Below, one piece after another: positions 1-64,000 of a DNA stretch of 64,000 bases. Numbering within the stretch: position 1 is the stretch's first letter; each line of letters starts with the position of its first letter. The position numbers were made by a program, and so were the translations under genes. Under the pieces are notes generated by a model. That model was not told the origin of the DNA. It ran no database searches and saw nothing but the letters and a program-made list of their open reading frames with translations. The stretch is from Leptotrichia wadei (GTDB lineage Bacteria > Fusobacteriota > Fusobacteriia > Fusobacteriales > Leptotrichiaceae). The DNA lies in contig NZ_AP019829.2 in the NCBI RefSeq assembly GCF_007990545.2, positions 2,232,001 through 2,296,000 of the forward strand, given 5' to 3'.

Positions 1-603
1 TCTTTGCTGTCTTTTATCCTCTGAAGCAGCCTTGTCAAATCCAAATCCAAATTTGAAAAGGGCAGAAATTACAATCCATTTATTTTCCTTTATCTCAGTT
101 GTTCTATATTTAAAATTTAAATCCGTTGTTTTAATTTTTATAATTTCCCCATCATTTTTACAAACTTCCACTTCTTCAATACAGTCGAAAATTTCTGTTC
201 CATAGGCTCCGCCATTCATATTCACAAGCCCACCAACAGATCCTGGAATCCCAGTAATATTTTCTAAACCTGAATAATCATTTTTTTCCATAAATTCTAT
301 CAAATCATCCAAATCTAATCCAGCCTCTACTCTTACAAGATCATAATTATTCTCTTTATTTTCATTTCTAACTTTTTTTTCAACTGTTATATTTTTTAAT
401 CTTTTTAGCGATAGAAAACTTATATCTAGATTTCCATCGTTAATAAGAGTATTTGTACCATTTCCCAAAAGGAAAATATTATTTCTAGTTTGTAAAACTT
501 CCTTTAATTCATTTTTATCATCTATGAAAATAAGCTCCTTTGCAGTTCCACCAACTTTCATATTTGAATATTCCTTCATTTTGGCATTTTTTACTATTTC
601 CAT
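1..603 (-). CDS. murB: UDP-N-acetylenolpyruvoylglucosamine reductase (partial, C-terminus off window)
   Basis: Reduces UDP-GlcNAc-enolpyruvate to UDP-MurNAc, the second committed step of peptidoglycan precursor synthesis, using FAD and NADPH in the cytoplasm. The open frame runs from an ATG at 601-603, preceded by an AGAGGGAGAAG ribosome site, to base 1, giving about 201 residues. The visible part is the FAD-binding half: N-x-G-x-G-T-N (LLGNGTNTLI), then GLENITGIPGSVGG and NMNGGAYG, the signature of MurB. The catalytic C-terminal domain lies outside the window. It is the last visible gene of the dcw cluster, 47 bp downstream of murC. The identity is clear from these motifs and from position. 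Confidence 0.93.
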   Translation of the reverse strand, partial: MEIVKNAKMKEYSNMKVGGTAKELIFIDDKNELKEVLQTRNNIFLLGNGTNTLINDGNLDISFLSLKRLKNITVEKKVRNENKENNYDLVRVEAGLDLDDLIEFMEKNDYSGLENITGIPGSVGGLVNMNGGAYGTEIFDCIEEVEVCKNDGEIIKIKTTDLNFKYRTTEIKENKWIVISALFKFGFGFDKAASEDKRQQR

Positions 604-650
604 TTTTTATTTTACTTCTCCCTCTTTGGATTTCTATTTTTTAATCATAC

Positions 651-2006
651 TTATTTTTCCATCTTTTTTAAGTCATCTGCAATTGCATGAGCTACTCTTG
701 ATACACTTCCAGCTCCCATAAATACATAAGTATTTCCACTATTTCTATCATTTTTTATAATATCTTCTATTTCTTCCTGAGTTTGCACTCTCACATTTCC
801 ACCAATTTTTTCAGCAAGAAGTTCTGAAGATACACCATAGGTATTGTCTTCACTTGCTGCGTATATTGGAAGTAAAACTAAATCGTCAGCTTCCTTTAAT
901 GAAGTTACAAAATCATCAAAAAAGAATTTTGTACGGCTGTATCGATGTGGCTGGAAAATTACAGTTACTTTCCCTTTTTCAGTTTTATGTGCCGCATTTA
1001 TTGTAACTTTTACTTCTGTTGGGTGATGTGCATAATCATCAATTATTCTTAAATTATTATCATAAATAACTTGATATCTTCTCTTTGCCCCTTTAAATTT
1101 CAAAATTCTTTCCTTTACTTTTTTCATATTACAATTAAATTCATGGGCAAAATAAATTACTGGAAGTGAATTTGCAACATTATGCTCTCCAGGAATACTC
1201 AAGCTAAATGTTCCCAAATTTTCACCTTTTTTTACAGCTTCAAAACTTGTTATTCCATTTTCCACTCTTATATTTTTAGCATAAATATCAGCTGTCTTGT
1301 CCTTTATGCTATACCATACTATATTTTTATTTTTTAAATTAAGCCCAACTTTTCCAACAGTATCTTTACAAAGAATCGCGATTCTTTCTGTACTGTCAAT
1401 AAATTGTTCAAATGATTTTTTTATATTTTCAAATGTTCCGTGATGATCCAAATGATCAGCTTCCACATTTGTTACAACAGAATATTTGGGTTTTATATAC
1501 AAAAATGAATTGTCACTTTCATCAGCTTCAGCAATAAAATATTCTGAATTTCCAATTTTACTGTTACTTTGAATTTCAGGAATTATTCCTCCAACTACGA
1601 TAAATGGCTCCTTTTCTAAAAGTGCTACACTCATCATTGAACTTGTAGTAGTTTTTCCATGAGTTCCTGCAACAGCGATTCCATCAAATCTATTCATTAT
1701 TTCTGCAAGTAGCTGCCCTCTTTTTACTTTTTTGATATTATTATCAACAATATATTTGTATTCCGGATTTGTTTCTTTAATTGCTGTTGAATATACAAAC
1801 AAATCTATTCCCTTATCTTTCACATTTTCTTCAACTTGTCCAATATAAACCTTTATTCCCAGATCTTCCATATCTTTTGTTACAGCTTTTCTTTCTAAAT
1901 CTGAACCTGCCACATTAAATCCATCTGCTGCTAAAATTTTTGCAAGTCCACTCATCCCAATTCCATTTATTCCGCTGAAATATACATTATTTACTTTTGA
2001 TAGCAT
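651..2006 (-). CDS. murC: UDP-N-acetylmuramate--L-alanine ligase
   Basis: Adds L-alanine to UDP-MurNAc with ATP, the first amino acid of the peptidoglycan stem peptide. Three Mur-ligase domains are visible: the N-terminal UDP-binding Rossmann domain with GINGIGMSG near residue 12, the ATPase domain with the P-loop GTHGKTTT and the EADESDNSFL segment, and a C-terminal domain with DDYAHHPTEV. I place the start at the ATG at 2006 (MLSKVNNVYF, 451 aa), because GGAGGAAATT lies directly upstream. A TTG four codons earlier overlaps that ribosome site and is unlikely. It sits between murG and murB in canonical dcw order, with short spacers that suggest co-transcription. Confidence 0.96.
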   Translation of the reverse strand: MLSKVNNVYFSGINGIGMSGLAKILAADGFNVAGSDLERKAVTKDMEDLGIKVYIGQVEENVKDKGIDLFVYSTAIKETNPEYKYIVDNNIKKVKRGQLLAEIMNRFDGIAVAGTHGKTTTSSMMSVALLEKEPFIVVGGIIPEIQSNSKIGNSEYFIAEADESDNSFLYIKPKYSVVTNVEADHLDHHGTFENIKKSFEQFIDSTERIAILCKDTVGKVGLNLKNKNIVWYSIKDKTADIYAKNIRVENGITSFEAVKKGENLGTFSLSIPGEHNVANSLPVIYFAHEFNCNMKKVKERILKFKGAKRRYQVIYDNNLRIIDDYAHHPTEVKVTINAAHKTEKGKVTVIFQPHRYSRTKFFFDDFVTSLKEADDLVLLPIYAASEDNTYGVSSELLAEKIGGNVRVQTQEEIEDIIKNDRNSGNTYVFMGAGSVSRVAHAIADDLKKMEK

Positions 2007-2061
2007 AATTTCCTCCAAATTTTTCTTTTTCCAATTTTATTTTTATCTCTGTATTTTCTGT

Positions 2062-3111
2062 TTAAAGTCCCATTTCATTTACTATTATCTCTGCTGAATT
2101 TCCCTTTTTCAAGGTTTTTACATTTTCACTCATAAATTCAAGCATTGATGCCTGACACACTATTGATAATGCTTCATCAATCGCTTCTTCTGCAGTTTCG
2201 TTTGTAAATATTTTTGCACCATTTGCATATTCCAATACATCTGCATTTTCCTTTTGTCCGACAAAGTCATAAGGAATCAATATTGATGGCTTTTCTAGCT
2301 GAATAAGCTCAGAAATAGTCGAAGCTCCAGCACGACAAATTACAATATCAGAAGCCGCCATCAATTCTGGAACATTTTCAAAATACGGTTCAACTACCGC
2401 TGTACCAAAATCTCTTATTCTATAAGTTGAAGCCTCGTAATTATCCTTCCCAGTTGCCCAAAATAGTCTTATTTTCCCATCTTCCAATATCGTTTTCCAT
2501 TTTTTTAAAATAGCTTCATTTATATTTTTGGCTCCCAAACTCCCACCAATTACAAGAATTACTTTTTCATCATCCTTTATATTTAGTTTTCTTCTTTCCT
2601 CAGCTTTATTTTTTCCATAAAATTCTTCCCGCAATGGATTTCCAGTTACTACAAATTTACTCTTGTATTTCCCCTTAACACTTTCAAGTGTATTCTCAAA
2701 AGCAACAAATACTTTTTTTGCACCTTTGTAAAACCATTTGTTTGCCTGACCCATTGTGTGATTTTGCTCTTGAAGATAATATGGTATTCGCAATATATTA
2801 GCTGCTACTAATACCGGTATTGTTATATAATTTCCAAATGCTATTATTTTTGTAGGTTTTTCCTTTTTTAGTAGCTTTATTGTGCCTATAGTTGCTGCCA
2901 TCATTTTAAATACAGATTTTATACTTCTTAACGGCAATACATCAAGTCCTATAAATCTAAAATTTTCCTTTGGAACAATATCCTTTTCCATTCTATGCTT
3001 TGTACCAATAAATAAAGTATCTATTCCCCTTTCTCTAACTTTTTTTGCAATTGATAGGGCAGGATAAATGTGTCCACCTGTTCCACCTGTAGTAAATACT
3101 ACTTTTTCCAT
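2062..3111 (-). CDS. murG: UDP-GlcNAc:lipid I N-acetylglucosaminyltransferase
   Basis: Transfers GlcNAc from UDP-GlcNAc to lipid I to make lipid II at the inner face of the cytoplasmic membrane. It is 349 aa, the normal length. The N-terminal G-loop TGGTGGHIYPALSIA is at residues 8-22, a second glycine loop VIGGSLGAKNINE is near 188, and the donor-binding segment VICRAGASTISELI lies near 265 (GT28 family). It is 33 bp downstream of ftsW and 55 bp upstream of murC on the same strand, consistent with one operon making and polymerising lipid II. Confidence 0.96.
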   Translation of the reverse strand: MEKVVFTTGGTGGHIYPALSIAKKVRERGIDTLFIGTKHRMEKDIVPKENFRFIGLDVLPLRSIKSVFKMMAATIGTIKLLKKEKPTKIIAFGNYITIPVLVAANILRIPYYLQEQNHTMGQANKWFYKGAKKVFVAFENTLESVKGKYKSKFVVTGNPLREEFYGKNKAEERRKLNIKDDEKVILVIGGSLGAKNINEAILKKWKTILEDGKIRLFWATGKDNYEASTYRIRDFGTAVVEPYFENVPELMAASDIVICRAGASTISELIQLEKPSILIPYDFVGQKENADVLEYANGAKIFTNETAEEAIDEALSIVCQASMLEFMSENVKTLKKGNSAEIIVNEMGL

Positions 3112-3144
3112 CGCTTTGTTCTTCCTCTCATTTTATTTGATTTA

Positions 3145-4284
3145 TTACATCATATAATCAATTTCATTTAGTTCATCCAACTGGCTTCCCATCTCCTGCT
3201 TATACAATGTTCTTATTATATTATAAACAACACCTAATATCATCATCATTCCAATCATTGTACTTCCTCCATAGCTCATCATTGGAAGTGGAATTCCTGT
3301 AGAAGGCATAATTTTACTTGCAACCGCCACATTTCCAATTACCTGTGTTGCAATTGTTATAAAAATCCCAGCTAAAAGATATTTTGCATATAAGTCTTTT
3401 ATTTTTTTTAGAGTAATTCCTATTATAATTAGCAACGCCGCATACAATCCAAGCAAAAATACTACCCCTAAAAATCCATTTTCTTCAGCATACCCTGCAA
3501 AAATATAATCTGTATGTATTTCAGGTAAAAATCCATATTTCTGAAATCCATTTCCATAGAATTTTCCAAAAATTTTGCCATTAGCTATTGCTATCAATGA
3601 CTGCGTTGTCTGAAATCCAACATCTTTAGAAGCATGGGCTGCAATCCTGCTTGCCCTATAACCAACTTTCATTATCCCAAACCATCCTAAAATTCCACCT
3701 AATGCCGTATAAAGTGCAATTATCGAAAATTTTAATTCTGAAACGAATAAATAAGTCATTCCGATTATTGCAATTTGTACTGTATTACTAAATGATTTTT
3801 CAAAAAAAATAAGAAACATATAAATTCCTGTGGTTCCCATTATAACGATACTTGATAGCCAAGGATATTTACTTATTTTATTTTGTATTTTAAGATTATA
3901 CACAAGAGTCGAAAGAACGATAATTAATATCAATTTTACAAATTCTGAAGGCTGAATAACAACACCCATTCCAAGATCAACCCAACGCTTGGCACCATTT
4001 ACAGTTTTCCCTATTACTAGAACCATCACAAGTGAAAAAGCACCTGCAACATACAAATATTTTGTTATTTCCCTATATTTTTTATAATTAAAATTAGCAG
4101 TAAATAAAAATCCTAGCCAACCAACAGTTAACCAAATTATTTGCCGTAGCAAAAAATAATAGCTTACTCCATACTCATTTTGTGCCCTTGGAGCACTAAG
4201 GCTCGCCATGGTTATGATACTCAATGATGAAAGTATTAAAATTACTATTACAAATCCTGTTCCTAATATTTTTTTTCTATTCAA
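3145..4284 (-). CDS. ftsW: SEDS-family septal peptidoglycan polymerase
   Basis: A multi-spanning SEDS protein that polymerises lipid II with its cognate class B PBP. It is 379 aa with about ten hydrophobic segments. Family landmarks are GAKRWVDLG and QPSEFVKL in the middle, the extracellular LPEIHTDYIFA segment with the catalytic-type Asp, and the C-terminal LPMMSYGGSTMIG stretch. The usual PDLGT motif is replaced by EKSFSNT, a variant I would not read as loss of function. I call it ftsW rather than rodA or spoVE because it lies between murD and murG. The start ATG follows TTAGGAGAAAAAATTG. Confidence 0.92.
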   Translation of the reverse strand: MNRKKILGTGFVIVILILSSLSIITMASLSAPRAQNEYGVSYYFLLRQIIWLTVGWLGFLFTANFNYKKYREITKYLYVAGAFSLVMVLVIGKTVNGAKRWVDLGMGVVIQPSEFVKLILIIVLSTLVYNLKIQNKISKYPWLSSIVIMGTTGIYMFLIFFEKSFSNTVQIAIIGMTYLFVSELKFSIIALYTALGGILGWFGIMKVGYRASRIAAHASKDVGFQTTQSLIAIANGKIFGKFYGNGFQKYGFLPEIHTDYIFAGYAEENGFLGVVFLLGLYAALLIIIGITLKKIKDLYAKYLLAGIFITIATQVIGNVAVASKIMPSTGIPLPMMSYGGSTMIGMMMILGVVYNIIRTLYKQEMGSQLDELNEIDYMM

Positions 4285-4321
4285 TTTTTTCTCCTAAATT
4301 CTATTTTTTCCAAAAGAAAAA

Positions 4322-5701
4322 CTATTTTCCAATAATTTTTTCCGTCAATTCCTTAAACACTTTTCCTCTGTGCTCAAAACTTTTAAATTGACAAAAACTA
4401 GATGTTGCAGGTGAAAACAATACTGTCTGATCTTTTGAGAAATCCACTTTTTCCTTCAAATAATTCAACACATTTTCAACTGTTTCCAAATTTTTATAAT
4501 TTTTATATCCGACTTTTTCCATATCATCAATCAAAATCTGAGCATTATCCCCAATCAGATAAACAAAATCAACCTTTTCCTTAACTCTTTCAATCAAAGG
4601 CATATTATCAATTTTCTTATCATCTCCTCCTAAAATCATAATAATAGAATTATTAAACGAATCAATCGCCTTTAATGTTGATTCTACATTTGTACCCTTA
4701 GAGTCATTGATAAACGTCGTATTTTCTTTTACAAAAAAGTTTTCCAGTCTATGCTCAAGCGCAGTTGTCGATTTTAAAAATTTCACTAATTTTTCATTTT
4801 CCACATTCAATATTTTTGCTGAACTTATCAAAAATAACATATTTTCCAAATTATGTCTACCCTTTAATGATAGTTCATCCGTTTTCATCAAAATTTCTGA
4901 AATTTCATCAATTTTTTCACTAAAATTCTGAATTTCATCAATTCGTTTATTCAAATCCTTTATTATACGAATATTATTTTCATAAACAAAAACATTTCCT
5001 TTTGCTTTTGTACTCAAATATATCTTTTGAGCCTTTATCTTTTTTTTTAGCTCACTTCTTTCATACAATTTTGCAAAAATTTCGTCATCCAGATTAATCA
5101 ATGCAAAGTCATTTTCTGTCTGCTTATCAAAAATCGCAAATTTTGTAATATAATAATCCTCAACTGAATTATATCTTGTTAAATGATCTGGTGTCAAATT
5201 AATTATTCCAGCAATATTTGAATGAATTTGCGGATTATTTTCCAATTGGTAGCTGCTAAGCTCCAACACAATATAATCCAGTTCTTCCTCATCAGCCACC
5301 AGCTTTGCAAATGAAAAACCCGCATTCCCGGCAAGTTTTGCACGAAATCCAGCAAAGTTAAGTAATTCTGCCATTTTAGTAGATGTGGTAGTTTTCCCAT
5401 TTGTTCCAGTAAATGAAATAATTTTTATATTTTTATCCACATATTTATAAGCCAAATCTATTTCTGAAATAACTTTAACATTTTTTTCCTTCGCAACCTT
5501 TAAAAGTTCTGCCTTCCAAGGAATTCCAGGACTTTTCACAACAAATTCAATTTCCTCTTCATTCAAAAGCCTAATTCCTTCTTCTGATGGCATTGCAGCC
5601 TTATCATCTATTAAATATACTTTATATTCATTTTTTTCCAGTAATTCCTTTGCACCAAGTCCACTTAACCCAGCGCCGAATACAATACCTTTTTTATCCA
5701 T
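4322..5701 (-). CDS. murD: UDP-N-acetylmuramoyl-L-alanine--D-glutamate ligase
   Basis: Adds D-glutamate to UDP-MurNAc-L-Ala using ATP. It is 459 aa with the three-domain Mur-ligase plan: an N-terminal Rossmann segment (GAGLSGLGAKELL, about residues 8-20), the ATP-binding loop GTNGKTTTSTKMAELL near residue 98, NLTPDHLTRY near 168, and a C-terminal domain with INDSKGTNVESTLKAI. It lies 37 bp upstream of ftsW. Upstream, a 477-bp gap with hairpins and a dispersed repeat separates it from mraY, unusual inside a dcw cluster, so it may be read from a second promoter. Confidence 0.95.
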   Translation of the reverse strand: MDKKGIVFGAGLSGLGAKELLEKNEYKVYLIDDKAAMPSEEGIRLLNEEEIEFVVKSPGIPWKAELLKVAKEKNVKVISEIDLAYKYVDKNIKIISFTGTNGKTTTSTKMAELLNFAGFRAKLAGNAGFSFAKLVADEEELDYIVLELSSYQLENNPQIHSNIAGIINLTPDHLTRYNSVEDYYITKFAIFDKQTENDFALINLDDEIFAKLYERSELKKKIKAQKIYLSTKAKGNVFVYENNIRIIKDLNKRIDEIQNFSEKIDEISEILMKTDELSLKGRHNLENMLFLISSAKILNVENEKLVKFLKSTTALEHRLENFFVKENTTFINDSKGTNVESTLKAIDSFNNSIIMILGGDDKKIDNMPLIERVKEKVDFVYLIGDNAQILIDDMEKVGYKNYKNLETVENVLNYLKEKVDFSKDQTVLFSPATSSFCQFKSFEHRGKVFKELTEKIIGK

Positions 5702-5778
5702 GTGATTTTTTCCTCTCTATATTATTTCTATATTTCAAATCCCTAAGTATTCAACTAAGTTATTTTTTATTTCAACGC

Positions 5779-5805
5779 AAAGGGGAACAGTCACCATCCC
5801 CTTTT
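5779..5805. terminator. GGGGA-stem hairpin in the mraY-murD gap
   Basis: AAAGGGGA (5779-5786) and TCCCCTTT (5797-5804) form an 8-bp stem with a 10-nt loop, followed on the plus strand by a T-rich run. A plus-strand terminator has no obvious gene to serve here. It directly abuts repeat copy A, so it may be part of that repeat rather than a terminator. Confidence 0.4.
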
Positions 5806-5859
5806 ATTTCGCAATATTAGTTATTACAATTTCTTCAAATTATAACATCTGAATATTTT

Positions 5860-5976
5860 GGCGAAAGTGCTACGCACTAATCCCCGCTTGTCTAAGCATT
5901 TTTTGAAAACAAAATCGAAACTCGCTACGTGTAACTTCGCTCAAACAGCCGATTTTATTTCTAAAAAATCACGACA
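5860..5976 (+). repeat. Dispersed hairpin repeat, copy A
   Basis: A non-coding stretch matching copy C (14299-14380, opposite orientation) and more loosely copy B (14035-14132). Its core 5886-5976 runs from GCTTGTCTAAGCA to ATCACGACA. Inside are two 20-nt inverted arms: TTTTTTGAAAACAAAATCGA at 5899-5918 and its imperfect complement at 5949-5968. They enclose a loop containing AACTCGCT and CTTCGCTCA. The left flank, GGCGAAAGTGCTACG, is shared with copy B. I see no reading frame of merit. Confidence 0.75.
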
Positions 5977-6154
5977 CTTTTAATTTTAATTACAAAAGTT
6001 ATTTTAATAATATTACCAAGCAAAAAAATTTGTTAAAAGAAAAAATAACTTGGTTGAATACTTAAAGAATAAATTTATTATATTCTTATTTACAATTTCA
6101 CTTTTCATAAAATAATAAATAAAAGCATAATTTTAAAAAACAAAAAATTAGATT

Positions 6155-6173
6155 GCAGGGGAAAATCCCCTGC
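6155..6173 (-). terminator. Perfect hairpin immediately after mraY
   Basis: GCAGGGGA and TCCCCTGC form a perfect 8-bp stem with a 3-nt loop, six bases past the mraY stop. The following minus-strand sequence (AATCTAATTTTTTG) is only modestly U-rich, so termination may be partial. This fits murD and later genes being read by read-through or from a separate promoter in the gap. Confidence 0.6.
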
Positions 6174-6178
6174 TTTAT

Positions 6179-7267
6179 TTATCTTAATTTCAAGATTACA
6201 AATGTCAATAAACAAGTCATTATCGAAACAATCCAAAATCTTATTGTAACTTTAGTTTCAGGCAATCCTAGCAATTCAAAGTGATGATGAATCGGTGCCA
6301 TTTTAAACACTCTTTTTCCAAAAGTTTTAAAGTGCCAAACTTGGATCATAACCGACAATGCTTCCATAATAAATATAAAACCTGCGATTGGAAGCAGTAA
6401 TTCCTGTTTTATAAAAATGACTACAATTCCTAAAATTCCTCCCAATGTCAAAGATCCTGTATCTCCCATAAATACTTGCGCTGGATAAAAATTATACCAT
6501 AAAAATCCAATTAATGCTCCAATTACTGCAGCAAGATAAACTATTATTTCAGCCGCTTGTGGAACGTAATAAAGATTTAAGTATCTTGCATATTTTACAT
6601 TCCCAGTTAAGTAAGTTATGATTAAAAGCGTAATACTTACTACAATTATAGGTCCACTTACAAGACCATCTAATCCATCTGTTAAATTTACAGCATTTGA
6701 AGATCCAATTATCACAAAAGCTATAAATACAAAAAATAAAATTGGTGTTATATAAATATAAGAATTTTTTATTATTGGATTAATTATTGAAAAATCAATC
6801 GTTTTATTGACAAGTCCATATTTATAAACAAACCAAAATGTTAATGCTGTAATTATCATTTGTCCCAATATTTTTTTCTTTCCAGAAAGCCCATTTTTAT
6901 GTCTTGTTAATTTTAAATAATCATCATAGAATCCTATTGTTGTAAATAAAATTGTAATTATAAATAAAAATATAATAAATTTATTTGTAAAATTTCCAGC
7001 GACGGCAGTTGCAAATAGAATTGCTCCAATTATTAAAATTCCTCCCATTGTAGGTGTTCCAGATTTATCAAAATGTGATTTAGGCCCCTCTTCTCTTGCC
7101 GTATCTCCATATTTTTTCTTTTTTAGCCAAGTAATAAACGGTTTTCCAAAAATTAGCATAAATAAAAATGCGATCATAAATGCTACAGAGGCTCTTAACA
7201 TTATTGATTTAAAAATACGTAAAACTCCCCAGTTGTTTATAAATAAACCTTGTAATAAATATAACAT
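6179..7267 (-). CDS. mraY: Phospho-N-acetylmuramoyl-pentapeptide transferase
   Basis: Transfers phospho-MurNAc-pentapeptide from the UDP precursor to undecaprenyl phosphate, giving lipid I. It is a 362-aa integral membrane protein with about ten hydrophobic segments. Diagnostic motifs are GTPTMGGILI near residue 70, YDDYLKLTRHKNGLSGKKK near 119 (catalytic Asp pair), NAVNLTDGLDGL near 198, MGDTGSLTLGG near 270, and the C-terminal histidine motif MAPIHHHFELLG. AGGAAATA precedes the ATG. It is 77 bp downstream of murF; the next gene, murD, is separated by a repeat-bearing gap. Confidence 0.96.
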   Translation of the reverse strand: MLYLLQGLFINNWGVLRIFKSIMLRASVAFMIAFLFMLIFGKPFITWLKKKKYGDTAREEGPKSHFDKSGTPTMGGILIIGAILFATAVAGNFTNKFIIFLFIITILFTTIGFYDDYLKLTRHKNGLSGKKKILGQMIITALTFWFVYKYGLVNKTIDFSIINPIIKNSYIYITPILFFVFIAFVIIGSSNAVNLTDGLDGLVSGPIIVVSITLLIITYLTGNVKYARYLNLYYVPQAAEIIVYLAAVIGALIGFLWYNFYPAQVFMGDTGSLTLGGILGIVVIFIKQELLLPIAGFIFIMEALSVMIQVWHFKTFGKRVFKMAPIHHHFELLGLPETKVTIRFWIVSIMTCLLTFVILKLR

Positions 7268-7344
7268 TATTTCCTATAGAATCTTCTTATTTAGTAATTT
7301 ATAGTTAATAAAAAAATTCTTCTCCTTTCCAATTGTAAATATTT

Positions 7345-8757
7345 TTATTTTTCTATAATTTCTTCCAGTTTCATTCCCCTTGATGCCTTTAATAGCACTG
7401 CTTTTTTTTCTGAAATCTGTCTTATTTTTTCTTTTATTTTTTTCTTTTCATCAAAATGCTCAAATTTCCCATTTTTCAAAGCTTTGTTAATTTCCAAATT
7501 CTCATTGTTCAAATTTTTATCATCAACATTTTCTTTTATTTTTTCAAATAAACTTTTCATTCTTTTTCCAAATAAGTAAAGTTTGTCAAATTTTGTATTT
7601 TTTATTGTATCAAAAAGATTGCTATGAAGTTTTAGTTCATTTTCTCCCAGTTCCAGCATATCTCCCAAAACAACGATTTTTAACCTATCGTTATATATTT
7701 GAGAAAATGTTTCAAGTGATTTCTCCATAGACATTGGACTTGCATTATAGGCATCATTAATATATGTTGTATTGCCGTTTTCAATTATTTGAAACCGCAT
7801 TCCAGTCAAGCCAATATTTTTTATAGCTTCACTGATTATTTTATCTTCCATCCCGAATTGCTTAGCTACAGCAATCGCCATAACTAAATTTAGTACGTTA
7901 TGTTCTCCCAGAACATTCGTTTTATAATTTCTTTCAACTGTGCTTTGACAAATTTTCCCAAAATATTTCAGAAAAAAATCAGTTCCACTTTCGTTAAAAC
8001 GAACGTCTCCATAATAAAAATCAGACGTTTTATCCCTAAACTCATTATTTTTCAAACTCAAAGCCCTTACAACTTCAATATTTTCAGTCTTTACATTTTT
8101 CAAATATTCATCATCACCATTAATTACAAGTGTACTTTTAATATACGGAATAATCTCCGTCTTTGCCAAAAACACATTTTCCTTCGTTTTCAAAAACTCC
8201 AGATGAGATTCTCCAATATTTGTAATTACATTAATATCAGGTAATGCAATTTGCCCCAGCAAATCAATTTCTCCAAAGCCACTCATTCCCATTTCCAAAA
8301 TGATAAACTCATCATCTTTTTCAGCACGCAATAAAGTGAAGGGCAGTCCAATATGATTATTGTAATTCCCTTCAGTCTTTTTCCCTTTATATTTTTGTGA
8401 AAGCAAATGGTAAATCATATCCTTTACCGTTGTTTTACCGTTACTCCCTGTAATTCCAATCACTTTTATATCTAAATTCTTTCGCCATTCCTTCGCAAAT
8501 TTTTGCAAGAACTCAATACTGTCCTTTACAAAAAATGCACGGTCAACATATTTTTCATCAATTTTCACAGCTTCGCTATCATAAACAACAGCAGCTCCTT
8601 TTTCCAACGCTTCATTAACAAAATTATTTCCGCCTCTAATGGCAACAAAAACATCACTTTTTTCAAGTTTCTTTGAATCAATCGAAACATTTTTTATTTC
8701 AAGATCTAATGTTTTTTCTTTATTAAAAAGCCTTTGAAACACTTCACTTTTATTCAT
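7345..8757 (-). CDS. murF: UDP-N-acetylmuramoyl-tripeptide--D-alanyl-D-alanine ligase
   Basis: Adds D-Ala-D-Ala to the UDP-MurNAc tripeptide, completing the cytoplasmic precursor. The ATPase P-loop GITGSNGKTTVKDMI is near residue 104, followed by ILEMGMSGFGEI, VINGDDE, NDAYNASPMSME and VVLGDMLELGE, all typical of MurF. I choose the ATG at 8757 (MNKSEVFQRLF, 470 aa) because GGAGAAATTTT sits just upstream. A 17-codon extension to 8808 has no ribosome site and low-complexity sequence. It is the first recognisable dcw gene in this strand's reading order; the gene upstream is the GntR-type regulator. Confidence 0.95.
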   Translation of the reverse strand: MNKSEVFQRLFNKEKTLDLEIKNVSIDSKKLEKSDVFVAIRGGNNFVNEALEKGAAVVYDSEAVKIDEKYVDRAFFVKDSIEFLQKFAKEWRKNLDIKVIGITGSNGKTTVKDMIYHLLSQKYKGKKTEGNYNNHIGLPFTLLRAEKDDEFIILEMGMSGFGEIDLLGQIALPDINVITNIGESHLEFLKTKENVFLAKTEIIPYIKSTLVINGDDEYLKNVKTENIEVVRALSLKNNEFRDKTSDFYYGDVRFNESGTDFFLKYFGKICQSTVERNYKTNVLGEHNVLNLVMAIAVAKQFGMEDKIISEAIKNIGLTGMRFQIIENGNTTYINDAYNASPMSMEKSLETFSQIYNDRLKIVVLGDMLELGENELKLHSNLFDTIKNTKFDKLYLFGKRMKSLFEKIKENVDDKNLNNENLEINKALKNGKFEHFDEKKKIKEKIRQISEKKAVLLKASRGMKLEEIIEK

Positions 8758-8889
8758 AAAATTTCTCCAAATCCTACTTGTTTTAATACTTTTTTTATAA
8801 TAGTTCACATTATAAAATTATATCATTTAGAGAGTATTTTTTCAATATATTTTTATTTTTTTTCCAAATTTTTCTAAAAGAATTTATCC

Positions 8890-8994
8890 TATGCTCAAAT
8901 CCGTTTAAAGTCAAGCTGGAAAAAATTATATAAACCTAAAATTTGAGCAGAATAGCCTCGATTTTTAAGTTTAGTTTCAAAACATTTTTATTAT
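8890..8994 (+). repeat. Dispersed ~105-bp repeat family 2, divergent copy R1
   Basis: Non-coding sequence between the GntR-type gene and murF. It starts TATGCTCAAATCCGTTTAAA and contains ATTATATAAACCTAAAATTTG, then TTTTTAAGTTTAGTTTC. It aligns by eye with R2 (25453-25558), R3 (25926-26033, inverted) and R4 (35211-35302), and is the most diverged of these four. Confidence 0.5.
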
Positions 8995-9012
8995 TAAATT
9001 TAAGCTTTATAA

Positions 9013-9722
9013 TTATCTTACTTCTATCATTTTTATCTCTGTTTTATCCCCTCTATGCCGTGATTTTGAATATTCAAAAATTTGTCCGTTTGACAGAAAA
9101 GCGACTTGTTCAACTTCCAGAATAGGAATCGGCTCCTTGATTCTTAAATACTTTTTTTCCAGATCCGTTGGTAAATCCGCCTTTATTACCCTATGTGCAC
9201 TTTGAATACTTAAATTTAATGTGTTTTCTATATATTCATAAATAGAATCCTTTAATACATCCTCTTTTAACCCTTTGATTGTAGATATTGGCATATAGGT
9301 GTATTCGATAACGCAAGGTTCGTCGTTTAAGTAACGCACTCTTTCAATATAATAGACAAAATCATTTCTTTCTATTTTTAGCTTTTTGGCTATTTCGGCT
9401 GAAGCCGGGATAACTTTGAACTTTATAATGTTGGATGTAACCTTTTTACTTCCATGAGTTGCCTTAAATCCCATAAACTGCTTTTTCATGGCGATTTCTA
9501 TTGCATCGTCATCCCTCATGTCCTTTACAAATGTTCCAGAACCTCTCCTTTTTATTATCAGCCCTTCTGAAACCAGTAAATCCATGGCTTTTTTACGGTA
9601 ATCCTGCTTGCCTTGTATTTTTCACACATTTCCTTTTCATTTGGAAGCTTTTCATTTGGAATATAATCTCCATTTATTATTTTATTTCGTAATTCCTGAA
9701 CAATTTCCCTGTATTTTAACAT
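9013..9722 (-). pseudogene. GntR/HutC-type transcriptional regulator, frameshifted
   Basis: A GntR-family regulator of the HutC/UbiC-ligand type, probably controlling the adjacent beta-glucoside genes. Translation begins well at ATG 9722 (MLKYREIVQELRNKI) after AAGGAGATGAAAGAC and gives a winged-helix domain through SRITVKK. The frame is then lost and resumes as AMDLLVSEGLIIKRRGSGTF plus a full effector domain ending at 9013. The break lies in a run of six A (9589-9594, T on the plus strand); a seventh A restores one continuous protein of about 236 aa. It is either a real one-base deletion or a homopolymer sequencing error. The neighbouring EIIC gene has the same kind of lesion. Confidence 0.85.
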
Positions 9723-9854
9723 TGTCTTTCATCTCCTTGAGTAATTTTTTTCATTATAAGATATTTATCCTTTAAAGTCAATATTGTAAAAAAGTGGAAC
9801 GGATAAAAAATGGACTATATTTGTTCAAATAACATAGCCCATAATTTTTAATAA

Positions 9855-11167
9855 CTATTCTCTCTCTTTCGCTTCATTTTTATTTTTTCTTTTTTCTTCT
9901 TCATACTGCTTTTGGGAATACAGTATAAACGGTATCCATAAAAGCACCATTACAACAAATCCCACTATTTGCACTACTCCCCCCATAATTGAATTTGTTG
10001 CAAGCGTTCCGCTTATTCCAAGAGGCATAGTCCATGGTACCGCCACTCCCGTTGTTCTAGGCATTATTCCAATTTTTGTTGCAAAATAGGCAATCGAGAT
10101 TGTTATTGGTGATCCCAGTATCCACGGTATTGCAAGTATAGGATTCAATATTACAGGAAGTCCAAATAATGTAGGTTCGGATATATTAAATATTCCTGGT
10201 ATAAATCCTAATTTTGCCACTTCCCTTTGCTGTTTTATTCTGCTTACAATAAAAATCGCTGTTAATGCTGACAATGCTCCCATCGAACCGATACTTACCG
10301 AAAACATCTCCATAAACTGCTTTGTTACAATATGAGGTAATGGCTGTCCTGCATTATACGCATTCAAATTTTCTAGTGAAGCCACATTCCAGATTGTATC
10401 CATTATCGGATTTACAACAAGATGTCCGTGTACTCCAAAGAACCAGAAGAATTGCACCAATGTTGCGGCTATTATTGTGGCAAAGAAAGATGTTCCCAAA
10501 CCAACAAGCGGTTTTTGTAAAAATTCATACACAAAAGTATGTATTGATTCAAATTTAGTATGTTTAAAAAGAATGTTTATTATCATAAATACACTTAAAG
10601 TCAAAAATCCTGGAATAATTGCTGAAAATGATTTTGAAATCGCAGGTGGAACATCTTTAGGCATTTTTATAGTCAAATTCTTATTTAACAAAAACCCATA
10701 AATAGTTGTCGATATAATTGATACAAAAATTGCAACAAACAGTCCTTGAGCCCCGACTAACGAAGTCGGAATAACTCCTGTCATCAATTCCCATTTTCAA
10801 GTTTTACTGAAAAAGGTGTTACTATAAAAAATGATACGAGCGCTACAGCTCCAGAATATATTGCATCCTGTGTTCTCTTCGGATTTTTATATAAGTACAA
10901 ATAATAACCAATCCCTATACTTACAAATATCGACATAAGCAGCATTGAGCTCTCTATCGAATGTCCCATCAAGGCTCCAAGCCCTTCCCTAGCCTTTTCG
11001 CTAAACCCGGGAAAGTTTGTTACAACAAGCAAAATTGAACCAAACATTGTAAGCGGAAATGAAAGCATAAAAGCATCCCTTAAACTAAGCAAATAAATAT
11101 TTTTCCTAATAATTCCCGCAAAGCTCATTAATTTTTCAGATAATTTTTCCTTAAAAGTTCTTTCCAT
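9855..11167 (-). pseudogene. PTS beta-glucoside/cellobiose EIIC permease, frameshifted
   Basis: Membrane component of a lactose/cellobiose-family phosphotransferase system that imports and phosphorylates a beta-glucoside. The first part (ATG 11167, after GAGGTGAAAAAA) encodes MERTFKEKL through ITPFSVKLENGN and stops at 10784. The second part begins in another frame as MTGVIPTSLVGAQGLFVAI and runs to 9855 with typical EIIC segments (VNPIMDTIWN, FNISEPTLFGLPVILNP). Adding one G to the GGG at 10790-10792 (CCC on plus) gives ENGELMTGVIPTS and an uninterrupted protein of about 437 aa, the normal length. It lies between a phospho-beta-glucosidase and the GntR regulator. EIIA and EIIB are not in the window. 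Confidence 0.85.
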
Positions 11168-11280
11168 TTTTTTCACCTCAAACATAATTTCTATTTTTTA
11201 TTATTTTTAAAAATTGTATAAATTTATAGTAAAAACACTTTAAAGCTAAGATTCAGAAGTTATAGATATTTTACTTAAAT

Positions 11281-12693
11281 TTAAATATCCCAACTATCAA
11301 TTTCGTTAGTTTCAGAAACTTTCTTTATCCAGTATCCTGATTTTTTTATCGTTTTTATTTGTGTTGGCAAATCTACCGAGATAAATCCGTATCTGTTCTT
11401 GTAGGCATTTGTCCAAGACCAGCAGTCTATCGGTGTCCATGTGTGGTAACCAAAGCAGTTTGAGCCTTCTTCTATTGCTCTATGAAGATGTGTCAAATGT
11501 TCCCTAAAAAAATCTATTCTATAGTCATCTTCAATTATCCCCTGTTCATTCTTAAATTTTTCTTCACCTTCAACACCCATTCCATTTTCTGAAATAAACC
11601 ATTTTATATTTTTATAGTTATCCTGAATATTTTTAGCAATATCATAAATCGCCTGTGGATAAATTTCCCATCCTCTGTAAATATTCATTCTTTTCCCTGG
11701 CATATCATAATTTTCAAAATATTTATCAGGCAGCCACCCATTTTTAGAAATATCAAACTCTGTTTCTCTTGCCTTTATTCTTCTAGGCTGATAATAATTC
11801 ACTCCCAGAAAGTCAACTGTATTTTCTGAAATAATTTTTAGTTCCTCTTCTGTATTTTCCCACAAAACTCCATCCTTTTCCAATATATCTGTCAGCAATT
11901 CAGGAAATTTACCATAAATCGCAGGATCCAGAAATGAATTGTTAAAAAAAGCATCTGATATTTTGGCAGCCTTTACGTCCTCTTCATTTTCACTCCTTGG
12001 ATACGATGGCGTTAAATTCAAAATTATTCCTATTTCCCCATCTTTTTTCAGCATCTCTGTTTTTCTAAATTCCTCAATTACCTTTGCCGAAGCAAGTGCC
12101 GTATTATACAAAACCTGCATAGCTTTTTTTCCATCTACAATAAGCGGATAATGGAATTGATACATATATTGTGCCTCCACAGGCACTATAGGCTCATTAA
12201 ATGTTGTCCAGTATTTTACCTTGTCCCCAAACAGCTCAAATGCTTTTCTGGCATATTTTATAAACAATTCAACCACATGCTTTGATTCCCAGCCACCATA
12301 TTTTTCCTGCAACTCTATTGGCATATCAAAATGGAACAAGTTCATCACAAGAGTAATCCCATTTTTCTCAAATTCCTCTATAACCTCTTTATAAAATCTC
12401 ACTCCATCCTCATCAACTTCCCCAGTTTCAAAATCCTTTATGAGCCGTGTCCATTGAATCGATGTTCTTAGTGAATTAAGCCCAATCTCCTTATAAAGCC
12501 TTATATCTTCCCTAAAACTGTTATAAAAATTTGAAGCCACATCAGGCCCTACACCATCAAAAAACGCCTTCTTATCTGTATCAAACCAGTAGTCAAATAT
12601 ATTTCTGCTCTTCTTATTAAATCTCCCCTCACTCTGTGGCCCCGAAGTAGCCGATCCCCACCAGAAATTATCTGGAAATTTCAATTTTGCCAT
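11281..12693 (-). CDS. 6-phospho-beta-glucosidase (GH1)
   Basis: A family 1 glycoside hydrolase predicted to cleave phosphorylated beta-glucosides delivered by the PTS. It is 470 aa. The acid/base glutamate is in WTTFNEP (near residue 166) and the nucleophile in WFISENGMG (near 367); the N-terminus FPDNFWWGSATSGPQSEGR is typical of GH1. The start ATG follows GGAGGGATAGTA. It is the first gene of a unit with EIIC (113 bp downstream) and GntR, read from the promoter at 12753-12781. The exact sugar cannot be told from the sequence. Confidence 0.9.
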   Translation of the reverse strand: MAKLKFPDNFWWGSATSGPQSEGRFNKKSRNIFDYWFDTDKKAFFDGVGPDVASNFYNSFREDIRLYKEIGLNSLRTSIQWTRLIKDFETGEVDEDGVRFYKEVIEEFEKNGITLVMNLFHFDMPIELQEKYGGWESKHVVELFIKYARKAFELFGDKVKYWTTFNEPIVPVEAQYMYQFHYPLIVDGKKAMQVLYNTALASAKVIEEFRKTEMLKKDGEIGIILNLTPSYPRSENEEDVKAAKISDAFFNNSFLDPAIYGKFPELLTDILEKDGVLWENTEEELKIISENTVDFLGVNYYQPRRIKARETEFDISKNGWLPDKYFENYDMPGKRMNIYRGWEIYPQAIYDIAKNIQDNYKNIKWFISENGMGVEGEEKFKNEQGIIEDDYRIDFFREHLTHLHRAIEEGSNCFGYHTWTPIDCWSWTNAYKNRYGFISVDLPTQIKTIKKSGYWIKKVSETNEIDSWDI

Positions 12694-12752
12694 TACTATC
12701 CCTCCATCTATCTAATTATCTATATCTTTATCTTTTCCTTATTTTCAATATT

Positions 12753-12781
12753 ATTATATTTTCATTTTTAATAAAAATCAA
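12753..12781 (-). promoter_or_regulatory. Sigma-70 promoter of the beta-glucoside unit
   Basis: On the minus strand, TTGATT (12776-12781) and TATAAT (12753-12758) are separated by exactly 17 bp, about 60 bp upstream of the GH1 start codon. A large palindrome lies directly upstream of the -35 box. Confidence 0.7.
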
Positions 12782-12823
12782 GTCTTTATTTTTAAAAGAT
12801 ATATCTTTTATATTAAAAAGACT
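12781..12823. promoter_or_regulatory. Palindromic candidate operator of the beta-glucoside promoter
   Basis: AAAAGATATATCTTTT at 12794-12809 is a perfect 16-bp palindrome, nested in a longer imperfect inverted repeat bounded by AGTCTTT (12781-12787) and AAAGACT (12817-12823). It abuts the -35 box of the GH1 promoter. A dimeric regulator such as the GntR-type protein of the same unit is the natural candidate; this is inference. Confidence 0.45.
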
Positions 12824-12921
12824 ATAAAAACGATTTCCTTATTCTATAATGAATATATAGAAAAAATAATACAATAATGCTATAATAACAAAACAAAATC
12901 TCCTAGCAAGAGGAGTAACTT

Positions 12922-13059
12922 ATGAAAAAACTATTTAAAAGCAAAATAGAAATTATCAAATTTTCAGAAAAATTTTGCTATATCAAACTTATACCCAATT
13001 ATATAAATAATATACAAAATATAATTCAAAAACAACAAATGAAAATACCTACAAAATAA
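12922..13059 (+). CDS. 45-aa hypothetical protein upstream of the ankyrin gene
   Basis: A short ORF, MKKLFKSKIEIIKFSEKF and onward to IPTK, with a good ribosome site (AGAGGAGTAACTT) ahead of its ATG. It is lysine- and isoleucine-rich and predicted soluble. I do not recognise it. It ends 18 bp before the ankyrin ORF, which has its own AGGAAGGAGATATC site, so the two are probably co-transcribed. It could be a small partner of the ankyrin protein, a leader peptide, or the remains of a longer gene. Confidence 0.5.
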   Translation: MKKLFKSKIEIIKFSEKFCYIKLIPNYINNIQNIIQKQQMKIPTK

Positions 13060-13077
13060 TAGGAAGGAGATATCAAA

Positions 13078-13629
13078 ATGTCAGAATATACAACAATTTG
13101 GGAAGCAGTAAGATTTGGAACATTAAAAAATGTTATAGAAATATTCAAAAAAGGAGATGAAAAAATTGGAGATGCATCAGGAGATAGTATATTATTTGAT
13201 GCATTAGCAAATACTAATAGCTTTGCACGTTATGAAATTACTAATTTTTTAATAAATAAAGGAGCTGATGTTAAAGCAGTAACAGAAGATGGGATAAGTT
13301 TATTTTTTCCGTTATTCTCATATGGTTGGACAGATATAGTAAAAACAACAATATTATGTAAAACATTATTGGAAAAAGGTGCAGATATAACAACAATATA
13401 TAAGAAAGAGAAAACGGTTTCTTTCAAGGAATTATTTAATATTGGTGCTCCTGAAATGGAAATGTTACCACTATATCAGCTAATATTTTCTCAACCAGGA
13501 CTTCCTCTTTTAGTAAAGGATAAATGGGGATTAACAGTAATTGAATTTGCCAGAAGATCTAATAGGCCAATAGCAGTGAAAATGATGGAAGATTATGTAA
13601 AAAAATATAATTTGAAAGAAGACAGTTAG
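13078..13629 (+). CDS. Ankyrin-repeat protein, possible orphan immunity protein
   Basis: A 183-aa soluble protein with degenerate ankyrin repeats: TIWEAVRFGTLKNVIEIFKKG (one helix pair), FLINKGADVKAVTEDGISLFFPL, TLLEKGADITTIY and VKDKWGLTVIEFARRSNRP. There is no signal peptide and no membrane segment. Single-domain bacterial ankyrin proteins of this size are often annotated as immunity proteins of polymorphic toxins, but no toxin gene is visible nearby, so that role is only a suggestion. It is one of few plus-strand genes here, in a two-gene unit with the 45-aa ORF, ended by a strong hairpin at 13639-13672. Confidence 0.7.
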   Translation: MSEYTTIWEAVRFGTLKNVIEIFKKGDEKIGDASGDSILFDALANTNSFARYEITNFLINKGADVKAVTEDGISLFFPLFSYGWTDIVKTTILCKTLLEKGADITTIYKKEKTVSFKELFNIGAPEMEMLPLYQLIFSQPGLPLLVKDKWGLTVIEFARRSNRPIAVKMMEDYVKKYNLKEDS

Positions 13630-13638
13630 AATTTTTAG

Positions 13639-13672
13639 ATAACCGTTGTTGTAAAAGGCAGCGGTTATTTTT
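13639..13672 (+). terminator. Rho-independent terminator after the ankyrin gene
   Basis: TAACCGTTG and CAGCGGTTA pair into a 9-bp stem (one G-T pair) followed by TTTTTT, about 10 bp after the ankyrin stop codon. Confidence 0.85.
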
Positions 13673-13966
13673 TAGTAATTTTTTTATAATCAAACTGCTT
13701 TTTATTAAAATACAAGAAATTAACTTTTACCGAATATCATTATTGAGAATAACTTTATACTATTTCCTATTTAAAGAGTTGAAATCAAAAATTCATGAAA
13801 TTAAAGTCATTTTTTTACATGATTATAGTAACTATTAAAATATCCTTTAATTAAATTTAATCATTAAGTATCCATCTTAAAGACTTTTATAATTTTATTT
13901 ATAAGTATTATGATTAATAATAGTTTTTTATATTTTTTATTCAATTTTTTTGTAACGTAAGGGCAT

Positions 13967-13986
13967 CAGACGCTATGCCCTTTTTC
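13967..13986 (+). terminator. GGGCAT hairpin with T-run beside repeat copy B
   Basis: GGGCAT and ATGCCC form a 6-bp stem with an 8-nt loop, followed on plus by TTTTT and then CGCAATAATAGTTATT. The hairpin at 5779-5805 is followed by the very similar CGCAATATTAGTTATT, so this is probably the conserved left part of the repeat rather than a terminator for a gene. Confidence 0.5.
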
Positions 13987-14034
13987 GCAATAATAGTTAT
14001 TTTAACATGTATAACTGGCTACTACTTAGAGATA

Positions 14035-14132
14035 ATGGCGAAACGTTCTACGAACTACCCCACTTACGCAAAACTTTCTTATAAAGAAAAAATAAAACTC
14101 GCTTCGTAAAACTACGCTCACTTTCGCAAATA
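14035..14132 (+). repeat. Dispersed hairpin repeat, divergent copy B
   Basis: Shares GGCGAAA, then TCTACGAACTACCCC, and ACTCGCTTCGTAAAACTACG with copy A, but lacks the long inverted arms. It shows that the family varies in its arms while keeping the flanks and the CTCGCT/CGCTCA core. Confidence 0.55.
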
Positions 14133-14298
14133 AGAGTTATTTTTACATAAATAAGTTTTAGTTTTATAAAAATTATGGCGAAAGAAATACATTCGTATTT
14201 AGTTATTTTTCCTTTAACGAAATTTTGTTTATTTAATATTTTCCAAATGTAAAAGCTTAAAATTTAAATACAATAATCTTTATAATTTAATATAGAAT

Positions 14299-14380
14299 GT
14301 CGTGATTTTTTTGAAATGAAAACGATTGTCTGAGCGTCAGCGAGTTTCGTTTTTGTTTCAAAAAAATGCTTAGACGAGCC
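14299..14380 (-). repeat. Dispersed hairpin repeat, copy C (inverted relative to A)
   Basis: On the minus strand it runs from GCTCGTCTAAGCA to ATCACGACA, matching copy A. Two 20-nt arms (14306-14325 and 14347-14366) are complementary at 18 of 20 positions and enclose a loop with AACTCGCTGACGCTCAGACA. It is non-coding. Confidence 0.75.
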
Positions 14381-14386
14381 AGGGTT

Positions 14387-14416
14387 GCAAGGGAAATGGC
14401 GACTGATTTCCCTTGC
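14387..14416. terminator. Strong hairpin next to repeat copy C
   Basis: GCAAGGGAAAT (14387-14397) and ATTTCCCTTGC (14406-14416) form a perfect 11-bp stem with an 8-nt loop, followed on plus by TTTATA. There is no gene for it to terminate on plus. It occupies the same place relative to copy C as the GGGGA hairpin does to copy A. Confidence 0.5.
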
Positions 14417-14544
14417 TTTATAAAAAGAAAAAACATAGAATTATGAAAAAATATTTATTAATAATAAGCAGTTTTTCAAAATTTAAATAAAAATCCCTTA
14501 TATGGATACTTAAGAATTAAATTTGATTTTTTAGCAAAACTATC

Positions 14545-14600
14545 GAATTAATTGTTATAGAATTTTATTGCTATTTTTCAAATAGAGTTTAGTATAAAAA
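14545..14600 (+). repeat. Family 3 dispersed motif (copy 1)
   Basis: Contains AATAGAGTTTAGTATAAAAA, shared with sites near 22091 and 63461. The upstream 20-30 bp are also loosely similar (a TTATTTA-like run). Confidence 0.45.
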
Positions 14601-14674
14601 TAAAGTTATAATCAAAAAAGACTAAACTTAGAATTTACTATTCCAAGCAAGCCTTTTTTCTATTTCATTTTAAA

Positions 14675-15979
14675 CTAATAGTATCTAATTTTCAAATGCT
14701 GTCTTGCCATCCATTCAAACAAATGTTCCCCTTTATCATTCACAGGCATATTTCTAAGGCTATAAATCCAGCTCCAGTGTCCATTGTACTCAGTTTTACC
14801 AATTTTTACATCTGGATAAGAGGAAAGTATTGCTCCATATTTTGAAAGAACATCGTAAACTCTTTTACTTGTATTTTCGTAGGAAATAGTCGGATCATTT
14901 TGTGCGTGAACCATCCAAAGCGGTTTATTTCTTATTTTCATCAAATCCTGTGTAGTAGTTGCAACTCCGCCAGAAGTAGCCGCTTTATCAAGAGCAGCCG
15001 CACTTGTACTAAATGCCGCAAAATAATCTGGATATTCAATCATCATTCTAAATGACATATATCCACCAGCAGAAGCTCCAAAAACATAAATTCTATTTTT
15101 ATCAACATTATTTTTAGAAGCAAATTCATCAATCATAGCCTTTACTGATTTTATATACCCTTTGGTATAATTATTGTACCAAGTGTCATCAGCCTGTGGT
15201 GCTACAACATAAGCCCCGCCAAATATCTTTTGTGTTTTATCTTCTGCAAAAGCCACTGCCCCACGATTTGCCAATTTTTGTGAAACATTATTCCGATAAT
15301 CCTTGTATCCGCCTTCACCATTCCCATGAAACCATATTATAAGCGGATGTTTCTTCCCATCATCTTTATTAACAGGTTTAAAATATTGATAATTCACTCC
15401 ACTTTTAGACTTCGCCGCTACAAACTTATCAGCTTCCTCATCAACAATTTTCCCTTGTCTATAAATTCCAAAAAAACCATGTGTTCCAGGACCTGTTTTC
15501 ATCAATTTCTTCTGTTCCACTCGATATTCCAAATCCATTAGGACATTTCTTGAAACACCCCCAGTAACATAACTCAAAGTATTTGCTCCAGCTACATCTT
15601 TTCCATATTTTAAATTAATAACAATATTCCCCTTATCATTTACAAAAATATTCTTAATTTCCCTCTCAACTTCAAATATCCCAAGAGATTTAGTTTTTTC
15701 GTCAAGCACAATCCCAGTATCTGTTGGCAAAGTCCCTTTAGCAAAAACCTTGAATGTATCTTTATCAATCTCTTTTTCTCTGATAGTCCTTCCCCTACCT
15801 TTTGTATCAATTTCAATTGAAATGATATTTTGCCCATAATCAAATATTTTTGCATTTAATATATAATTAAAATTTCCTTGCATAGAATTACTAAGGGCAT
15901 AATTAACTTGGCTAGAAATTCCCAACACACTTACCAAAAGCAAACCTACAAACACCAATGTCTTCGTTCTCATAGCCAT
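14675..15979 (-). CDS. Secreted alpha/beta-hydrolase (esterase/peptidase-like)
   Basis: A predicted exported serine hydrolase. The start ATG at 15979 (MAMRTKTLVFVG, 434 aa) follows GAGGAAGTG; an ATG two codons later is equally plausible. The first 25 or so residues are a signal peptide (hydrophobic VFVGLLLVSVLGISS). Residues of about 30-170 look like a beta-rich domain resembling the Ig-like N-domain of EstA-type esterases. The catalytic domain follows: HPLIIWFHGNGEGG (oxyanion region), GASAGGYMSFRM (GxSxG nucleophile), HAQNDPTISYE (probable Asp) and YNGHWSW (probable His). The substrate is unknown; carboxylesterase is the safest reading. It lies 75 bp downstream of the ABC-class ATPase. Confidence 0.8.
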   Translation of the reverse strand: MAMRTKTLVFVGLLLVSVLGISSQVNYALSNSMQGNFNYILNAKIFDYGQNIISIEIDTKGRGRTIREKEIDKDTFKVFAKGTLPTDTGIVLDEKTKSLGIFEVEREIKNIFVNDKGNIVINLKYGKDVAGANTLSYVTGGVSRNVLMDLEYRVEQKKLMKTGPGTHGFFGIYRQGKIVDEEADKFVAAKSKSGVNYQYFKPVNKDDGKKHPLIIWFHGNGEGGYKDYRNNVSQKLANRGAVAFAEDKTQKIFGGAYVVAPQADDTWYNNYTKGYIKSVKAMIDEFASKNNVDKNRIYVFGASAGGYMSFRMMIEYPDYFAAFSTSAAALDKAATSGGVATTTQDLMKIRNKPLWMVHAQNDPTISYENTSKRVYDVLSKYGAILSSYPDVKIGKTEYNGHWSWIYSLRNMPVNDKGEHLFEWMARQHLKIRYY

Positions 15980-16054
15980 CACTTCCTCTACAATATTTTT
16001 TATTTCAAATTTAATTGATAAAATTATTAAACGAAGCAAAAATTTAAAAGCAAT

Positions 16055-17758
16055 CTATTTTATTCTTAATTTCCTATATCTATTTACCGCCGCACAAAAT
16101 TCCTGCTTTCTAGGCAATGCCAAATTTCCCGGATGCCCTGTGTACGACGAAATCGAATCAAGCCCGTCCTTTTCAATTTTTTCATAAATCCTGTCAGTCG
16201 CTTGCGAAAGCGTCAATTTTTCATCCAGCACTTTATTTTTAAAATAGTCAATCATTACGGCAATGCAGTTTGTCTGGCTGTCATCCACAAGCTGCTCTAA
16301 CCCCGAAATGTCGATTGATTCTTTTCCATACAGAATGCTGTATTTCCCTTTGGCTTTTGTTTTATCCAGTTTTCCAGATTGTGAAAAACTTTTTTTGAGT
16401 GGAATACGCTGTGTAACTCCTTGAAATTTATCATTTGAAGAAAATTCTCTCTTGTTTTCATCCAATTTTGCAATCTCTTTTGCTTTTTCTGTCACATCTT
16501 TTGGCACATATTCATCCATCATTATAACGTGATTTGCCACATCAAAATAATCTCCAGAGCCACCGACAATCAATATCGTAGAAACTCCAAAATTGTAATA
16601 AAGTTCCTTTACCCTGTCAATAAACGGTGTTATTGGCTCTTTTTCCTTTGCCACAAGTTTTTGCATTCTTCCATCACGAATCATAAAATTTGTAGCCGAA
16701 GTGTCCTCATCTATTAGAAGTAAAGAAGTTCCATATTCCAGTGCTTCTGCCACATTTGCCGCCTGTGATGTACTTCCACTCGCATTTTCAGTCGAAAAAG
16801 CCCTTGTATCCTTATTTTGTGGCAAGTTATTAATAAATCCGCTTATATTCACTTTTTCCACATTTCTTCCATCTTCCGCACGTATTTTTACCGCATCCGA
16901 TTCAGAAATTATAAATTCACGCCCATCTTGAGCAATGTGATTGTAAATCCCTCTTTCAAGTGCTGCAAGTAACGTGGATTTTCCGTGATAACCTCCACCC
17001 ACAATTAGCGCAATTCCTTTTGGAATCCCCATTCCACTTACTTCTTTACCACTTGGAAGTTTTAACGTAATCTCAAATTTTTCTGGACTTTTAAACTTAA
17101 CCGCATTTTTCATAGGCTTGTCCGAAACTCCGCTTTCACGTGGAAGCACAGAATCATTAGCCACAAATGCAACAAGCCCTTTTTCTTTCAATATTTTTCT
17201 TGCATATTCCTGATCCAGCACTAGAATTACCTGCTCATTTAACGCTTTTTTATTCAAATTATCATAAATAATGGATTTTTCTACAATTTCAGGCAGCTGC
17301 TCAAAAATAATTTTCTGTGCAGCTTTTCCCATTATCCGTCTGCCTCTGGCAGGCATCCCCATTTCAAATCTCACTTCAACTTTATCTCCCTTTATGAGAA
17401 CTGAAGTTCTTTCCAGAATTTCCTGTCCGCATCTGTCAATAAAAATTCTTCCACTTCCCCCAGTTCCTGTACTGTCATTCCCACTTTTCTGAATTTCCCT
17501 GTAAAAATTTCTCGTAAGAAAATCCGAAACTGCAATATTCTTATCCTTCGTATCTGTCAGTTCATAAGGAATTCCGCAAATTTTCCTATCCATTGTAACC
17601 CTCATTTTTGAAGGCGGAGCATAAGGATCCGACTGCACATGATCAATCGCAAGAACATACTTTTCAAACCTATATTCCCCTTTAAGCGACTTATACGCCG
17701 AATAGCTTTTTCCATCCATTGAAAATAATATTTTTTCTAATTCTTTATAATTTTTCAT
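16055..17758 (-). CDS. Predicted ATPase of the ABC class (COG3044-like)
   Basis: A 567-aa cytoplasmic protein resembling the uncharacterised 'predicted ATPase of the ABC class' family. A Walker A motif, GGGYHGKSTLLAAL, is near residue 255, and a Walker B, TSLLLIDEDTSATNFMIRD, near 345. Between them are FINNLPQNKDTRAFSTENASGSTSQAANV, occupying the place of the Q-loop and signature region. ILIVGGSGDYFDVANHVIMMDEY follows near 400. There are no membrane segments, so it is not a transporter subunit. Family members are widespread but without an established function that I can name. The start follows GAAGGGACT. It may be co-transcribed with the downstream hydrolase. Confidence 0.8.
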   Translation of the reverse strand: MKNYKELEKILFSMDGKSYSAYKSLKGEYRFEKYVLAIDHVQSDPYAPPSKMRVTMDRKICGIPYELTDTKDKNIAVSDFLTRNFYREIQKSGNDSTGTGGSGRIFIDRCGQEILERTSVLIKGDKVEVRFEMGMPARGRRIMGKAAQKIIFEQLPEIVEKSIIYDNLNKKALNEQVILVLDQEYARKILKEKGLVAFVANDSVLPRESGVSDKPMKNAVKFKSPEKFEITLKLPSGKEVSGMGIPKGIALIVGGGYHGKSTLLAALERGIYNHIAQDGREFIISESDAVKIRAEDGRNVEKVNISGFINNLPQNKDTRAFSTENASGSTSQAANVAEALEYGTSLLLIDEDTSATNFMIRDGRMQKLVAKEKEPITPFIDRVKELYYNFGVSTILIVGGSGDYFDVANHVIMMDEYVPKDVTEKAKEIAKLDENKREFSSNDKFQGVTQRIPLKKSFSQSGKLDKTKAKGKYSILYGKESIDISGLEQLVDDSQTNCIAVMIDYFKNKVLDEKLTLSQATDRIYEKIEKDGLDSISSYTGHPGNLALPRKQEFCAAVNRYRKLRIK

Positions 17759-17911
17759 ATTTTTATAGTCCCTTCTAAGTAATCCTGTTTTATTTTTAAA
17801 TTTTATTATTTATGTCAATTTATCACTTTCCAAGTACTTATTCTCCTTTATTTTTAACATAATTTTACCACATTACTATTCTATTTCCAAAAATCTTTTT
17901 TCTTAGTTATT

Positions 17912-17945
17912 AAAAAACAAGGAGCTAAATACCAACTCCTTGTTT
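17912..17945 (-). terminator. Terminator of the HTH-dynamin gene
   Basis: AAACAAGGAG (17915-17924) and CTCCTTGTTT (17936-17945) form a perfect 10-bp stem, followed on the minus strand by a run of T. It lies 40 bp after the stop codon of the HTH-dynamin gene. Confidence 0.85.
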
Positions 17946-17985
17946 ATTTTCTATATTTCTTTTATAAGTGGATAAAGTTTATTTT

Positions 17986-20172
17986 TTATAGAGGGGTATT
18001 TAAAAAAAAATCTTCAACTTCTTTTGCATTTTTCAAAGTTTCTTTTAATTCATTCACATCAGAATGATATAATTCTTTTTCTAAATTATTAATATAATTT
18101 TGCCATTCTTCTTCCATCTTATCTTTTGCAATATTAAATCCGCTTTCCGTATCATTCCAGTATTGAGTGATAGCATTGTCATATTTATATATATTTTTAT
18201 TAAACTCTTTTATTATTTTCTCAGCAATTTTTTTCTTCCAACTACTACCACTAAAGATTCCCCATATTGCTAAACCTACCAAAATAGCAGCAGCAATACC
18301 TAAAGTTATAGGTCCTCCTATTGAAGCTACAAAAGCAGTAGCTGTAGCTGTTCCTCCTGCAATGGATATTCCTAAAGCTGAAAGAATACTAACTCCTTTT
18401 GCAACTAATATATAAGCACCTAGATTTCCTAAAGTCGAAGCCCAAAAAGCTAAACCACCTAAAGTAGCAACACCTGCTAAACCACCTATAAAAGCACTTT
18501 TAAAATCAAAATTAAGGTTAATATTCATACTATTAAAGTTATCAATTTCAAGACTCTTTTGCGTTTTTAATAAGTATTCATCCATTATATTTTTAAATTT
18601 TTCAGTTGTTTTTTCCAAATTTTTTCTGTATACATCTTGGACTTCTGAACTTATATATGAACCTAATTTTTCTAAATCAGTTTTTTTATTTTTGTATTCT
18701 CTTTCATCTATTATTTTTATAATATTTTCTTCTGTTAATATTCGATTATAGTCCTCTTTAAATTTTTGTTTGGTTTCATTATCTAAATCAAAAATTTTAT
18801 TTTTAACATTTCTATTATTTTCTTCTAATAAAAACTTTCTTTTTGGTTCATTTTTCTTTATTTCTTCAAGAAGTTTAGAATAACGTTCTCTTTCATTTAT
18901 TAAACCTTCGTATTTTTGTACTTCTTTTTTCATTTTTTCTGATTCATTTTTAATATAATCTTTCGTAATATTAAATACTTTTTTTTCAAGTAATTTAGGC
19001 AAATTCTCTATTGTATTTTTTAATTCTTTTTCAAAATTTTCTCTTAAATCTTCAATATCAATTGCATATGTAAAAAATCTCTTTCTTAAATCTTTTTTTG
19101 TAAATATTTTCTTTGAATTATATGAGTATCTCTCCCAAAAAGAATCAGCGACTGTGTCAGCAAATCTATCACAACCACTATCACATATATTTTTTAAATC
19201 TGTTCTAGGATTTATATGATGAGCATGTGTTGCGACTATAAATAAATTAGACATTGGAGATAAACCCGTTCCTTCTGTTTCTTCTAAGGGTGACAACACT
19301 TCAAGCGCTTCTTTTAAATAATTAGCATCTTCAATTTGTAAAAACCCTGAGGCTTGAGATAAATATACTAAAACATCAGCTTTTAATTGTGCTTGATTTG
19401 CAGCTATATTATCACTTTCAATTCCAGCAGTAATACCAGGTATATCCAAAATATCACAGTTTTTTAAAATAGGAGAATCTACAAATAATACTGCTGAACC
19501 AACATCTTTATTATAATCATGTCCTTTTCTAACTCCATATTGAGATAATATCTCTGCATTCCCACTAGCAATTTTCCATTCTCTACAATATTTTTCATCG
19601 TACAGTCTAGTGTCATCCCACTCTGTATTTTTACCTTTTCTAAAAATCCATAGTTCATCTTCAATATAATCAGGTCTCTCTAATATATCCTTAACATAGA
19701 CAATAATAGATGTTGTAGGTGTCCAATTTGTAGGCATTTTTTCTTTACCTATTAAAGCATTAATCATAGTACTTTTTCCTGAATCTGATTTTCCAGAAAA
19801 AACAATTCTCGGCTTTCGTGTTATTCCTTCAATATTTTTTCTTAAATCTTCTATTTTACTGATATAATTTTGATTATTTTTAGGAAAAAAATCCTTGATG
19901 TAATTTATTATAGTATTTTTTATATAACGAACTTTATCCCAACAATCATTAATAGTTAGTTCATGAGGAATATCTTTTTTATAATTTGCTAGTTCATCTA
20001 ATGACTTTCCTGTCCTTTTTGCTAATACAACTAATTCTTCTAATGATATTGTATCTAAATTTTGTTCTAATCTTGAAATTCTATCTTGTCTGACACTTAT
20101 TAGTTCAGCTAATTCATTTTGTGTTAATTTTAAATAAGTTTCTCTAAAATCTTTTAAATTAAATTTTGTCAT
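17986..20172 (-). CDS. XRE-type HTH fused to a dynamin-like GTPase
   Basis: A 728-aa fusion. Residues of about 8-63 form an XRE/Cro helix-turn-helix (LTQNELAELISVRQDRISRL, ending GKSLDELANY). From about 119 there is a dynamin-superfamily GTPase domain: G1 GKSDSGKST at 127-135, a switch I threonine in NWTPTTS at 149-155, G3 DIPG at 243-246, and a FIVATHAHHI segment where the NKxD-type G4 would be. Residues of about 385-545 are charged and coiled-coil-like. A Gly/Ala-rich hydrophobic hairpin follows at about 555-645 (FIGGLAGVATLGG to LVGLAIWGIFSG), the kind of segment bacterial dynamins insert into membranes, and then a helical tail. The start follows AAAGGAGAAGTAAA. It has its own promoter and terminator, so it is monocistronic. 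Function is unknown; membrane remodelling or phage defence are inferences. Confidence 0.85.
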   Translation of the reverse strand: MTKFNLKDFRETYLKLTQNELAELISVRQDRISRLEQNLDTISLEELVVLAKRTGKSLDELANYKKDIPHELTINDCWDKVRYIKNTIINYIKDFFPKNNQNYISKIEDLRKNIEGITRKPRIVFSGKSDSGKSTMINALIGKEKMPTNWTPTTSIIVYVKDILERPDYIEDELWIFRKGKNTEWDDTRLYDEKYCREWKIASGNAEILSQYGVRKGHDYNKDVGSAVLFVDSPILKNCDILDIPGITAGIESDNIAANQAQLKADVLVYLSQASGFLQIEDANYLKEALEVLSPLEETEGTGLSPMSNLFIVATHAHHINPRTDLKNICDSGCDRFADTVADSFWERYSYNSKKIFTKKDLRKRFFTYAIDIEDLRENFEKELKNTIENLPKLLEKKVFNITKDYIKNESEKMKKEVQKYEGLINERERYSKLLEEIKKNEPKRKFLLEENNRNVKNKIFDLDNETKQKFKEDYNRILTEENIIKIIDEREYKNKKTDLEKLGSYISSEVQDVYRKNLEKTTEKFKNIMDEYLLKTQKSLEIDNFNSMNINLNFDFKSAFIGGLAGVATLGGLAFWASTLGNLGAYILVAKGVSILSALGISIAGGTATATAFVASIGGPITLGIAAAILVGLAIWGIFSGSSWKKKIAEKIIKEFNKNIYKYDNAITQYWNDTESGFNIAKDKMEEEWQNYINNLEKELYHSDVNELKETLKNAKEVEDFFLNTPL

Positions 20173-20203
20173 TTTACTTCTCCTTTACATTGTAATATTT
20201 AAA

Positions 20204-20213
20204 AAGTTAACTT
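20204..20213. promoter_or_regulatory. Palindrome between promoter and start of the HTH-dynamin gene
   Basis: AAGTTAACTT is a perfect 10-bp palindrome lying between the -10 box and the ribosome site, a classic place for a repressor operator. The encoded protein carries an XRE HTH, so autoregulation is plausible. A second inverted repeat, ATATGC-N6-GCATAT, lies upstream of the -35 box at about 20271-20288. Confidence 0.4.
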
Positions 20214-20225
20214 CTTATTTTCTGT

Positions 20226-20254
20226 ATAATATCATACAAACAAAGTTTTGTCAA
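20226..20254 (-). promoter_or_regulatory. Sigma-70 promoter of the HTH-dynamin gene
   Basis: On the minus strand, a consensus -35 TTGACA (20249-20254) and a -10 TATTAT (20226-20231) are separated by 17 bp. The -10 is about 54 bp upstream of the ATG. Confidence 0.85.
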
Positions 20255-20384
20255 TAATTTTGATAAAAAATATGCAATTTGGCATATTTATAATTTAAAA
20301 AATTGAATTTATCGTTTTAAATCTTATTTTATATCCCTAAAATGAAATATTTTAATGACATTGGAGAACATCACAAAACTTTAC

Positions 20385-20420
20385 AAAAAAAATACCCCAG
20401 CCAACGAAGACTAGAGTATC
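20385..20420 (-). terminator. Terminator of the flavin reductase gene
   Basis: On the minus strand, ATACTCTAGTC pairs with GGCTGGGGTAT (11 bp including G-U pairs) around a UUCG-containing loop, followed by TTTTTTTT. It lies about 105 bp after the flavin reductase stop codon. Confidence 0.8.
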
Positions 20421-20527
20421 TTTTTCACCTTTTTTACAATTAATTATGAATAAAAATATTTCTTTTTTCATTCAAAATTACTGCACAATCTCTATTTTTT
20501 ATTTTACAATATAAATTTACCGTTTTT

Positions 20528-21121
20528 CTAAACTTCCTGAAAATTAAAATTCAATCCCAATCTATCGCCTGTTGAGGTATATTCCCTAAATTTATAAATT
20601 AATGGTTTCCATTTTTGAGTATCAATGTGAGAATCATCCTTCATTATTTTTTCATCGACAAAAATCCCCTGTATTTCGCAGGTTACTATGGCAAACCAGT
20701 CTTTTTTTTGAACATCTGTAACTTTTGCCTCTATGTGAATTGAACACTCCTTTATTCTCACAGAATTTACCATTTCACCAGCTAGTTCAGTGAATCCTGC
20801 AATCTTAAACTTATCTTCACAATATGTATACCCAAGATTTTGCTTTACTTCTGATATTTCTGTATCGCCTGTAAATTTTTCAATTTTTTTCACACTTTCG
20901 TACAAGTTTTCATCTGGAATATTAAAAGTTACGTCCGATCCACCTTCAATATTCTTAAATCCTTTATTTCCAAATCCTATTCCCACAACTATTGATTTTC
21001 CAAGTACAAATGAAGATGATAACGGAGTTACATTGCTTTTGCCTGTTTCTTTATCCTTTGTAGTCATCAGTAATACTGGAAATCCATAATAAAACCCATT
21101 TTTTTCTAATTTTTTAAACAT
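20528..21121 (-). CDS. Flavin reductase-like domain protein
   Basis: A 197-aa FMN-binding split-barrel protein of the flavin reductase/flavoredoxin family. The core reads YGFPVLLMTTKDKETGKSNVTPLSSSF (FMN pocket), SIVVGIGFGNKGFKNI, DVTFNIPDENL and a second half with SIHIEAKVTDVQKKDWFAIVTCEI. Relatives reduce flavins or act as small redox proteins; the partner is unknown. I take the ATG at 21121 as the start, after GAGGAGTGGTAATT; a GTG three codons earlier abuts that site. It is probably a short operon with the VOC gene upstream (94 bp apart), ended by the hairpin at 20385-20420. Confidence 0.82.
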   Translation of the reverse strand: MFKKLEKNGFYYGFPVLLMTTKDKETGKSNVTPLSSSFVLGKSIVVGIGFGNKGFKNIEGGSDVTFNIPDENLYESVKKIEKFTGDTEISEVKQNLGYTYCEDKFKIAGFTELAGEMVNSVRIKECSIHIEAKVTDVQKKDWFAIVTCEIQGIFVDEKIMKDDSHIDTQKWKPLIYKFREYTSTGDRLGLNFNFQEV

Positions 21122-21215
21122 AATTACCACTCCTCAATATATGAAAATTTTTATGTACCTTCTTAGTAATTATACTCCCCAAATCTTTTTTCTCAATTTG
21201 CAAATAAATATTTTA

Positions 21216-21602
21216 TCATTCAGTTATTTCTATCAAATTCCCTTCACAATCCTCAACAACGCTCTCATAATAACCATCTCCAGTCGTCCTAGGTCCACTT
21301 AAACATTTAAATCCATCATTTATAAGTCTTTTTGTCAATTTATCAACATTTTCTTTGTTCCCAACGCTAAAAGCAAGATGGATAAAGCCTTCATTCATTA
21401 TTTTATCGTTTCTTTCCGAAAGTTCAGGACGTGACATTATTTCAAGCCGTGCTTCACTATCAGGAAAAGTTAGGAAATAAGTCTGTAATCCAGTATTTTT
21501 ATTATGATATTTCTCATTTGCCCTTGCTTCAAAATATTTCTCATAAAATTCCCTTGTTTTTTCCAAATTTTTTACATAAATTGCTACATGATTTATTTTC
21601 AT
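21216..21602 (-). CDS. VOC-fold (glyoxalase/dioxygenase superfamily) protein
   Basis: A 128-aa single-domain vicinal-oxygen-chelate protein. It begins MKINHVAIYVKNLEKTREFYEKYF, with His5 a likely metal ligand, continues through QTYFLTFPDSEARLEIMSRPEL, and ends YYESVVEDCEGNLIEITE with the usual DPDGN-like turn and a terminal Glu. It resembles small glyoxalase-like proteins, some of which are lactoylglutathione lyases, but the substrate cannot be assigned. The start is the ATG at 21602 after GAAAGGATC. Confidence 0.82.
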   Translation of the reverse strand: MKINHVAIYVKNLEKTREFYEKYFEARANEKYHNKNTGLQTYFLTFPDSEARLEIMSRPELSERNDKIMNEGFIHLAFSVGNKENVDKLTKRLINDGFKCLSGPRTTGDGYYESVVEDCEGNLIEITE

Positions 21603-21623
21603 AATTGATCCTTTCAATATTTT

Positions 21624-21788
21624 TTATTCCAATCCTTCTATTTCCTTCTCAATTTGACTTTTTCCATCAACTAAATCCCATTTTTCATAGAGTTTTTCAA
21701 TTCTTGGCATAAACATTCCAAGTAAAGGTCCAAATAGAACCATGCTAATTATCGTTCCTTCACGTAAACTCCATTCTAAATTCCTATT
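21624..21788 (-). pseudogene. C-terminal fragment of a YczE/YitT-like membrane protein
   Basis: A frame closed at 5' by a stop at 21789-21791 and ending at 21624 encodes WSLREGTIISMVLFGPLLG, then MFMPRIEKLYEKWDLV and a charged tail. The LREGTII-x(5-6)-GP pattern resembles the last transmembrane segment of YczE/YyaS-type proteins. Without the rest of the gene or an ATG it is most likely a remnant. The family call is by eye only. Confidence 0.45.
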
Positions 21789-21960
21789 TTAAAACATAAC
21801 CTCAATAGCCCCAAAATTAATAAATGTACAGGATAAAACAAATAATTCAAGATTTTATCCTGTTTTCCTCTCTCCTGTCAAGCCAACTTATAAGTAATGC
21901 TAAAGCCAATGTAAACAGTACATTATTTGAATTTAGCTGAAAAAGCACTGCCGACTGGAA
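21776..21960 (-). pseudogene. TraX-like acyltransferase-fold membrane protein, C-terminal remnant
   Basis: Two short frames on the minus strand together resemble the end of a TraX-family membrane protein: DLFQSAVLFQLNSNNVLFTL with ALALLISWLD, then after a frame change KILNYLFYPVHLLILGLLRL. The FYPVHLLIL segment is characteristic of TraX. The stop at 21776 overlaps the beginning of the YczE-like fragment, so two unrelated gene tails are butted together, as after a deletion. Confidence 0.5.
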
Positions 21961-22067
21961 CAAGTCAATCTGCCCTCATACCAATTTTCCTTTTACATTT
22001 TTATTTTTTCTAAAATTCTGATTTTAATTATTTGAAATATTAAGTTTATATCCTTTATTAGAAAAGC

Positions 22068-22107
22068 TTGTAATAAATTTGTTATTTACATAGAGTTTAG
22101 TATAAAA
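22068..22107 (+). repeat. Family 3 dispersed motif (copy 2)
   Basis: Contains ATAGAGTTTAGTATAAAAAG. The preceding AATAAATTTGTTATTTA is close to the copy near 63440-63478. It lies just downstream of the GH1 terminator. Confidence 0.5.
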
Positions 22108-22118
22108 AGTTCCACACA

Positions 22119-22154
22119 AAAGCAAAGGGGATTCGCTATTTTAAAAATCCCCTT
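22119..22154 (-). terminator. Terminator of the second GH1 gene
   Basis: AAGGGGATT (22125-22133) and AATCCCCTT (22146-22154) form a 9-bp stem, followed on the minus strand by TTGCTTTTGTG. It is 38 bp after the GH1 stop codon. Confidence 0.75.
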
Positions 22155-22191
22155 ATTTTTTACTAATTTTTTCAATAAATAATTTCAAATG

Positions 22192-23679
<1,488 letters not shown>

Positions 23680-23861
23680 TTAAAATTTTAAACTTTAGAA
23701 ATAATTCTTTATGTTAACAATACAACAGTTTTCAAAAACAATTTATAGTTTTCACTATCATTTCAAAATCAATTTAATTCTTTCAGTTTATTTCTCACAA
23801 TTTCTATTAACTTTTAGTAATAATCTATATTTTTACAATAATTTAAAATCAAAACTAAAAA

Positions 23862-23934
23862 ATAAACAAAAAAAACAAAACTAAAAGGGGAAAATATTCA
23901 TTTAGAACCATTCCCCACCATTTCAGTTTTGTCT
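23862..23934 (-). terminator. Terminator of the ylxM-TPR unit
   Basis: On the minus strand a long imperfect stem pairs AAAACTGAAATGGTGGGGAA with TTTTCCCCTTTTAGTTTT, followed by GTTTTTTTTG. It lies about 250 bp after the ylxM stop and well upstream of the GH1 start. The remaining sequence up to 23613 is AT-rich with no promoter I would defend. Confidence 0.65.
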
Positions 23935-24183
23935 AATCCAAATAGCAATAATCTAAAATTTAAAAGTTTATAATTTCACATATTCTTTACATAGTAATTA
24001 TACCCTAACTTTTTCATTTGTCAATAGAAATTTATTTTTTGTTTTCATGTTATTTAAGAAATAAAAATTTTATTTTTTTGATCTTTATAATAAACAATAT
24101 TTAGTTAACCTAATCTGAAATTTAAACTAAATTATCAAATAATTTTATTATTAAAAAATAATACTAAATATAATGTCTCTAAA

Positions 24184-24507
24184 CTATTCTGCATAATCAA
24201 AATCTTCTATTATTTTATCTAGATTCTCCATAGTAAAATTCTTTTTCAAATATTCCAATTTCTTTTTCAGTTCCTTTTCCTTTTTAAATATTCCAAGTTT
24301 ATTTTCATATTCATCCAGTTTCCGAACTCCCTTTTTTATATTATCAAAAACTGCTTGTCTCGTAACTCCACATTGCTCTGCAATTTCTGAAAGAGAACTG
24401 TTTTCTTCCAGATAAAGTTCTAAATATTCTCTCTTTTTCTTTGGAAAAAGTTCGCCATAATAGGAAAATAATACAGAATATTTTAAAAAATCATCTAATT
24501 TATCCAT
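24184..24507 (-). CDS. ylxM: YlxM/p13-family HTH protein (UPF0122)
   Basis: A 107-aa sigma-factor-like helix-turn-helix protein. SVLFSYYGELFPKKKREYLELY is the family's opening, and SSLSEIAEQCGVTRQAVFDNIKKG the HTH. In many bacteria ylxM is next to ffh and is thought to influence the signal recognition particle. Here it is instead 17 bp downstream of a TPR gene, and ffh is not in the window. The C-terminus is lysine-rich and probably coiled-coil. Confidence 0.85.
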   Translation of the reverse strand: MDKLDDFLKYSVLFSYYGELFPKKKREYLELYLEENSSLSEIAEQCGVTRQAVFDNIKKGVRKLDEYENKLGIFKKEKELKKKLEYLKKNFTMENLDKIIEDFDYAE

Positions 24508-24524
24508 ATATTTTCAAACTCCCT

Positions 24525-25418
24525 TTATTTTTTTACTTTTTTTACAATTTGTTTTTTCCATACATACTTTTCCATTTTATTTTTATCAATTTTATTTTTC
24601 ACAATTTTTATTTTTTCTAAAATTGCTTTATAATTTTCATTTTCAATTCCAAAAACATCTTTAGAAATTTTTTCACATTTTTCCAGTAATTCCAATGTCT
24701 TTTTATAATTTTTATTTTCAAAATAAGCATTTATAAAATTATTCAAAATATTTAAATAGAGATTACTGCCTTCTCCAACTCGTCTCTTTAATATTTTCAA
24801 CACTTCATCTACTATATTTTCTGCCATCTTTTTTTCATCAAGTTTCAAATAAGGCTTTACCATATTGCTCAATATAATTGCTCCCTGAATCTCACTATCT
24901 TCCAGATCCTGCAATATTATCAAACTTTTTTTTTGCCATTTCACCGAATCCTGATACCGACCATTTTCCTCATAAAAAAGCCCCAAATTATTACAAATTC
25001 CAGCAAATATATATCCATTTTGAAAATTATTTTTTTTATAAATTTTTATCGCCTTATGATATTTTTCCTCAACTTTTTCATAATTCATCATAACCCTGTA
25101 AACTTCAGCAAGATTAGCATTACAAGTCACATACGGAAGACTGTTTTCACCATAAATCTCCAAAATAATATTTTCCGCCTTCGTCAATAATCTTACCGAC
25201 TCATCAAATTTCCCCACATATTTCAACGCATTCCCCAATTCCGTCAAAATTTTCACATTTTCTTCACTCTCCTGCCCAAAAATTCTTCTAAACAACACCC
25301 TCAATTCTCTCAAAACCTCAATTTCCTTCTCAATTTCCCCATTATTCAAATACTCTTCCCTTTTCACAAGCAATTCCTGAATCCTATTTTCTTTTACTTC
25401 CTTTTCTTTTCCAGTCAT
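24525..25418 (-). CDS. Tetratricopeptide-repeat protein
   Basis: A 297-aa soluble protein made of about five TPR units of the kinesin-light-chain type: for example LTELGNALKYVGKFDESVRL, VTCNANLAEVYRVMMNYEKVEE, GICNNLGLFYEENGRYQDSV and YLNILNNFINAYFENKNYKK. There is no signal peptide and no enzymatic domain. TPRs mediate protein-protein contacts; the partner is unknown. The start ATG follows AAGGAAATTATAA. It is in one unit with ylxM. Confidence 0.8.
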   Translation of the reverse strand: MTGKEKEVKENRIQELLVKREEYLNNGEIEKEIEVLRELRVLFRRIFGQESEENVKILTELGNALKYVGKFDESVRLLTKAENIILEIYGENSLPYVTCNANLAEVYRVMMNYEKVEEKYHKAIKIYKKNNFQNGYIFAGICNNLGLFYEENGRYQDSVKWQKKSLIILQDLEDSEIQGAIILSNMVKPYLKLDEKKMAENIVDEVLKILKRRVGEGSNLYLNILNNFINAYFENKNYKKTLELLEKCEKISKDVFGIENENYKAILEKIKIVKNKIDKNKMEKYVWKKQIVKKVKK

Positions 25419-25452
25419 TTATAATTTCCTTCTTTTTAAATTTTTTTTATTT

Positions 25453-25558
25453 TATACTCAAATTTATTTTAAATTAAACCGCTAAAAATCATATGAATTT
25501 AGGAGTTGACTAAAATAGTCACAGTTTTTAAGTTCAGTTTTAAGACAGTTTTACTATA
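25453..25558 (+). repeat. Dispersed ~105-bp repeat family 2, copy R2
   Basis: Runs from TATACTCAAATTTATTTTAA through AAATTAAACC, GACTAAAATAGTCAC, TTTTTAAGTTCAGTTTTAAG to CAGTTTTACTATA. It faces copy R3 as an inverted pair about 370 bp away. Confidence 0.7.
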
Positions 25559-25925
25559 TATTCAAATCCCTTTAACAAATGTTCCCAACAACTCCATTTT
25601 TTATCGAAATAACTTATCAACAATTCAATATTAACCACTTTTTTTATTTAACTATTATATTCATCTCCATTTAAAAGCCAAAAATTACATTCTATTTATT
25701 TTTCTTTCAATCTTTTGTAAAAAATTTATAACAAATTAACTATCTAAATAAAAAATAATATTAACCTCACCATATCAATATTATTTATAATATCATAATT
25801 TTTTAAATAAATCTAATTTTTTTCCTTTAGGAAAGAGTAAAAATTTTGGAGAATGATTAAAAAAATTATATTTTTAAATAATTTAACTTTCTGTAAAATA
25901 TAATAATTAATTTCATAAATTTGAA
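25559..25925. other. AT-rich spacer between inverted repeats R2 and R3
   Basis: Nothing coding or structural is evident. It is the 367-bp interior of an inverted pair of family 2 repeats. Confidence 0.6.
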
Positions 25926-26033
25926 TATATAGTAAAACTATCTTAAAATCGAACTCAAAAACTATGACTATTTTACTTAAAACCTAAATCTATATAATTT
26001 TCAATAGTTTAATTTTAAATGGATTCGAGTATA
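25926..26033 (-). repeat. Dispersed ~105-bp repeat family 2, copy R3
   Basis: Read on minus it begins TATACTCGAATCCATTTAAA, continues AATTAAACTATTGAAAATTA, AGTAAAATAGTCATAG, TTTTTGAGTTC, and ends AGTTTTACTATATA. It is the closest match to R2 and R4. Confidence 0.7.
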
Positions 26034-26089
26034 ATTAAAAAAATATTTTATTCTATCTTTAAAAAATACACAAAAAAATTATAATAATA

Positions 26090-26116
26090 AATAAAAAAAA
26101 CTCCGCTAAGGAGAAT
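26090..26116 (-). terminator. Terminator of rRNA operon 1
   Basis: On the minus strand, TCTCC-TTAGC-GGAG is followed by a run of eight T. It lies about 37 bp after the tRNA-Asn gene. The same sequence, slightly decayed, lies at 35306-35328. Confidence 0.75.
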
Positions 26117-26152
26117 ATGACATGACAAAAATAAATTCAACAAATAAAAAAA

Positions 26153-26229
26153 TGGCGTCCCCGGTTGGACTTGAACCAACGGCCCTCTGATTAACAGTCA
26201 GATGCTCTAACCAGCTGAGCTACGGAGAC
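26153..26229 (-). tRNA. tRNA-Asn(GTT), operon 1
   Basis: 77 nt with encoded CCA. The acceptor arm GTCTCCG pairs with CGGGGAC, the anticodon stem-loop is TCTGA-CTGTTAA-TCAGA with anticodon GTT, and the T-arm is GTTGG-TTCAAGT-CCAAC. It is the last gene of the rRNA operon. Confidence 0.95.
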
Positions 26230-26245
26230 ACACATATTCAAAAAA

Positions 26246-26359
26246 GTTTGGCAACCGCCTATCTTCCCAGGACAAGTCCAAGTATTTTAGGCGCTAACAG
26301 ACTTAACTGCCGGGTTCGAAATGTTACCGGGTGTATCCCTGTCGCTATCATCACCAAAC
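26246..26359 (-). rRNA. rrf: 5S rRNA, operon 1
   Basis: About 114 nt on minus, beginning GTTTGGTGATGATAGCGACA, containing CATTTCGAACCCGGCAGTTA, and ending GGCGGTTGCCAAAC, which pairs with the 5' end. It lies between 23S and tRNA-Asn. Confidence 0.93.
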
Positions 26360-26411
26360 TGGATATATATGCTGCCTATCAAGACAATGAGAAATAAATA
26401 GCAGAAGTAAA

Positions 26412-29320
<2,909 letters not shown>

Positions 29321-29399
29321 CCAGAATAACTTTTTTTACTCCAGTTCAGTTATAATCTTTTACCTACTATTCATTTCCCATTGTCCTAAATAATAATAT

Positions 29400-29475
29400 T
29401 GGTGGAGATAAGCGGGTTCGAACCGCTGACCTCTGCCTTGCAAGGGCAGCGCTCTCCCAACTGAGCTATATCCCC
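29400..29475 (-). tRNA. tRNA-Ala(TGC) in the 16S-23S spacer
   Basis: 76 nt with CCA. GGGGATA pairs with TATCTCC, and the anticodon loop CTTGCAA gives anticodon TGC. It is present in operon 1 only. Confidence 0.95.
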
Positions 29476-29486
29476 AAGACATCTTA

Positions 29487-29564
29487 TGGTGGGCATGGCT
29501 GGACTCGAACCAGCGACCCCCTGCGTTATCAGCACAGTGCTCTAACCACCTGAGCTACACGCCC
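29487..29564 (-). tRNA. tRNA-Ile(GAT) in the 16S-23S spacer
   Basis: 78 nt with CCA. GGGCGTG pairs with CATGCCC, and the anticodon loop CTGATAA gives anticodon GAT. The variable loop counts as six bases, one more than usual, and the extra base is a G in a G-run. It is present in operon 1 only. Confidence 0.94.
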
Positions 29565-29601
29565 ATAAGATACATAAAGAAGCAGTGCTTATCGCTCCTT
29601 A

Positions 29602-31113
<1,512 letters not shown>

Positions 31114-31261
31114 AATATATTCGCATATATTTAAATTTCACCTAATTAGTCTTGACGCCATCTTTTTCAAGATGCTTGACTTGTTGATTATACACTTAAT
31201 TGCTTCTTTACATTATTAATATCTCTATTGTCCATGATACATTTTCGTATCGACAAGATAT

Positions 31262-31290
31262 ATATTATCATAAAAGGGATTGTTTGTCAA
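31262..31290 (-). promoter_or_regulatory. rRNA operon 1 promoter
   Basis: On the minus strand, TTGACA (31285-31290) and TAATAT (31262-31267) are separated by 17 bp, about 150 bp upstream of 16S. The leader between them and 16S contains a CATCTT-GAAA-AAGATG hairpin. Operon 2 has the same arrangement. Confidence 0.88.
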
Positions 31291-31299
31291 CTACTTTTT

Positions 31300-31976
31300 T
31301 GAAATTTTTTAGTGTATTGTATAATCAAGTGCAATACCTAAAACATATAAAAAAAACATAGTAAAAATAATATACTAAAAGCATTTCACCAAAGAAAAAA
31401 GTACATTCTTACTACGCAAAATAATAATGATGAAAATTTTAAATAAAGTCACCATAAATATTTTTACTTCTTCTGAAAAAAGACAAATTCAGATATACCT
31501 TAATGAAAGAAATTTTATTTGCTTTATCGCTAAATTGTTTATCAGAAACTTTTTTATTATTTTTAGAGTAGTTAAGCATAATCCAGTTCTGCAGATTGAT
31601 TCTTCGTTTTTTTAAAAAATTAACCAAAAATTAATTTTATATTTTTTTAATAATTTAAAATTAATCATTCCTTATTTTTAGGAGCTTTATATCATTTTTT
31701 GTGTATTTATTTAATTTTATTTTAATATTTAAAGATATAAAGAAATCATCATTATCAGCGCTTTATAATGGATTTAATAAAATATAAAATATACTCTAAT
31801 AATTTTAGATATATTATGATACAATATTTTAACTTAATTTACTTATTTAATAAAATTACTAGAAAAGTATTTTTAATATTATTTGAAAAAAAGAGATAAA
31901 TATTAAATACTAGTTCGTAATAAAAAATTAAATATTCAAATTAATGGGAATTATTAAAAAATGGAGGAAATGAATT
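31300..31976. other. AT-rich intergenic region upstream of the glycogen locus
   Basis: About 680 bp. Two overlapping frames of about 62 codons on opposite strands (near 31430-31627) lack ribosome sites and look like chance. I see no repeat of the families found elsewhere and no convincing RNA. Confidence 0.55.
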
Positions 31977-32354
31977 ATGAAGAAAGAGCTGAAGGATTTT
32001 ATCTACTTTATGAATGAAGAAAATATTGAAAAGTTAAATAAGGAGATATGTAAAAATTTTTATTTAAAAAACGAGGAAATTAAAGATAAAAATATTGAAA
32101 AAATTCAATTTGACAATTTGACATTTGGAATTTATTTTTCTAAAACTAACGATAACAAAGAAAGAATACTTGTTTTAAAAAATGAAAAGAAAATAAAATG
32201 TGGATATTTTTCTATAAATGGAGTAAAAAAAGAATTTTATAGTGATTTATATTTTCTAATTTTACATAATAATGAAAAAGATAAAAATGTTATTTTTGAA
32301 GATCTTATTGAAAAAATTTTAGGAATTATTAAAATAAAAGAAATAAGCTTATAA
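31977..32354 (+). CDS. Hypothetical protein, 125 aa
   Basis: A soluble, Lys/Glu/Ile-rich protein (MKKELKDFIYFMNEENIEKL and onward) with a strong ribosome site, GGAGGAAATGAATT. There is no signal peptide and no membrane segment. The middle (LTFGIYFSKTNDNKERILVLKNEKKIKCGYFSINGVKKEFYSDLYF) looks beta-rich with a helical C-terminus. I do not recognise a family. It lies 100 bp upstream of glgC, which has its own promoter, so a functional link with glycogen is not implied. Confidence 0.7.
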   Translation: MKKELKDFIYFMNEENIEKLNKEICKNFYLKNEEIKDKNIEKIQFDNLTFGIYFSKTNDNKERILVLKNEKKIKCGYFSINGVKKEFYSDLYFLILHNNEKDKNVIFEDLIEKILGIIKIKEISL

Positions 32355-32393
32355 AACATAATAAATTTATTACAAATTTTTTGTAAAAATTAT

Positions 32394-32421
32394 TTGATTT
32401 TTTTAAAAATAGGGGTATACT
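32394..32421 (+). promoter_or_regulatory. Promoter of glgC-glgA
   Basis: TTGATT (32394-32399) and TATACT (32416-32421) with a 16-bp spacer, 33 bp upstream of the glgC ATG. Confidence 0.65.
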
Positions 32422-32454
32422 TTAATTGTAAAGAATAAAAATGGAGGTATTTAT

Positions 32455-33708
32455 ATGAAAGTTTTAGCTATGATTTTAGCTGGTGGAAGAGGTTCAAGAC
32501 TTGATATTCTATCAGAAAAAAGAGTTAAACCAAGTGTTCCTTTTGCTGGAAAATTTAGAATAATAGATTTTGCACTCAGTAACTGTTCAAATTCAGGTAT
32601 TTACGATGTTGCATTACTTACTCAATATTTGCCACTGTCATTAAATGAACATATCGGTTCTGGAAAACCTTGGGATTTTGACAGAAGAGATTCCAGTATT
32701 ACAATGTTACAACCACACGAAAAGCTTGGAGGAAACTCTTGGTATCAAGGAACTGCAGATGCTATTAGACAAAATATTGACTTTATTAAAAGTAAAAATC
32801 CAAAATACGTATTAATCTTATCAGGAGATCATATTTATAAAATGGATTACAGATGGATGTTAAAAGAACATGAAGAAAATGAAGCTGAATTAACAATAGC
32901 TGTACAACCTGTACCTATTGAAGAAGCAAGCAGATTTGGTATTTTTGAAGTTGATAAAGATAAAAAAATATTAAACTTTGAAGAAAAACCTGCAGAACCA
33001 AAAAGTAATTTAGCTTCAATGGGAATTTATATTTTTAATACTGATTCTTTACTAGAATATCTTGAAAAATTAGAAAATAGCGATTTAGATTTTGGAAAAC
33101 ATGTTATTCCTTCAATGATTCAAGAAGATAGAAAAGTTTATGTTCATACTTATGACAGTTATTGGAAAGATGTAGGAACTTATGATTCATACTTGGAAGC
33201 AAATTTGGACTTAATCAAAAAATCTGAAGAAGTTGGAATTAACTTGTACGACCAAGGATGGAAAATTTATACAAGAAGTGAAGACTTAGCGCCAGTAAGA
33301 ATTGGAGTTACAGGAAGTGTTCAAAATTCACTAATCTGTAATGGATGTAAAATTGAAGGAAGTGTTGAAAATTCAGTATTAGGACCAGGTGTTACTGTTA
33401 GAAAAGGGGCAACTGTTAGAAATAGTATAATTTTTTCTGGAACTTACGTAGATGAAAATTCTCACCTAGATACAATTATTGCCGATAAAAAAACATATAT
33501 TGGTAAAAACTCATTTATAGGAAATGGAAATGCAAATATTCCAAATAAAGAACGTCCAGATTTATTATCTTCAGGAATTACAGTTATTGGAAAAGGTGTA
33601 GTTATACCTGATGGATCAATTGTTGGTAAGAATGTAAGAATTTTTGCTGAAGTAAAAGTACATGATGACAATAGATTAATAGAACCAGGAGAAACTATTA
33701 AATGGTAA
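32455..33708 (+). CDS. glgC: Glucose-1-phosphate adenylyltransferase
   Basis: Makes ADP-glucose from glucose-1-phosphate and ATP, the committed step of bacterial glycogen synthesis. It is 417 aa. The nucleotidyltransferase domain shows ILAGGRGSRLDILSEKRVKP (residues 7-26), WYQGTADAIRQNI, LILSGDHIYKMDYRWML and FEEKPAEPKS. The C-terminal left-handed beta-helix holds SLICNGCKIEGSVENSVLGP and further hexad repeats. The ATG follows TGGAGGTATTTAT. It is followed 47 bp later by glgA on the same strand. No glgB, glgD or glgP is in the window. Confidence 0.95.
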   Translation: MKVLAMILAGGRGSRLDILSEKRVKPSVPFAGKFRIIDFALSNCSNSGIYDVALLTQYLPLSLNEHIGSGKPWDFDRRDSSITMLQPHEKLGGNSWYQGTADAIRQNIDFIKSKNPKYVLILSGDHIYKMDYRWMLKEHEENEAELTIAVQPVPIEEASRFGIFEVDKDKKILNFEEKPAEPKSNLASMGIYIFNTDSLLEYLEKLENSDLDFGKHVIPSMIQEDRKVYVHTYDSYWKDVGTYDSYLEANLDLIKKSEEVGINLYDQGWKIYTRSEDLAPVRIGVTGSVQNSLICNGCKIEGSVENSVLGPGVTVRKGATVRNSIIFSGTYVDENSHLDTIIADKKTYIGKNSFIGNGNANIPNKERPDLLSSGITVIGKGVVIPDGSIVGKNVRIFAEVKVHDDNRLIEPGETIKW

Positions 33709-33755
33709 TCTAAATTGTTTAATATAAGAAATTTTTTTAATAAGGAGTGATTAAT

Positions 33756-35144
33756 TTGAAAATTGTATATTTGGCATCTGAAGTGGCTCCGTTTTATAAA
33801 TCTGGTGGATTAGCCGATGTTCTTGGTGCATTGCCTAAAAAAATGCAGGAATTGGGACATGAAGTTTCTATAATAATGCCTAAATATGACATAATACCAT
33901 TAAAGTATCTTGAAAAACTAGAATGGGTTGCAAGACTTGAGAGTCATGGAGATGTATTTAATTTGGTAAGATATCCTGATGACAAAATAAATTATTATTT
34001 TATTGAAAATAAAGCATTATACGAAAGAGGACATGTTTATGGAGATTTTGACCAAGATGTTCAATATGCGATGTTTTCAGAATTGGCACTCAGATTCTTA
34101 AAGGAAATTAATTTACAGGCTGATATTTTACACTGTAACGATTGGCAAACTGGTCCAGTTCCATATTTTTTAAATGTCAGATATAATTATGATCCATTTT
34201 ACTGGGACATGAGAACTGTTTATTCAATTCACAATCTAATGTATCAAGGTAGATTTTCTAAATATTCATTTGAAAGAATGGGATATTATATGGATGATAG
34301 AAATGATCTAAACTTCATGGAAATCGGAATAGGATATGGTGATGTAGTAAATACAGTAAGTCCGACTTATGCTGAAGAAATAAAATATGCATATTTTGGT
34401 GAAGGGCTTGAATGGATCACAAACAGAAAATATATTCATGGTATTTTAAACGGAATAGATACAGATGTATTTAACCCTGAAACAACAAAAGGGATAATTC
34501 ACTTTAATAAAGAATCTTTAGATAAAAAACGAGAAAATAAATACTTATTACAAGAAAAATTAGGACTTCCAAAATCAGATGTTGCTCTAATTTCAATAAT
34601 TTCAAGACTTGTTGAAGGAAAGGGATTGGATCTAGTATCTGCAGCTCTTGAAAATCTACTGCAATATGATGCAGTCCAAATTGTAATTTTAGGAAGTGGA
34701 GATAAATTTTACGAAGACTATTATAACCATCTAGCTTGGAAGTATCCTGATAAATTCAAAGTTTATCTTGGTTATAATGGACAGCTTGCAAATGAAATTT
34801 ATGCTGGAAGCGACATGTTTTTAATGCCTTCAAGATATGAACCTTGTGGACTTAGTCAAATGATTGCAATGAGATTTGGAACTATCCCAATCGTAAGGGA
34901 AACTGGTGGATTAAAAGATTCTGTCAAACCTTATAACATCTTTACAGACGAAGGAAATGGATTCTCATTCACAAACTTTAATGCAGATGACATGTTATTT
35001 ACAATAAAAGTTGCAGAAGGAATTTATTATGATAGACCTGATATTTGGGAAAAATTAGTTAAAAGAAATATGGATTTAGATTTTTCTTGGGATAGATCTG
35101 CAAAAGAATATGAAAAACTTTATGAATTAGCTAAATCTTATTAA
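33756..35144 (+). CDS. glgA: Glycogen synthase (ADP-glucose type, GT5)
   Basis: Elongates alpha-1,4-glucan from ADP-glucose. It is 462 aa from a TTG start at 33756 (MKIVYLASEVAPFYKSGGLADVLGALPKKM), chosen because AAGGAG lies eight bases upstream; a GTG three codons earlier overlaps that site. The KSGGLADV motif corresponds to the family's K-x-G-G-L ADP-glucose site. The C-terminal Rossmann domain has ISRLVEGKGLDLV and the PSRYEPCGLSQMIAMRFGTIPIVRETGGLKD segment. It is translated with glgC and ends at a strong terminator. Confidence 0.95.
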   Translation: MKIVYLASEVAPFYKSGGLADVLGALPKKMQELGHEVSIIMPKYDIIPLKYLEKLEWVARLESHGDVFNLVRYPDDKINYYFIENKALYERGHVYGDFDQDVQYAMFSELALRFLKEINLQADILHCNDWQTGPVPYFLNVRYNYDPFYWDMRTVYSIHNLMYQGRFSKYSFERMGYYMDDRNDLNFMEIGIGYGDVVNTVSPTYAEEIKYAYFGEGLEWITNRKYIHGILNGIDTDVFNPETTKGIIHFNKESLDKKRENKYLLQEKLGLPKSDVALISIISRLVEGKGLDLVSAALENLLQYDAVQIVILGSGDKFYEDYYNHLAWKYPDKFKVYLGYNGQLANEIYAGSDMFLMPSRYEPCGLSQMIAMRFGTIPIVRETGGLKDSVKPYNIFTDEGNGFSFTNFNADDMLFTIKVAEGIYYDRPDIWEKLVKRNMDLDFSWDRSAKEYEKLYELAKSY

Positions 35145-35166
35145 TTATAAAAAATCAAATTTATAC

Positions 35167-35206
35167 AAAAAATGGAGTAAAACAATATTGTTAAACTCCA
35201 TTTTTT
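35167..35206 (+). terminator. Terminator of glgC-glgA
   Basis: AAAAAATGGAGT (35167-35178) and ACTCCATTTTTT (35195-35206) form a perfect 12-bp stem ending in a T-run, 23 bp after glgA. Confidence 0.9.
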
Positions 35207-35210
35207 ATTG

Positions 35211-35302
35211 CACTCAGACCTATTTAAAATTAAACTATTAAAGAGCATATAGATTCAAAATAGTCATAACTTTTGAGTTCAGTTTTAAAGCAGTTTACTA
35301 TA
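35211..35302 (+). repeat. Dispersed ~105-bp repeat family 2, copy R4
   Basis: Contains TTTAAAATTAAACTATTAAA, CATATAGATT, AAAATAGTCATAAC, TTTTGAGTTCAGTTTTAAAG and CAGTTTACTATA, in the same order as R2 and R3. About 10 bp of the middle are missing. It directly adjoins the relic rRNA terminator. Confidence 0.7.
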
Positions 35303-35305
35303 AAT

Positions 35306-35370
35306 AAAAAAAACTCCGCTAAGAAGAATATGACATAACAAAAATAAATTCAATTTTACAAATAAAAAAA
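35306..35370 (-). terminator. Displaced original terminator tail of rRNA operon 2
   Basis: ACTCCGCTAAGAAGAATATG and the following AACAAAAATAAATTCAA match the tail after tRNA-Asn in operon 1 (26099-26140) almost exactly, but here are over 900 bp away from the tRNA. One stem base has changed (GGAG to GAAG). The IS remnant lies between. Confidence 0.75.
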
Positions 35371-36276
35371 GGGCTGTCTCAAAATGATTAAAATTTTGAA
35401 TTCAGCTTCTTTTTTTAAATTCTCCAATTTCTCGCAGTTATCTGAATTAGAATTTTTTTCTAATCGAAGAAAAACTGTACTAAAAAATTAGAGAACTCTG
35501 TTTCTCTTAAAACTTAATTAACGGCCAATTCATAAAGTTGCATGCCTTCACGTTTCTGTATTTTTTATGAACATATTTTCTTAAATTATATTCAACAGCG
35601 AATAGTATAACTTCAACTTTAGCCTTAGACTTTTCACGGTATTTAAAGCGTTTAAAGTTCATATTCTGCTAAATTGCCCCTCAACCTGAATACTCCTGTT
35701 CATTCTAAGTATTATCCCTTTTTCTGTTGCTATATTTTCCTGTGACTGTTTTCTGAATCTTAAAAAATTATCGGCTACATAAAGTTTTTTGTTATGTGGT
35801 GTCATTTTACATTTTTCTGCAAGTGGACATCCCGCACAGTTAGTACATCCGTATACTTTCTTTTCCGATATATATCCGCTTTTATTTTTTTGTTTTGAAA
35901 CATGCCTGAATTCAAGTTCCCGATTATTTGCACACGTATATGTATCGGTTTCTTCATTGAATGACATGTTTTCCACCACTTTCATACCCCGCATCTGCAA
36001 CAATATTTTTAAATTTTAAACTTCTACTTTCCAATACTGACTTCATTCTCATAAACATTGCATCCCTATCCGTTTTAGAGCAGCTGTTTCTATTACCACA
36101 AATTTTAATATGCGCATCATATTCAATTTTTGTACCGTCAATAAATACATTTTCTAAATCGATTTTATTTAATTCATTAAATCTGTTTATCAGCTGATAG
36201 AACAACTCCTCGATTTCGATTTTATAGTTGGAGATAAATCTGGCAACTGTATTATGATCAGGGGCAGGACATCCTC
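35371..36276 (-). mobile_element. IS1182-like element, decayed
   Basis: The left end, GGGCTGTCTCAAAATGA at 35371, looks like an IS terminal repeat, but the matching right end is missing. Coding fragments of one transposase lie inside. AAATAAAAAAA is present on both sides, consistent with insertion into the A-rich tract just after tRNA-Asn of operon 2, though a target duplication cannot be proved in such simple sequence. Confidence 0.7.
35507..36275 (-). pseudogene. IS1182-family transposase, multiply deleted
   Basis: In order on minus: CPAPDHNTVARFISNYK (N-terminal domain, start missing), NVFIDGTKIEYDAH (first catalytic Asp region), a jump to GNRNSCSKTDRDAMFMRMK, a jump to IVADAGYES, then FNEETDTYTCANN and the cysteine cluster YGCTNCAGCPLAEKCKM, MNRSIQVEGQF, a frameshift, and NFKRFKYREKSKAKVEVILF to the stop at 35507. 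Compared with intact IS1182 transposases at least two internal blocks and the N-terminus are gone, so it cannot be active. Related fragments may exist elsewhere in the genome. Confidence 0.85.
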
Positions 36277-36289
36277 AAATAAAAAAAAA

Positions 36290-36366
36290 TGGCGTCCCCG
36301 GTTGGACTTGAACCAACGGCCCTCTGATTAACAGTCAGATGCTCTAACCAGCTGAGCTACGGAGAC
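36290..36366 (-). tRNA. tRNA-Asn(GTT), operon 2
   Basis: Identical to the operon 1 tRNA-Asn over its 77 nt. Downstream of it is the IS remnant instead of the operon terminator. Confidence 0.95.
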
Positions 36367-36382
36367 ACACATATTCAAAAAA

Positions 36383-36496
36383 GTTTGGCAACCGCCTATC
36401 TTCCCAGGACAAGTCCAAGTATTTTAGGCGCTAACAGACTTAACTGCCGGGTTCGAAATGTTACCGGGTGTATCCCTGTCGCTATCATCACCAAAC
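36383..36496 (-). rRNA. rrf: 5S rRNA, operon 2
   Basis: Identical by eye to the operon 1 5S and with the same spacing to tRNA-Asn and 23S. Confidence 0.93.
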
Positions 36497-36548
36497 TGGA
36501 TATATATGCTGCCTATCAAGACAATGAGAAATAAATAGCAGAAGTAAA

Positions 36549-39448
<2,900 letters not shown>

Positions 39449-39560
39449 CCAGAATAACTTTTTTTACTCCAGTTCAGTTATAATCTTTTACCTACTATTC
39501 ATTTCCCATTGTCCTGACAGATATAAAGATATGTAAAGAAGCAGTGCTTATTGCTCCTTA

Positions 39561-41069
<1,509 letters not shown>

Positions 41070-41216
41070 ATATATTCTTATATATTTAAATTTCACCTAA
41101 TTAGTCTTGACGCCATCTTTTTCAAGATGCTTGACTTGTTGATTATACACTTAATTGCTTCTTTACATTATTAATATCTCTATTGTCCATGATACATTTT
41201 CGTATCGACAAGATAT

Positions 41217-41245
41217 ATATTATCATAAAAGGGATTATTTGTCAA
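41217..41245 (-). promoter_or_regulatory. rRNA operon 2 promoter
   Basis: On the minus strand, TTGACA (41240-41245) and TAATAT (41217-41222) with a 17-bp spacer. The leader to 16S is almost identical to that of operon 1. Confidence 0.88.
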
Positions 41246-41290
41246 CTACTTTTTTAAAATTTTTTTAAATGGCTTAAAAATTATAGTGGT

Positions 41291-42001
41291 TTATAGTGGT
41301 TTTTTTGCTGGTATGCCAGTTTTTCTTGGGTATTTTTCACTTGTTTTTTTTAATTTTAAAATTTCTAATATTATTCTTTTATCTTCATTTTCTGGCAATT
41401 TAAATTCAAAAATATTATTTATTTTTGCATTTAAAATTTTTAAAGCCTTTTTAGATTCTTCTATTTCGTTTAAATTTAGTTTTTGTGGCAGAAAACGGCC
41501 ATTTACTTTTATAAATGGAATCATGTATTCTAAAATTATTCTTAGATTGGCCACTCCTCGACAAAGTGCAATATCATAAATTTCACGGTTATTTTTTATT
41601 AACTCTTCAGAACGTTCAAAACTTGTATTTACATTTTTTAAATTTAATTCTTTTATTACTTCATTTATAAAGTCTATTTTTTTTCTGACCGAATCAACTA
41701 ATAAAAAATTTTTTTCTGGATAATAAATAGCAAGTACAAGCCCTGGAAATCCAGCACCTGTTCCAACATCAATAAATGATTTTTCAGTATCATTTATAAC
41801 TTTTGTTAAAAATAACGAATCTACGAAATGTTTTTCCAACATTCCTTTTTTATCTCTAATTGCTGTTAAATTCATGACTTGATTTTTTTTATATAAAAGT
41901 TCTAAAAATTCCATCATCTTTTCAATTTTTTCATTTTCCACTTTAATTTCTGATTTTTCAAGTAAACTTATAAAATATTCTTTAAAATCAATATTTTCCA
42001 A
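41291..42001 (-). CDS. rsmG: 16S rRNA (guanine527-N7)-methyltransferase
   Basis: SAM-dependent methylation of G527 in 16S rRNA. It is 236 aa with a TTG start (TTGGAAAATATTGAT) seven bases after AGGAG. The SAM-binding motif is FIDVGTGAGFPGLVLAIYYP near residue 74, preceded by NLTAIRDKKGMLEKHFVDSL, the family signature. It follows mnmG by 29 bp, the common gidA-gidB pairing, and lies just upstream of the operon 2 promoter region. Confidence 0.93.
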   Translation of the reverse strand: MENIDFKEYFISLLEKSEIKVENEKIEKMMEFLELLYKKNQVMNLTAIRDKKGMLEKHFVDSLFLTKVINDTEKSFIDVGTGAGFPGLVLAIYYPEKNFLLVDSVRKKIDFINEVIKELNLKNVNTSFERSEELIKNNREIYDIALCRGVANLRIILEYMIPFIKVNGRFLPQKLNLNEIEESKKALKILNAKINNIFEFKLPENEDKRIILEILKLKKTSEKYPRKTGIPAKKPL

Positions 42002-42030
42002 TTTTTTTCTCCTAATTTCTATTTTTCATT

Positions 42031-43953
42031 TTATTTTAAAACTCCATCCAGATACATCAATAATACTGAAATATCTGCTGGCGTTACTCCAGACATTCTA
42101 GATGCTTGCCCGACGTTATATGGCTGATTTTCCTTCAAACGTTGTTTTGCTTCTCTTGTAATCCCCTTCATTTTTTCATAATCAAAATCTTTAGGAATTT
42201 TTTTGTCATCAAGTTTATGCTGTTTTTCCATAATTTGCATTGCTTTGGCGATATAGCCTTCATATTTTGTCTGAACTTCAATTTGATATTCAGTTTCAGC
42301 ATCAAAACTTAAATTTGGTGCATTTTCAATAATTTCAGCAATATACTTTATATCTTGATATGTCACCTTTGGACGACGCAAAATTTCTTTTAAGGTAGTT
42401 CCACTCTTTAGACTTTCATTGTATTTGTCAAGAATTTCTACAAGTCTTTCGTTACTAATTCCTAATTTTATATTTTCCAGTTTTTCTATAGTTTCCTTTA
42501 CATTTTTTTTCTTTTCTTCCACAATGTCATAATATTTTTTATCCAGAAGTCCGATTTTATAAGCCTTTTCAGAAAGTCTGATGTCAGCATTGTCTTCACG
42601 TAAAATAAGACGGAACTCAGATCTTGCAGTAAACATTCTATATGGCTCAAATAATTCTTTATTTATCAAATCATCTATCATTGTTCCGATATACGAGCTT
42701 TCCCTATCCAAAATAAACGGTTCTTCTCCTTTTATTTTAAGAGCTGCATTGATTCCAGCAATAATCCCTTGTGCAGCTGCTTCTTCATACCCGCTTGTAC
42801 CATTTACTTGCCCAGCCAGATAAAGTCCTTTTACTTTTCTTGTTTCAAGTGTGTAATCCAGCTCGCTTGGATCTACAATATCATATTCCACAGCATAACC
42901 ATATCGCATTATATGGGCATTTTCAAGTCCATTAATTGTATTTACAATTTTTTGCTGTAAACTGGCAGGATAGCTTGTAGAAAGTCCGCTTATGTAAACT
43001 TCCGCTGTTTCAAAGCCTTCTGGTTCTAAAAATAAATGATGGCTATCTTTATCGTTAAATTTTACAACTTTGTCTTCAATTGACGGGCAGTATCTTGGTC
43101 CTGTGCTGCTTATACTTCCGTTATACATTGGTGCTTTGTCTAAATTATCAAGTATTATTTTATGTGTTGTTTCATTTGTTCTTGTTAAATAGCAAGATAA
43201 TTGGGGTTTTTCCAAAATTTCGTTATTTGGTGTTCTCATCGAAAATTTTAATGGTACTCCTGTTATTCCAGGCTGCTCTTCAAGTTTTTCAAGATTTAAC
43301 GTTCTAATATCAAGTCTTGGAGGAGTTCCTGTTTTAAATCTTCCCATTTTTAATCCCAATGACTTTAGTGAACTTGTCAAGTCATCAGCAGATAATTCTC
43401 CCATTCTTCCACCTTTTACACGTTTATCTCCAATATACAAAAGTCCTCTCAAAAATGTTCCTGTTGCAAGTATAACTGCTTTTGCCAAAAATTCCATTCC
43501 AGTTTTAGTTTTTATTCCCTTTACAACTTTTTCTATTCTTTTAGAACCATTTTCAACAATTTCAATTTCATCAACAATCAATTCTGTAACAATATCCTGT
43601 ACAGTATCAAGATTTTCCTGACATTCTATTGTTTTTTTCATCTCTCTTGCATAAATTTTTCTATCTGCCTGAGCTCTCAACGAACGAACTGCCGGTCCTT
43701 TCTTTGTATTTAAAATTCTCATCTGCACAAAACTTTTGTCCATATTTCGTCCAATTTCTCCACCTAAAGCATCAACTTCTTTAGCCAGATGACTTTTTGC
43801 AGGCCCTCCAACTGATGGATTACAGGACATAACTCCTATATTATCAAGTGTTATCGTAAAAATTGCTGTTTTCAATCCTAATCTTGCTGATGCCAAAGCC
43901 GCTTCACTTCCCGCATGCCCAGCACCGACTACAATTACATCATAATTTCTCAT
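42031..43953 (-). CDS. mnmG: tRNA uridine-5-carboxymethylaminomethyl modification enzyme
   Basis: FAD-dependent partner of MnmE that modifies U34 of several tRNAs. It is 640 aa, close to the usual length. The N-terminus has the dinucleotide-binding motif [57 protein letters not shown] and [18 protein letters not shown] are family signatures. The C-terminal helical domain ends [23 protein letters not shown]. It forms a two-gene unit with rsmG. Confidence 0.96.
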
Positions 43954-44066
43954 TATATATAATTATGTAATTCTTTTATTTTAAAATTACATTCTCCTTT
44001 CGATTTTAAGTATGTCTACATAATCCATTATATATTAATATTTTGTTTTTTTCAATGTGATATTTT

Positions 44067-47000
44067 TTACAGATTTTTTATAAATTCATTTTTCTTAACT
44101 TTCATTATAACAAAATTATCAACAATATCTTCTTTTTTATTTTTTCCTGTTAAAACTGCTGAATTAATAATTTTCACGACTTTTTTCATTTCAATTTTTT
44201 CATTTAATTCATTTTGCTTTGCTCGTGCATTTTCCAAAAAGTACAGTTCAAAATGATTTCTTGTTTCAAGAATTCTCTGAATTTTATGTTTTTCAGCAAA
44301 TAATTTTAATTTAATGCTTAAAATAAATTTTTTCATCTGCTCTGGAATTTTCCCAAACCTATCTCTAATTTCATCAAGCAAATCATTCAATTCACCGTCT
44401 GTTTCCAGCATTGCAAAACGTTTATAGATATTCAGCCTCTCGTCTTTTTGAATGTATGTTTCTGGAATAAATCCTCTTTCATTTAGTATGATTTCCACAT
44501 TTTCAATTTTTTCAACAAACTCGCCCTTTTGCTTACGAATTTCCTCATTTAACATTTTTATATATAAATCATACCCAAAAGTTTCAATCGTTCCGTGCTG
44601 CTTGTCTCCCAAAATTTCCCCAGCGCCACGTATTTTCAAGTCTTCCATCGAAATTTGAAAACCTCCTGATTTTATCCCTTCCACTTTTAGCATGCTTTCT
44701 TCCTTTTGCCGCCCCTGCTTTGTAATATTTCTCGTTTTTAATAAATAACAGTATCCTTGCCTGTTGCTACGCCCTACACGCCCCTTCAGCTGATACACCT
44801 GCGATAAGCCTAAACCAGTAAAGTTTTCAATCAAAATAGTGTTGGCATTTCCCACATCAATTCCATTTTCAATAATTGTTGAAGCAATCAGAATGTCAAA
44901 CTGCCCATTTTCAAAACGCAACAACTTATCCTTAATTTCCTTTGGCGGAAGCTGTCCGTTTATAAATTCAATTTTTACAAAGTCTGGAAGCATTTCTTTT
45001 AGTTCCTTCAATTTTTCCTTCATATTTTTTACATCGTTATAAATATAGAAAACTTGCCCATCACGTGACAGTTCACGTAGTATTGCCATTTTTATTGTTT
45101 CCTCATCCCAATCTAGTACTTCTGTTATAATAGGAAGCCTATTTGTTGGAGGAGTGTCAATTATGGAAATTTCACGGATTCCGAGCATTGCAAGGTTTAG
45201 GGTACGTGGAATCGGAGTCGCAGTTAATGTCAGCACATCCAGCTTTTCCCTTTGAGATTTTAACTTTTCTTTAGCCTTAACTCCAAATTTCTGTTCCTCA
45301 TCAATAATTAAAAGCCCTAAGTTCTTAAACTGCACATCATCGCTTAGAAGCCTGTGAGTTCCAATAACTAAGTCAATAATTCCACTTTTCAAATTTTTTA
45401 AAATGTCCTTTGATTTACTCTTCGTAAGCCGTGATAAATTCTCAATTGTAATCGGATAATTTTTAAATCTTCTTTTAAACCGCTCAAAATGCTGTTCTGC
45501 AAGCACTGTAGTCGGAGCTACCATAACAACCTGCTTTCCATTGTCAATTGCTTTAAATGCGGCTCTCATTGCAACTTCCGTTTTCCCATATCCAACATCT
45601 CCACAGACAATCCTGTCCATTATTTGCGGACTTTCCATATCCTTTTTCACATCATTTATGGCATTTCTCTGATCTTCTGTTTCTTCAAATGGAAAATTCG
45701 CCTCAAATTCCTCCTGCCACACAGTATCCTTCTGATACACAAAACCATTCTGGCTTTGCCGTCGTGCTTGTATTTTGATAAGTTCTGCCGCAAATTTCTG
45801 AATATCTTCTTCGAGTTTTTTCCTTTTTCGCTTAAATCCACGTGTTCCTAGCCTGAATAATTGCGGTTCCGTATCATTTGACACATATTTTTCAAGTCTG
45901 TCCAGCTTTTCCACAGGAATATACAAAATATCCTCATCAGCATACTTGATTTTCAAATAATCCCGCTCTTCCATTGTCTGAATTCCCTTATAAATTCCAA
46001 CACCGTATTGAACGTGGATTACATAGTCGCCTTCGATTATCTGATTGACTTTTTTATATTTTATAGCTTTTGTTGTTTTTTTCTTTCGCTCGTAAATATA
46101 TCCGTCAAGCTCCCTGTCTGTAAGCACAATAAAATTATTTTTCCTATTTTTATTATCTGGATTTTCTGAAGTATCATTAAAGATAAATCCCTCAAACAGC
46201 TCATATTTTTCAATTTCAAGATTATTTTCCTTTTCAGTCAGAATTTGCCCATATTCACTCATTTTCTTCTCATAGTTATTCGTAAAAATATAAATATCTT
46301 CAATTTTTGACAATTTTTCAAGCCTATTTTTATCCCTAAAAGTCTCTATCTGCTCCTGCGAGAAATTTTTAGTCTGCACAAAAATACTTTTTTTCTTCAG
46401 ATTTTCATATCTTTTTCGATAAATTTCCTCACGGCTTCTGTCAAGCAGGATAAACTCTTCCATTTTATAGTCCAGCAATTCCTCATTTTCAATAACAATC
46501 GTTACGTCTTCTGCCCTTAATTCGTCAATAAGCTCAATCAATTCATAATTATTTCCAGAAAGCAAATTTCCAAAAACTTTTATTTCTTCCATCTTTTCCA
46601 CAGAAATCTGGCTATCAATATCAAAAACTCTTATACTTTCCAGTTCATCACCAAAAAACTCGAGTCTAACAGGATGTTCCAAGTCTGGTGGGAAAATATC
46701 AAGAATATCCCCACGTCTGCTGTACTGTCCCTTTTTTTCAATCAAATATGAATTTTCATACCCATTTTCCACAAGAAATTCTACAATTTTTGTAAAACTA
46801 TATTCTTTTCCAATCTCAAAAGAAAAAAACTTAACTTTTTCAAAAAAAATATCCAAAGTAATCTGTAAATTTACAAATAAAATAAATTTTTCCTGATTTT
46901 TTAAAATATCCAGCAGTTTTATATTTATTCCTGTTATATCTTCCTTATTTTGTAAGATATTTTCAAAAATATCAATTATTTTTTTATCTTCCAGCTTATT

Positions 47001-47264
47001 TACATTCTCTTTACTATTTTTTTTACCAGTTTTAGATTTTTCCATTAAAATATCTTTTTGTTTTTCTGACATTTCATAGTAATTTTCAAGCATTGCATGA
47101 TAATTTTCCAAATTTCTATTGGATGTGGAAATATAAATTATCTTTTTCTTTTCCGAACATAATAAAAACCACGGAATTGCACCGCGGTAAAAATTATTTT
47201 CAGATTGTAGAATTTTTTTTTCTTTATTTTTTAATTTATTTAAAAAACTTAAATTAAAGTTCAT
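44067..47264 (-). CDS. mfd: Transcription-repair coupling factor
   Basis: ATP-dependent translocase that removes stalled RNA polymerase and recruits UvrA. The start is the ATG at 47264 ([11 protein letters not shown], 1065 aa), six bases after GGGAAGG; a start five codons earlier overlaps that site. Domains: the UvrB-like N-terminal module ([32 protein letters not shown]), the RNA polymerase interaction domain ([22 protein letters not shown] region), the translocase with Walker A [19 protein letters not shown] and the DEEQKFG motif, [13 protein letters not shown], and the C-terminal TRCF domain. It is somewhat shorter than the 1150-aa norm, mainly in the N-terminal part. It overlaps no neighbour and lies 17 bp after rnfD. 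Confidence 0.95.
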   Translation of the reverse strand: [1065 protein letters not shown]

Positions 47265-47281
47265 ACAAAACCTTCCCATTT

Positions 47282-48328
47282 CTATCTGTTATTATACAAT
47301 CGCCATATTCCATAAACTATGTAAATATATACAATATATGGTACAAATCCTAAAGTATGCAAATATGAAACAACAAAGACAAGTGCTATTATTAAAATTG
47401 CAAGACCAAGTCCTTGTATTATTTCAGCAAATGAAACTGTTTCAACTCCAAATACGTTTGGTTTGTAAATTGTATTTATTGGTCTTGTAAAAGGATTTAA
47501 TATTAATACAGAATAAACAATCGCTTCTGCCTGGATTCCCATAAACCAGAATATAATTGTTGAAGCTCCGGCAAGAAATCCAAAAAATACTTTTCCAAAA
47601 CCATGCTGTGGAGTAGTAAAAGTATCCGTCAACACAAAAACTCCCATAAAAATCACTTCTCCAAGCGAAGTAGTTACATTAATATTCTGATTTGAAGCAA
47701 TATAAAATCCAAAGAAAATTGTAACAAAAAACGATACAGGTATATGCCATGTTATTTTTGACCTAAAAATCAAATATATACCCCCTAAAACTATTGCAAT
47801 TATTGAAAGTTCTCCAATTATTCCTCTATCTGTCAAAATTAAAGAGGGTAATCCTGAAATACTTTCAGAAATATTTAAAACTTCCGGATTAGCCCATGCT
47901 GCAGAATTTGAAGCAAGTACAGCTGGGAAAAATGTCAATACAAATAATTTCCCTAAAATTACTGGATTAAATATTTTCTTTTCTGTTTCTCCATATATAG
48001 TTTTCCCAAACAATGTTGCCATCGCCCCTGCAAATGCCGCTACATAAATTGGTGTAAATGGTGCAAGTACTAGTCCCGTCAAAGCTCCTATTACTATCCC
48101 TGAAAAATCCTTTAAAGTGTCTTTTTTTCTTTGTATTAATAATGAAAATATTACTTCCGCCAACTCCGATCCAATAACTGCCGACAATATTACTAAAATA
48201 GGTGTTACCTGGTAAACTAAGAATGCAACAAGTAACATCGGAATCAGGGATATTAAAATATCTATATTCGTTTTTGCTATATTTTCCTGCAATTCCCTTC
48301 TTTTACTTCTAAACATATTAAATTTCAC
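47282..48328 (-). CDS. rnfD: RnfD-like subunit of ion-translocating electron transport complex
   Basis: An integral membrane protein of the NqrB/RnfD family, which carries covalent FMN in ferredoxin:NAD oxidoreductase (Rnf) complexes. It is 348 aa with about ten hydrophobic segments. Motifs include KDFSGIVIGALTGLVLAPF, KKIFNPVILGKLF and GVFVLTDTFTTPQHGFGK, the last corresponding to the FMN-bearing threonine region. rnfD normally sits in rnfCDGEAB; here no other rnf gene is near. It may act with subunits encoded elsewhere. It is probably co-transcribed with mfd. Confidence 0.85.
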   Translation of the reverse strand: MKFNMFRSKRRELQENIAKTNIDILISLIPMLLVAFLVYQVTPILVILSAVIGSELAEVIFSLLIQRKKDTLKDFSGIVIGALTGLVLAPFTPIYVAAFAGAMATLFGKTIYGETEKKIFNPVILGKLFVLTFFPAVLASNSAAWANPEVLNISESISGLPSLILTDRGIIGELSIIAIVLGGIYLIFRSKITWHIPVSFFVTIFFGFYIASNQNINVTTSLGEVIFMGVFVLTDTFTTPQHGFGKVFFGFLAGASTIIFWFMGIQAEAIVYSVLILNPFTRPINTIYKPNVFGVETVSFAEIIQGLGLAILIIALVFVVSYLHTLGFVPYIVYIYIVYGIWRLYNNR

Positions 48329-48501
48329 TACCTTTCCTTTTATAGTTTGTTTTTCTAATCTAAGACCATCTTCTACTCTCTAGATATTTGACAATCTAAT
48401 TCTTTCTATTTTATCAATGGATAAAAATCCCTTATTCTATAATATTTATTTAATAAAATAAATATAATTTTGAATAAATTTAATATTAAATTTTAAAAAT
48501 T

Positions 48502-49107
48502 TTATTCTGAAGAAGTTGAATCTCCACCACCTGTTGAAGTCCCTCCAGAACTACTATTTCCTCCACTATTTCCCCCTCCAGATGTTTTTGTTGAAGAATC
48601 TTGAGGTTTTACCTGTGAAGATTTATATGATGATGTATTATTTTTTAAACGGCTATGTTTTGGCTCTTTATAAAAATTATATTGATTACCTTTTTTATGT
48701 TTTTTATTTCCTTTTTTGCCACCAGTTTTATTATTTGTATTAAGTGCATATTCTGGATTAACAGCTTTATTTTGTACTGCATTTTGATTATTAGGTGCTG
48801 CATTTTGCTGTGGTTGTTGCTGTTGTGGCTGCTGTGGTTGAACTGCTACTGCAGGAGCAGGTTGTTGAACTGGTTGTGGCTGTGCTGGTTTTTGTTCAAC
48901 TTTTTTATTTTCTTCCTTTTTAGCCTCCACTTTTTTATTATCAACTTTTACAGATTTATCTTTTTTACTAACTATATTTTTTCCAACTTCCTTTGTTCCA
49001 TCCTCTAGTTTTTTTACTAGACCCTTTGAATTTTTTGAATCCTGACTTCCAAATGCCACTAGCACAACTGACATTAAAAACAGGAAAATTCCCTTTATCT
49101 GTTTCAT
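48502..49107 (-). CDS. Low-complexity exported protein
   Basis: A 201-aa protein with an N-terminal signal (MKQIKGIFLFLMSVVLVAFGSQ), a Lys/Val-rich segment, a Pro/Gln tract (QPAQPQPVQQPAPAVAVQPQ and a run of PQQQQ), a basic KKGNKKHKKGNQ patch, and a Gly/Ser/Thr-rich tail (SGGGNSGGNSSSGG). There is no lipobox cysteine. The composition suggests an unstructured envelope protein, possibly cell-wall associated. A strong ribosome site (AAGGAGAAGAG) supports translation. It lies 26 bp downstream of the ABC exporter gene. I do not recognise a family. Confidence 0.7.
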   Translation of the reverse strand: MKQIKGIFLFLMSVVLVAFGSQDSKNSKGLVKKLEDGTKEVGKNIVSKKDKSVKVDNKKVEAKKEENKKVEQKPAQPQPVQQPAPAVAVQPQQPQQQQPQQNAAPNNQNAVQNKAVNPEYALNTNNKTGGKKGNKKHKKGNQYNFYKEPKHSRLKNNTSSYKSSQVKPQDSSTKTSGGGNSGGNSSSGGTSTGGGDSTSSE

Positions 49108-49133
49108 CTCTCTTCTCCTTATTTTAACAAATA

Positions 49134-50891
49134 TTAGCTTTTAACATTAAAATCGAAATTTTTATTATATAATGCTTTGTAAATTCCATTTTTATTTAAC
49201 AATTCATTATGATTTCCAATTTCTTTTATTTCACCTTTTTGTATCACTACTATTTTATTACTATTTTCGATTGTTGTCAACCTATGGGCGATAACAAATG
49301 TAGTTTTTCCTTCCATAAGTTTTTCAAGTGCATCCTGAACTAGCTTTTCAGACTCATTATCAAGGGCAGAAGTTGCTTCATCCAAAATTAATATTTGAGG
49401 ATTTTCTAAGATTGCACGTGCAATTGCAATACGCTGTTTTTGTCCACCTGATAACTTTATACCACGCTCTCCAATCTCTGTATTATAACTATCAGAAAGA
49501 TTTTCGATAAATTCGTGTGCATTTGCCTGTTTAGCTGCTTCTACAACTTCTTCAAAAGTAGCATTTTGGCGGCTATATTTTATATTGCTAAGTATTGTTC
49601 CAGAAAATAAAAACGTTTCTTGCGGTACAATCCCTATCGCTTTACGTAAACTCTTTATTTCATAATCTCTAATATCAATTCCATCAATTTTTAATGAACC
49701 ACTCGATACATCAAAAAACCTCGGTATCAGATTTACAAGTGTCGATTTCCCTCCACCTGAATTTCCAACAAAGGCAACCGTTTCACCTTTTTTAACATCT
49801 AAATTAATATTTTTCAATATTTTTTCAACACTATCCTTATATTTAAAATCTACATTTTCAAAAGTTATATCACTTACAAAGTTTTCAAATTTTATACAAT
49901 TTTCCCTATTTACAATAGACGGCATTTCTTCCAAAATTTCAGCAACTCTTGTAATAGAAGACATATTTACACTTATCGAATTTATTCTTGTCATTGCACG
50001 TCTTGCAGGTGTGTACATTGATGAAATCGCACCTACTATTGTAATAAAATCTCCAGGCGTAAAATTCTTTGCCCTCAAAACTCGGTAACCACTAAACATT
50101 AATAATAATGCTATAATTATATAGTTCATTGCTTCCATGATTGAATTAGCTTTTGCATTATATTTAGCAGATTTTACAGCAATTTTCTTTAAATTAACAT
50201 TCTTCTTTTTAAAATCACTTATTTCGTACTTTTCTGTGGCAAATGCCCTTATAATCCTAATTCCTGACAATGTTTCCTGTAACTTGGAATTTAAGCTATC
50301 TAATGCTTCTTGCCGCTGTTTTCCTGAACGCTTTAATCTTTTTGCATATTTTCTCACTGTAATTATAAGAATCGGAGTAACAATCATAACTCCTAAAGTT
50401 AAATCAAAATCTATATAAAATGCTATTCCAAGGCAAAGTATCAGTTTTATTACTTCAGGTATCATACTAAAAGCTTCCAATATAATTGAATTTATATTAC
50501 TAGGATCTGTCATTATTCTTGTCATCATATCTCCTATTTTTTTCCCTGAAAAATATTCCATATCTAAAGTTTGTATTTTATTATAAATATCAGTAACTAT
50601 ATCCTTATAAATTGAAGCTGAAATTACTGTTGAGAAAATTGTATTCCAATACATAAGTACCGCACCGACTGCTGCAAGTATTATCATTGCTCCTGCTGCA
50701 TATAGTATGTCTTTTTCACTTTTACCTGAAATCCCTTTGTCAAACAATCGTTTTATTAATGCTATTGGAGCTGAAGAAACAAGTGATGACATCGTTGCAA
50801 GCAATATATTAAGTATGATTAGCACATAATATTTTTTTATGTATTTTTTTAATTTAAAAATTTCTCCAAAATCTATTTTTATTTTTTTCAT
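49134..50891 (-). CDS. ABC exporter, MsbA type
   Basis: A half-size ABC exporter with fused permease and ATPase, 585 aa from ATG 50891 (after AAAGGTAAATTT). Six transmembrane segments lie in residues of about 20-310, and the ATPase follows with Walker A FVGNSGGGKSTLVNLI, Q-loop GIVPQETFLFS, signature LSGGQKQRIAIARAIL, Walker B ILILDEATSALD and the H-loop VIAHRLTTI. Its place at the end of a lipooligosaccharide gene cluster makes lipid A-core flipping (MsbA) the best reading, but other lipid or drug exporters share this layout. It is 33 bp downstream of the GT52 gene. Confidence 0.88.
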   Translation of the reverse strand: MKKIKIDFGEIFKLKKYIKKYYVLIILNILLATMSSLVSSAPIALIKRLFDKGISGKSEKDILYAAGAMIILAAVGAVLMYWNTIFSTVISASIYKDIVTDIYNKIQTLDMEYFSGKKIGDMMTRIMTDPSNINSIILEAFSMIPEVIKLILCLGIAFYIDFDLTLGVMIVTPILIITVRKYAKRLKRSGKQRQEALDSLNSKLQETLSGIRIIRAFATEKYEISDFKKKNVNLKKIAVKSAKYNAKANSIMEAMNYIIIALLLMFSGYRVLRAKNFTPGDFITIVGAISSMYTPARRAMTRINSISVNMSSITRVAEILEEMPSIVNRENCIKFENFVSDITFENVDFKYKDSVEKILKNINLDVKKGETVAFVGNSGGGKSTLVNLIPRFFDVSSGSLKIDGIDIRDYEIKSLRKAIGIVPQETFLFSGTILSNIKYSRQNATFEEVVEAAKQANAHEFIENLSDSYNTEIGERGIKLSGGQKQRIAIARAILENPQILILDEATSALDNESEKLVQDALEKLMEGKTTFVIAHRLTTIENSNKIVVIQKGEIKEIGNHNELLNKNGIYKALYNKNFDFNVKS

Positions 50892-50924
50892 AAATTTACC
50901 TTTCAATTTTATATTTTGTATTTT

Positions 50925-51920
50925 TTATCTTTCTATGTTTCCAAATTGAGCAAGTAATTTTGGGTGCACCTTCGTCCCAAAAAAATCTATTTTTTTAGCA
51001 TTTTTAATATTCCATACAGCAGTAGAATAAATTGTAGCAACTGTATCAAAATCTACTCCCATATATTCAAATATTTGAAAAGGTATTTTGCTTGTAAAAA
51101 TTTCTATTTGAGGAAATTCATTTTTATATGTAAAAATCCCTCTTGGATGCAACTTAAATAGTATATCATTTTCATTATAATTTTTAAATATTTTTTGATA
51201 TAACTCAACTGTTTCTTCATGTGTAAGAGACTCATCTTCTTCTAGTGGCTGACTTAAAAAAATAACTTTTTTCCTAGATATTTTTTCAATATCTGCAGTT
51301 TCCATTCCAAAAAAATTATAAATTTTTTGTTTTTGTATTTCTGTTTTTTTCATCCAAAGTTTTTTAAAATCTATAATTTCAACTTTTTCACTAATTATCT
51401 CAGGTACTTTTGTAAGACCACTCAATATTATTTTTTCTACTTTCGGAGAAAGTCCTCTTTTCAAATCTTCTTTTTTCTTAAATTTATTTTTAAACCGCTT
51501 TAAGTAAGCTTCAAAATGATCACTTCGATAATTTGACCACCCATCTTCTATTACTGTAAATTTTTCTATTTCTTTCCAAAGAATTTTAGGCTCCACTTCA
51601 TTATCATTTCCAAAATATTCAATTTTATAACCATATGTTTTTTCTTTTATCAAATCTAAGAGTTTTTCTTTTAAATATTTTTTATATTTCTTCTTTGCTA
51701 TTTTCCTTTTAAATAAATTTTTTACTTCTGTTACATTAATATACTCTTCCCGTGGAATATAAATTGTTTCTACATTAACTTTAGAATGTTCAAAAACTTC
51801 ATTTATACTTTTTCCATGGTATACAAATATGGAATCTTCTTCAAAATTATCATTCATCATTATATAAAGAAGCAAGCTATAGGCTGACTCTAAAAATACA
51901 ACTTTTTTTGTTTTTTCCAT
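50925..51920 (-). CDS. GT52-family glycosyltransferase (sialyltransferase-like)
   Basis: A 331-aa soluble glycosyltransferase. The start MEKTKKVVFLESAYSLLLYIM, IFLSQPLEEDESLTHEETVE near residue 228, DILFKLHPRGIF near 260, and the TIYSTAVWNIKNAKKIDFFG end match the pattern of GT52 lipooligosaccharide sialyltransferases. Conserved HPR and S-T motifs bind CMP-sugar in GST-fold (GT-B) relatives. If correct, the cell surface could carry sialic acid or a related nonulosonate. No CMP-sialate synthase is visible in the window. It is in the LOS operon, 12 bp after the deacetylase. Confidence 0.65.
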   Translation of the reverse strand: MEKTKKVVFLESAYSLLLYIMMNDNFEEDSIFVYHGKSINEVFEHSKVNVETIYIPREEYINVTEVKNLFKRKIAKKKYKKYLKEKLLDLIKEKTYGYKIEYFGNDNEVEPKILWKEIEKFTVIEDGWSNYRSDHFEAYLKRFKNKFKKKEDLKRGLSPKVEKIILSGLTKVPEIISEKVEIIDFKKLWMKKTEIQKQKIYNFFGMETADIEKISRKKVIFLSQPLEEDESLTHEETVELYQKIFKNYNENDILFKLHPRGIFTYKNEFPQIEIFTSKIPFQIFEYMGVDFDTVATIYSTAVWNIKNAKKIDFFGTKVHPKLLAQFGNIER

Positions 51921-51932
51921 TTTTACTCTCTC

Positions 51933-52988
51933 CTAACGCTTTTTGAATATTTTTCTATAAATCGCTGTAGATCCATTCTTTAGTTCCTTCTTAAATTCAT
52001 CAAAATTTTCAAAGTCATCTCCACTCACACGATAAATCCAGTTTTTATTAAGTTTCAAGGAATTTACACCCTTTCTAGTTGTTATAAAAACATCTACTCC
52101 TAATTTTTTTATATCCTCTCTATTGCCCTTGTATCGGTGTCCCCAAGGATAAGCCAGACAATCTGGAACTTTTCCCAGTTTCTCACTAATAATTTTTTTG
52201 TTTTCCAGAATTTCAAATTTCACAGTTTCTTTAAATTGTTCTTCACTAATTTTATCAAAAAATTCATCTTTTTTTTCTTTAAATAATCTATTCAAAAATT
52301 TCTTTTTCTCTTTTTCAAACTCATTCTCTTGAAGTTCCACAATACTTCTATATTTTTCTACAAAATTCTTTTTAGGCTTATAACCAGGAATAGAAATTTT
52401 ACTTCGTAATTTAAACACAGGAAGTCCATTTAATTTTTTTGCATCCTTTTTTTCATCATAATTTCCATCAAAAAATAAGCTATAACTTTCTCTTTTAAAA
52501 TATGGCGAACTTTCATTATCATAAAAAGCAAGCACTTCAATATCCTTTACTGTTAGCTGATGAGAATGTGTATGAAGCTGGAAATCAATTAGTCCGCTTT
52601 CATACATTTCTCTTATTTCATCCCAGTTTAAATAAGTTTCATCTTTTTCAATAAATTTTGTATTCAAAAATATCGTAGCTTTTATATTATACTTTTTCAA
52701 AATTGGAAAAGCTAAAGTGTAATTATTTTTATAGCCATCATCAAAAGTTATTAATATTGAATTTGGTGGCAATGTATAATCTAATCCCTTCAATTCTTCC
52801 ATTTTAAAAGTCTTTTTATCCTTTATCCATTTTATATGCTCTTCAAATTCATCTATAAAAATTCCACCTTTGTTTTTTTCACTGTCAATACTGTGATACA
52901 TAAGACACAAAACAAAATTTTTTCTAGTTTTATTATATAAAATAAATACCAAAAATAGCAATAATATTATTAAAAATAAATATATCAT
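51933..52988 (-). CDS. Polysaccharide deacetylase (NodB domain), membrane-anchored
   Basis: A 351-aa protein with one N-terminal membrane anchor (MIYLFLIILLLFLVFILY). The NodB domain has LCLMYHSID, LITFDDGYKNNYTLAFPIL (catalytic DD) and FQLHTHSHQLTV (metal His pair), and PDCLAYPWGH later. It is a CE4 enzyme that removes N-acetyl groups from amino sugars in a glycan. A long Lys/Glu-rich insertion between the two halves of the domain (about residues 170-250) is notable. Its position among glycosyltransferases suggests it trims LOS or capsule sugars. Confidence 0.82.
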   Translation of the reverse strand: MIYLFLIILLLFLVFILYNKTRKNFVLCLMYHSIDSEKNKGGIFIDEFEEHIKWIKDKKTFKMEELKGLDYTLPPNSILITFDDGYKNNYTLAFPILKKYNIKATIFLNTKFIEKDETYLNWDEIREMYESGLIDFQLHTHSHQLTVKDIEVLAFYDNESSPYFKRESYSLFFDGNYDEKKDAKKLNGLPVFKLRSKISIPGYKPKKNFVEKYRSIVELQENEFEKEKKKFLNRLFKEKKDEFFDKISEEQFKETVKFEILENKKIISEKLGKVPDCLAYPWGHRYKGNREDIKKLGVDVFITTRKGVNSLKLNKNWIYRVSGDDFENFDEFKKELKNGSTAIYRKIFKKR

Positions 52989-53005
52989 TTTCCTCTTCCT
53001 TCAAA

Positions 53006-53740
53006 TTATAATTTACCTCTTAATTTTAAAATTTTTGCTCTTATTTTTTTTATCAATCTATCAATTTTAAAATTTAGAACTGTATTTTTTCTCCTATTAC
53101 TAAAATGCACATGCCTTTTATTCCCAATATGAGTTACATAAGGCTCCTTAAAAAATATCGCTTTAAATCCATGTTCCTTATAAAAATCCGACAAAACTTC
53201 CTCATATCGCTGATTTTCTAACTTTTCATGAGACCCAAATAAATCCATATCCTTTTTTCTTCTCAAGGCCGGATTATAAGTAAATATTTCACCTTTTACA
53301 CTATAATAATGCTCCCCTTTTTTTGAAACATAATCTTCATCATAAAAAAAATCTTCCTTAAAATTATCTTTTGAACGAAGTCCAACAACTAAAATTTTTT
53401 CATCTTCCTCCATCACTTCCATTGATTTTTCAATAAATCCTCTTTTAAGAAATTTCCAGTCATCTTCACAATGAAAAATATATTCAGTATCAATTTCACG
53501 ATAAGCCTTATCAATTGATTTTAGCTGTCCTAATCGTGTTTCATTTACTATCAGTCTAAAATTCTGATTTCTATTATCATATTTTGAAATTAGCTTTTTC
53601 AGTTTTTTCCCTTCAGTGCTGTCTTCTGTTATTATTATTTTTTTTATCGGATAAGTATTATATTCAAAAAAGCTGTCAAGCGTCTCCTCCAGCAAATCAA
53701 ATCTCCCACAGCTAGTTATTACCAGCGTTACTTCCTTCAT
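53006..53740 (-). CDS. Family 2 glycosyltransferase
   Basis: A 244-aa GT2 enzyme with VTLVITSCGRFDLLEETLDSF at the N-terminus and FHCEDDWKFLKRGFIEK as the nucleotide-sugar site (EDDW in place of DXD). I choose ATG 53740 over a TTG three codons upstream that touches AAGGGG. Its 5' end overlaps the 3' end of the double GT2 gene by 29 bp, so the two are translationally coupled. The acceptor is unknown, probably LOS outer core. Confidence 0.78.
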   Translation of the reverse strand: MKEVTLVITSCGRFDLLEETLDSFFEYNTYPIKKIIITEDSTEGKKLKKLISKYDNRNQNFRLIVNETRLGQLKSIDKAYREIDTEYIFHCEDDWKFLKRGFIEKSMEVMEEDEKILVVGLRSKDNFKEDFFYDEDYVSKKGEHYYSVKGEIFTYNPALRRKKDMDLFGSHEKLENQRYEEVLSDFYKEHGFKAIFFKEPYVTHIGNKRHVHFSNRRKNTVLNFKIDRLIKKIRAKILKLRGKL

Positions 53741-55268
53741 ATCTATCAAGCCCCTTCTTAGCCATTGTTTTTCTACTTTTTATAGCCTCTGCCAAATATT
53801 CATCATTTTTCTTCAGCCTACTTCTATCATTCTCCTTATGATACAAATGACAAGTCAAGGCCTCAAACTTTAATTTTTTCTTTTTACACCCTATATTAAA
53901 CAACCTTACAGCAAGCTCGCTATCCTCTCTTCCCCATCCTTCTATTTCTTCTTCAAATCCATTTACTCTAATTAAATCTTCTTTGAAAAAGGACATATTA
54001 CAAGATCTTATTCCACGTAAATTCCTATTTACTTTTGTAAAAATTCTAGAAAGAATTTTACTTCTTATCATATTTATATTATTCTTCACACCTTTGCTAA
54101 AAAGATTTATTTTTTTGCCTTCCATTATTTCCTTTGCCATAATTGACGAAGTTATAACTCGTGAACCTTGAATAAAACATCCTCTTTCCATATTTTTTAT
54201 ATGATCTTCAACAAAATGCCTATTTAATATCAAATCACCATCTATTATTATTATATAATTTCCAGTTGCCTTATTTATCGCTCTATTTCTTGACATTCCC
54301 GCTCGAAATCCCTTATCTTCCTGCCATGAATGAATAATATTACTTTGTGGGTAACTTTGCTGAAATCTTTTTACAAGATCAATTGTTTCCTGCTTTGAAC
54401 CATCATCAGCAATTATTATTTCCTTTGGAGCAACAGTTTGTTCTAGTACACTATTTAAACATACTTCTAGAGCTTTTGGCCAGTTGTATGTAGTAATAAT
54501 GAGTGAAGTGTCATTTCCCAAATTATTATAATATTCTTCACGTAATTTTGTATATTTTGTCATTGTATAAATAGAACTATATTTGGCAAGTAAATAGCCT
54601 TCATAGCCATCCATAAATCCAAGCTGCAAAATATACATTTTTAAAAATCTAAACATCATTTTTGAATATATTTTTAAAAAACTTGGATTTTTTCCTTTTT
54701 TTATATATTCTTTGGCACTTTGTGAAGTATACCTGTTTAATTTTTCAAGAAATTCTTCTATACTGTCATAGGTATAATGGATTATCATTTCTTTTATTTT
54801 TTTTATTTTACTGTCAGTCTGATATTGCTCATGAACTTCGCGGCTACTTATTTTCACTTTACCGTTTTTCCATAGTCTGATTACATAATCATCCCATCCT
54901 CCAAATTTTATTTCTCTTTTAAATGCAATATTTCTCAATTTTATTTTATAAACATCACTTGATGGATTTTCACTATTTATAATTATTTTTATTTTTTCCT
55001 TTAATTGTGGCGATATTACTTCATCTGCATCTATTAGCAAAATCCAATCACCTTTACATTTTTCCAAAACAGAATTTTTTTGTGGTCCATACCCCTTCCA
55101 CTTTTCCACAAAAACCTTTGCTCCCTTAGAAAGTGCGATTTCTACAGTCTTGTCTGTACTTTCACTATCAACAATTATTATTTCATTAGCAATCTCCTTT
55201 ACTGAATCTAAAGTTTTTCCTATCCTATTTTCTTCATTAAAAGTTATTATTCCTACAGATAATTTCAT
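53712..55268 (-). CDS. Double-domain GT2 glycosyltransferase
   Basis: Two family 2 glycosyltransferase domains fused in 518 aa. The first (residues 1-250) resembles LOS core beta-glycosyltransferases of the WaaE/KdtX kind: SVGIITFNEENRIGKTLDSV, EIIIVDSESTDKTVEIA, LLIDADEVISPQLKEKI, FGGWDDYVIRLWKNGKV. The second (from about 255) is a chondroitin-synthase-like GT2: LIITTYNWPKALEVCLNSVL, IIADDGSKQETIDLV, YIIIIDGDLILNRHFVEDHI, and GWGREDSELAVRLF. The start is ATG 55268 after GGGAGAAACAATT. The fusion may build two successive linkages. It is 31 bp downstream of a GT9 gene. Confidence 0.82.
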   Translation of the reverse strand: MKLSVGIITFNEENRIGKTLDSVKEIANEIIIVDSESTDKTVEIALSKGAKVFVEKWKGYGPQKNSVLEKCKGDWILLIDADEVISPQLKEKIKIIINSENPSSDVYKIKLRNIAFKREIKFGGWDDYVIRLWKNGKVKISSREVHEQYQTDSKIKKIKEMIIHYTYDSIEEFLEKLNRYTSQSAKEYIKKGKNPSFLKIYSKMMFRFLKMYILQLGFMDGYEGYLLAKYSSIYTMTKYTKLREEYYNNLGNDTSLIITTYNWPKALEVCLNSVLEQTVAPKEIIIADDGSKQETIDLVKRFQQSYPQSNIIHSWQEDKGFRAGMSRNRAINKATGNYIIIIDGDLILNRHFVEDHIKNMERGCFIQGSRVITSSIMAKEIMEGKKINLFSKGVKNNINMIRSKILSRIFTKVNRNLRGIRSCNMSFFKEDLIRVNGFEEEIEGWGREDSELAVRLFNIGCKKKKLKFEALTCHLYHKENDRSRLKKNDEYLAEAIKSRKTMAKKGLDRYEGSNAGNN

Positions 55269-55299
55269 AATTGTTTCTCCCATTTCATATTTTTAATTC

Positions 55300-56394
55300 C
55301 TAAATAGCAGACAAATTATTTTTATAACTTAACTTATCAAATACTTTTTCAAAATCTACATCATTAATCCGTTTTTCAGTATAGTCAATCAATATATTAC
55401 CCTCTTCTTTTATCCGCCATTTATTTTTATTAATTTTTGGTCCATAAAAAGCCATTATTTTTTTATTTAACCCTTCAGCAATATGTAAGATGGCAGTATC
55501 CAGTGATACTACCAAATCACTATTTTTAATTATAGATATTGAGTCAAGTACCGTTCTGGACTTTTCAAAAAATAAAATATTTTTATTATCTGTCTTTTCA
55601 AGTATATTATAAATTGTTTCCCTATCATTTGGAGAATCCAGTATTATAATTCTATAACCCTTATAAATTTCACTTAATCTTTTTATTATAATTAAAGCAA
55701 TATCCTCATTTATTTTCCTTCCTCTGGAAGCTCCAAAAAAGTTTAACGCAATTATTTTCTCATCAACATTATTTTCATCTAAAAATTTTTTCACGTTTCT
55801 TTCAGAATCTTTTGAAACTGGAACATCATAAATTGTATCTTCTATCTCAATATTCACTTTCTTCATCATCTGCTTATAAATTTCAACCATTTTTAAAGTG
55901 TTATTCTGCCTCACATTCTTATTGTATATTTTATAGCCATCTTTATTATATCCAACATTAACTGTAGCATTTACTCTATTTATAAGATAAAATTGCTTAT
56001 ATTTCAATCCTTCTGTTGAATCAAACAAAACATCATAATTATTTTTTCTCAATATTTGTGCGACTTTTCTCCATTCAAAAATTTTTTTCCTGTCAAATAT
56101 ATAATATTCATCTATATTTTCGTTTAATTTCAATAAGTCTTCTAAAGATTTATCAGAAACAATATCAATTTTTATATTAGGATAGTGTTTTTTTATTTCT
56201 CTAAAAATAAATGAACTTATTATAAAATCTCCTATTTTCCCATCAGTTCTTAAAAATAAGATTTTATTTATTTTTAACGGATCTAAGTCTACATCCTTTT
56301 TTCTTTTATCAAATATCTTACTTAATATTTCATTTTTTTTATCAATTAATTTATCTCTATATGGTCTATAAAATTTCCAGTTTATTTTATTCAT
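55300..56394 (-). CDS. GT9-family (heptosyltransferase-like) glycosyltransferase 1
   Basis: A 364-aa GT-B enzyme of family 9, the ADP-heptose:LPS heptosyltransferase family. KILFLRTDGKIGDFIISSFIFREIKKHYP is the N-terminal motif, ALNFFGASRGRKINEDIA holds the donor-binding region, and VVSLDTAILHIAEGLNKKIMAFYGP the C-terminal site. The start MNKINWKFYRPYRDKL carries about 40 basic residues before the domain. Which heptose or other sugar it transfers cannot be told. Confidence 0.82.
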   Translation of the reverse strand: MNKINWKFYRPYRDKLIDKKNEILSKIFDKRKKDVDLDPLKINKILFLRTDGKIGDFIISSFIFREIKKHYPNIKIDIVSDKSLEDLLKLNENIDEYYIFDRKKIFEWRKVAQILRKNNYDVLFDSTEGLKYKQFYLINRVNATVNVGYNKDGYKIYNKNVRQNNTLKMVEIYKQMMKKVNIEIEDTIYDVPVSKDSERNVKKFLDENNVDEKIIALNFFGASRGRKINEDIALIIIKRLSEIYKGYRIIILDSPNDRETIYNILEKTDNKNILFFEKSRTVLDSISIIKNSDLVVSLDTAILHIAEGLNKKIMAFYGPKINKNKWRIKEEGNILIDYTEKRINDVDFEKVFDKLSYKNNLSAI

Positions 56395-56457
56395 TATATT
56401 TTTATTCCTTATGTAAATACAATTATTTACGTTAATTCAGGACAACGTATAATCCCA

Positions 56458-57567
56458 TTAATTTCCTTTATCTTTTTCTATTTCCTTTATCTTATTATTT
56501 AGCCATTTTATTGGTTCTGACAATGAAAAATTATAAGTTTGATTATGACTTCCTTTTATATTTGAAATTACCTGCAAACTATCAGCTGTTGTTTTAGGCG
56601 ACCATCTACATAAATTATATTTATCGTTTGCATAGAAACTCAGCAAGGGTTTATTCAATGAAGAAGCTATATGAATTGCACCGCCGTCAACTCCAATTAC
56701 CAAATCAGCTGTAGCCACAAACAAAATAAAATCATTAATACTAAGTTTTTCAGATAAGGAAATATCTAAATTTTTATTTATATTACCTACTAGCCTTTTA
56801 TAATACTCCTCACTTCCAACAGTTCTTCCCATAATAATTTTTATATTTTTTATCTTCTCATCTTCTATATTATTTAATAGCTCAGCTACTTCTTCAGGTT
56901 TCATTTTTCTGTCCCTGCCTTGTGGCACCAATAAAATTTTTATTTTCTGAGTTTTTTCATTTATTTTTTCAGAATCAGATTTCCAAAATTTTTCCATTTT
57001 GGCAACATCTTTTTCCAAAAGCTCAATATACGGTTTTTGTTTTTCTATTTTAAAATATTTAGAAAACTCAGAATTTATCAAATAGTCTGTAATGTGAGTT
57101 TCAATGGATGGAGTACAGATAAAATCATAATTTTTTACATTTTTTCTATTATAATAATGCCCCTCATTATCTTCTCCAAAAACTATCGTGATTTTAGGAC
57201 TTAATATTTTTTTCCAAATCATTTTATTTGTATTTTCCTTACTTGAGAAATCTAGTAATACATCCCATTTTTTACGATTTTTAAACATATCTTTCCGTTT
57301 AACAATACTGTCTATTACTTTTTCATTTTTATTACAAAAATTTGCAAATTCTAAATTTCTATCTGTTACCGCCAATCCCAAGTTTGCCTCAGGATACATT
57401 TCTTTTAATTGTCTCGCATAACAAAAGGATATTAAAGTATCACCAATAAAATCCTTTGGATTTATCAATATCGTTTTTATATTTTTTAAATTAATATCTT
57501 TATATCTTCTTTTAGTACCAAATAGCCATATTATTATTTTAGATCTTATTCCATCTATTATGCTCAT
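56458..57567 (-). CDS. GT9-family (heptosyltransferase-like) glycosyltransferase 2
   Basis: A 369-aa GT9 enzyme similar in layout to its neighbour: TILINPKDFIGDTLISFCYARQLKEMYPEANLG, ILLVPQGRDRKMKPEEVAELL, and DLVIGVDGGAIHIASSLNKPLLSFYA. It lies 63 bp upstream of GT9 number 1 and 38 bp downstream of the GT4 gene. The two share an architecture but not close sequence, so they probably transfer different or successive sugars. Confidence 0.82.
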   Translation of the reverse strand: MSIIDGIRSKIIIWLFGTKRRYKDINLKNIKTILINPKDFIGDTLISFCYARQLKEMYPEANLGLAVTDRNLEFANFCNKNEKVIDSIVKRKDMFKNRKKWDVLLDFSSKENTNKMIWKKILSPKITIVFGEDNEGHYYNRKNVKNYDFICTPSIETHITDYLINSEFSKYFKIEKQKPYIELLEKDVAKMEKFWKSDSEKINEKTQKIKILLVPQGRDRKMKPEEVAELLNNIEDEKIKNIKIIMGRTVGSEEYYKRLVGNINKNLDISLSEKLSINDFILFVATADLVIGVDGGAIHIASSLNKPLLSFYANDKYNLCRWSPKTTADSLQVISNIKGSHNQTYNFSLSEPIKWLNNKIKEIEKDKGN

Positions 57568-57605
57568 AGTTACCTTCCTTATTATTTATAAATAGTTACT
57601 TATCT

Positions 57606-58742
57606 TTACTTATTTTTTTCTACTAATTTTTTTAATTTTAGTTTATTAGTTTCCATTGAAAAATCATTAGCTCTAATTAATGACATTTTTTTATAATTTT
57701 CATATTTTTCATTATTGTCTATTAATTCATAAACTCTTTTTACGAATGTATCCTTATCATTTAATGGAATTAATTCTCCATATTCACTATTTTTTCCAAG
57801 TATGTCCTTAGGTCCTGTAGGGCAGTCATAAGCCACGACAGGTGTTCCAAAAGCAAGGCTTTCCAGAAGTACAGTCGGCAATCCTTCATATTTCGCAGTA
57901 TGCAAAAATAATTTTGCATTTTTAAAAAATGGATATGGATTTTCAATTTGTCCAAGTAAAATTATATCATCTTCTAAATTATATTCCTTAATTTTCTGTC
58001 TAATCAATTTAACTTTTTCACCATTTCCAATAAAATAAAGTTTCTCCTTTATTCCTCGCTGCTTCAGCTTGTAATAAATATCAACAAGGTGTTCAGGTTG
58101 TTTTTGCTGTGTCAAGCGTGATACTTGTAAAAAGTAATCCTCTTTTAGATAATTTCCATATTTAGGATTCACATCTTCAGCCTTTTTCCTAATTATTTCA
58201 AGATTTATTGGATTATAAACTAATTCCACTTTAGTTTTATCCATTCCTAGAATTTCCACAAATTCATCTCTCATTGTATCACATATTGTCAGTATTTTAT
58301 CATATTTTTTATATTGTTTTTTATATTTTTCTACTTTTTCTCCACTTAATTTTTCTCCAAAAGTAAGTGAAAAATGAATCCATGCAAATATAGGCACTTT
58401 TATATCAAAATTCTTATATTTAAGCAAATTTGAAGAATAGTCTATAATAACATCATATTTTTTTTCTTCTATTATTTTTTCAACTTTTTTTAAATAAGTA
58501 GTTTTTGTTCGTAATCTATAAATTTCTTTAATAATTTTGCTTTTTCCATTATAATTATCAAATAAAAATTCATAATTTACCTTTTTAGGAATTTCATTTT
58601 CAAACAAATTATTTTCCCCATGATTCCAAGTTATGAGCAAATCAACATTATATCCCAATTCAATTAAATTTCTTAACACATTAAGTAAAACTCTCTCTTC
58701 TCCTCCCATGCTCAAATGACCATGCAATACCAATATTTTCAT
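57606..58742 (-). CDS. GT4-family glycosyltransferase
   Basis: A 378-aa GT-B retaining glycosyltransferase. MKILVLHGHLSMGGEERVLLNVLRNL at the start, FLQVSRLTQQKQPEHLVDIYYKL near residue 203, and LHTAKYEGLPTVLLESLAFGTPVVAYDCPTGPKDIL near 285 (the E-x7-E motif of GT4). I choose ATG 58742, with AAGGA eight bases upstream; a start three codons earlier overlaps it. It is part of the LOS operon; the sugar is unknown. Confidence 0.85.
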   Translation of the reverse strand: MKILVLHGHLSMGGEERVLLNVLRNLIELGYNVDLLITWNHGENNLFENEIPKKVNYEFLFDNYNGKSKIIKEIYRLRTKTTYLKKVEKIIEEKKYDVIIDYSSNLLKYKNFDIKVPIFAWIHFSLTFGEKLSGEKVEKYKKQYKKYDKILTICDTMRDEFVEILGMDKTKVELVYNPINLEIIRKKAEDVNPKYGNYLKEDYFLQVSRLTQQKQPEHLVDIYYKLKQRGIKEKLYFIGNGEKVKLIRQKIKEYNLEDDIILLGQIENPYPFFKNAKLFLHTAKYEGLPTVLLESLAFGTPVVAYDCPTGPKDILGKNSEYGELIPLNDKDTFVKRVYELIDNNEKYENYKKMSLIRANDFSMETNKLKLKKLVEKNK

Positions 58743-58776
58743 ACTTCTCATCCTTTTTTTATTTTCTTCACCAAGT

Positions 58777-59781
58777 TTAATTTATCCTATACATTTTTTC
58801 AAAATATTCAAAAAAAGTTCTATCTTTTTTTCTCTTACTATTTTCTATTTTAAAAGACAATTTATGAATATCTGATTTTTTCATTATTTCCAGTAATCTT
58901 TCTTCAGAATATTTATCAAACCACACTCTAAACATTTCATGCGGAAAAGTATCAGAAATAATTTGACACTGCTCGTTTTTATAATAATTTTCTATCAGTT
59001 CGTTATAAAGTATCTGCAGAATAAAATAATTTGGAACTGTATCGTTATTTTCCCAAAAAATCATTAACATGTTTAATAACGTATTAATTACTTTATTATT
59101 TTTATGCGAAAAAATAACACTGCTCAACATTCTTACCTTTGATTTTTTACTCCATGAAAAATAAATTGAATCATAGTCTTCCCATTCCTTTTTATTTTCC
59201 AAATTTTCATCTCTTTGAAACAAAAAATAATCCATTTGAAAATACTTTTCAGATATATAATCTGTCAAAAGTATCGTCGCATCCATCCAGACACCGCCAT
59301 AGTTACTTAACAATGCAAACCTTAATATATCTGAAAAATGAGCATATCCCATTCTTTTGTCATTTAACTTTTCCAAAATATATTCTGGAATATCAAGATA
59401 CTCCTTTATACTTTCGTTATCTAGACGAATGACAGTATAATCTCTCCCATATTTCTCCATAGATTTAAAGCATATTTTTACAACACTAGGTAATTTTTCA
59501 TAATCCCAGCCTTGTCCCCAAAATTGCCATATTATTTTCTCACCCGTTAATATCTTTTTTGCCTTAATTTCTTTTCCCCTAACTTTATTCTCAAAATAAT
59601 CCTTTAAAATATTATCCCAATCTTTTGCAATTATTTTTTGATTCAAAAGATATATTTCACTTTGTAATCTATCATATACTTTTTTAGGCAGTAATTCCTT
59701 ATATATATATTTATAAGGCTTCTTATTTAGTTTTTCATTAATTTTATAAATTCTGCTATTAGAAAACTTATATTTCTCCAT
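58777..59781 (-). CDS. Capsular polysaccharide synthesis (Caps_synth) glycosyltransferase
   Basis: A 334-aa protein of the Caps_synth/GT32-like class. IIWQFWGQGWDYEKLPSVVKICFKSM is near residue 88, YTVIRLDNESIKEYLDIPEYI follows, and AHFSDILRFALLSNYGGVWMDATILLTDYI near 150 carries the donor-binding DXD-equivalent. It resembles enzymes of capsule and LOS outer-core clusters. It is 34 bp upstream of the GT4 gene. Confidence 0.8.
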   Translation of the reverse strand: MEKYKFSNSRIYKINEKLNKKPYKYIYKELLPKKVYDRLQSEIYLLNQKIIAKDWDNILKDYFENKVRGKEIKAKKILTGEKIIWQFWGQGWDYEKLPSVVKICFKSMEKYGRDYTVIRLDNESIKEYLDIPEYILEKLNDKRMGYAHFSDILRFALLSNYGGVWMDATILLTDYISEKYFQMDYFLFQRDENLENKKEWEDYDSIYFSWSKKSKVRMLSSVIFSHKNNKVINTLLNMLMIFWENNDTVPNYFILQILYNELIENYYKNEQCQIISDTFPHEMFRVWFDKYSEERLLEIMKKSDIHKLSFKIENSKRKKDRTFFEYFEKMYRIN

Positions 59782-59879
59782 TCCACACTCCTGTCATTTA
59801 ACCAGTAAAAAATACTTTAGTATTCAATTTTACTAATTTAAAATTTATGTCTACTATTTAGACATAATATATTATAGCA

Positions 59880-61181
59880 TCATTCTATACTTTCTAAATT
59901 TAAATTTTTTTGATTTTTAATATTTCTATACAAATAGTCAATAAAAAATATTAATACTGTTAAAGTTATTATTAAATGCTTATCATTCAAATTATCATCT
60001 GTCATCCCTTGAATTATCCAAGCTAGAAAAGAAACTTTTGTCCCTATCTCAAATGCAATTATTTTTGTATTTTTATCATACTTATAAAAATTCATCTTAA
60101 ATAATTTTGCTAATAAACTTATAATCATCAAAATAAAAAATACAAAGCCTAAAATTCCAAAATCCAATAAATATTGCAGATATGAATTATGCGAGGCTAC
60201 ATAATGCTGAGTACGCAATTTATTTCCAGTAAGAAAATATTTATAAACATAATCACTAACTCCCGTTTTCTTATAATAATCCAAATTAAATTTTTTTCTT
60301 TCCTCAGCCTTCCATCCATATAATGGTTTCTGTTTGAAGGCTTCTATTCCAGTTTTCCAGAAAATCACCCTTAAATTACTTGAAGGATCATTTTTATATT
60401 TGACTATATATTGTATTCTATTCGATATTGAAACTGGCAACATAAAGTAACCTGCAAAGCACATTAAAATAACAGCTAATACATATCTTTTTCTTTTTTT
60501 ATACATAATGTATAAAATCGTAGGAATTAAACAGATATAAACCATTTTAGATCTATTTACAATAACTATAAATAAAACTAAAACTGACATTATAGCCAAA
60601 TAAATTTTTATTATTTTATTTTTTTTATTATCTTCATTTTTGTAAAATAACAAAAAAGACAACAAATATAAAAATATTATACACATAATATTTGCAAAAT
60701 CCTGAACAGTCAAAATAGCAGTAACTCTTGGATAATCAAATCCTTTAGGATGTACCCATTCATTATAATTTTTTATAAAATTGAAAATTGCTAAAATTAA
60801 AATTACTGTTCCACCAAATAAAAATGACTTTAAAAAATCAAAAATTCTTTTATTGTTATTTATAAAATAAACTAACGGAAAAAAAATCAAATATCTTAAA
60901 TTATAATTATCTAGTCGTGATCCTATTCCACCATCAAATACTGCTATCATAAAAGACATGACAACAAATATAATTAAAAATATTGAAAATTTCATATCTA
61001 TTTTAGAAAAAAATTCCTTCCAATTTTTTTTTAAAAACATCGAAATCACAAATATCAATAACAATACTGGTATCACAACATTATTCTCAAATTTTTCAGA
61101 TAAAAATAAAGAAACTCCCAATAATAAACAAAAAATAAAACCTGCCTTATTTATAATTAAATTTATTTTTTCATTACTCAT
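59880..61181 (-). CDS. O-antigen ligase/polymerase-like membrane protein
   Basis: A 433-aa polytopic membrane protein (about eleven hydrophobic segments) of the Wzy/WaaL superfamily. The long periplasmic loop, about residues 270-350, contains RVIFWKTGIEAFKQKPLYGW and TQHYVASHNSYLQYLLDFG, the H-x(2)-N-x-YL pattern typical of O-antigen ligases. Such proteins join a polymer or a sugar unit to lipid A-core or polymerise repeat units; I cannot say which. The start ATG 61181 follows AAAGGA. It lies in the LOS operon between GT9 number 3 and Caps_synth. Confidence 0.82.
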   Translation of the reverse strand: MSNEKINLIINKAGFIFCLLLGVSLFLSEKFENNVVIPVLLLIFVISMFLKKNWKEFFSKIDMKFSIFLIIFVVMSFMIAVFDGGIGSRLDNYNLRYLIFFPLVYFINNNKRIFDFLKSFLFGGTVILILAIFNFIKNYNEWVHPKGFDYPRVTAILTVQDFANIMCIIFLYLLSFLLFYKNEDNKKNKIIKIYLAIMSVLVLFIVIVNRSKMVYICLIPTILYIMYKKRKRYVLAVILMCFAGYFMLPVSISNRIQYIVKYKNDPSSNLRVIFWKTGIEAFKQKPLYGWKAEERKKFNLDYYKKTGVSDYVYKYFLTGNKLRTQHYVASHNSYLQYLLDFGILGFVFFILMIISLLAKLFKMNFYKYDKNTKIIAFEIGTKVSFLAWIIQGMTDDNLNDKHLIITLTVLIFFIDYLYRNIKNQKNLNLESIE

Positions 61182-61283
61182 ATATAATTTTCCTTTCTTT
61201 TTAATAAATTTCATGGCATTTGCAAAAATCTATAAAACTTAATCTATATAATTTTTACTTTTATAATTATCTAAATTTAAACA

Positions 61284-62300
61284 TCAAATATGTTTTATAA
61301 TTTCTTTATAGACTCTTTCTACACTAATTTCAGGTATCCCTTTATAATAATCCTTTCTATACCTATGCTGATTTTTAGGAACTTTCACAATATTATTCTC
61401 ATAAAATTCATTATCCTCAATAACATTACTCTTCTCTTTCCACGGAAAGAATCCCAACGCTCTCTTCCCAGGTCCAAAAATCCCAATAACAAAAGGCTTT
61501 TCAAAACCACTCGCAATATGAATCGGAGAACTGTCGTTTCCCACAACAATATCAGCTTTTGAAGTCAATGCCCCAAATTCCACAAGATTAATTTCTCCAC
61601 GAAAATCAATTACATTTTTATCATTTTCAAAATTTAAGGAAAGTCCCTTTTCAGTTTTTGAACCAGTTATTCCAATAAAATAATCTTTATTTTTTTTCAA
61701 TTTTTCAATAACTTTACGATACTTTTCAATCGGCCACATTTTTTCAGATCTTTGACTGCCCGGAGCAATTAATATTAATTTTTGCCCTTTATTTCCAAAA
61801 TATCCATTATTTTCTAAAATCTTGTCAATTTTTGTAAAATCTTTCTTTGCAGGATAAATTCTAATTGGAATTTTTTTTCCTTTATATTCAACTAAATCAA
61901 GCAATCTTTCTACTTCATGTTTTTTCATATCATAATGAACCTTCTTATTTAGCAAAAATGAGCCTGTTGCCACATCAAAACCTACAATATCAGGAATTTT
62001 TGCCAATTTTGCAAGTAATATTGACTTTATAAATCTATGTGGTATAATAGCATAATCATATTTTTTTTGTTTCAAAATTTTTAATATCCTTAAAAACCCC
62101 TTTATTCCCTTATCTTTTCCCTTTTTATCATAAAGAATTATTTCATTTAAATTAGGATTATTACTTATAACACTTTTATTTGTTGGTAATGTTAAATAAT
62201 CAATCTCTGATTTGGGATATATATCCTTTAATTCTTGAATCAAAGGTGTCGACAAAACAATATCTCCAATAAATGCTGTGTGTATTACCAATATTTTCAT
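61284..62300 (-). CDS. GT9-family lipopolysaccharide heptosyltransferase (WaaF-like)
   Basis: A 338-aa GT9 enzyme and the first gene of the LOS operon. ILVIHTAFIGDIVLSTPLIQELKDIYP is the opening motif, YAIIPHRFIKSILLAKLAKIPDIVGFD follows, LILIAPGSQRSEKMWPIEKYRKVIEKL is the donor-binding region, and DIVVGNDSSPIHIASGFEKPFVIGIFGPGKRALGFFPW closes the fold. It is closer to classical WaaF/RfaF heptosyltransferases than the other two GT9 members. No promoter was confirmed, but the terminator of the upstream gene at 62412-62449 puts a transcription start between it and 62300. Confidence 0.88.
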   Translation of the reverse strand: MKILVIHTAFIGDIVLSTPLIQELKDIYPKSEIDYLTLPTNKSVISNNPNLNEIILYDKKGKDKGIKGFLRILKILKQKKYDYAIIPHRFIKSILLAKLAKIPDIVGFDVATGSFLLNKKVHYDMKKHEVERLLDLVEYKGKKIPIRIYPAKKDFTKIDKILENNGYFGNKGQKLILIAPGSQRSEKMWPIEKYRKVIEKLKKNKDYFIGITGSKTEKGLSLNFENDKNVIDFRGEINLVEFGALTSKADIVVGNDSSPIHIASGFEKPFVIGIFGPGKRALGFFPWKEKSNVIEDNEFYENNIVKVPKNQHRYRKDYYKGIPEISVERVYKEIIKHI

Positions 62301-62411
62301 TTTTTCTCCTTAACTCTGCATATAGGTTTATTATATCATATTTAGTATATTTTTATAATAGTTATTTTTATATTTTGAATTAACTTATACTAAATTCCAT
62401 TAAAAAACAAC

Positions 62412-62449
62412 AAAAAAACATAACTTATGAAAATTCACTAAGTTATGTT
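62412..62449 (-). terminator. Terminator of the phosphodiesterase gene
   Basis: On the minus strand, AACATAACTTA (right arm 62439-62449) and TAAGTTATGTT (left arm 62417-62427) form a perfect 11-bp stem, followed by TTTTTTT. It lies 40 bp after the yfcE-like stop. Confidence 0.9.
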
Positions 62450-62488
62450 TCTCTAACATTTCGGAATGAAACTAAAAGTTACTTTGAA

Positions 62489-62941
62489 TTATTTTAATGT
62501 TTTTTGTTCAAATCTTTTGCCACCATAATATAATACATATTTTTTATCTTGCAGTGCTCCAGGATTTACAAATATTATACCATTTTTTTCTGCAAAGTAT
62601 TCTTTGTGTGTGTGTCCAAAAACACAAATTTCAGCCTTTTCTAAATGTGCCTTTTTTTCTAATTCTTCAAGTGATTGTTTCACACTATACAGATGTCCAT
62701 GTGTAAGAAATACTTTTTTACCCATTAAATCAAATATTCTCGTATCTCTTGTTTCAAAATCATCCATATCAGTATTTCCTTTTACAATAGCAAAAAGTAC
62801 ATCCCTATAAACTAATGACATATCAATTGCATCGGTGCTGTGATCTCCTGCAAAAATTACAATTTCTGGATTTTCTAACTCCATCACCTGCTGAAAATAA
62901 TCAAGTCTTTTGTGACTATCCGAACAAATTAATACTTTCAT
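62489..62941 (-). CDS. YfcE/MJ0936-family metallophosphodiesterase
   Basis: A 150-aa calcineurin-like metallophosphoesterase. All motifs are present: MKVLICSDSHKRLDYF (DxH), IVIFAGDHSTDAID (GD), FAIVKGNTDMDDF (GNxD), KVFLTHGHLYSVK (GH) and CVFGHTHKEYF, with the closing INPGA-like VNPGALQD. The family cleaves phosphodiesters in vitro; the natural substrate is not established. I take ATG 62941 as the start because GAGGAGATTTA sits upstream; the longer frame to 63055 lies in repeat-like sequence. Confidence 0.88.
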   Translation of the reverse strand: MKVLICSDSHKRLDYFQQVMELENPEIVIFAGDHSTDAIDMSLVYRDVLFAIVKGNTDMDDFETRDTRIFDLMGKKVFLTHGHLYSVKQSLEELEKKAHLEKAEICVFGHTHKEYFAEKNGIIFVNPGALQDKKYVLYYGGKRFEQKTLK

Positions 62942-62990
62942 TAAATCTCCTCTCTCCATCTTCCTCTTTTTAGCCCAAAAATTCTTTACA

Positions 62991-63097
62991 TATTCAAACT
63001 CCTTCAAAATTGGGCTAATAAAAACTAAACATTTTAAAAGTTTTATACAAAACAATCATAATTTTTTAGTCTAGTTTTAAAGTAGTTTTAGTATATT
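62991..63097 (+). repeat. Dispersed repeat family 2, diverged copy R5
   Basis: Contains AAAACTAAACATTTTAAAAG, AACAATCATAATTTTT and TAGTTTTAAAGTAGTTTTAG, in the order seen in R2 to R4 but with many changes. R6 lies about 70 bp away in the other orientation. Confidence 0.45.
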
Positions 63098-63164
63098 TAT
63101 CTAGATTAAATTTCAAATTTTAAAATAAACATTTTCCAAATAACTTATCCATATAACAAAATTA

Positions 63165-63262
63165 CTTTAAAACTGTTTTTGAATATTATAGTTATTCTAC
63201 TCAATCAGTTATTTATATAATTTAATATTCAAGCTTATGGTATTTTGAATAAATTATATCAT
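63165..63262 (-). repeat. Dispersed repeat family 2, diverged copy R6
   Basis: On minus, ATTATATAAATAACTGATTG, GTAGAATAACTATAATATTC and AAAACAGTTTTAAAGTAATT resemble the right half of the family. With R5 it forms an inverted pair, as R2 and R3 do. Confidence 0.4.
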
Positions 63263-63516
63263 ATTTTTTAATTTTATACTAATTTTTTTCTGTTATTTCA
63301 TCTATATTTAATCATAGGTTTTTTGATAAGTTTTATTTATTATAATCTAAAAAAATTTATAAAAAGTATTATTCTTATTATAATTACCTTTTATAATAAA
63401 ATTAAATTAAATATCAGATTTTAAACTACTAAAAAGATTTATAATATATTCGTTATTTAAATAGAGTTTAGTATAAATATAAAAAGAAAGGAGTATATTT
63501 TAAAAATTAAGATATG
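63263..63516. other. AT-rich spacer with family 3 motif
   Basis: About 250 bp without a gene. It holds TTATTTAAATAGAGTTTAGT near 63451-63470, the third copy of the family 3 motif. Nothing else stands out. Confidence 0.55.
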
Positions 63517-63666
63517 GGGATATCTCATAAAATAAATAAAATTATCAAATCATAAATTTTATATATTTTGTTATATTTTTAAAATCAATAAAAACAATAT
63601 CTTTATGCTTTTTAAAAATATATAATATTTATGTTAATAACGTTATTTTTGACTTATGAGACACCC
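63517..63666. mobile_element. MITE-like element
   Basis: A 150-bp non-coding stretch with near-identical inverted ends: GGGATATCTCATAA at 63517-63530 and TTATGAGACACCC at 63654-63666, whose complement is GGGTGTCTCATAA. The interior is AT-rich with no frame. The ends resemble the GGGCTGTCTCAAAA end of the IS1182-like remnant at 35371, so it could have been mobilised by a transposase of that kind. Confidence 0.55.
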
Positions 63667-63718
63667 TAAATATCTGTTATTATTTGTAACTAAAAATTAC
63701 TTTTTATTATTTGACTTT

Positions 63719-64000
63719 TTAAACAATAAAAATCGGTTTTTGGAGATTCTCAAGTATTCTAACTCCGAGTTTTCCAGTAATTCTTTCTACCATTACTGTA
63801 TATCGTAAGTCTCCCATTAAAACTAAATCATAATTTTGAGATTCGTTCATAATTGTCTTGAATGTATCTCCTTTTTTATGAATAAGGTTATAGTTTTCTC
63901 CAAATCTTTGAGCTAAGCTATTTTCATCATCTTCTTCAACATTTACACGCAATACGTTCATTTTTTGCTCACCAAATATGTAGAAAAAAGTAAATAGTGT
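63719..64000 (-). CDS. Universal stress protein-like C-terminal domain (partial)
   Basis: The frame is open from the right edge to a stop at 63719, so the gene continues beyond the window. The visible 93 residues (LFTFFYIFGEQKMNVLRVNV to ILENLQKPIFIV) resemble the second half of a Usp/adenine-nucleotide alpha-hydrolase domain: MNVLRVNVEEDD strand, NYDLVLMGDLRYTVMVERI, and the closing GVRILENLQKPIFIV with the family's V-x(3)-A-x-P-V-like end. The usual GTHG is GDLR here, so ATP binding is doubtful. It could be a stand-alone Usp or the tail of a transporter or sensor kinase. Confidence 0.6.
   Translation of the reverse strand, partial: TLFTFFYIFGEQKMNVLRVNVEEDDENSLAQRFGENYNLIHKKGDTFKTIMNESQNYDLVLMGDLRYTVMVERITGKLGVRILENLQKPIFIV

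Follow-up and report, generated by a model that had tools for sequence, protein, structure and literature searches.

A dynamin-like protein of Leptotrichia wadei with an N-terminal XRE-type HTH domain and a conserved operator-like site upstream of its gene

Introduction

Why would a bacterial dynamin-like GTPase carry a DNA-binding domain on the same polypeptide, and what does such a protein do for its host? The question is raised by one gene of Leptotrichia wadei, located in a 64,000-nucleotide stretch of contig NZ_AP019829.2 (hereafter the window). An earlier note, made from the letters of this DNA, described an XRE-HTH/dynamin fusion and proposed a one-gene system that represses itself through its HTH and inserts a hydrophobic hairpin in a membrane. 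Among described dynamins, we know of none that combines a DNA-binding domain of its own with a conserved operator. No HTH-dynamin was found in the open-licence literature, nor any description there of the HTH, operator, or nuclease operon of such dynamins.

Results

The gene is a single open reading frame of 728 amino acids on the minus strand (17986-20172), and the proposed fusion was borne out. An XRE-type HTH domain was found at residues 6-61 (19990-20157, minus strand; Pfam HTH_3, E 1.2e-8) and a Dynamin_N G domain at residues 123-291 (19300-19806, minus strand; E 3.9e-13), both matches exceeding the curated Pfam cut-offs. The P-loop GKSDSGKST and the motifs TPTTS and DIPG were all found, and the G-domain features of the dynamin superfamily (P-loop, switch I Thr, DxxG) were present. 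K133, T154, D243, and G246 were invariant among 38 aligned sequences. The recognition helix of the HTH, VRQDRISRLE, is canonical, with S33 and E36 present in the alignment.

An AlphaFold2 (AF2) model was built from 36 aligned sequences (mean pLDDT 83.4, pTM 0.81). Its N-terminal domain had five helices, with those of the HTH at residues 6-13, 18-24, 29-37, and 44-54, and long stalk helices of the neck/trunk type were modeled at 374-539 and 608-724. Between the stalk helices lies a hydrophobic region rich in Gly and Ala (residues 556-650; 18223-18507, minus strand), which is kept across the aligned relatives and was assigned by hydropathy and pLDDT as a putative membrane paddle; it holds the Kyte-Doolittle peak of the protein (559-645) and a poorly modeled segment (584-609, pLDDT <50). 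The stalk and hairpin read from the letters were thus recovered, and the model resembled BDLP (2j69; Z 16.1, 541 residues aligned) and IniA (6j72; Z 18.2, 495 residues aligned), while its G domain had the mitofusin/Fzo1 fold (Z 23 to Fzo1). By sequence and model, the window protein is a bacterial dynamin-like protein with an N-terminal XRE HTH. Fold and hydropathy suggest that its hydrophobic hairpin may insert in a membrane.

A query of genome contigs with the single protein gave 0 matches and a query with the alignment gave 43 loci. Dynamin_N was detected in 36 of 36 aligned relatives and HTH_3 in 30, the remaining members keeping an N-terminal region alignable with the HTH. Full-length relatives were found in Bacillota, Bacteroidota (a MAG), Planctomycetota (a MAG), Pseudomonadota, and Myxococcota, on plasmids of Lactococcus, Lactiplantibacillus, Acinetobacter, and Carboxydocella, and in Vibrio phages with P2-like genes. 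The earlier note had considered that homologues might lack the HTH; spread over phyla, plasmids, and phages, the layout is instead old and mobile and no chance fusion. Weak matches in other species of the genus (L003-L005) were rejected as different small GTPases with the P-loop region in common, and a match in G038 (L058) was an ordinary XRE regulator. One relative (L043:5770-8904) has a C-terminal PLD-like domain (PLDc_2, E 8e-6, slightly under the Pfam cut-off).

A consensus promoter, TTGACA-17-TATTAT with an extended TG before the -10 (11 of 12 matches), precedes the gene at 20226-20254 on the minus strand. A strong intrinsic terminator, a 13-bp stem followed by U6, lies at 17912-17948 on the same strand (-15.8 kcal/mol); its z was -4.35 on the minus and -3.71 on the plus strand, the other strand being T-rich too. 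Both elements had been named from the letters. The terminator scan missed 17912-17948 and listed the terminator of the neighbor gene (20383-20428) instead.

The palindrome AAGTTAACTT, proposed in the earlier note as meaningful, is indeed present between promoter and start (20204-20213, no strand), at chance level. A 200-bp stretch of such composition is expected to contain 0.95 perfect palindromes of 10 bp or longer (probability of one or more, 0.59), and 115 were counted in the 64-kb window. Upstream of homologues, only the 98%-identical ortholog in G011 has a copy, and a second genomic copy sits between genes of a ribosomal-protein operon. Given the chance-level frequency and the conservation in that ortholog only, AAGTTAACTT was ruled out as the operator.

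Another site is conserved. Side-by-side comparison of homologue upstream regions revealed an operator-like inverted repeat, AAATATGCAATTTGGCATATTT in the window (20268-20289, no strand; core 20271-20286), which falls just beyond the DNA covered by the earlier note and was missed there. The consensus TATGCAAATTTGCATA was taken from L015 and L016 and sought, with at most 3 mismatches, in the 200 bp upstream of 47 loci. It was found at 15 of the 47 (shuffle p ≤0.02 each), a count that enters the near-identical pairs L016/L017, L021/L022, and window/G011 separately; the window copy is 20271-20286, and L018, L021, and L022 have two copies each. A matrix built without the window sites gave 20268-20289 a score of 21.5 bits, compared to 9.6 for the next best in the 64 kb. 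Markov sequence totaling 32 million bases reached this score 6e-8 times per base, or 1.25e-5 times per 200 bp.

The site is centered 24 bp upstream of the -35, at about position -60. The gap between site and -35 is 6-8 bp in ten loci, 16 bp in the window, and 27 bp in L036, with steps among loci near helical turns. Sites just upstream of the -35 occupy a position usual for activators, so that simple self-repression finds no support here. Contact or looping could also bring about repression from such a site. Of the self-repression first proposed, then, autoregulation through the HTH is supported by the conserved site, repression is not established, and the palindrome named for it is replaced by another.

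Of the 13 species in the genus, two have the gene; their copies are 98% identical and occupy the same place, with a gene of the ABC_ATPase class on one side and one for flavin reductase on the other. The cassette (17759-20385, no strand) is absent from G006, where the flanking genes are about 0.1-0.3 kb apart. The interval between flavin reductase and ABC_ATPase is variable (L081-L083); G005 has a membrane-protein gene there, and G007 and G009 an oxidoreductase and a TetR-like gene. The gene of the window thus forms a cassette by itself, at a site that varies within the genus. No second dynamin (LeoA) is next to the gene, the cassette consisting of one gene, and no known defence system was recognized among its annotated nearest neighbors. 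GC content was 26%, compared to 32% for the window; since the window appears to include rRNA operons, little can be read from composition alone. Comparison with the G011 ortholog gave dN 0.008 and dS 0.036, which indicates purifying selection on the window gene.

Relatives are not always alone. Eleven, mostly Bacillota, head an operon with a gene B, and 10 of these 11 also have a gene C. Gene B encodes an all-helical protein of about 275 amino acids without a Pfam family; its AF2 model had high local confidence, and the matches were common helical repeats only. The product of gene C combines a Tox-GHH nuclease domain (three were tested, with E 4e-14, 3e-14, and 3e-8) with a conserved domain at the C-terminus that consists of several hydrophobic stretches; its N-terminal part differs in L025 and L035. 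Gene D has a weak resemblance to SUKH immunity proteins (best E 6e-4, below the Pfam cut-off). In L016, one ORF matched both B and D, and C was missing. From sequence, the B-C-D operon behind HTH-dynamins is a candidate for an undescribed defence or toxin-immunity system. B-C-D cassettes were located at L015:5188-7604, L017:4880-7283, L021:10236-12655, L028:7476-9860, L031:10141-12562, and L036:10239-12632. Proteins of ~285 and ~490 amino acids, without a clear Pfam family, adjoin HTH-dynamins in Lactococcus plasmids and Lachnospiraceae MAGs (L008:4175-6524, L012:10988-13337, L023:5142-7459, and L024:5037-7354).

Genes B, C, and D are absent downstream of the window gene, and 33 genomes of the family of the window had no B or C matches in a search run without a positive control. 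The gene therefore stands alone in this genome, as the earlier note had it, and its description as a one-gene system fits the window and fails for the family, in which 11 homologues head a conserved multi-gene operon. These operons indicate another possible scenario. HTH-dynamins could be mainly transcriptional self-activators or switches of a toxin operon, the dynamin part coupling GTP or membrane state to DNA binding, with the window copy an orphan regulator left after loss of B-C-D. The same operator-like site was found in 7 of the 11 operon-bearing relatives, in activator-like positions, and parsimony on an unrooted tree gave 5 B-C-D state changes, compatible with loss in the subclade of the window. 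However, the other members of that subclade (L013, L020, L023, and L024) are also without B-C-D, and purifying selection acts on the window gene, whose stalk and hairpin are intact, so that the dynamin part has been retained even where the operon is missing. We consider this scenario unlikely, if worth keeping in view.

Operator and HTH vary within the family. In a subgroup with another recognition helix (L048, L050, L052, and phage L011), TTAGACAAATTTGTCTAA replaces TATGCAAATTTGCATA, and by inspection copies of the TTAGACAAATTTGTCTAA type flank the promoter on both sides in L011 and L050. On the tree, 3.7 of 6 independent pairs agreed with an association of HTH and operator and 0 were against (p 0.125), a one-directional trend that is not significant, the independent pairs being too few. 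The canonical recognition helix of the window protein is not universal, its serine being lost in 11 relatives, and neither TATGCAAATTTGCATA nor TTAGACAAATTTGTCTAA was found upstream of these 11. The TATGC site is absent from about two thirds of homologue loci. Since the site is so often missing and the HTH fold is kept in the 11 members with a degenerate helix, DNA binding cannot be essential to the family.

The retained fold suggests a role beyond DNA binding, and together with the many members without a recognizable site it could mean that the XRE domain serves for sensing or docking (with phage DNA, a repressor-like protein of a phage, or a partner as the target) and not for autoregulation, the site being bound by another XRE regulator of the host. 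Against this, the same site recurs before HTH-dynamin genes of separate phyla and differs between HTH subgroups. TATGC(N6)GCATA has two copies in the 2.34-Mb genome, the other within a 545-codon open frame, and so does not mark a wider regulon of the host. We regard this alternative as quite improbable.

Neighbor proteins of the relatives, selected by eye and with no background rate, were scanned for defence functions. In L016, ThsA (E 8e-201) and ThsB (E 1e-67) of Thoeris are encoded upstream, L006 is near Gabija GajB (E 3e-198), and in L027 the HTH-dynamin is preceded, on its own strand, by a pAgo (E 3.5e-300), a PDC-S18 protein, and a further GTPase. In L027:3394-10205, the PDC-S18, pAgo, GTPase (with a DUF697-like part), and HTH-dynamin genes follow one another with short gaps; this row may be an Argonaute system whose effector is a pair of dynamins. 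Genes of Tn7-like type were found near others, with TnsA in L018 and L026, a TnsB-like transposase in L026, and TnsD/TniQ in L029, where TnsA- and TnsB-like genes were identified by similarity. Transposons of the Tn7-like type are known to carry defence genes (PMC8649781). In the neighborhoods that the earlier note had suggested checking, relatives were found to be mobile and in several cases to adjoin defence systems.

The Vibrio phage locus (L011:4632-7528) pairs its HTH-dynamin with a 179-aa gene common to Marinomonas L051 and has two TTAGACA-type repeats around the promoter. In viral contigs, no relatives of the dynamin, B, or C were found (the B and C searches having no positive control), and a scan for the operator pattern matched 35 contigs. 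One could also propose a housekeeping dynamin that maintains membranes, has its own regulator, and bears no relation to phage, since LeoABC has been connected with vesicle release instead of defence (Michie 2014, PMC4159319) and IniA to the response to drugs (PMC6715688), but this is the least probable of the readings for a gene of 2 in 13 species whose site is empty or otherwise occupied elsewhere in the genus and whose relatives ride on plasmids, phages, and Tn7-like elements.

Discussion

Taken together, the architecture, fold, conserved operator-like site, mobility, defence-rich surroundings of several relatives, and precedent of DynA point to a single-polypeptide, autoregulated dynamin-like protein, a variant of the LeoBC/Eleos type carried as a mobile accessory gene and most likely anti-phage. 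We hold this explanation to be probable, with considerable room for doubt. The HTH is degenerate in 11 relatives, about two thirds of loci are without the TATGC site, and the defence neighbors were chosen by eye. No known defence system was identified among the annotated nearest neighbors of the window copy, and LeoABC has been tied to vesicle release. A part in phage defence is inferred, and operator occupancy, its sign, membrane insertion, and a phage trigger are presumed.

In the explanation that we prefer, the XRE domain, presumably as a dimer, would sit in the resting cell on TATGC(N6)GCATA just upstream of its own -35, and its binding would set expression of the gene and, in relatives having one, of the nuclease operon behind it. 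Infection or another insult that perturbs the membrane would cause GTP-dependent oligomers to move there and insert the Gly/Ala-rich hairpin, so that the membrane is tethered, sealed, or broken. Departure of the dynamin from the DNA would in turn change expression of the locus.

A bolder version, which we offer as tentative and rather doubtful, is that HTH-dynamins are membrane-to-gene switches that are on the operator at rest and on the membrane under phage damage, so that membrane attack resets transcription of the dynamin. If true, membrane attack would also reset transcription of a membrane-anchored GHH nuclease with SUKH-like immunity in the operon-bearing relatives, and the dynamin would be sensor, transcription factor, and effector of a new type of defence system. 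A protein that shuttles between promoter and membrane would be a one-molecule path from membrane damage to gene expression, and shuttling would give a simple test of how phage infection switches on bacterial dynamins. The operator offers an immediate molecular handle.

Several known systems share parts of this arrangement. In the excerpted text of PMC8844932, DynA of B. subtilis goes to the membrane on phage infection, with lysis delayed, and is a two-headed tandem fusion for which no HTH is described; the window protein has an XRE HTH. Nostoc BDLP1 (PDB 2j68, 2j69) and mycobacterial IniA (6j72) share the fold of G domain, neck, trunk, and paddle with the window model, but at 13% identity and in alignments that begin at model residue 69 or later, past the HTH. 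Tox-GHH with Imm-SUKH is a known polymorphic toxin-immunity pairing (Zhang 2012, PMC3482391), which gene C (Tox-GHH, E 4e-14) and the weakly SUKH-like gene D of the relatives resemble. The toxin of the relatives differs in its conserved C-terminal hydrophobic domain, in having no recognized secretion leader, and in its tie to an HTH-dynamin and a helical protein, and the excerpted text of PMC3482391 makes no mention of "dynamin".

The PADLOC profile for LeoBC matched 35 of the 36 relatives and that for LeoA 33; LeoBC matched the window protein at E 8.2e-22, over two separate stretches. Eleos is composed of LeoA and LeoBC, as the PADLOC names also have it. The window system is a single gene, and with no second dynamin encoded alongside, the locus does not qualify as Eleos. 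What it shares with Eleos/LeoABC (LeoBC PDLC03841, LeoA PDLC03839; PMC4159319) is the dynamin G domain, the stalk, and the hydrophobic tip. In contrast, the LeoBC profile has no room for the N-terminal XRE HTH, its P-loop being near position 79, and the operator-like site of the HTH-dynamins and the nuclease-immunity operon of their relatives further set them apart from Eleos. Our verdict, at the level of sequence, is that the window protein is related to LeoBC/Eleos and is best described as an autoregulated variant of the Eleos/LeoBC-like dynamins.
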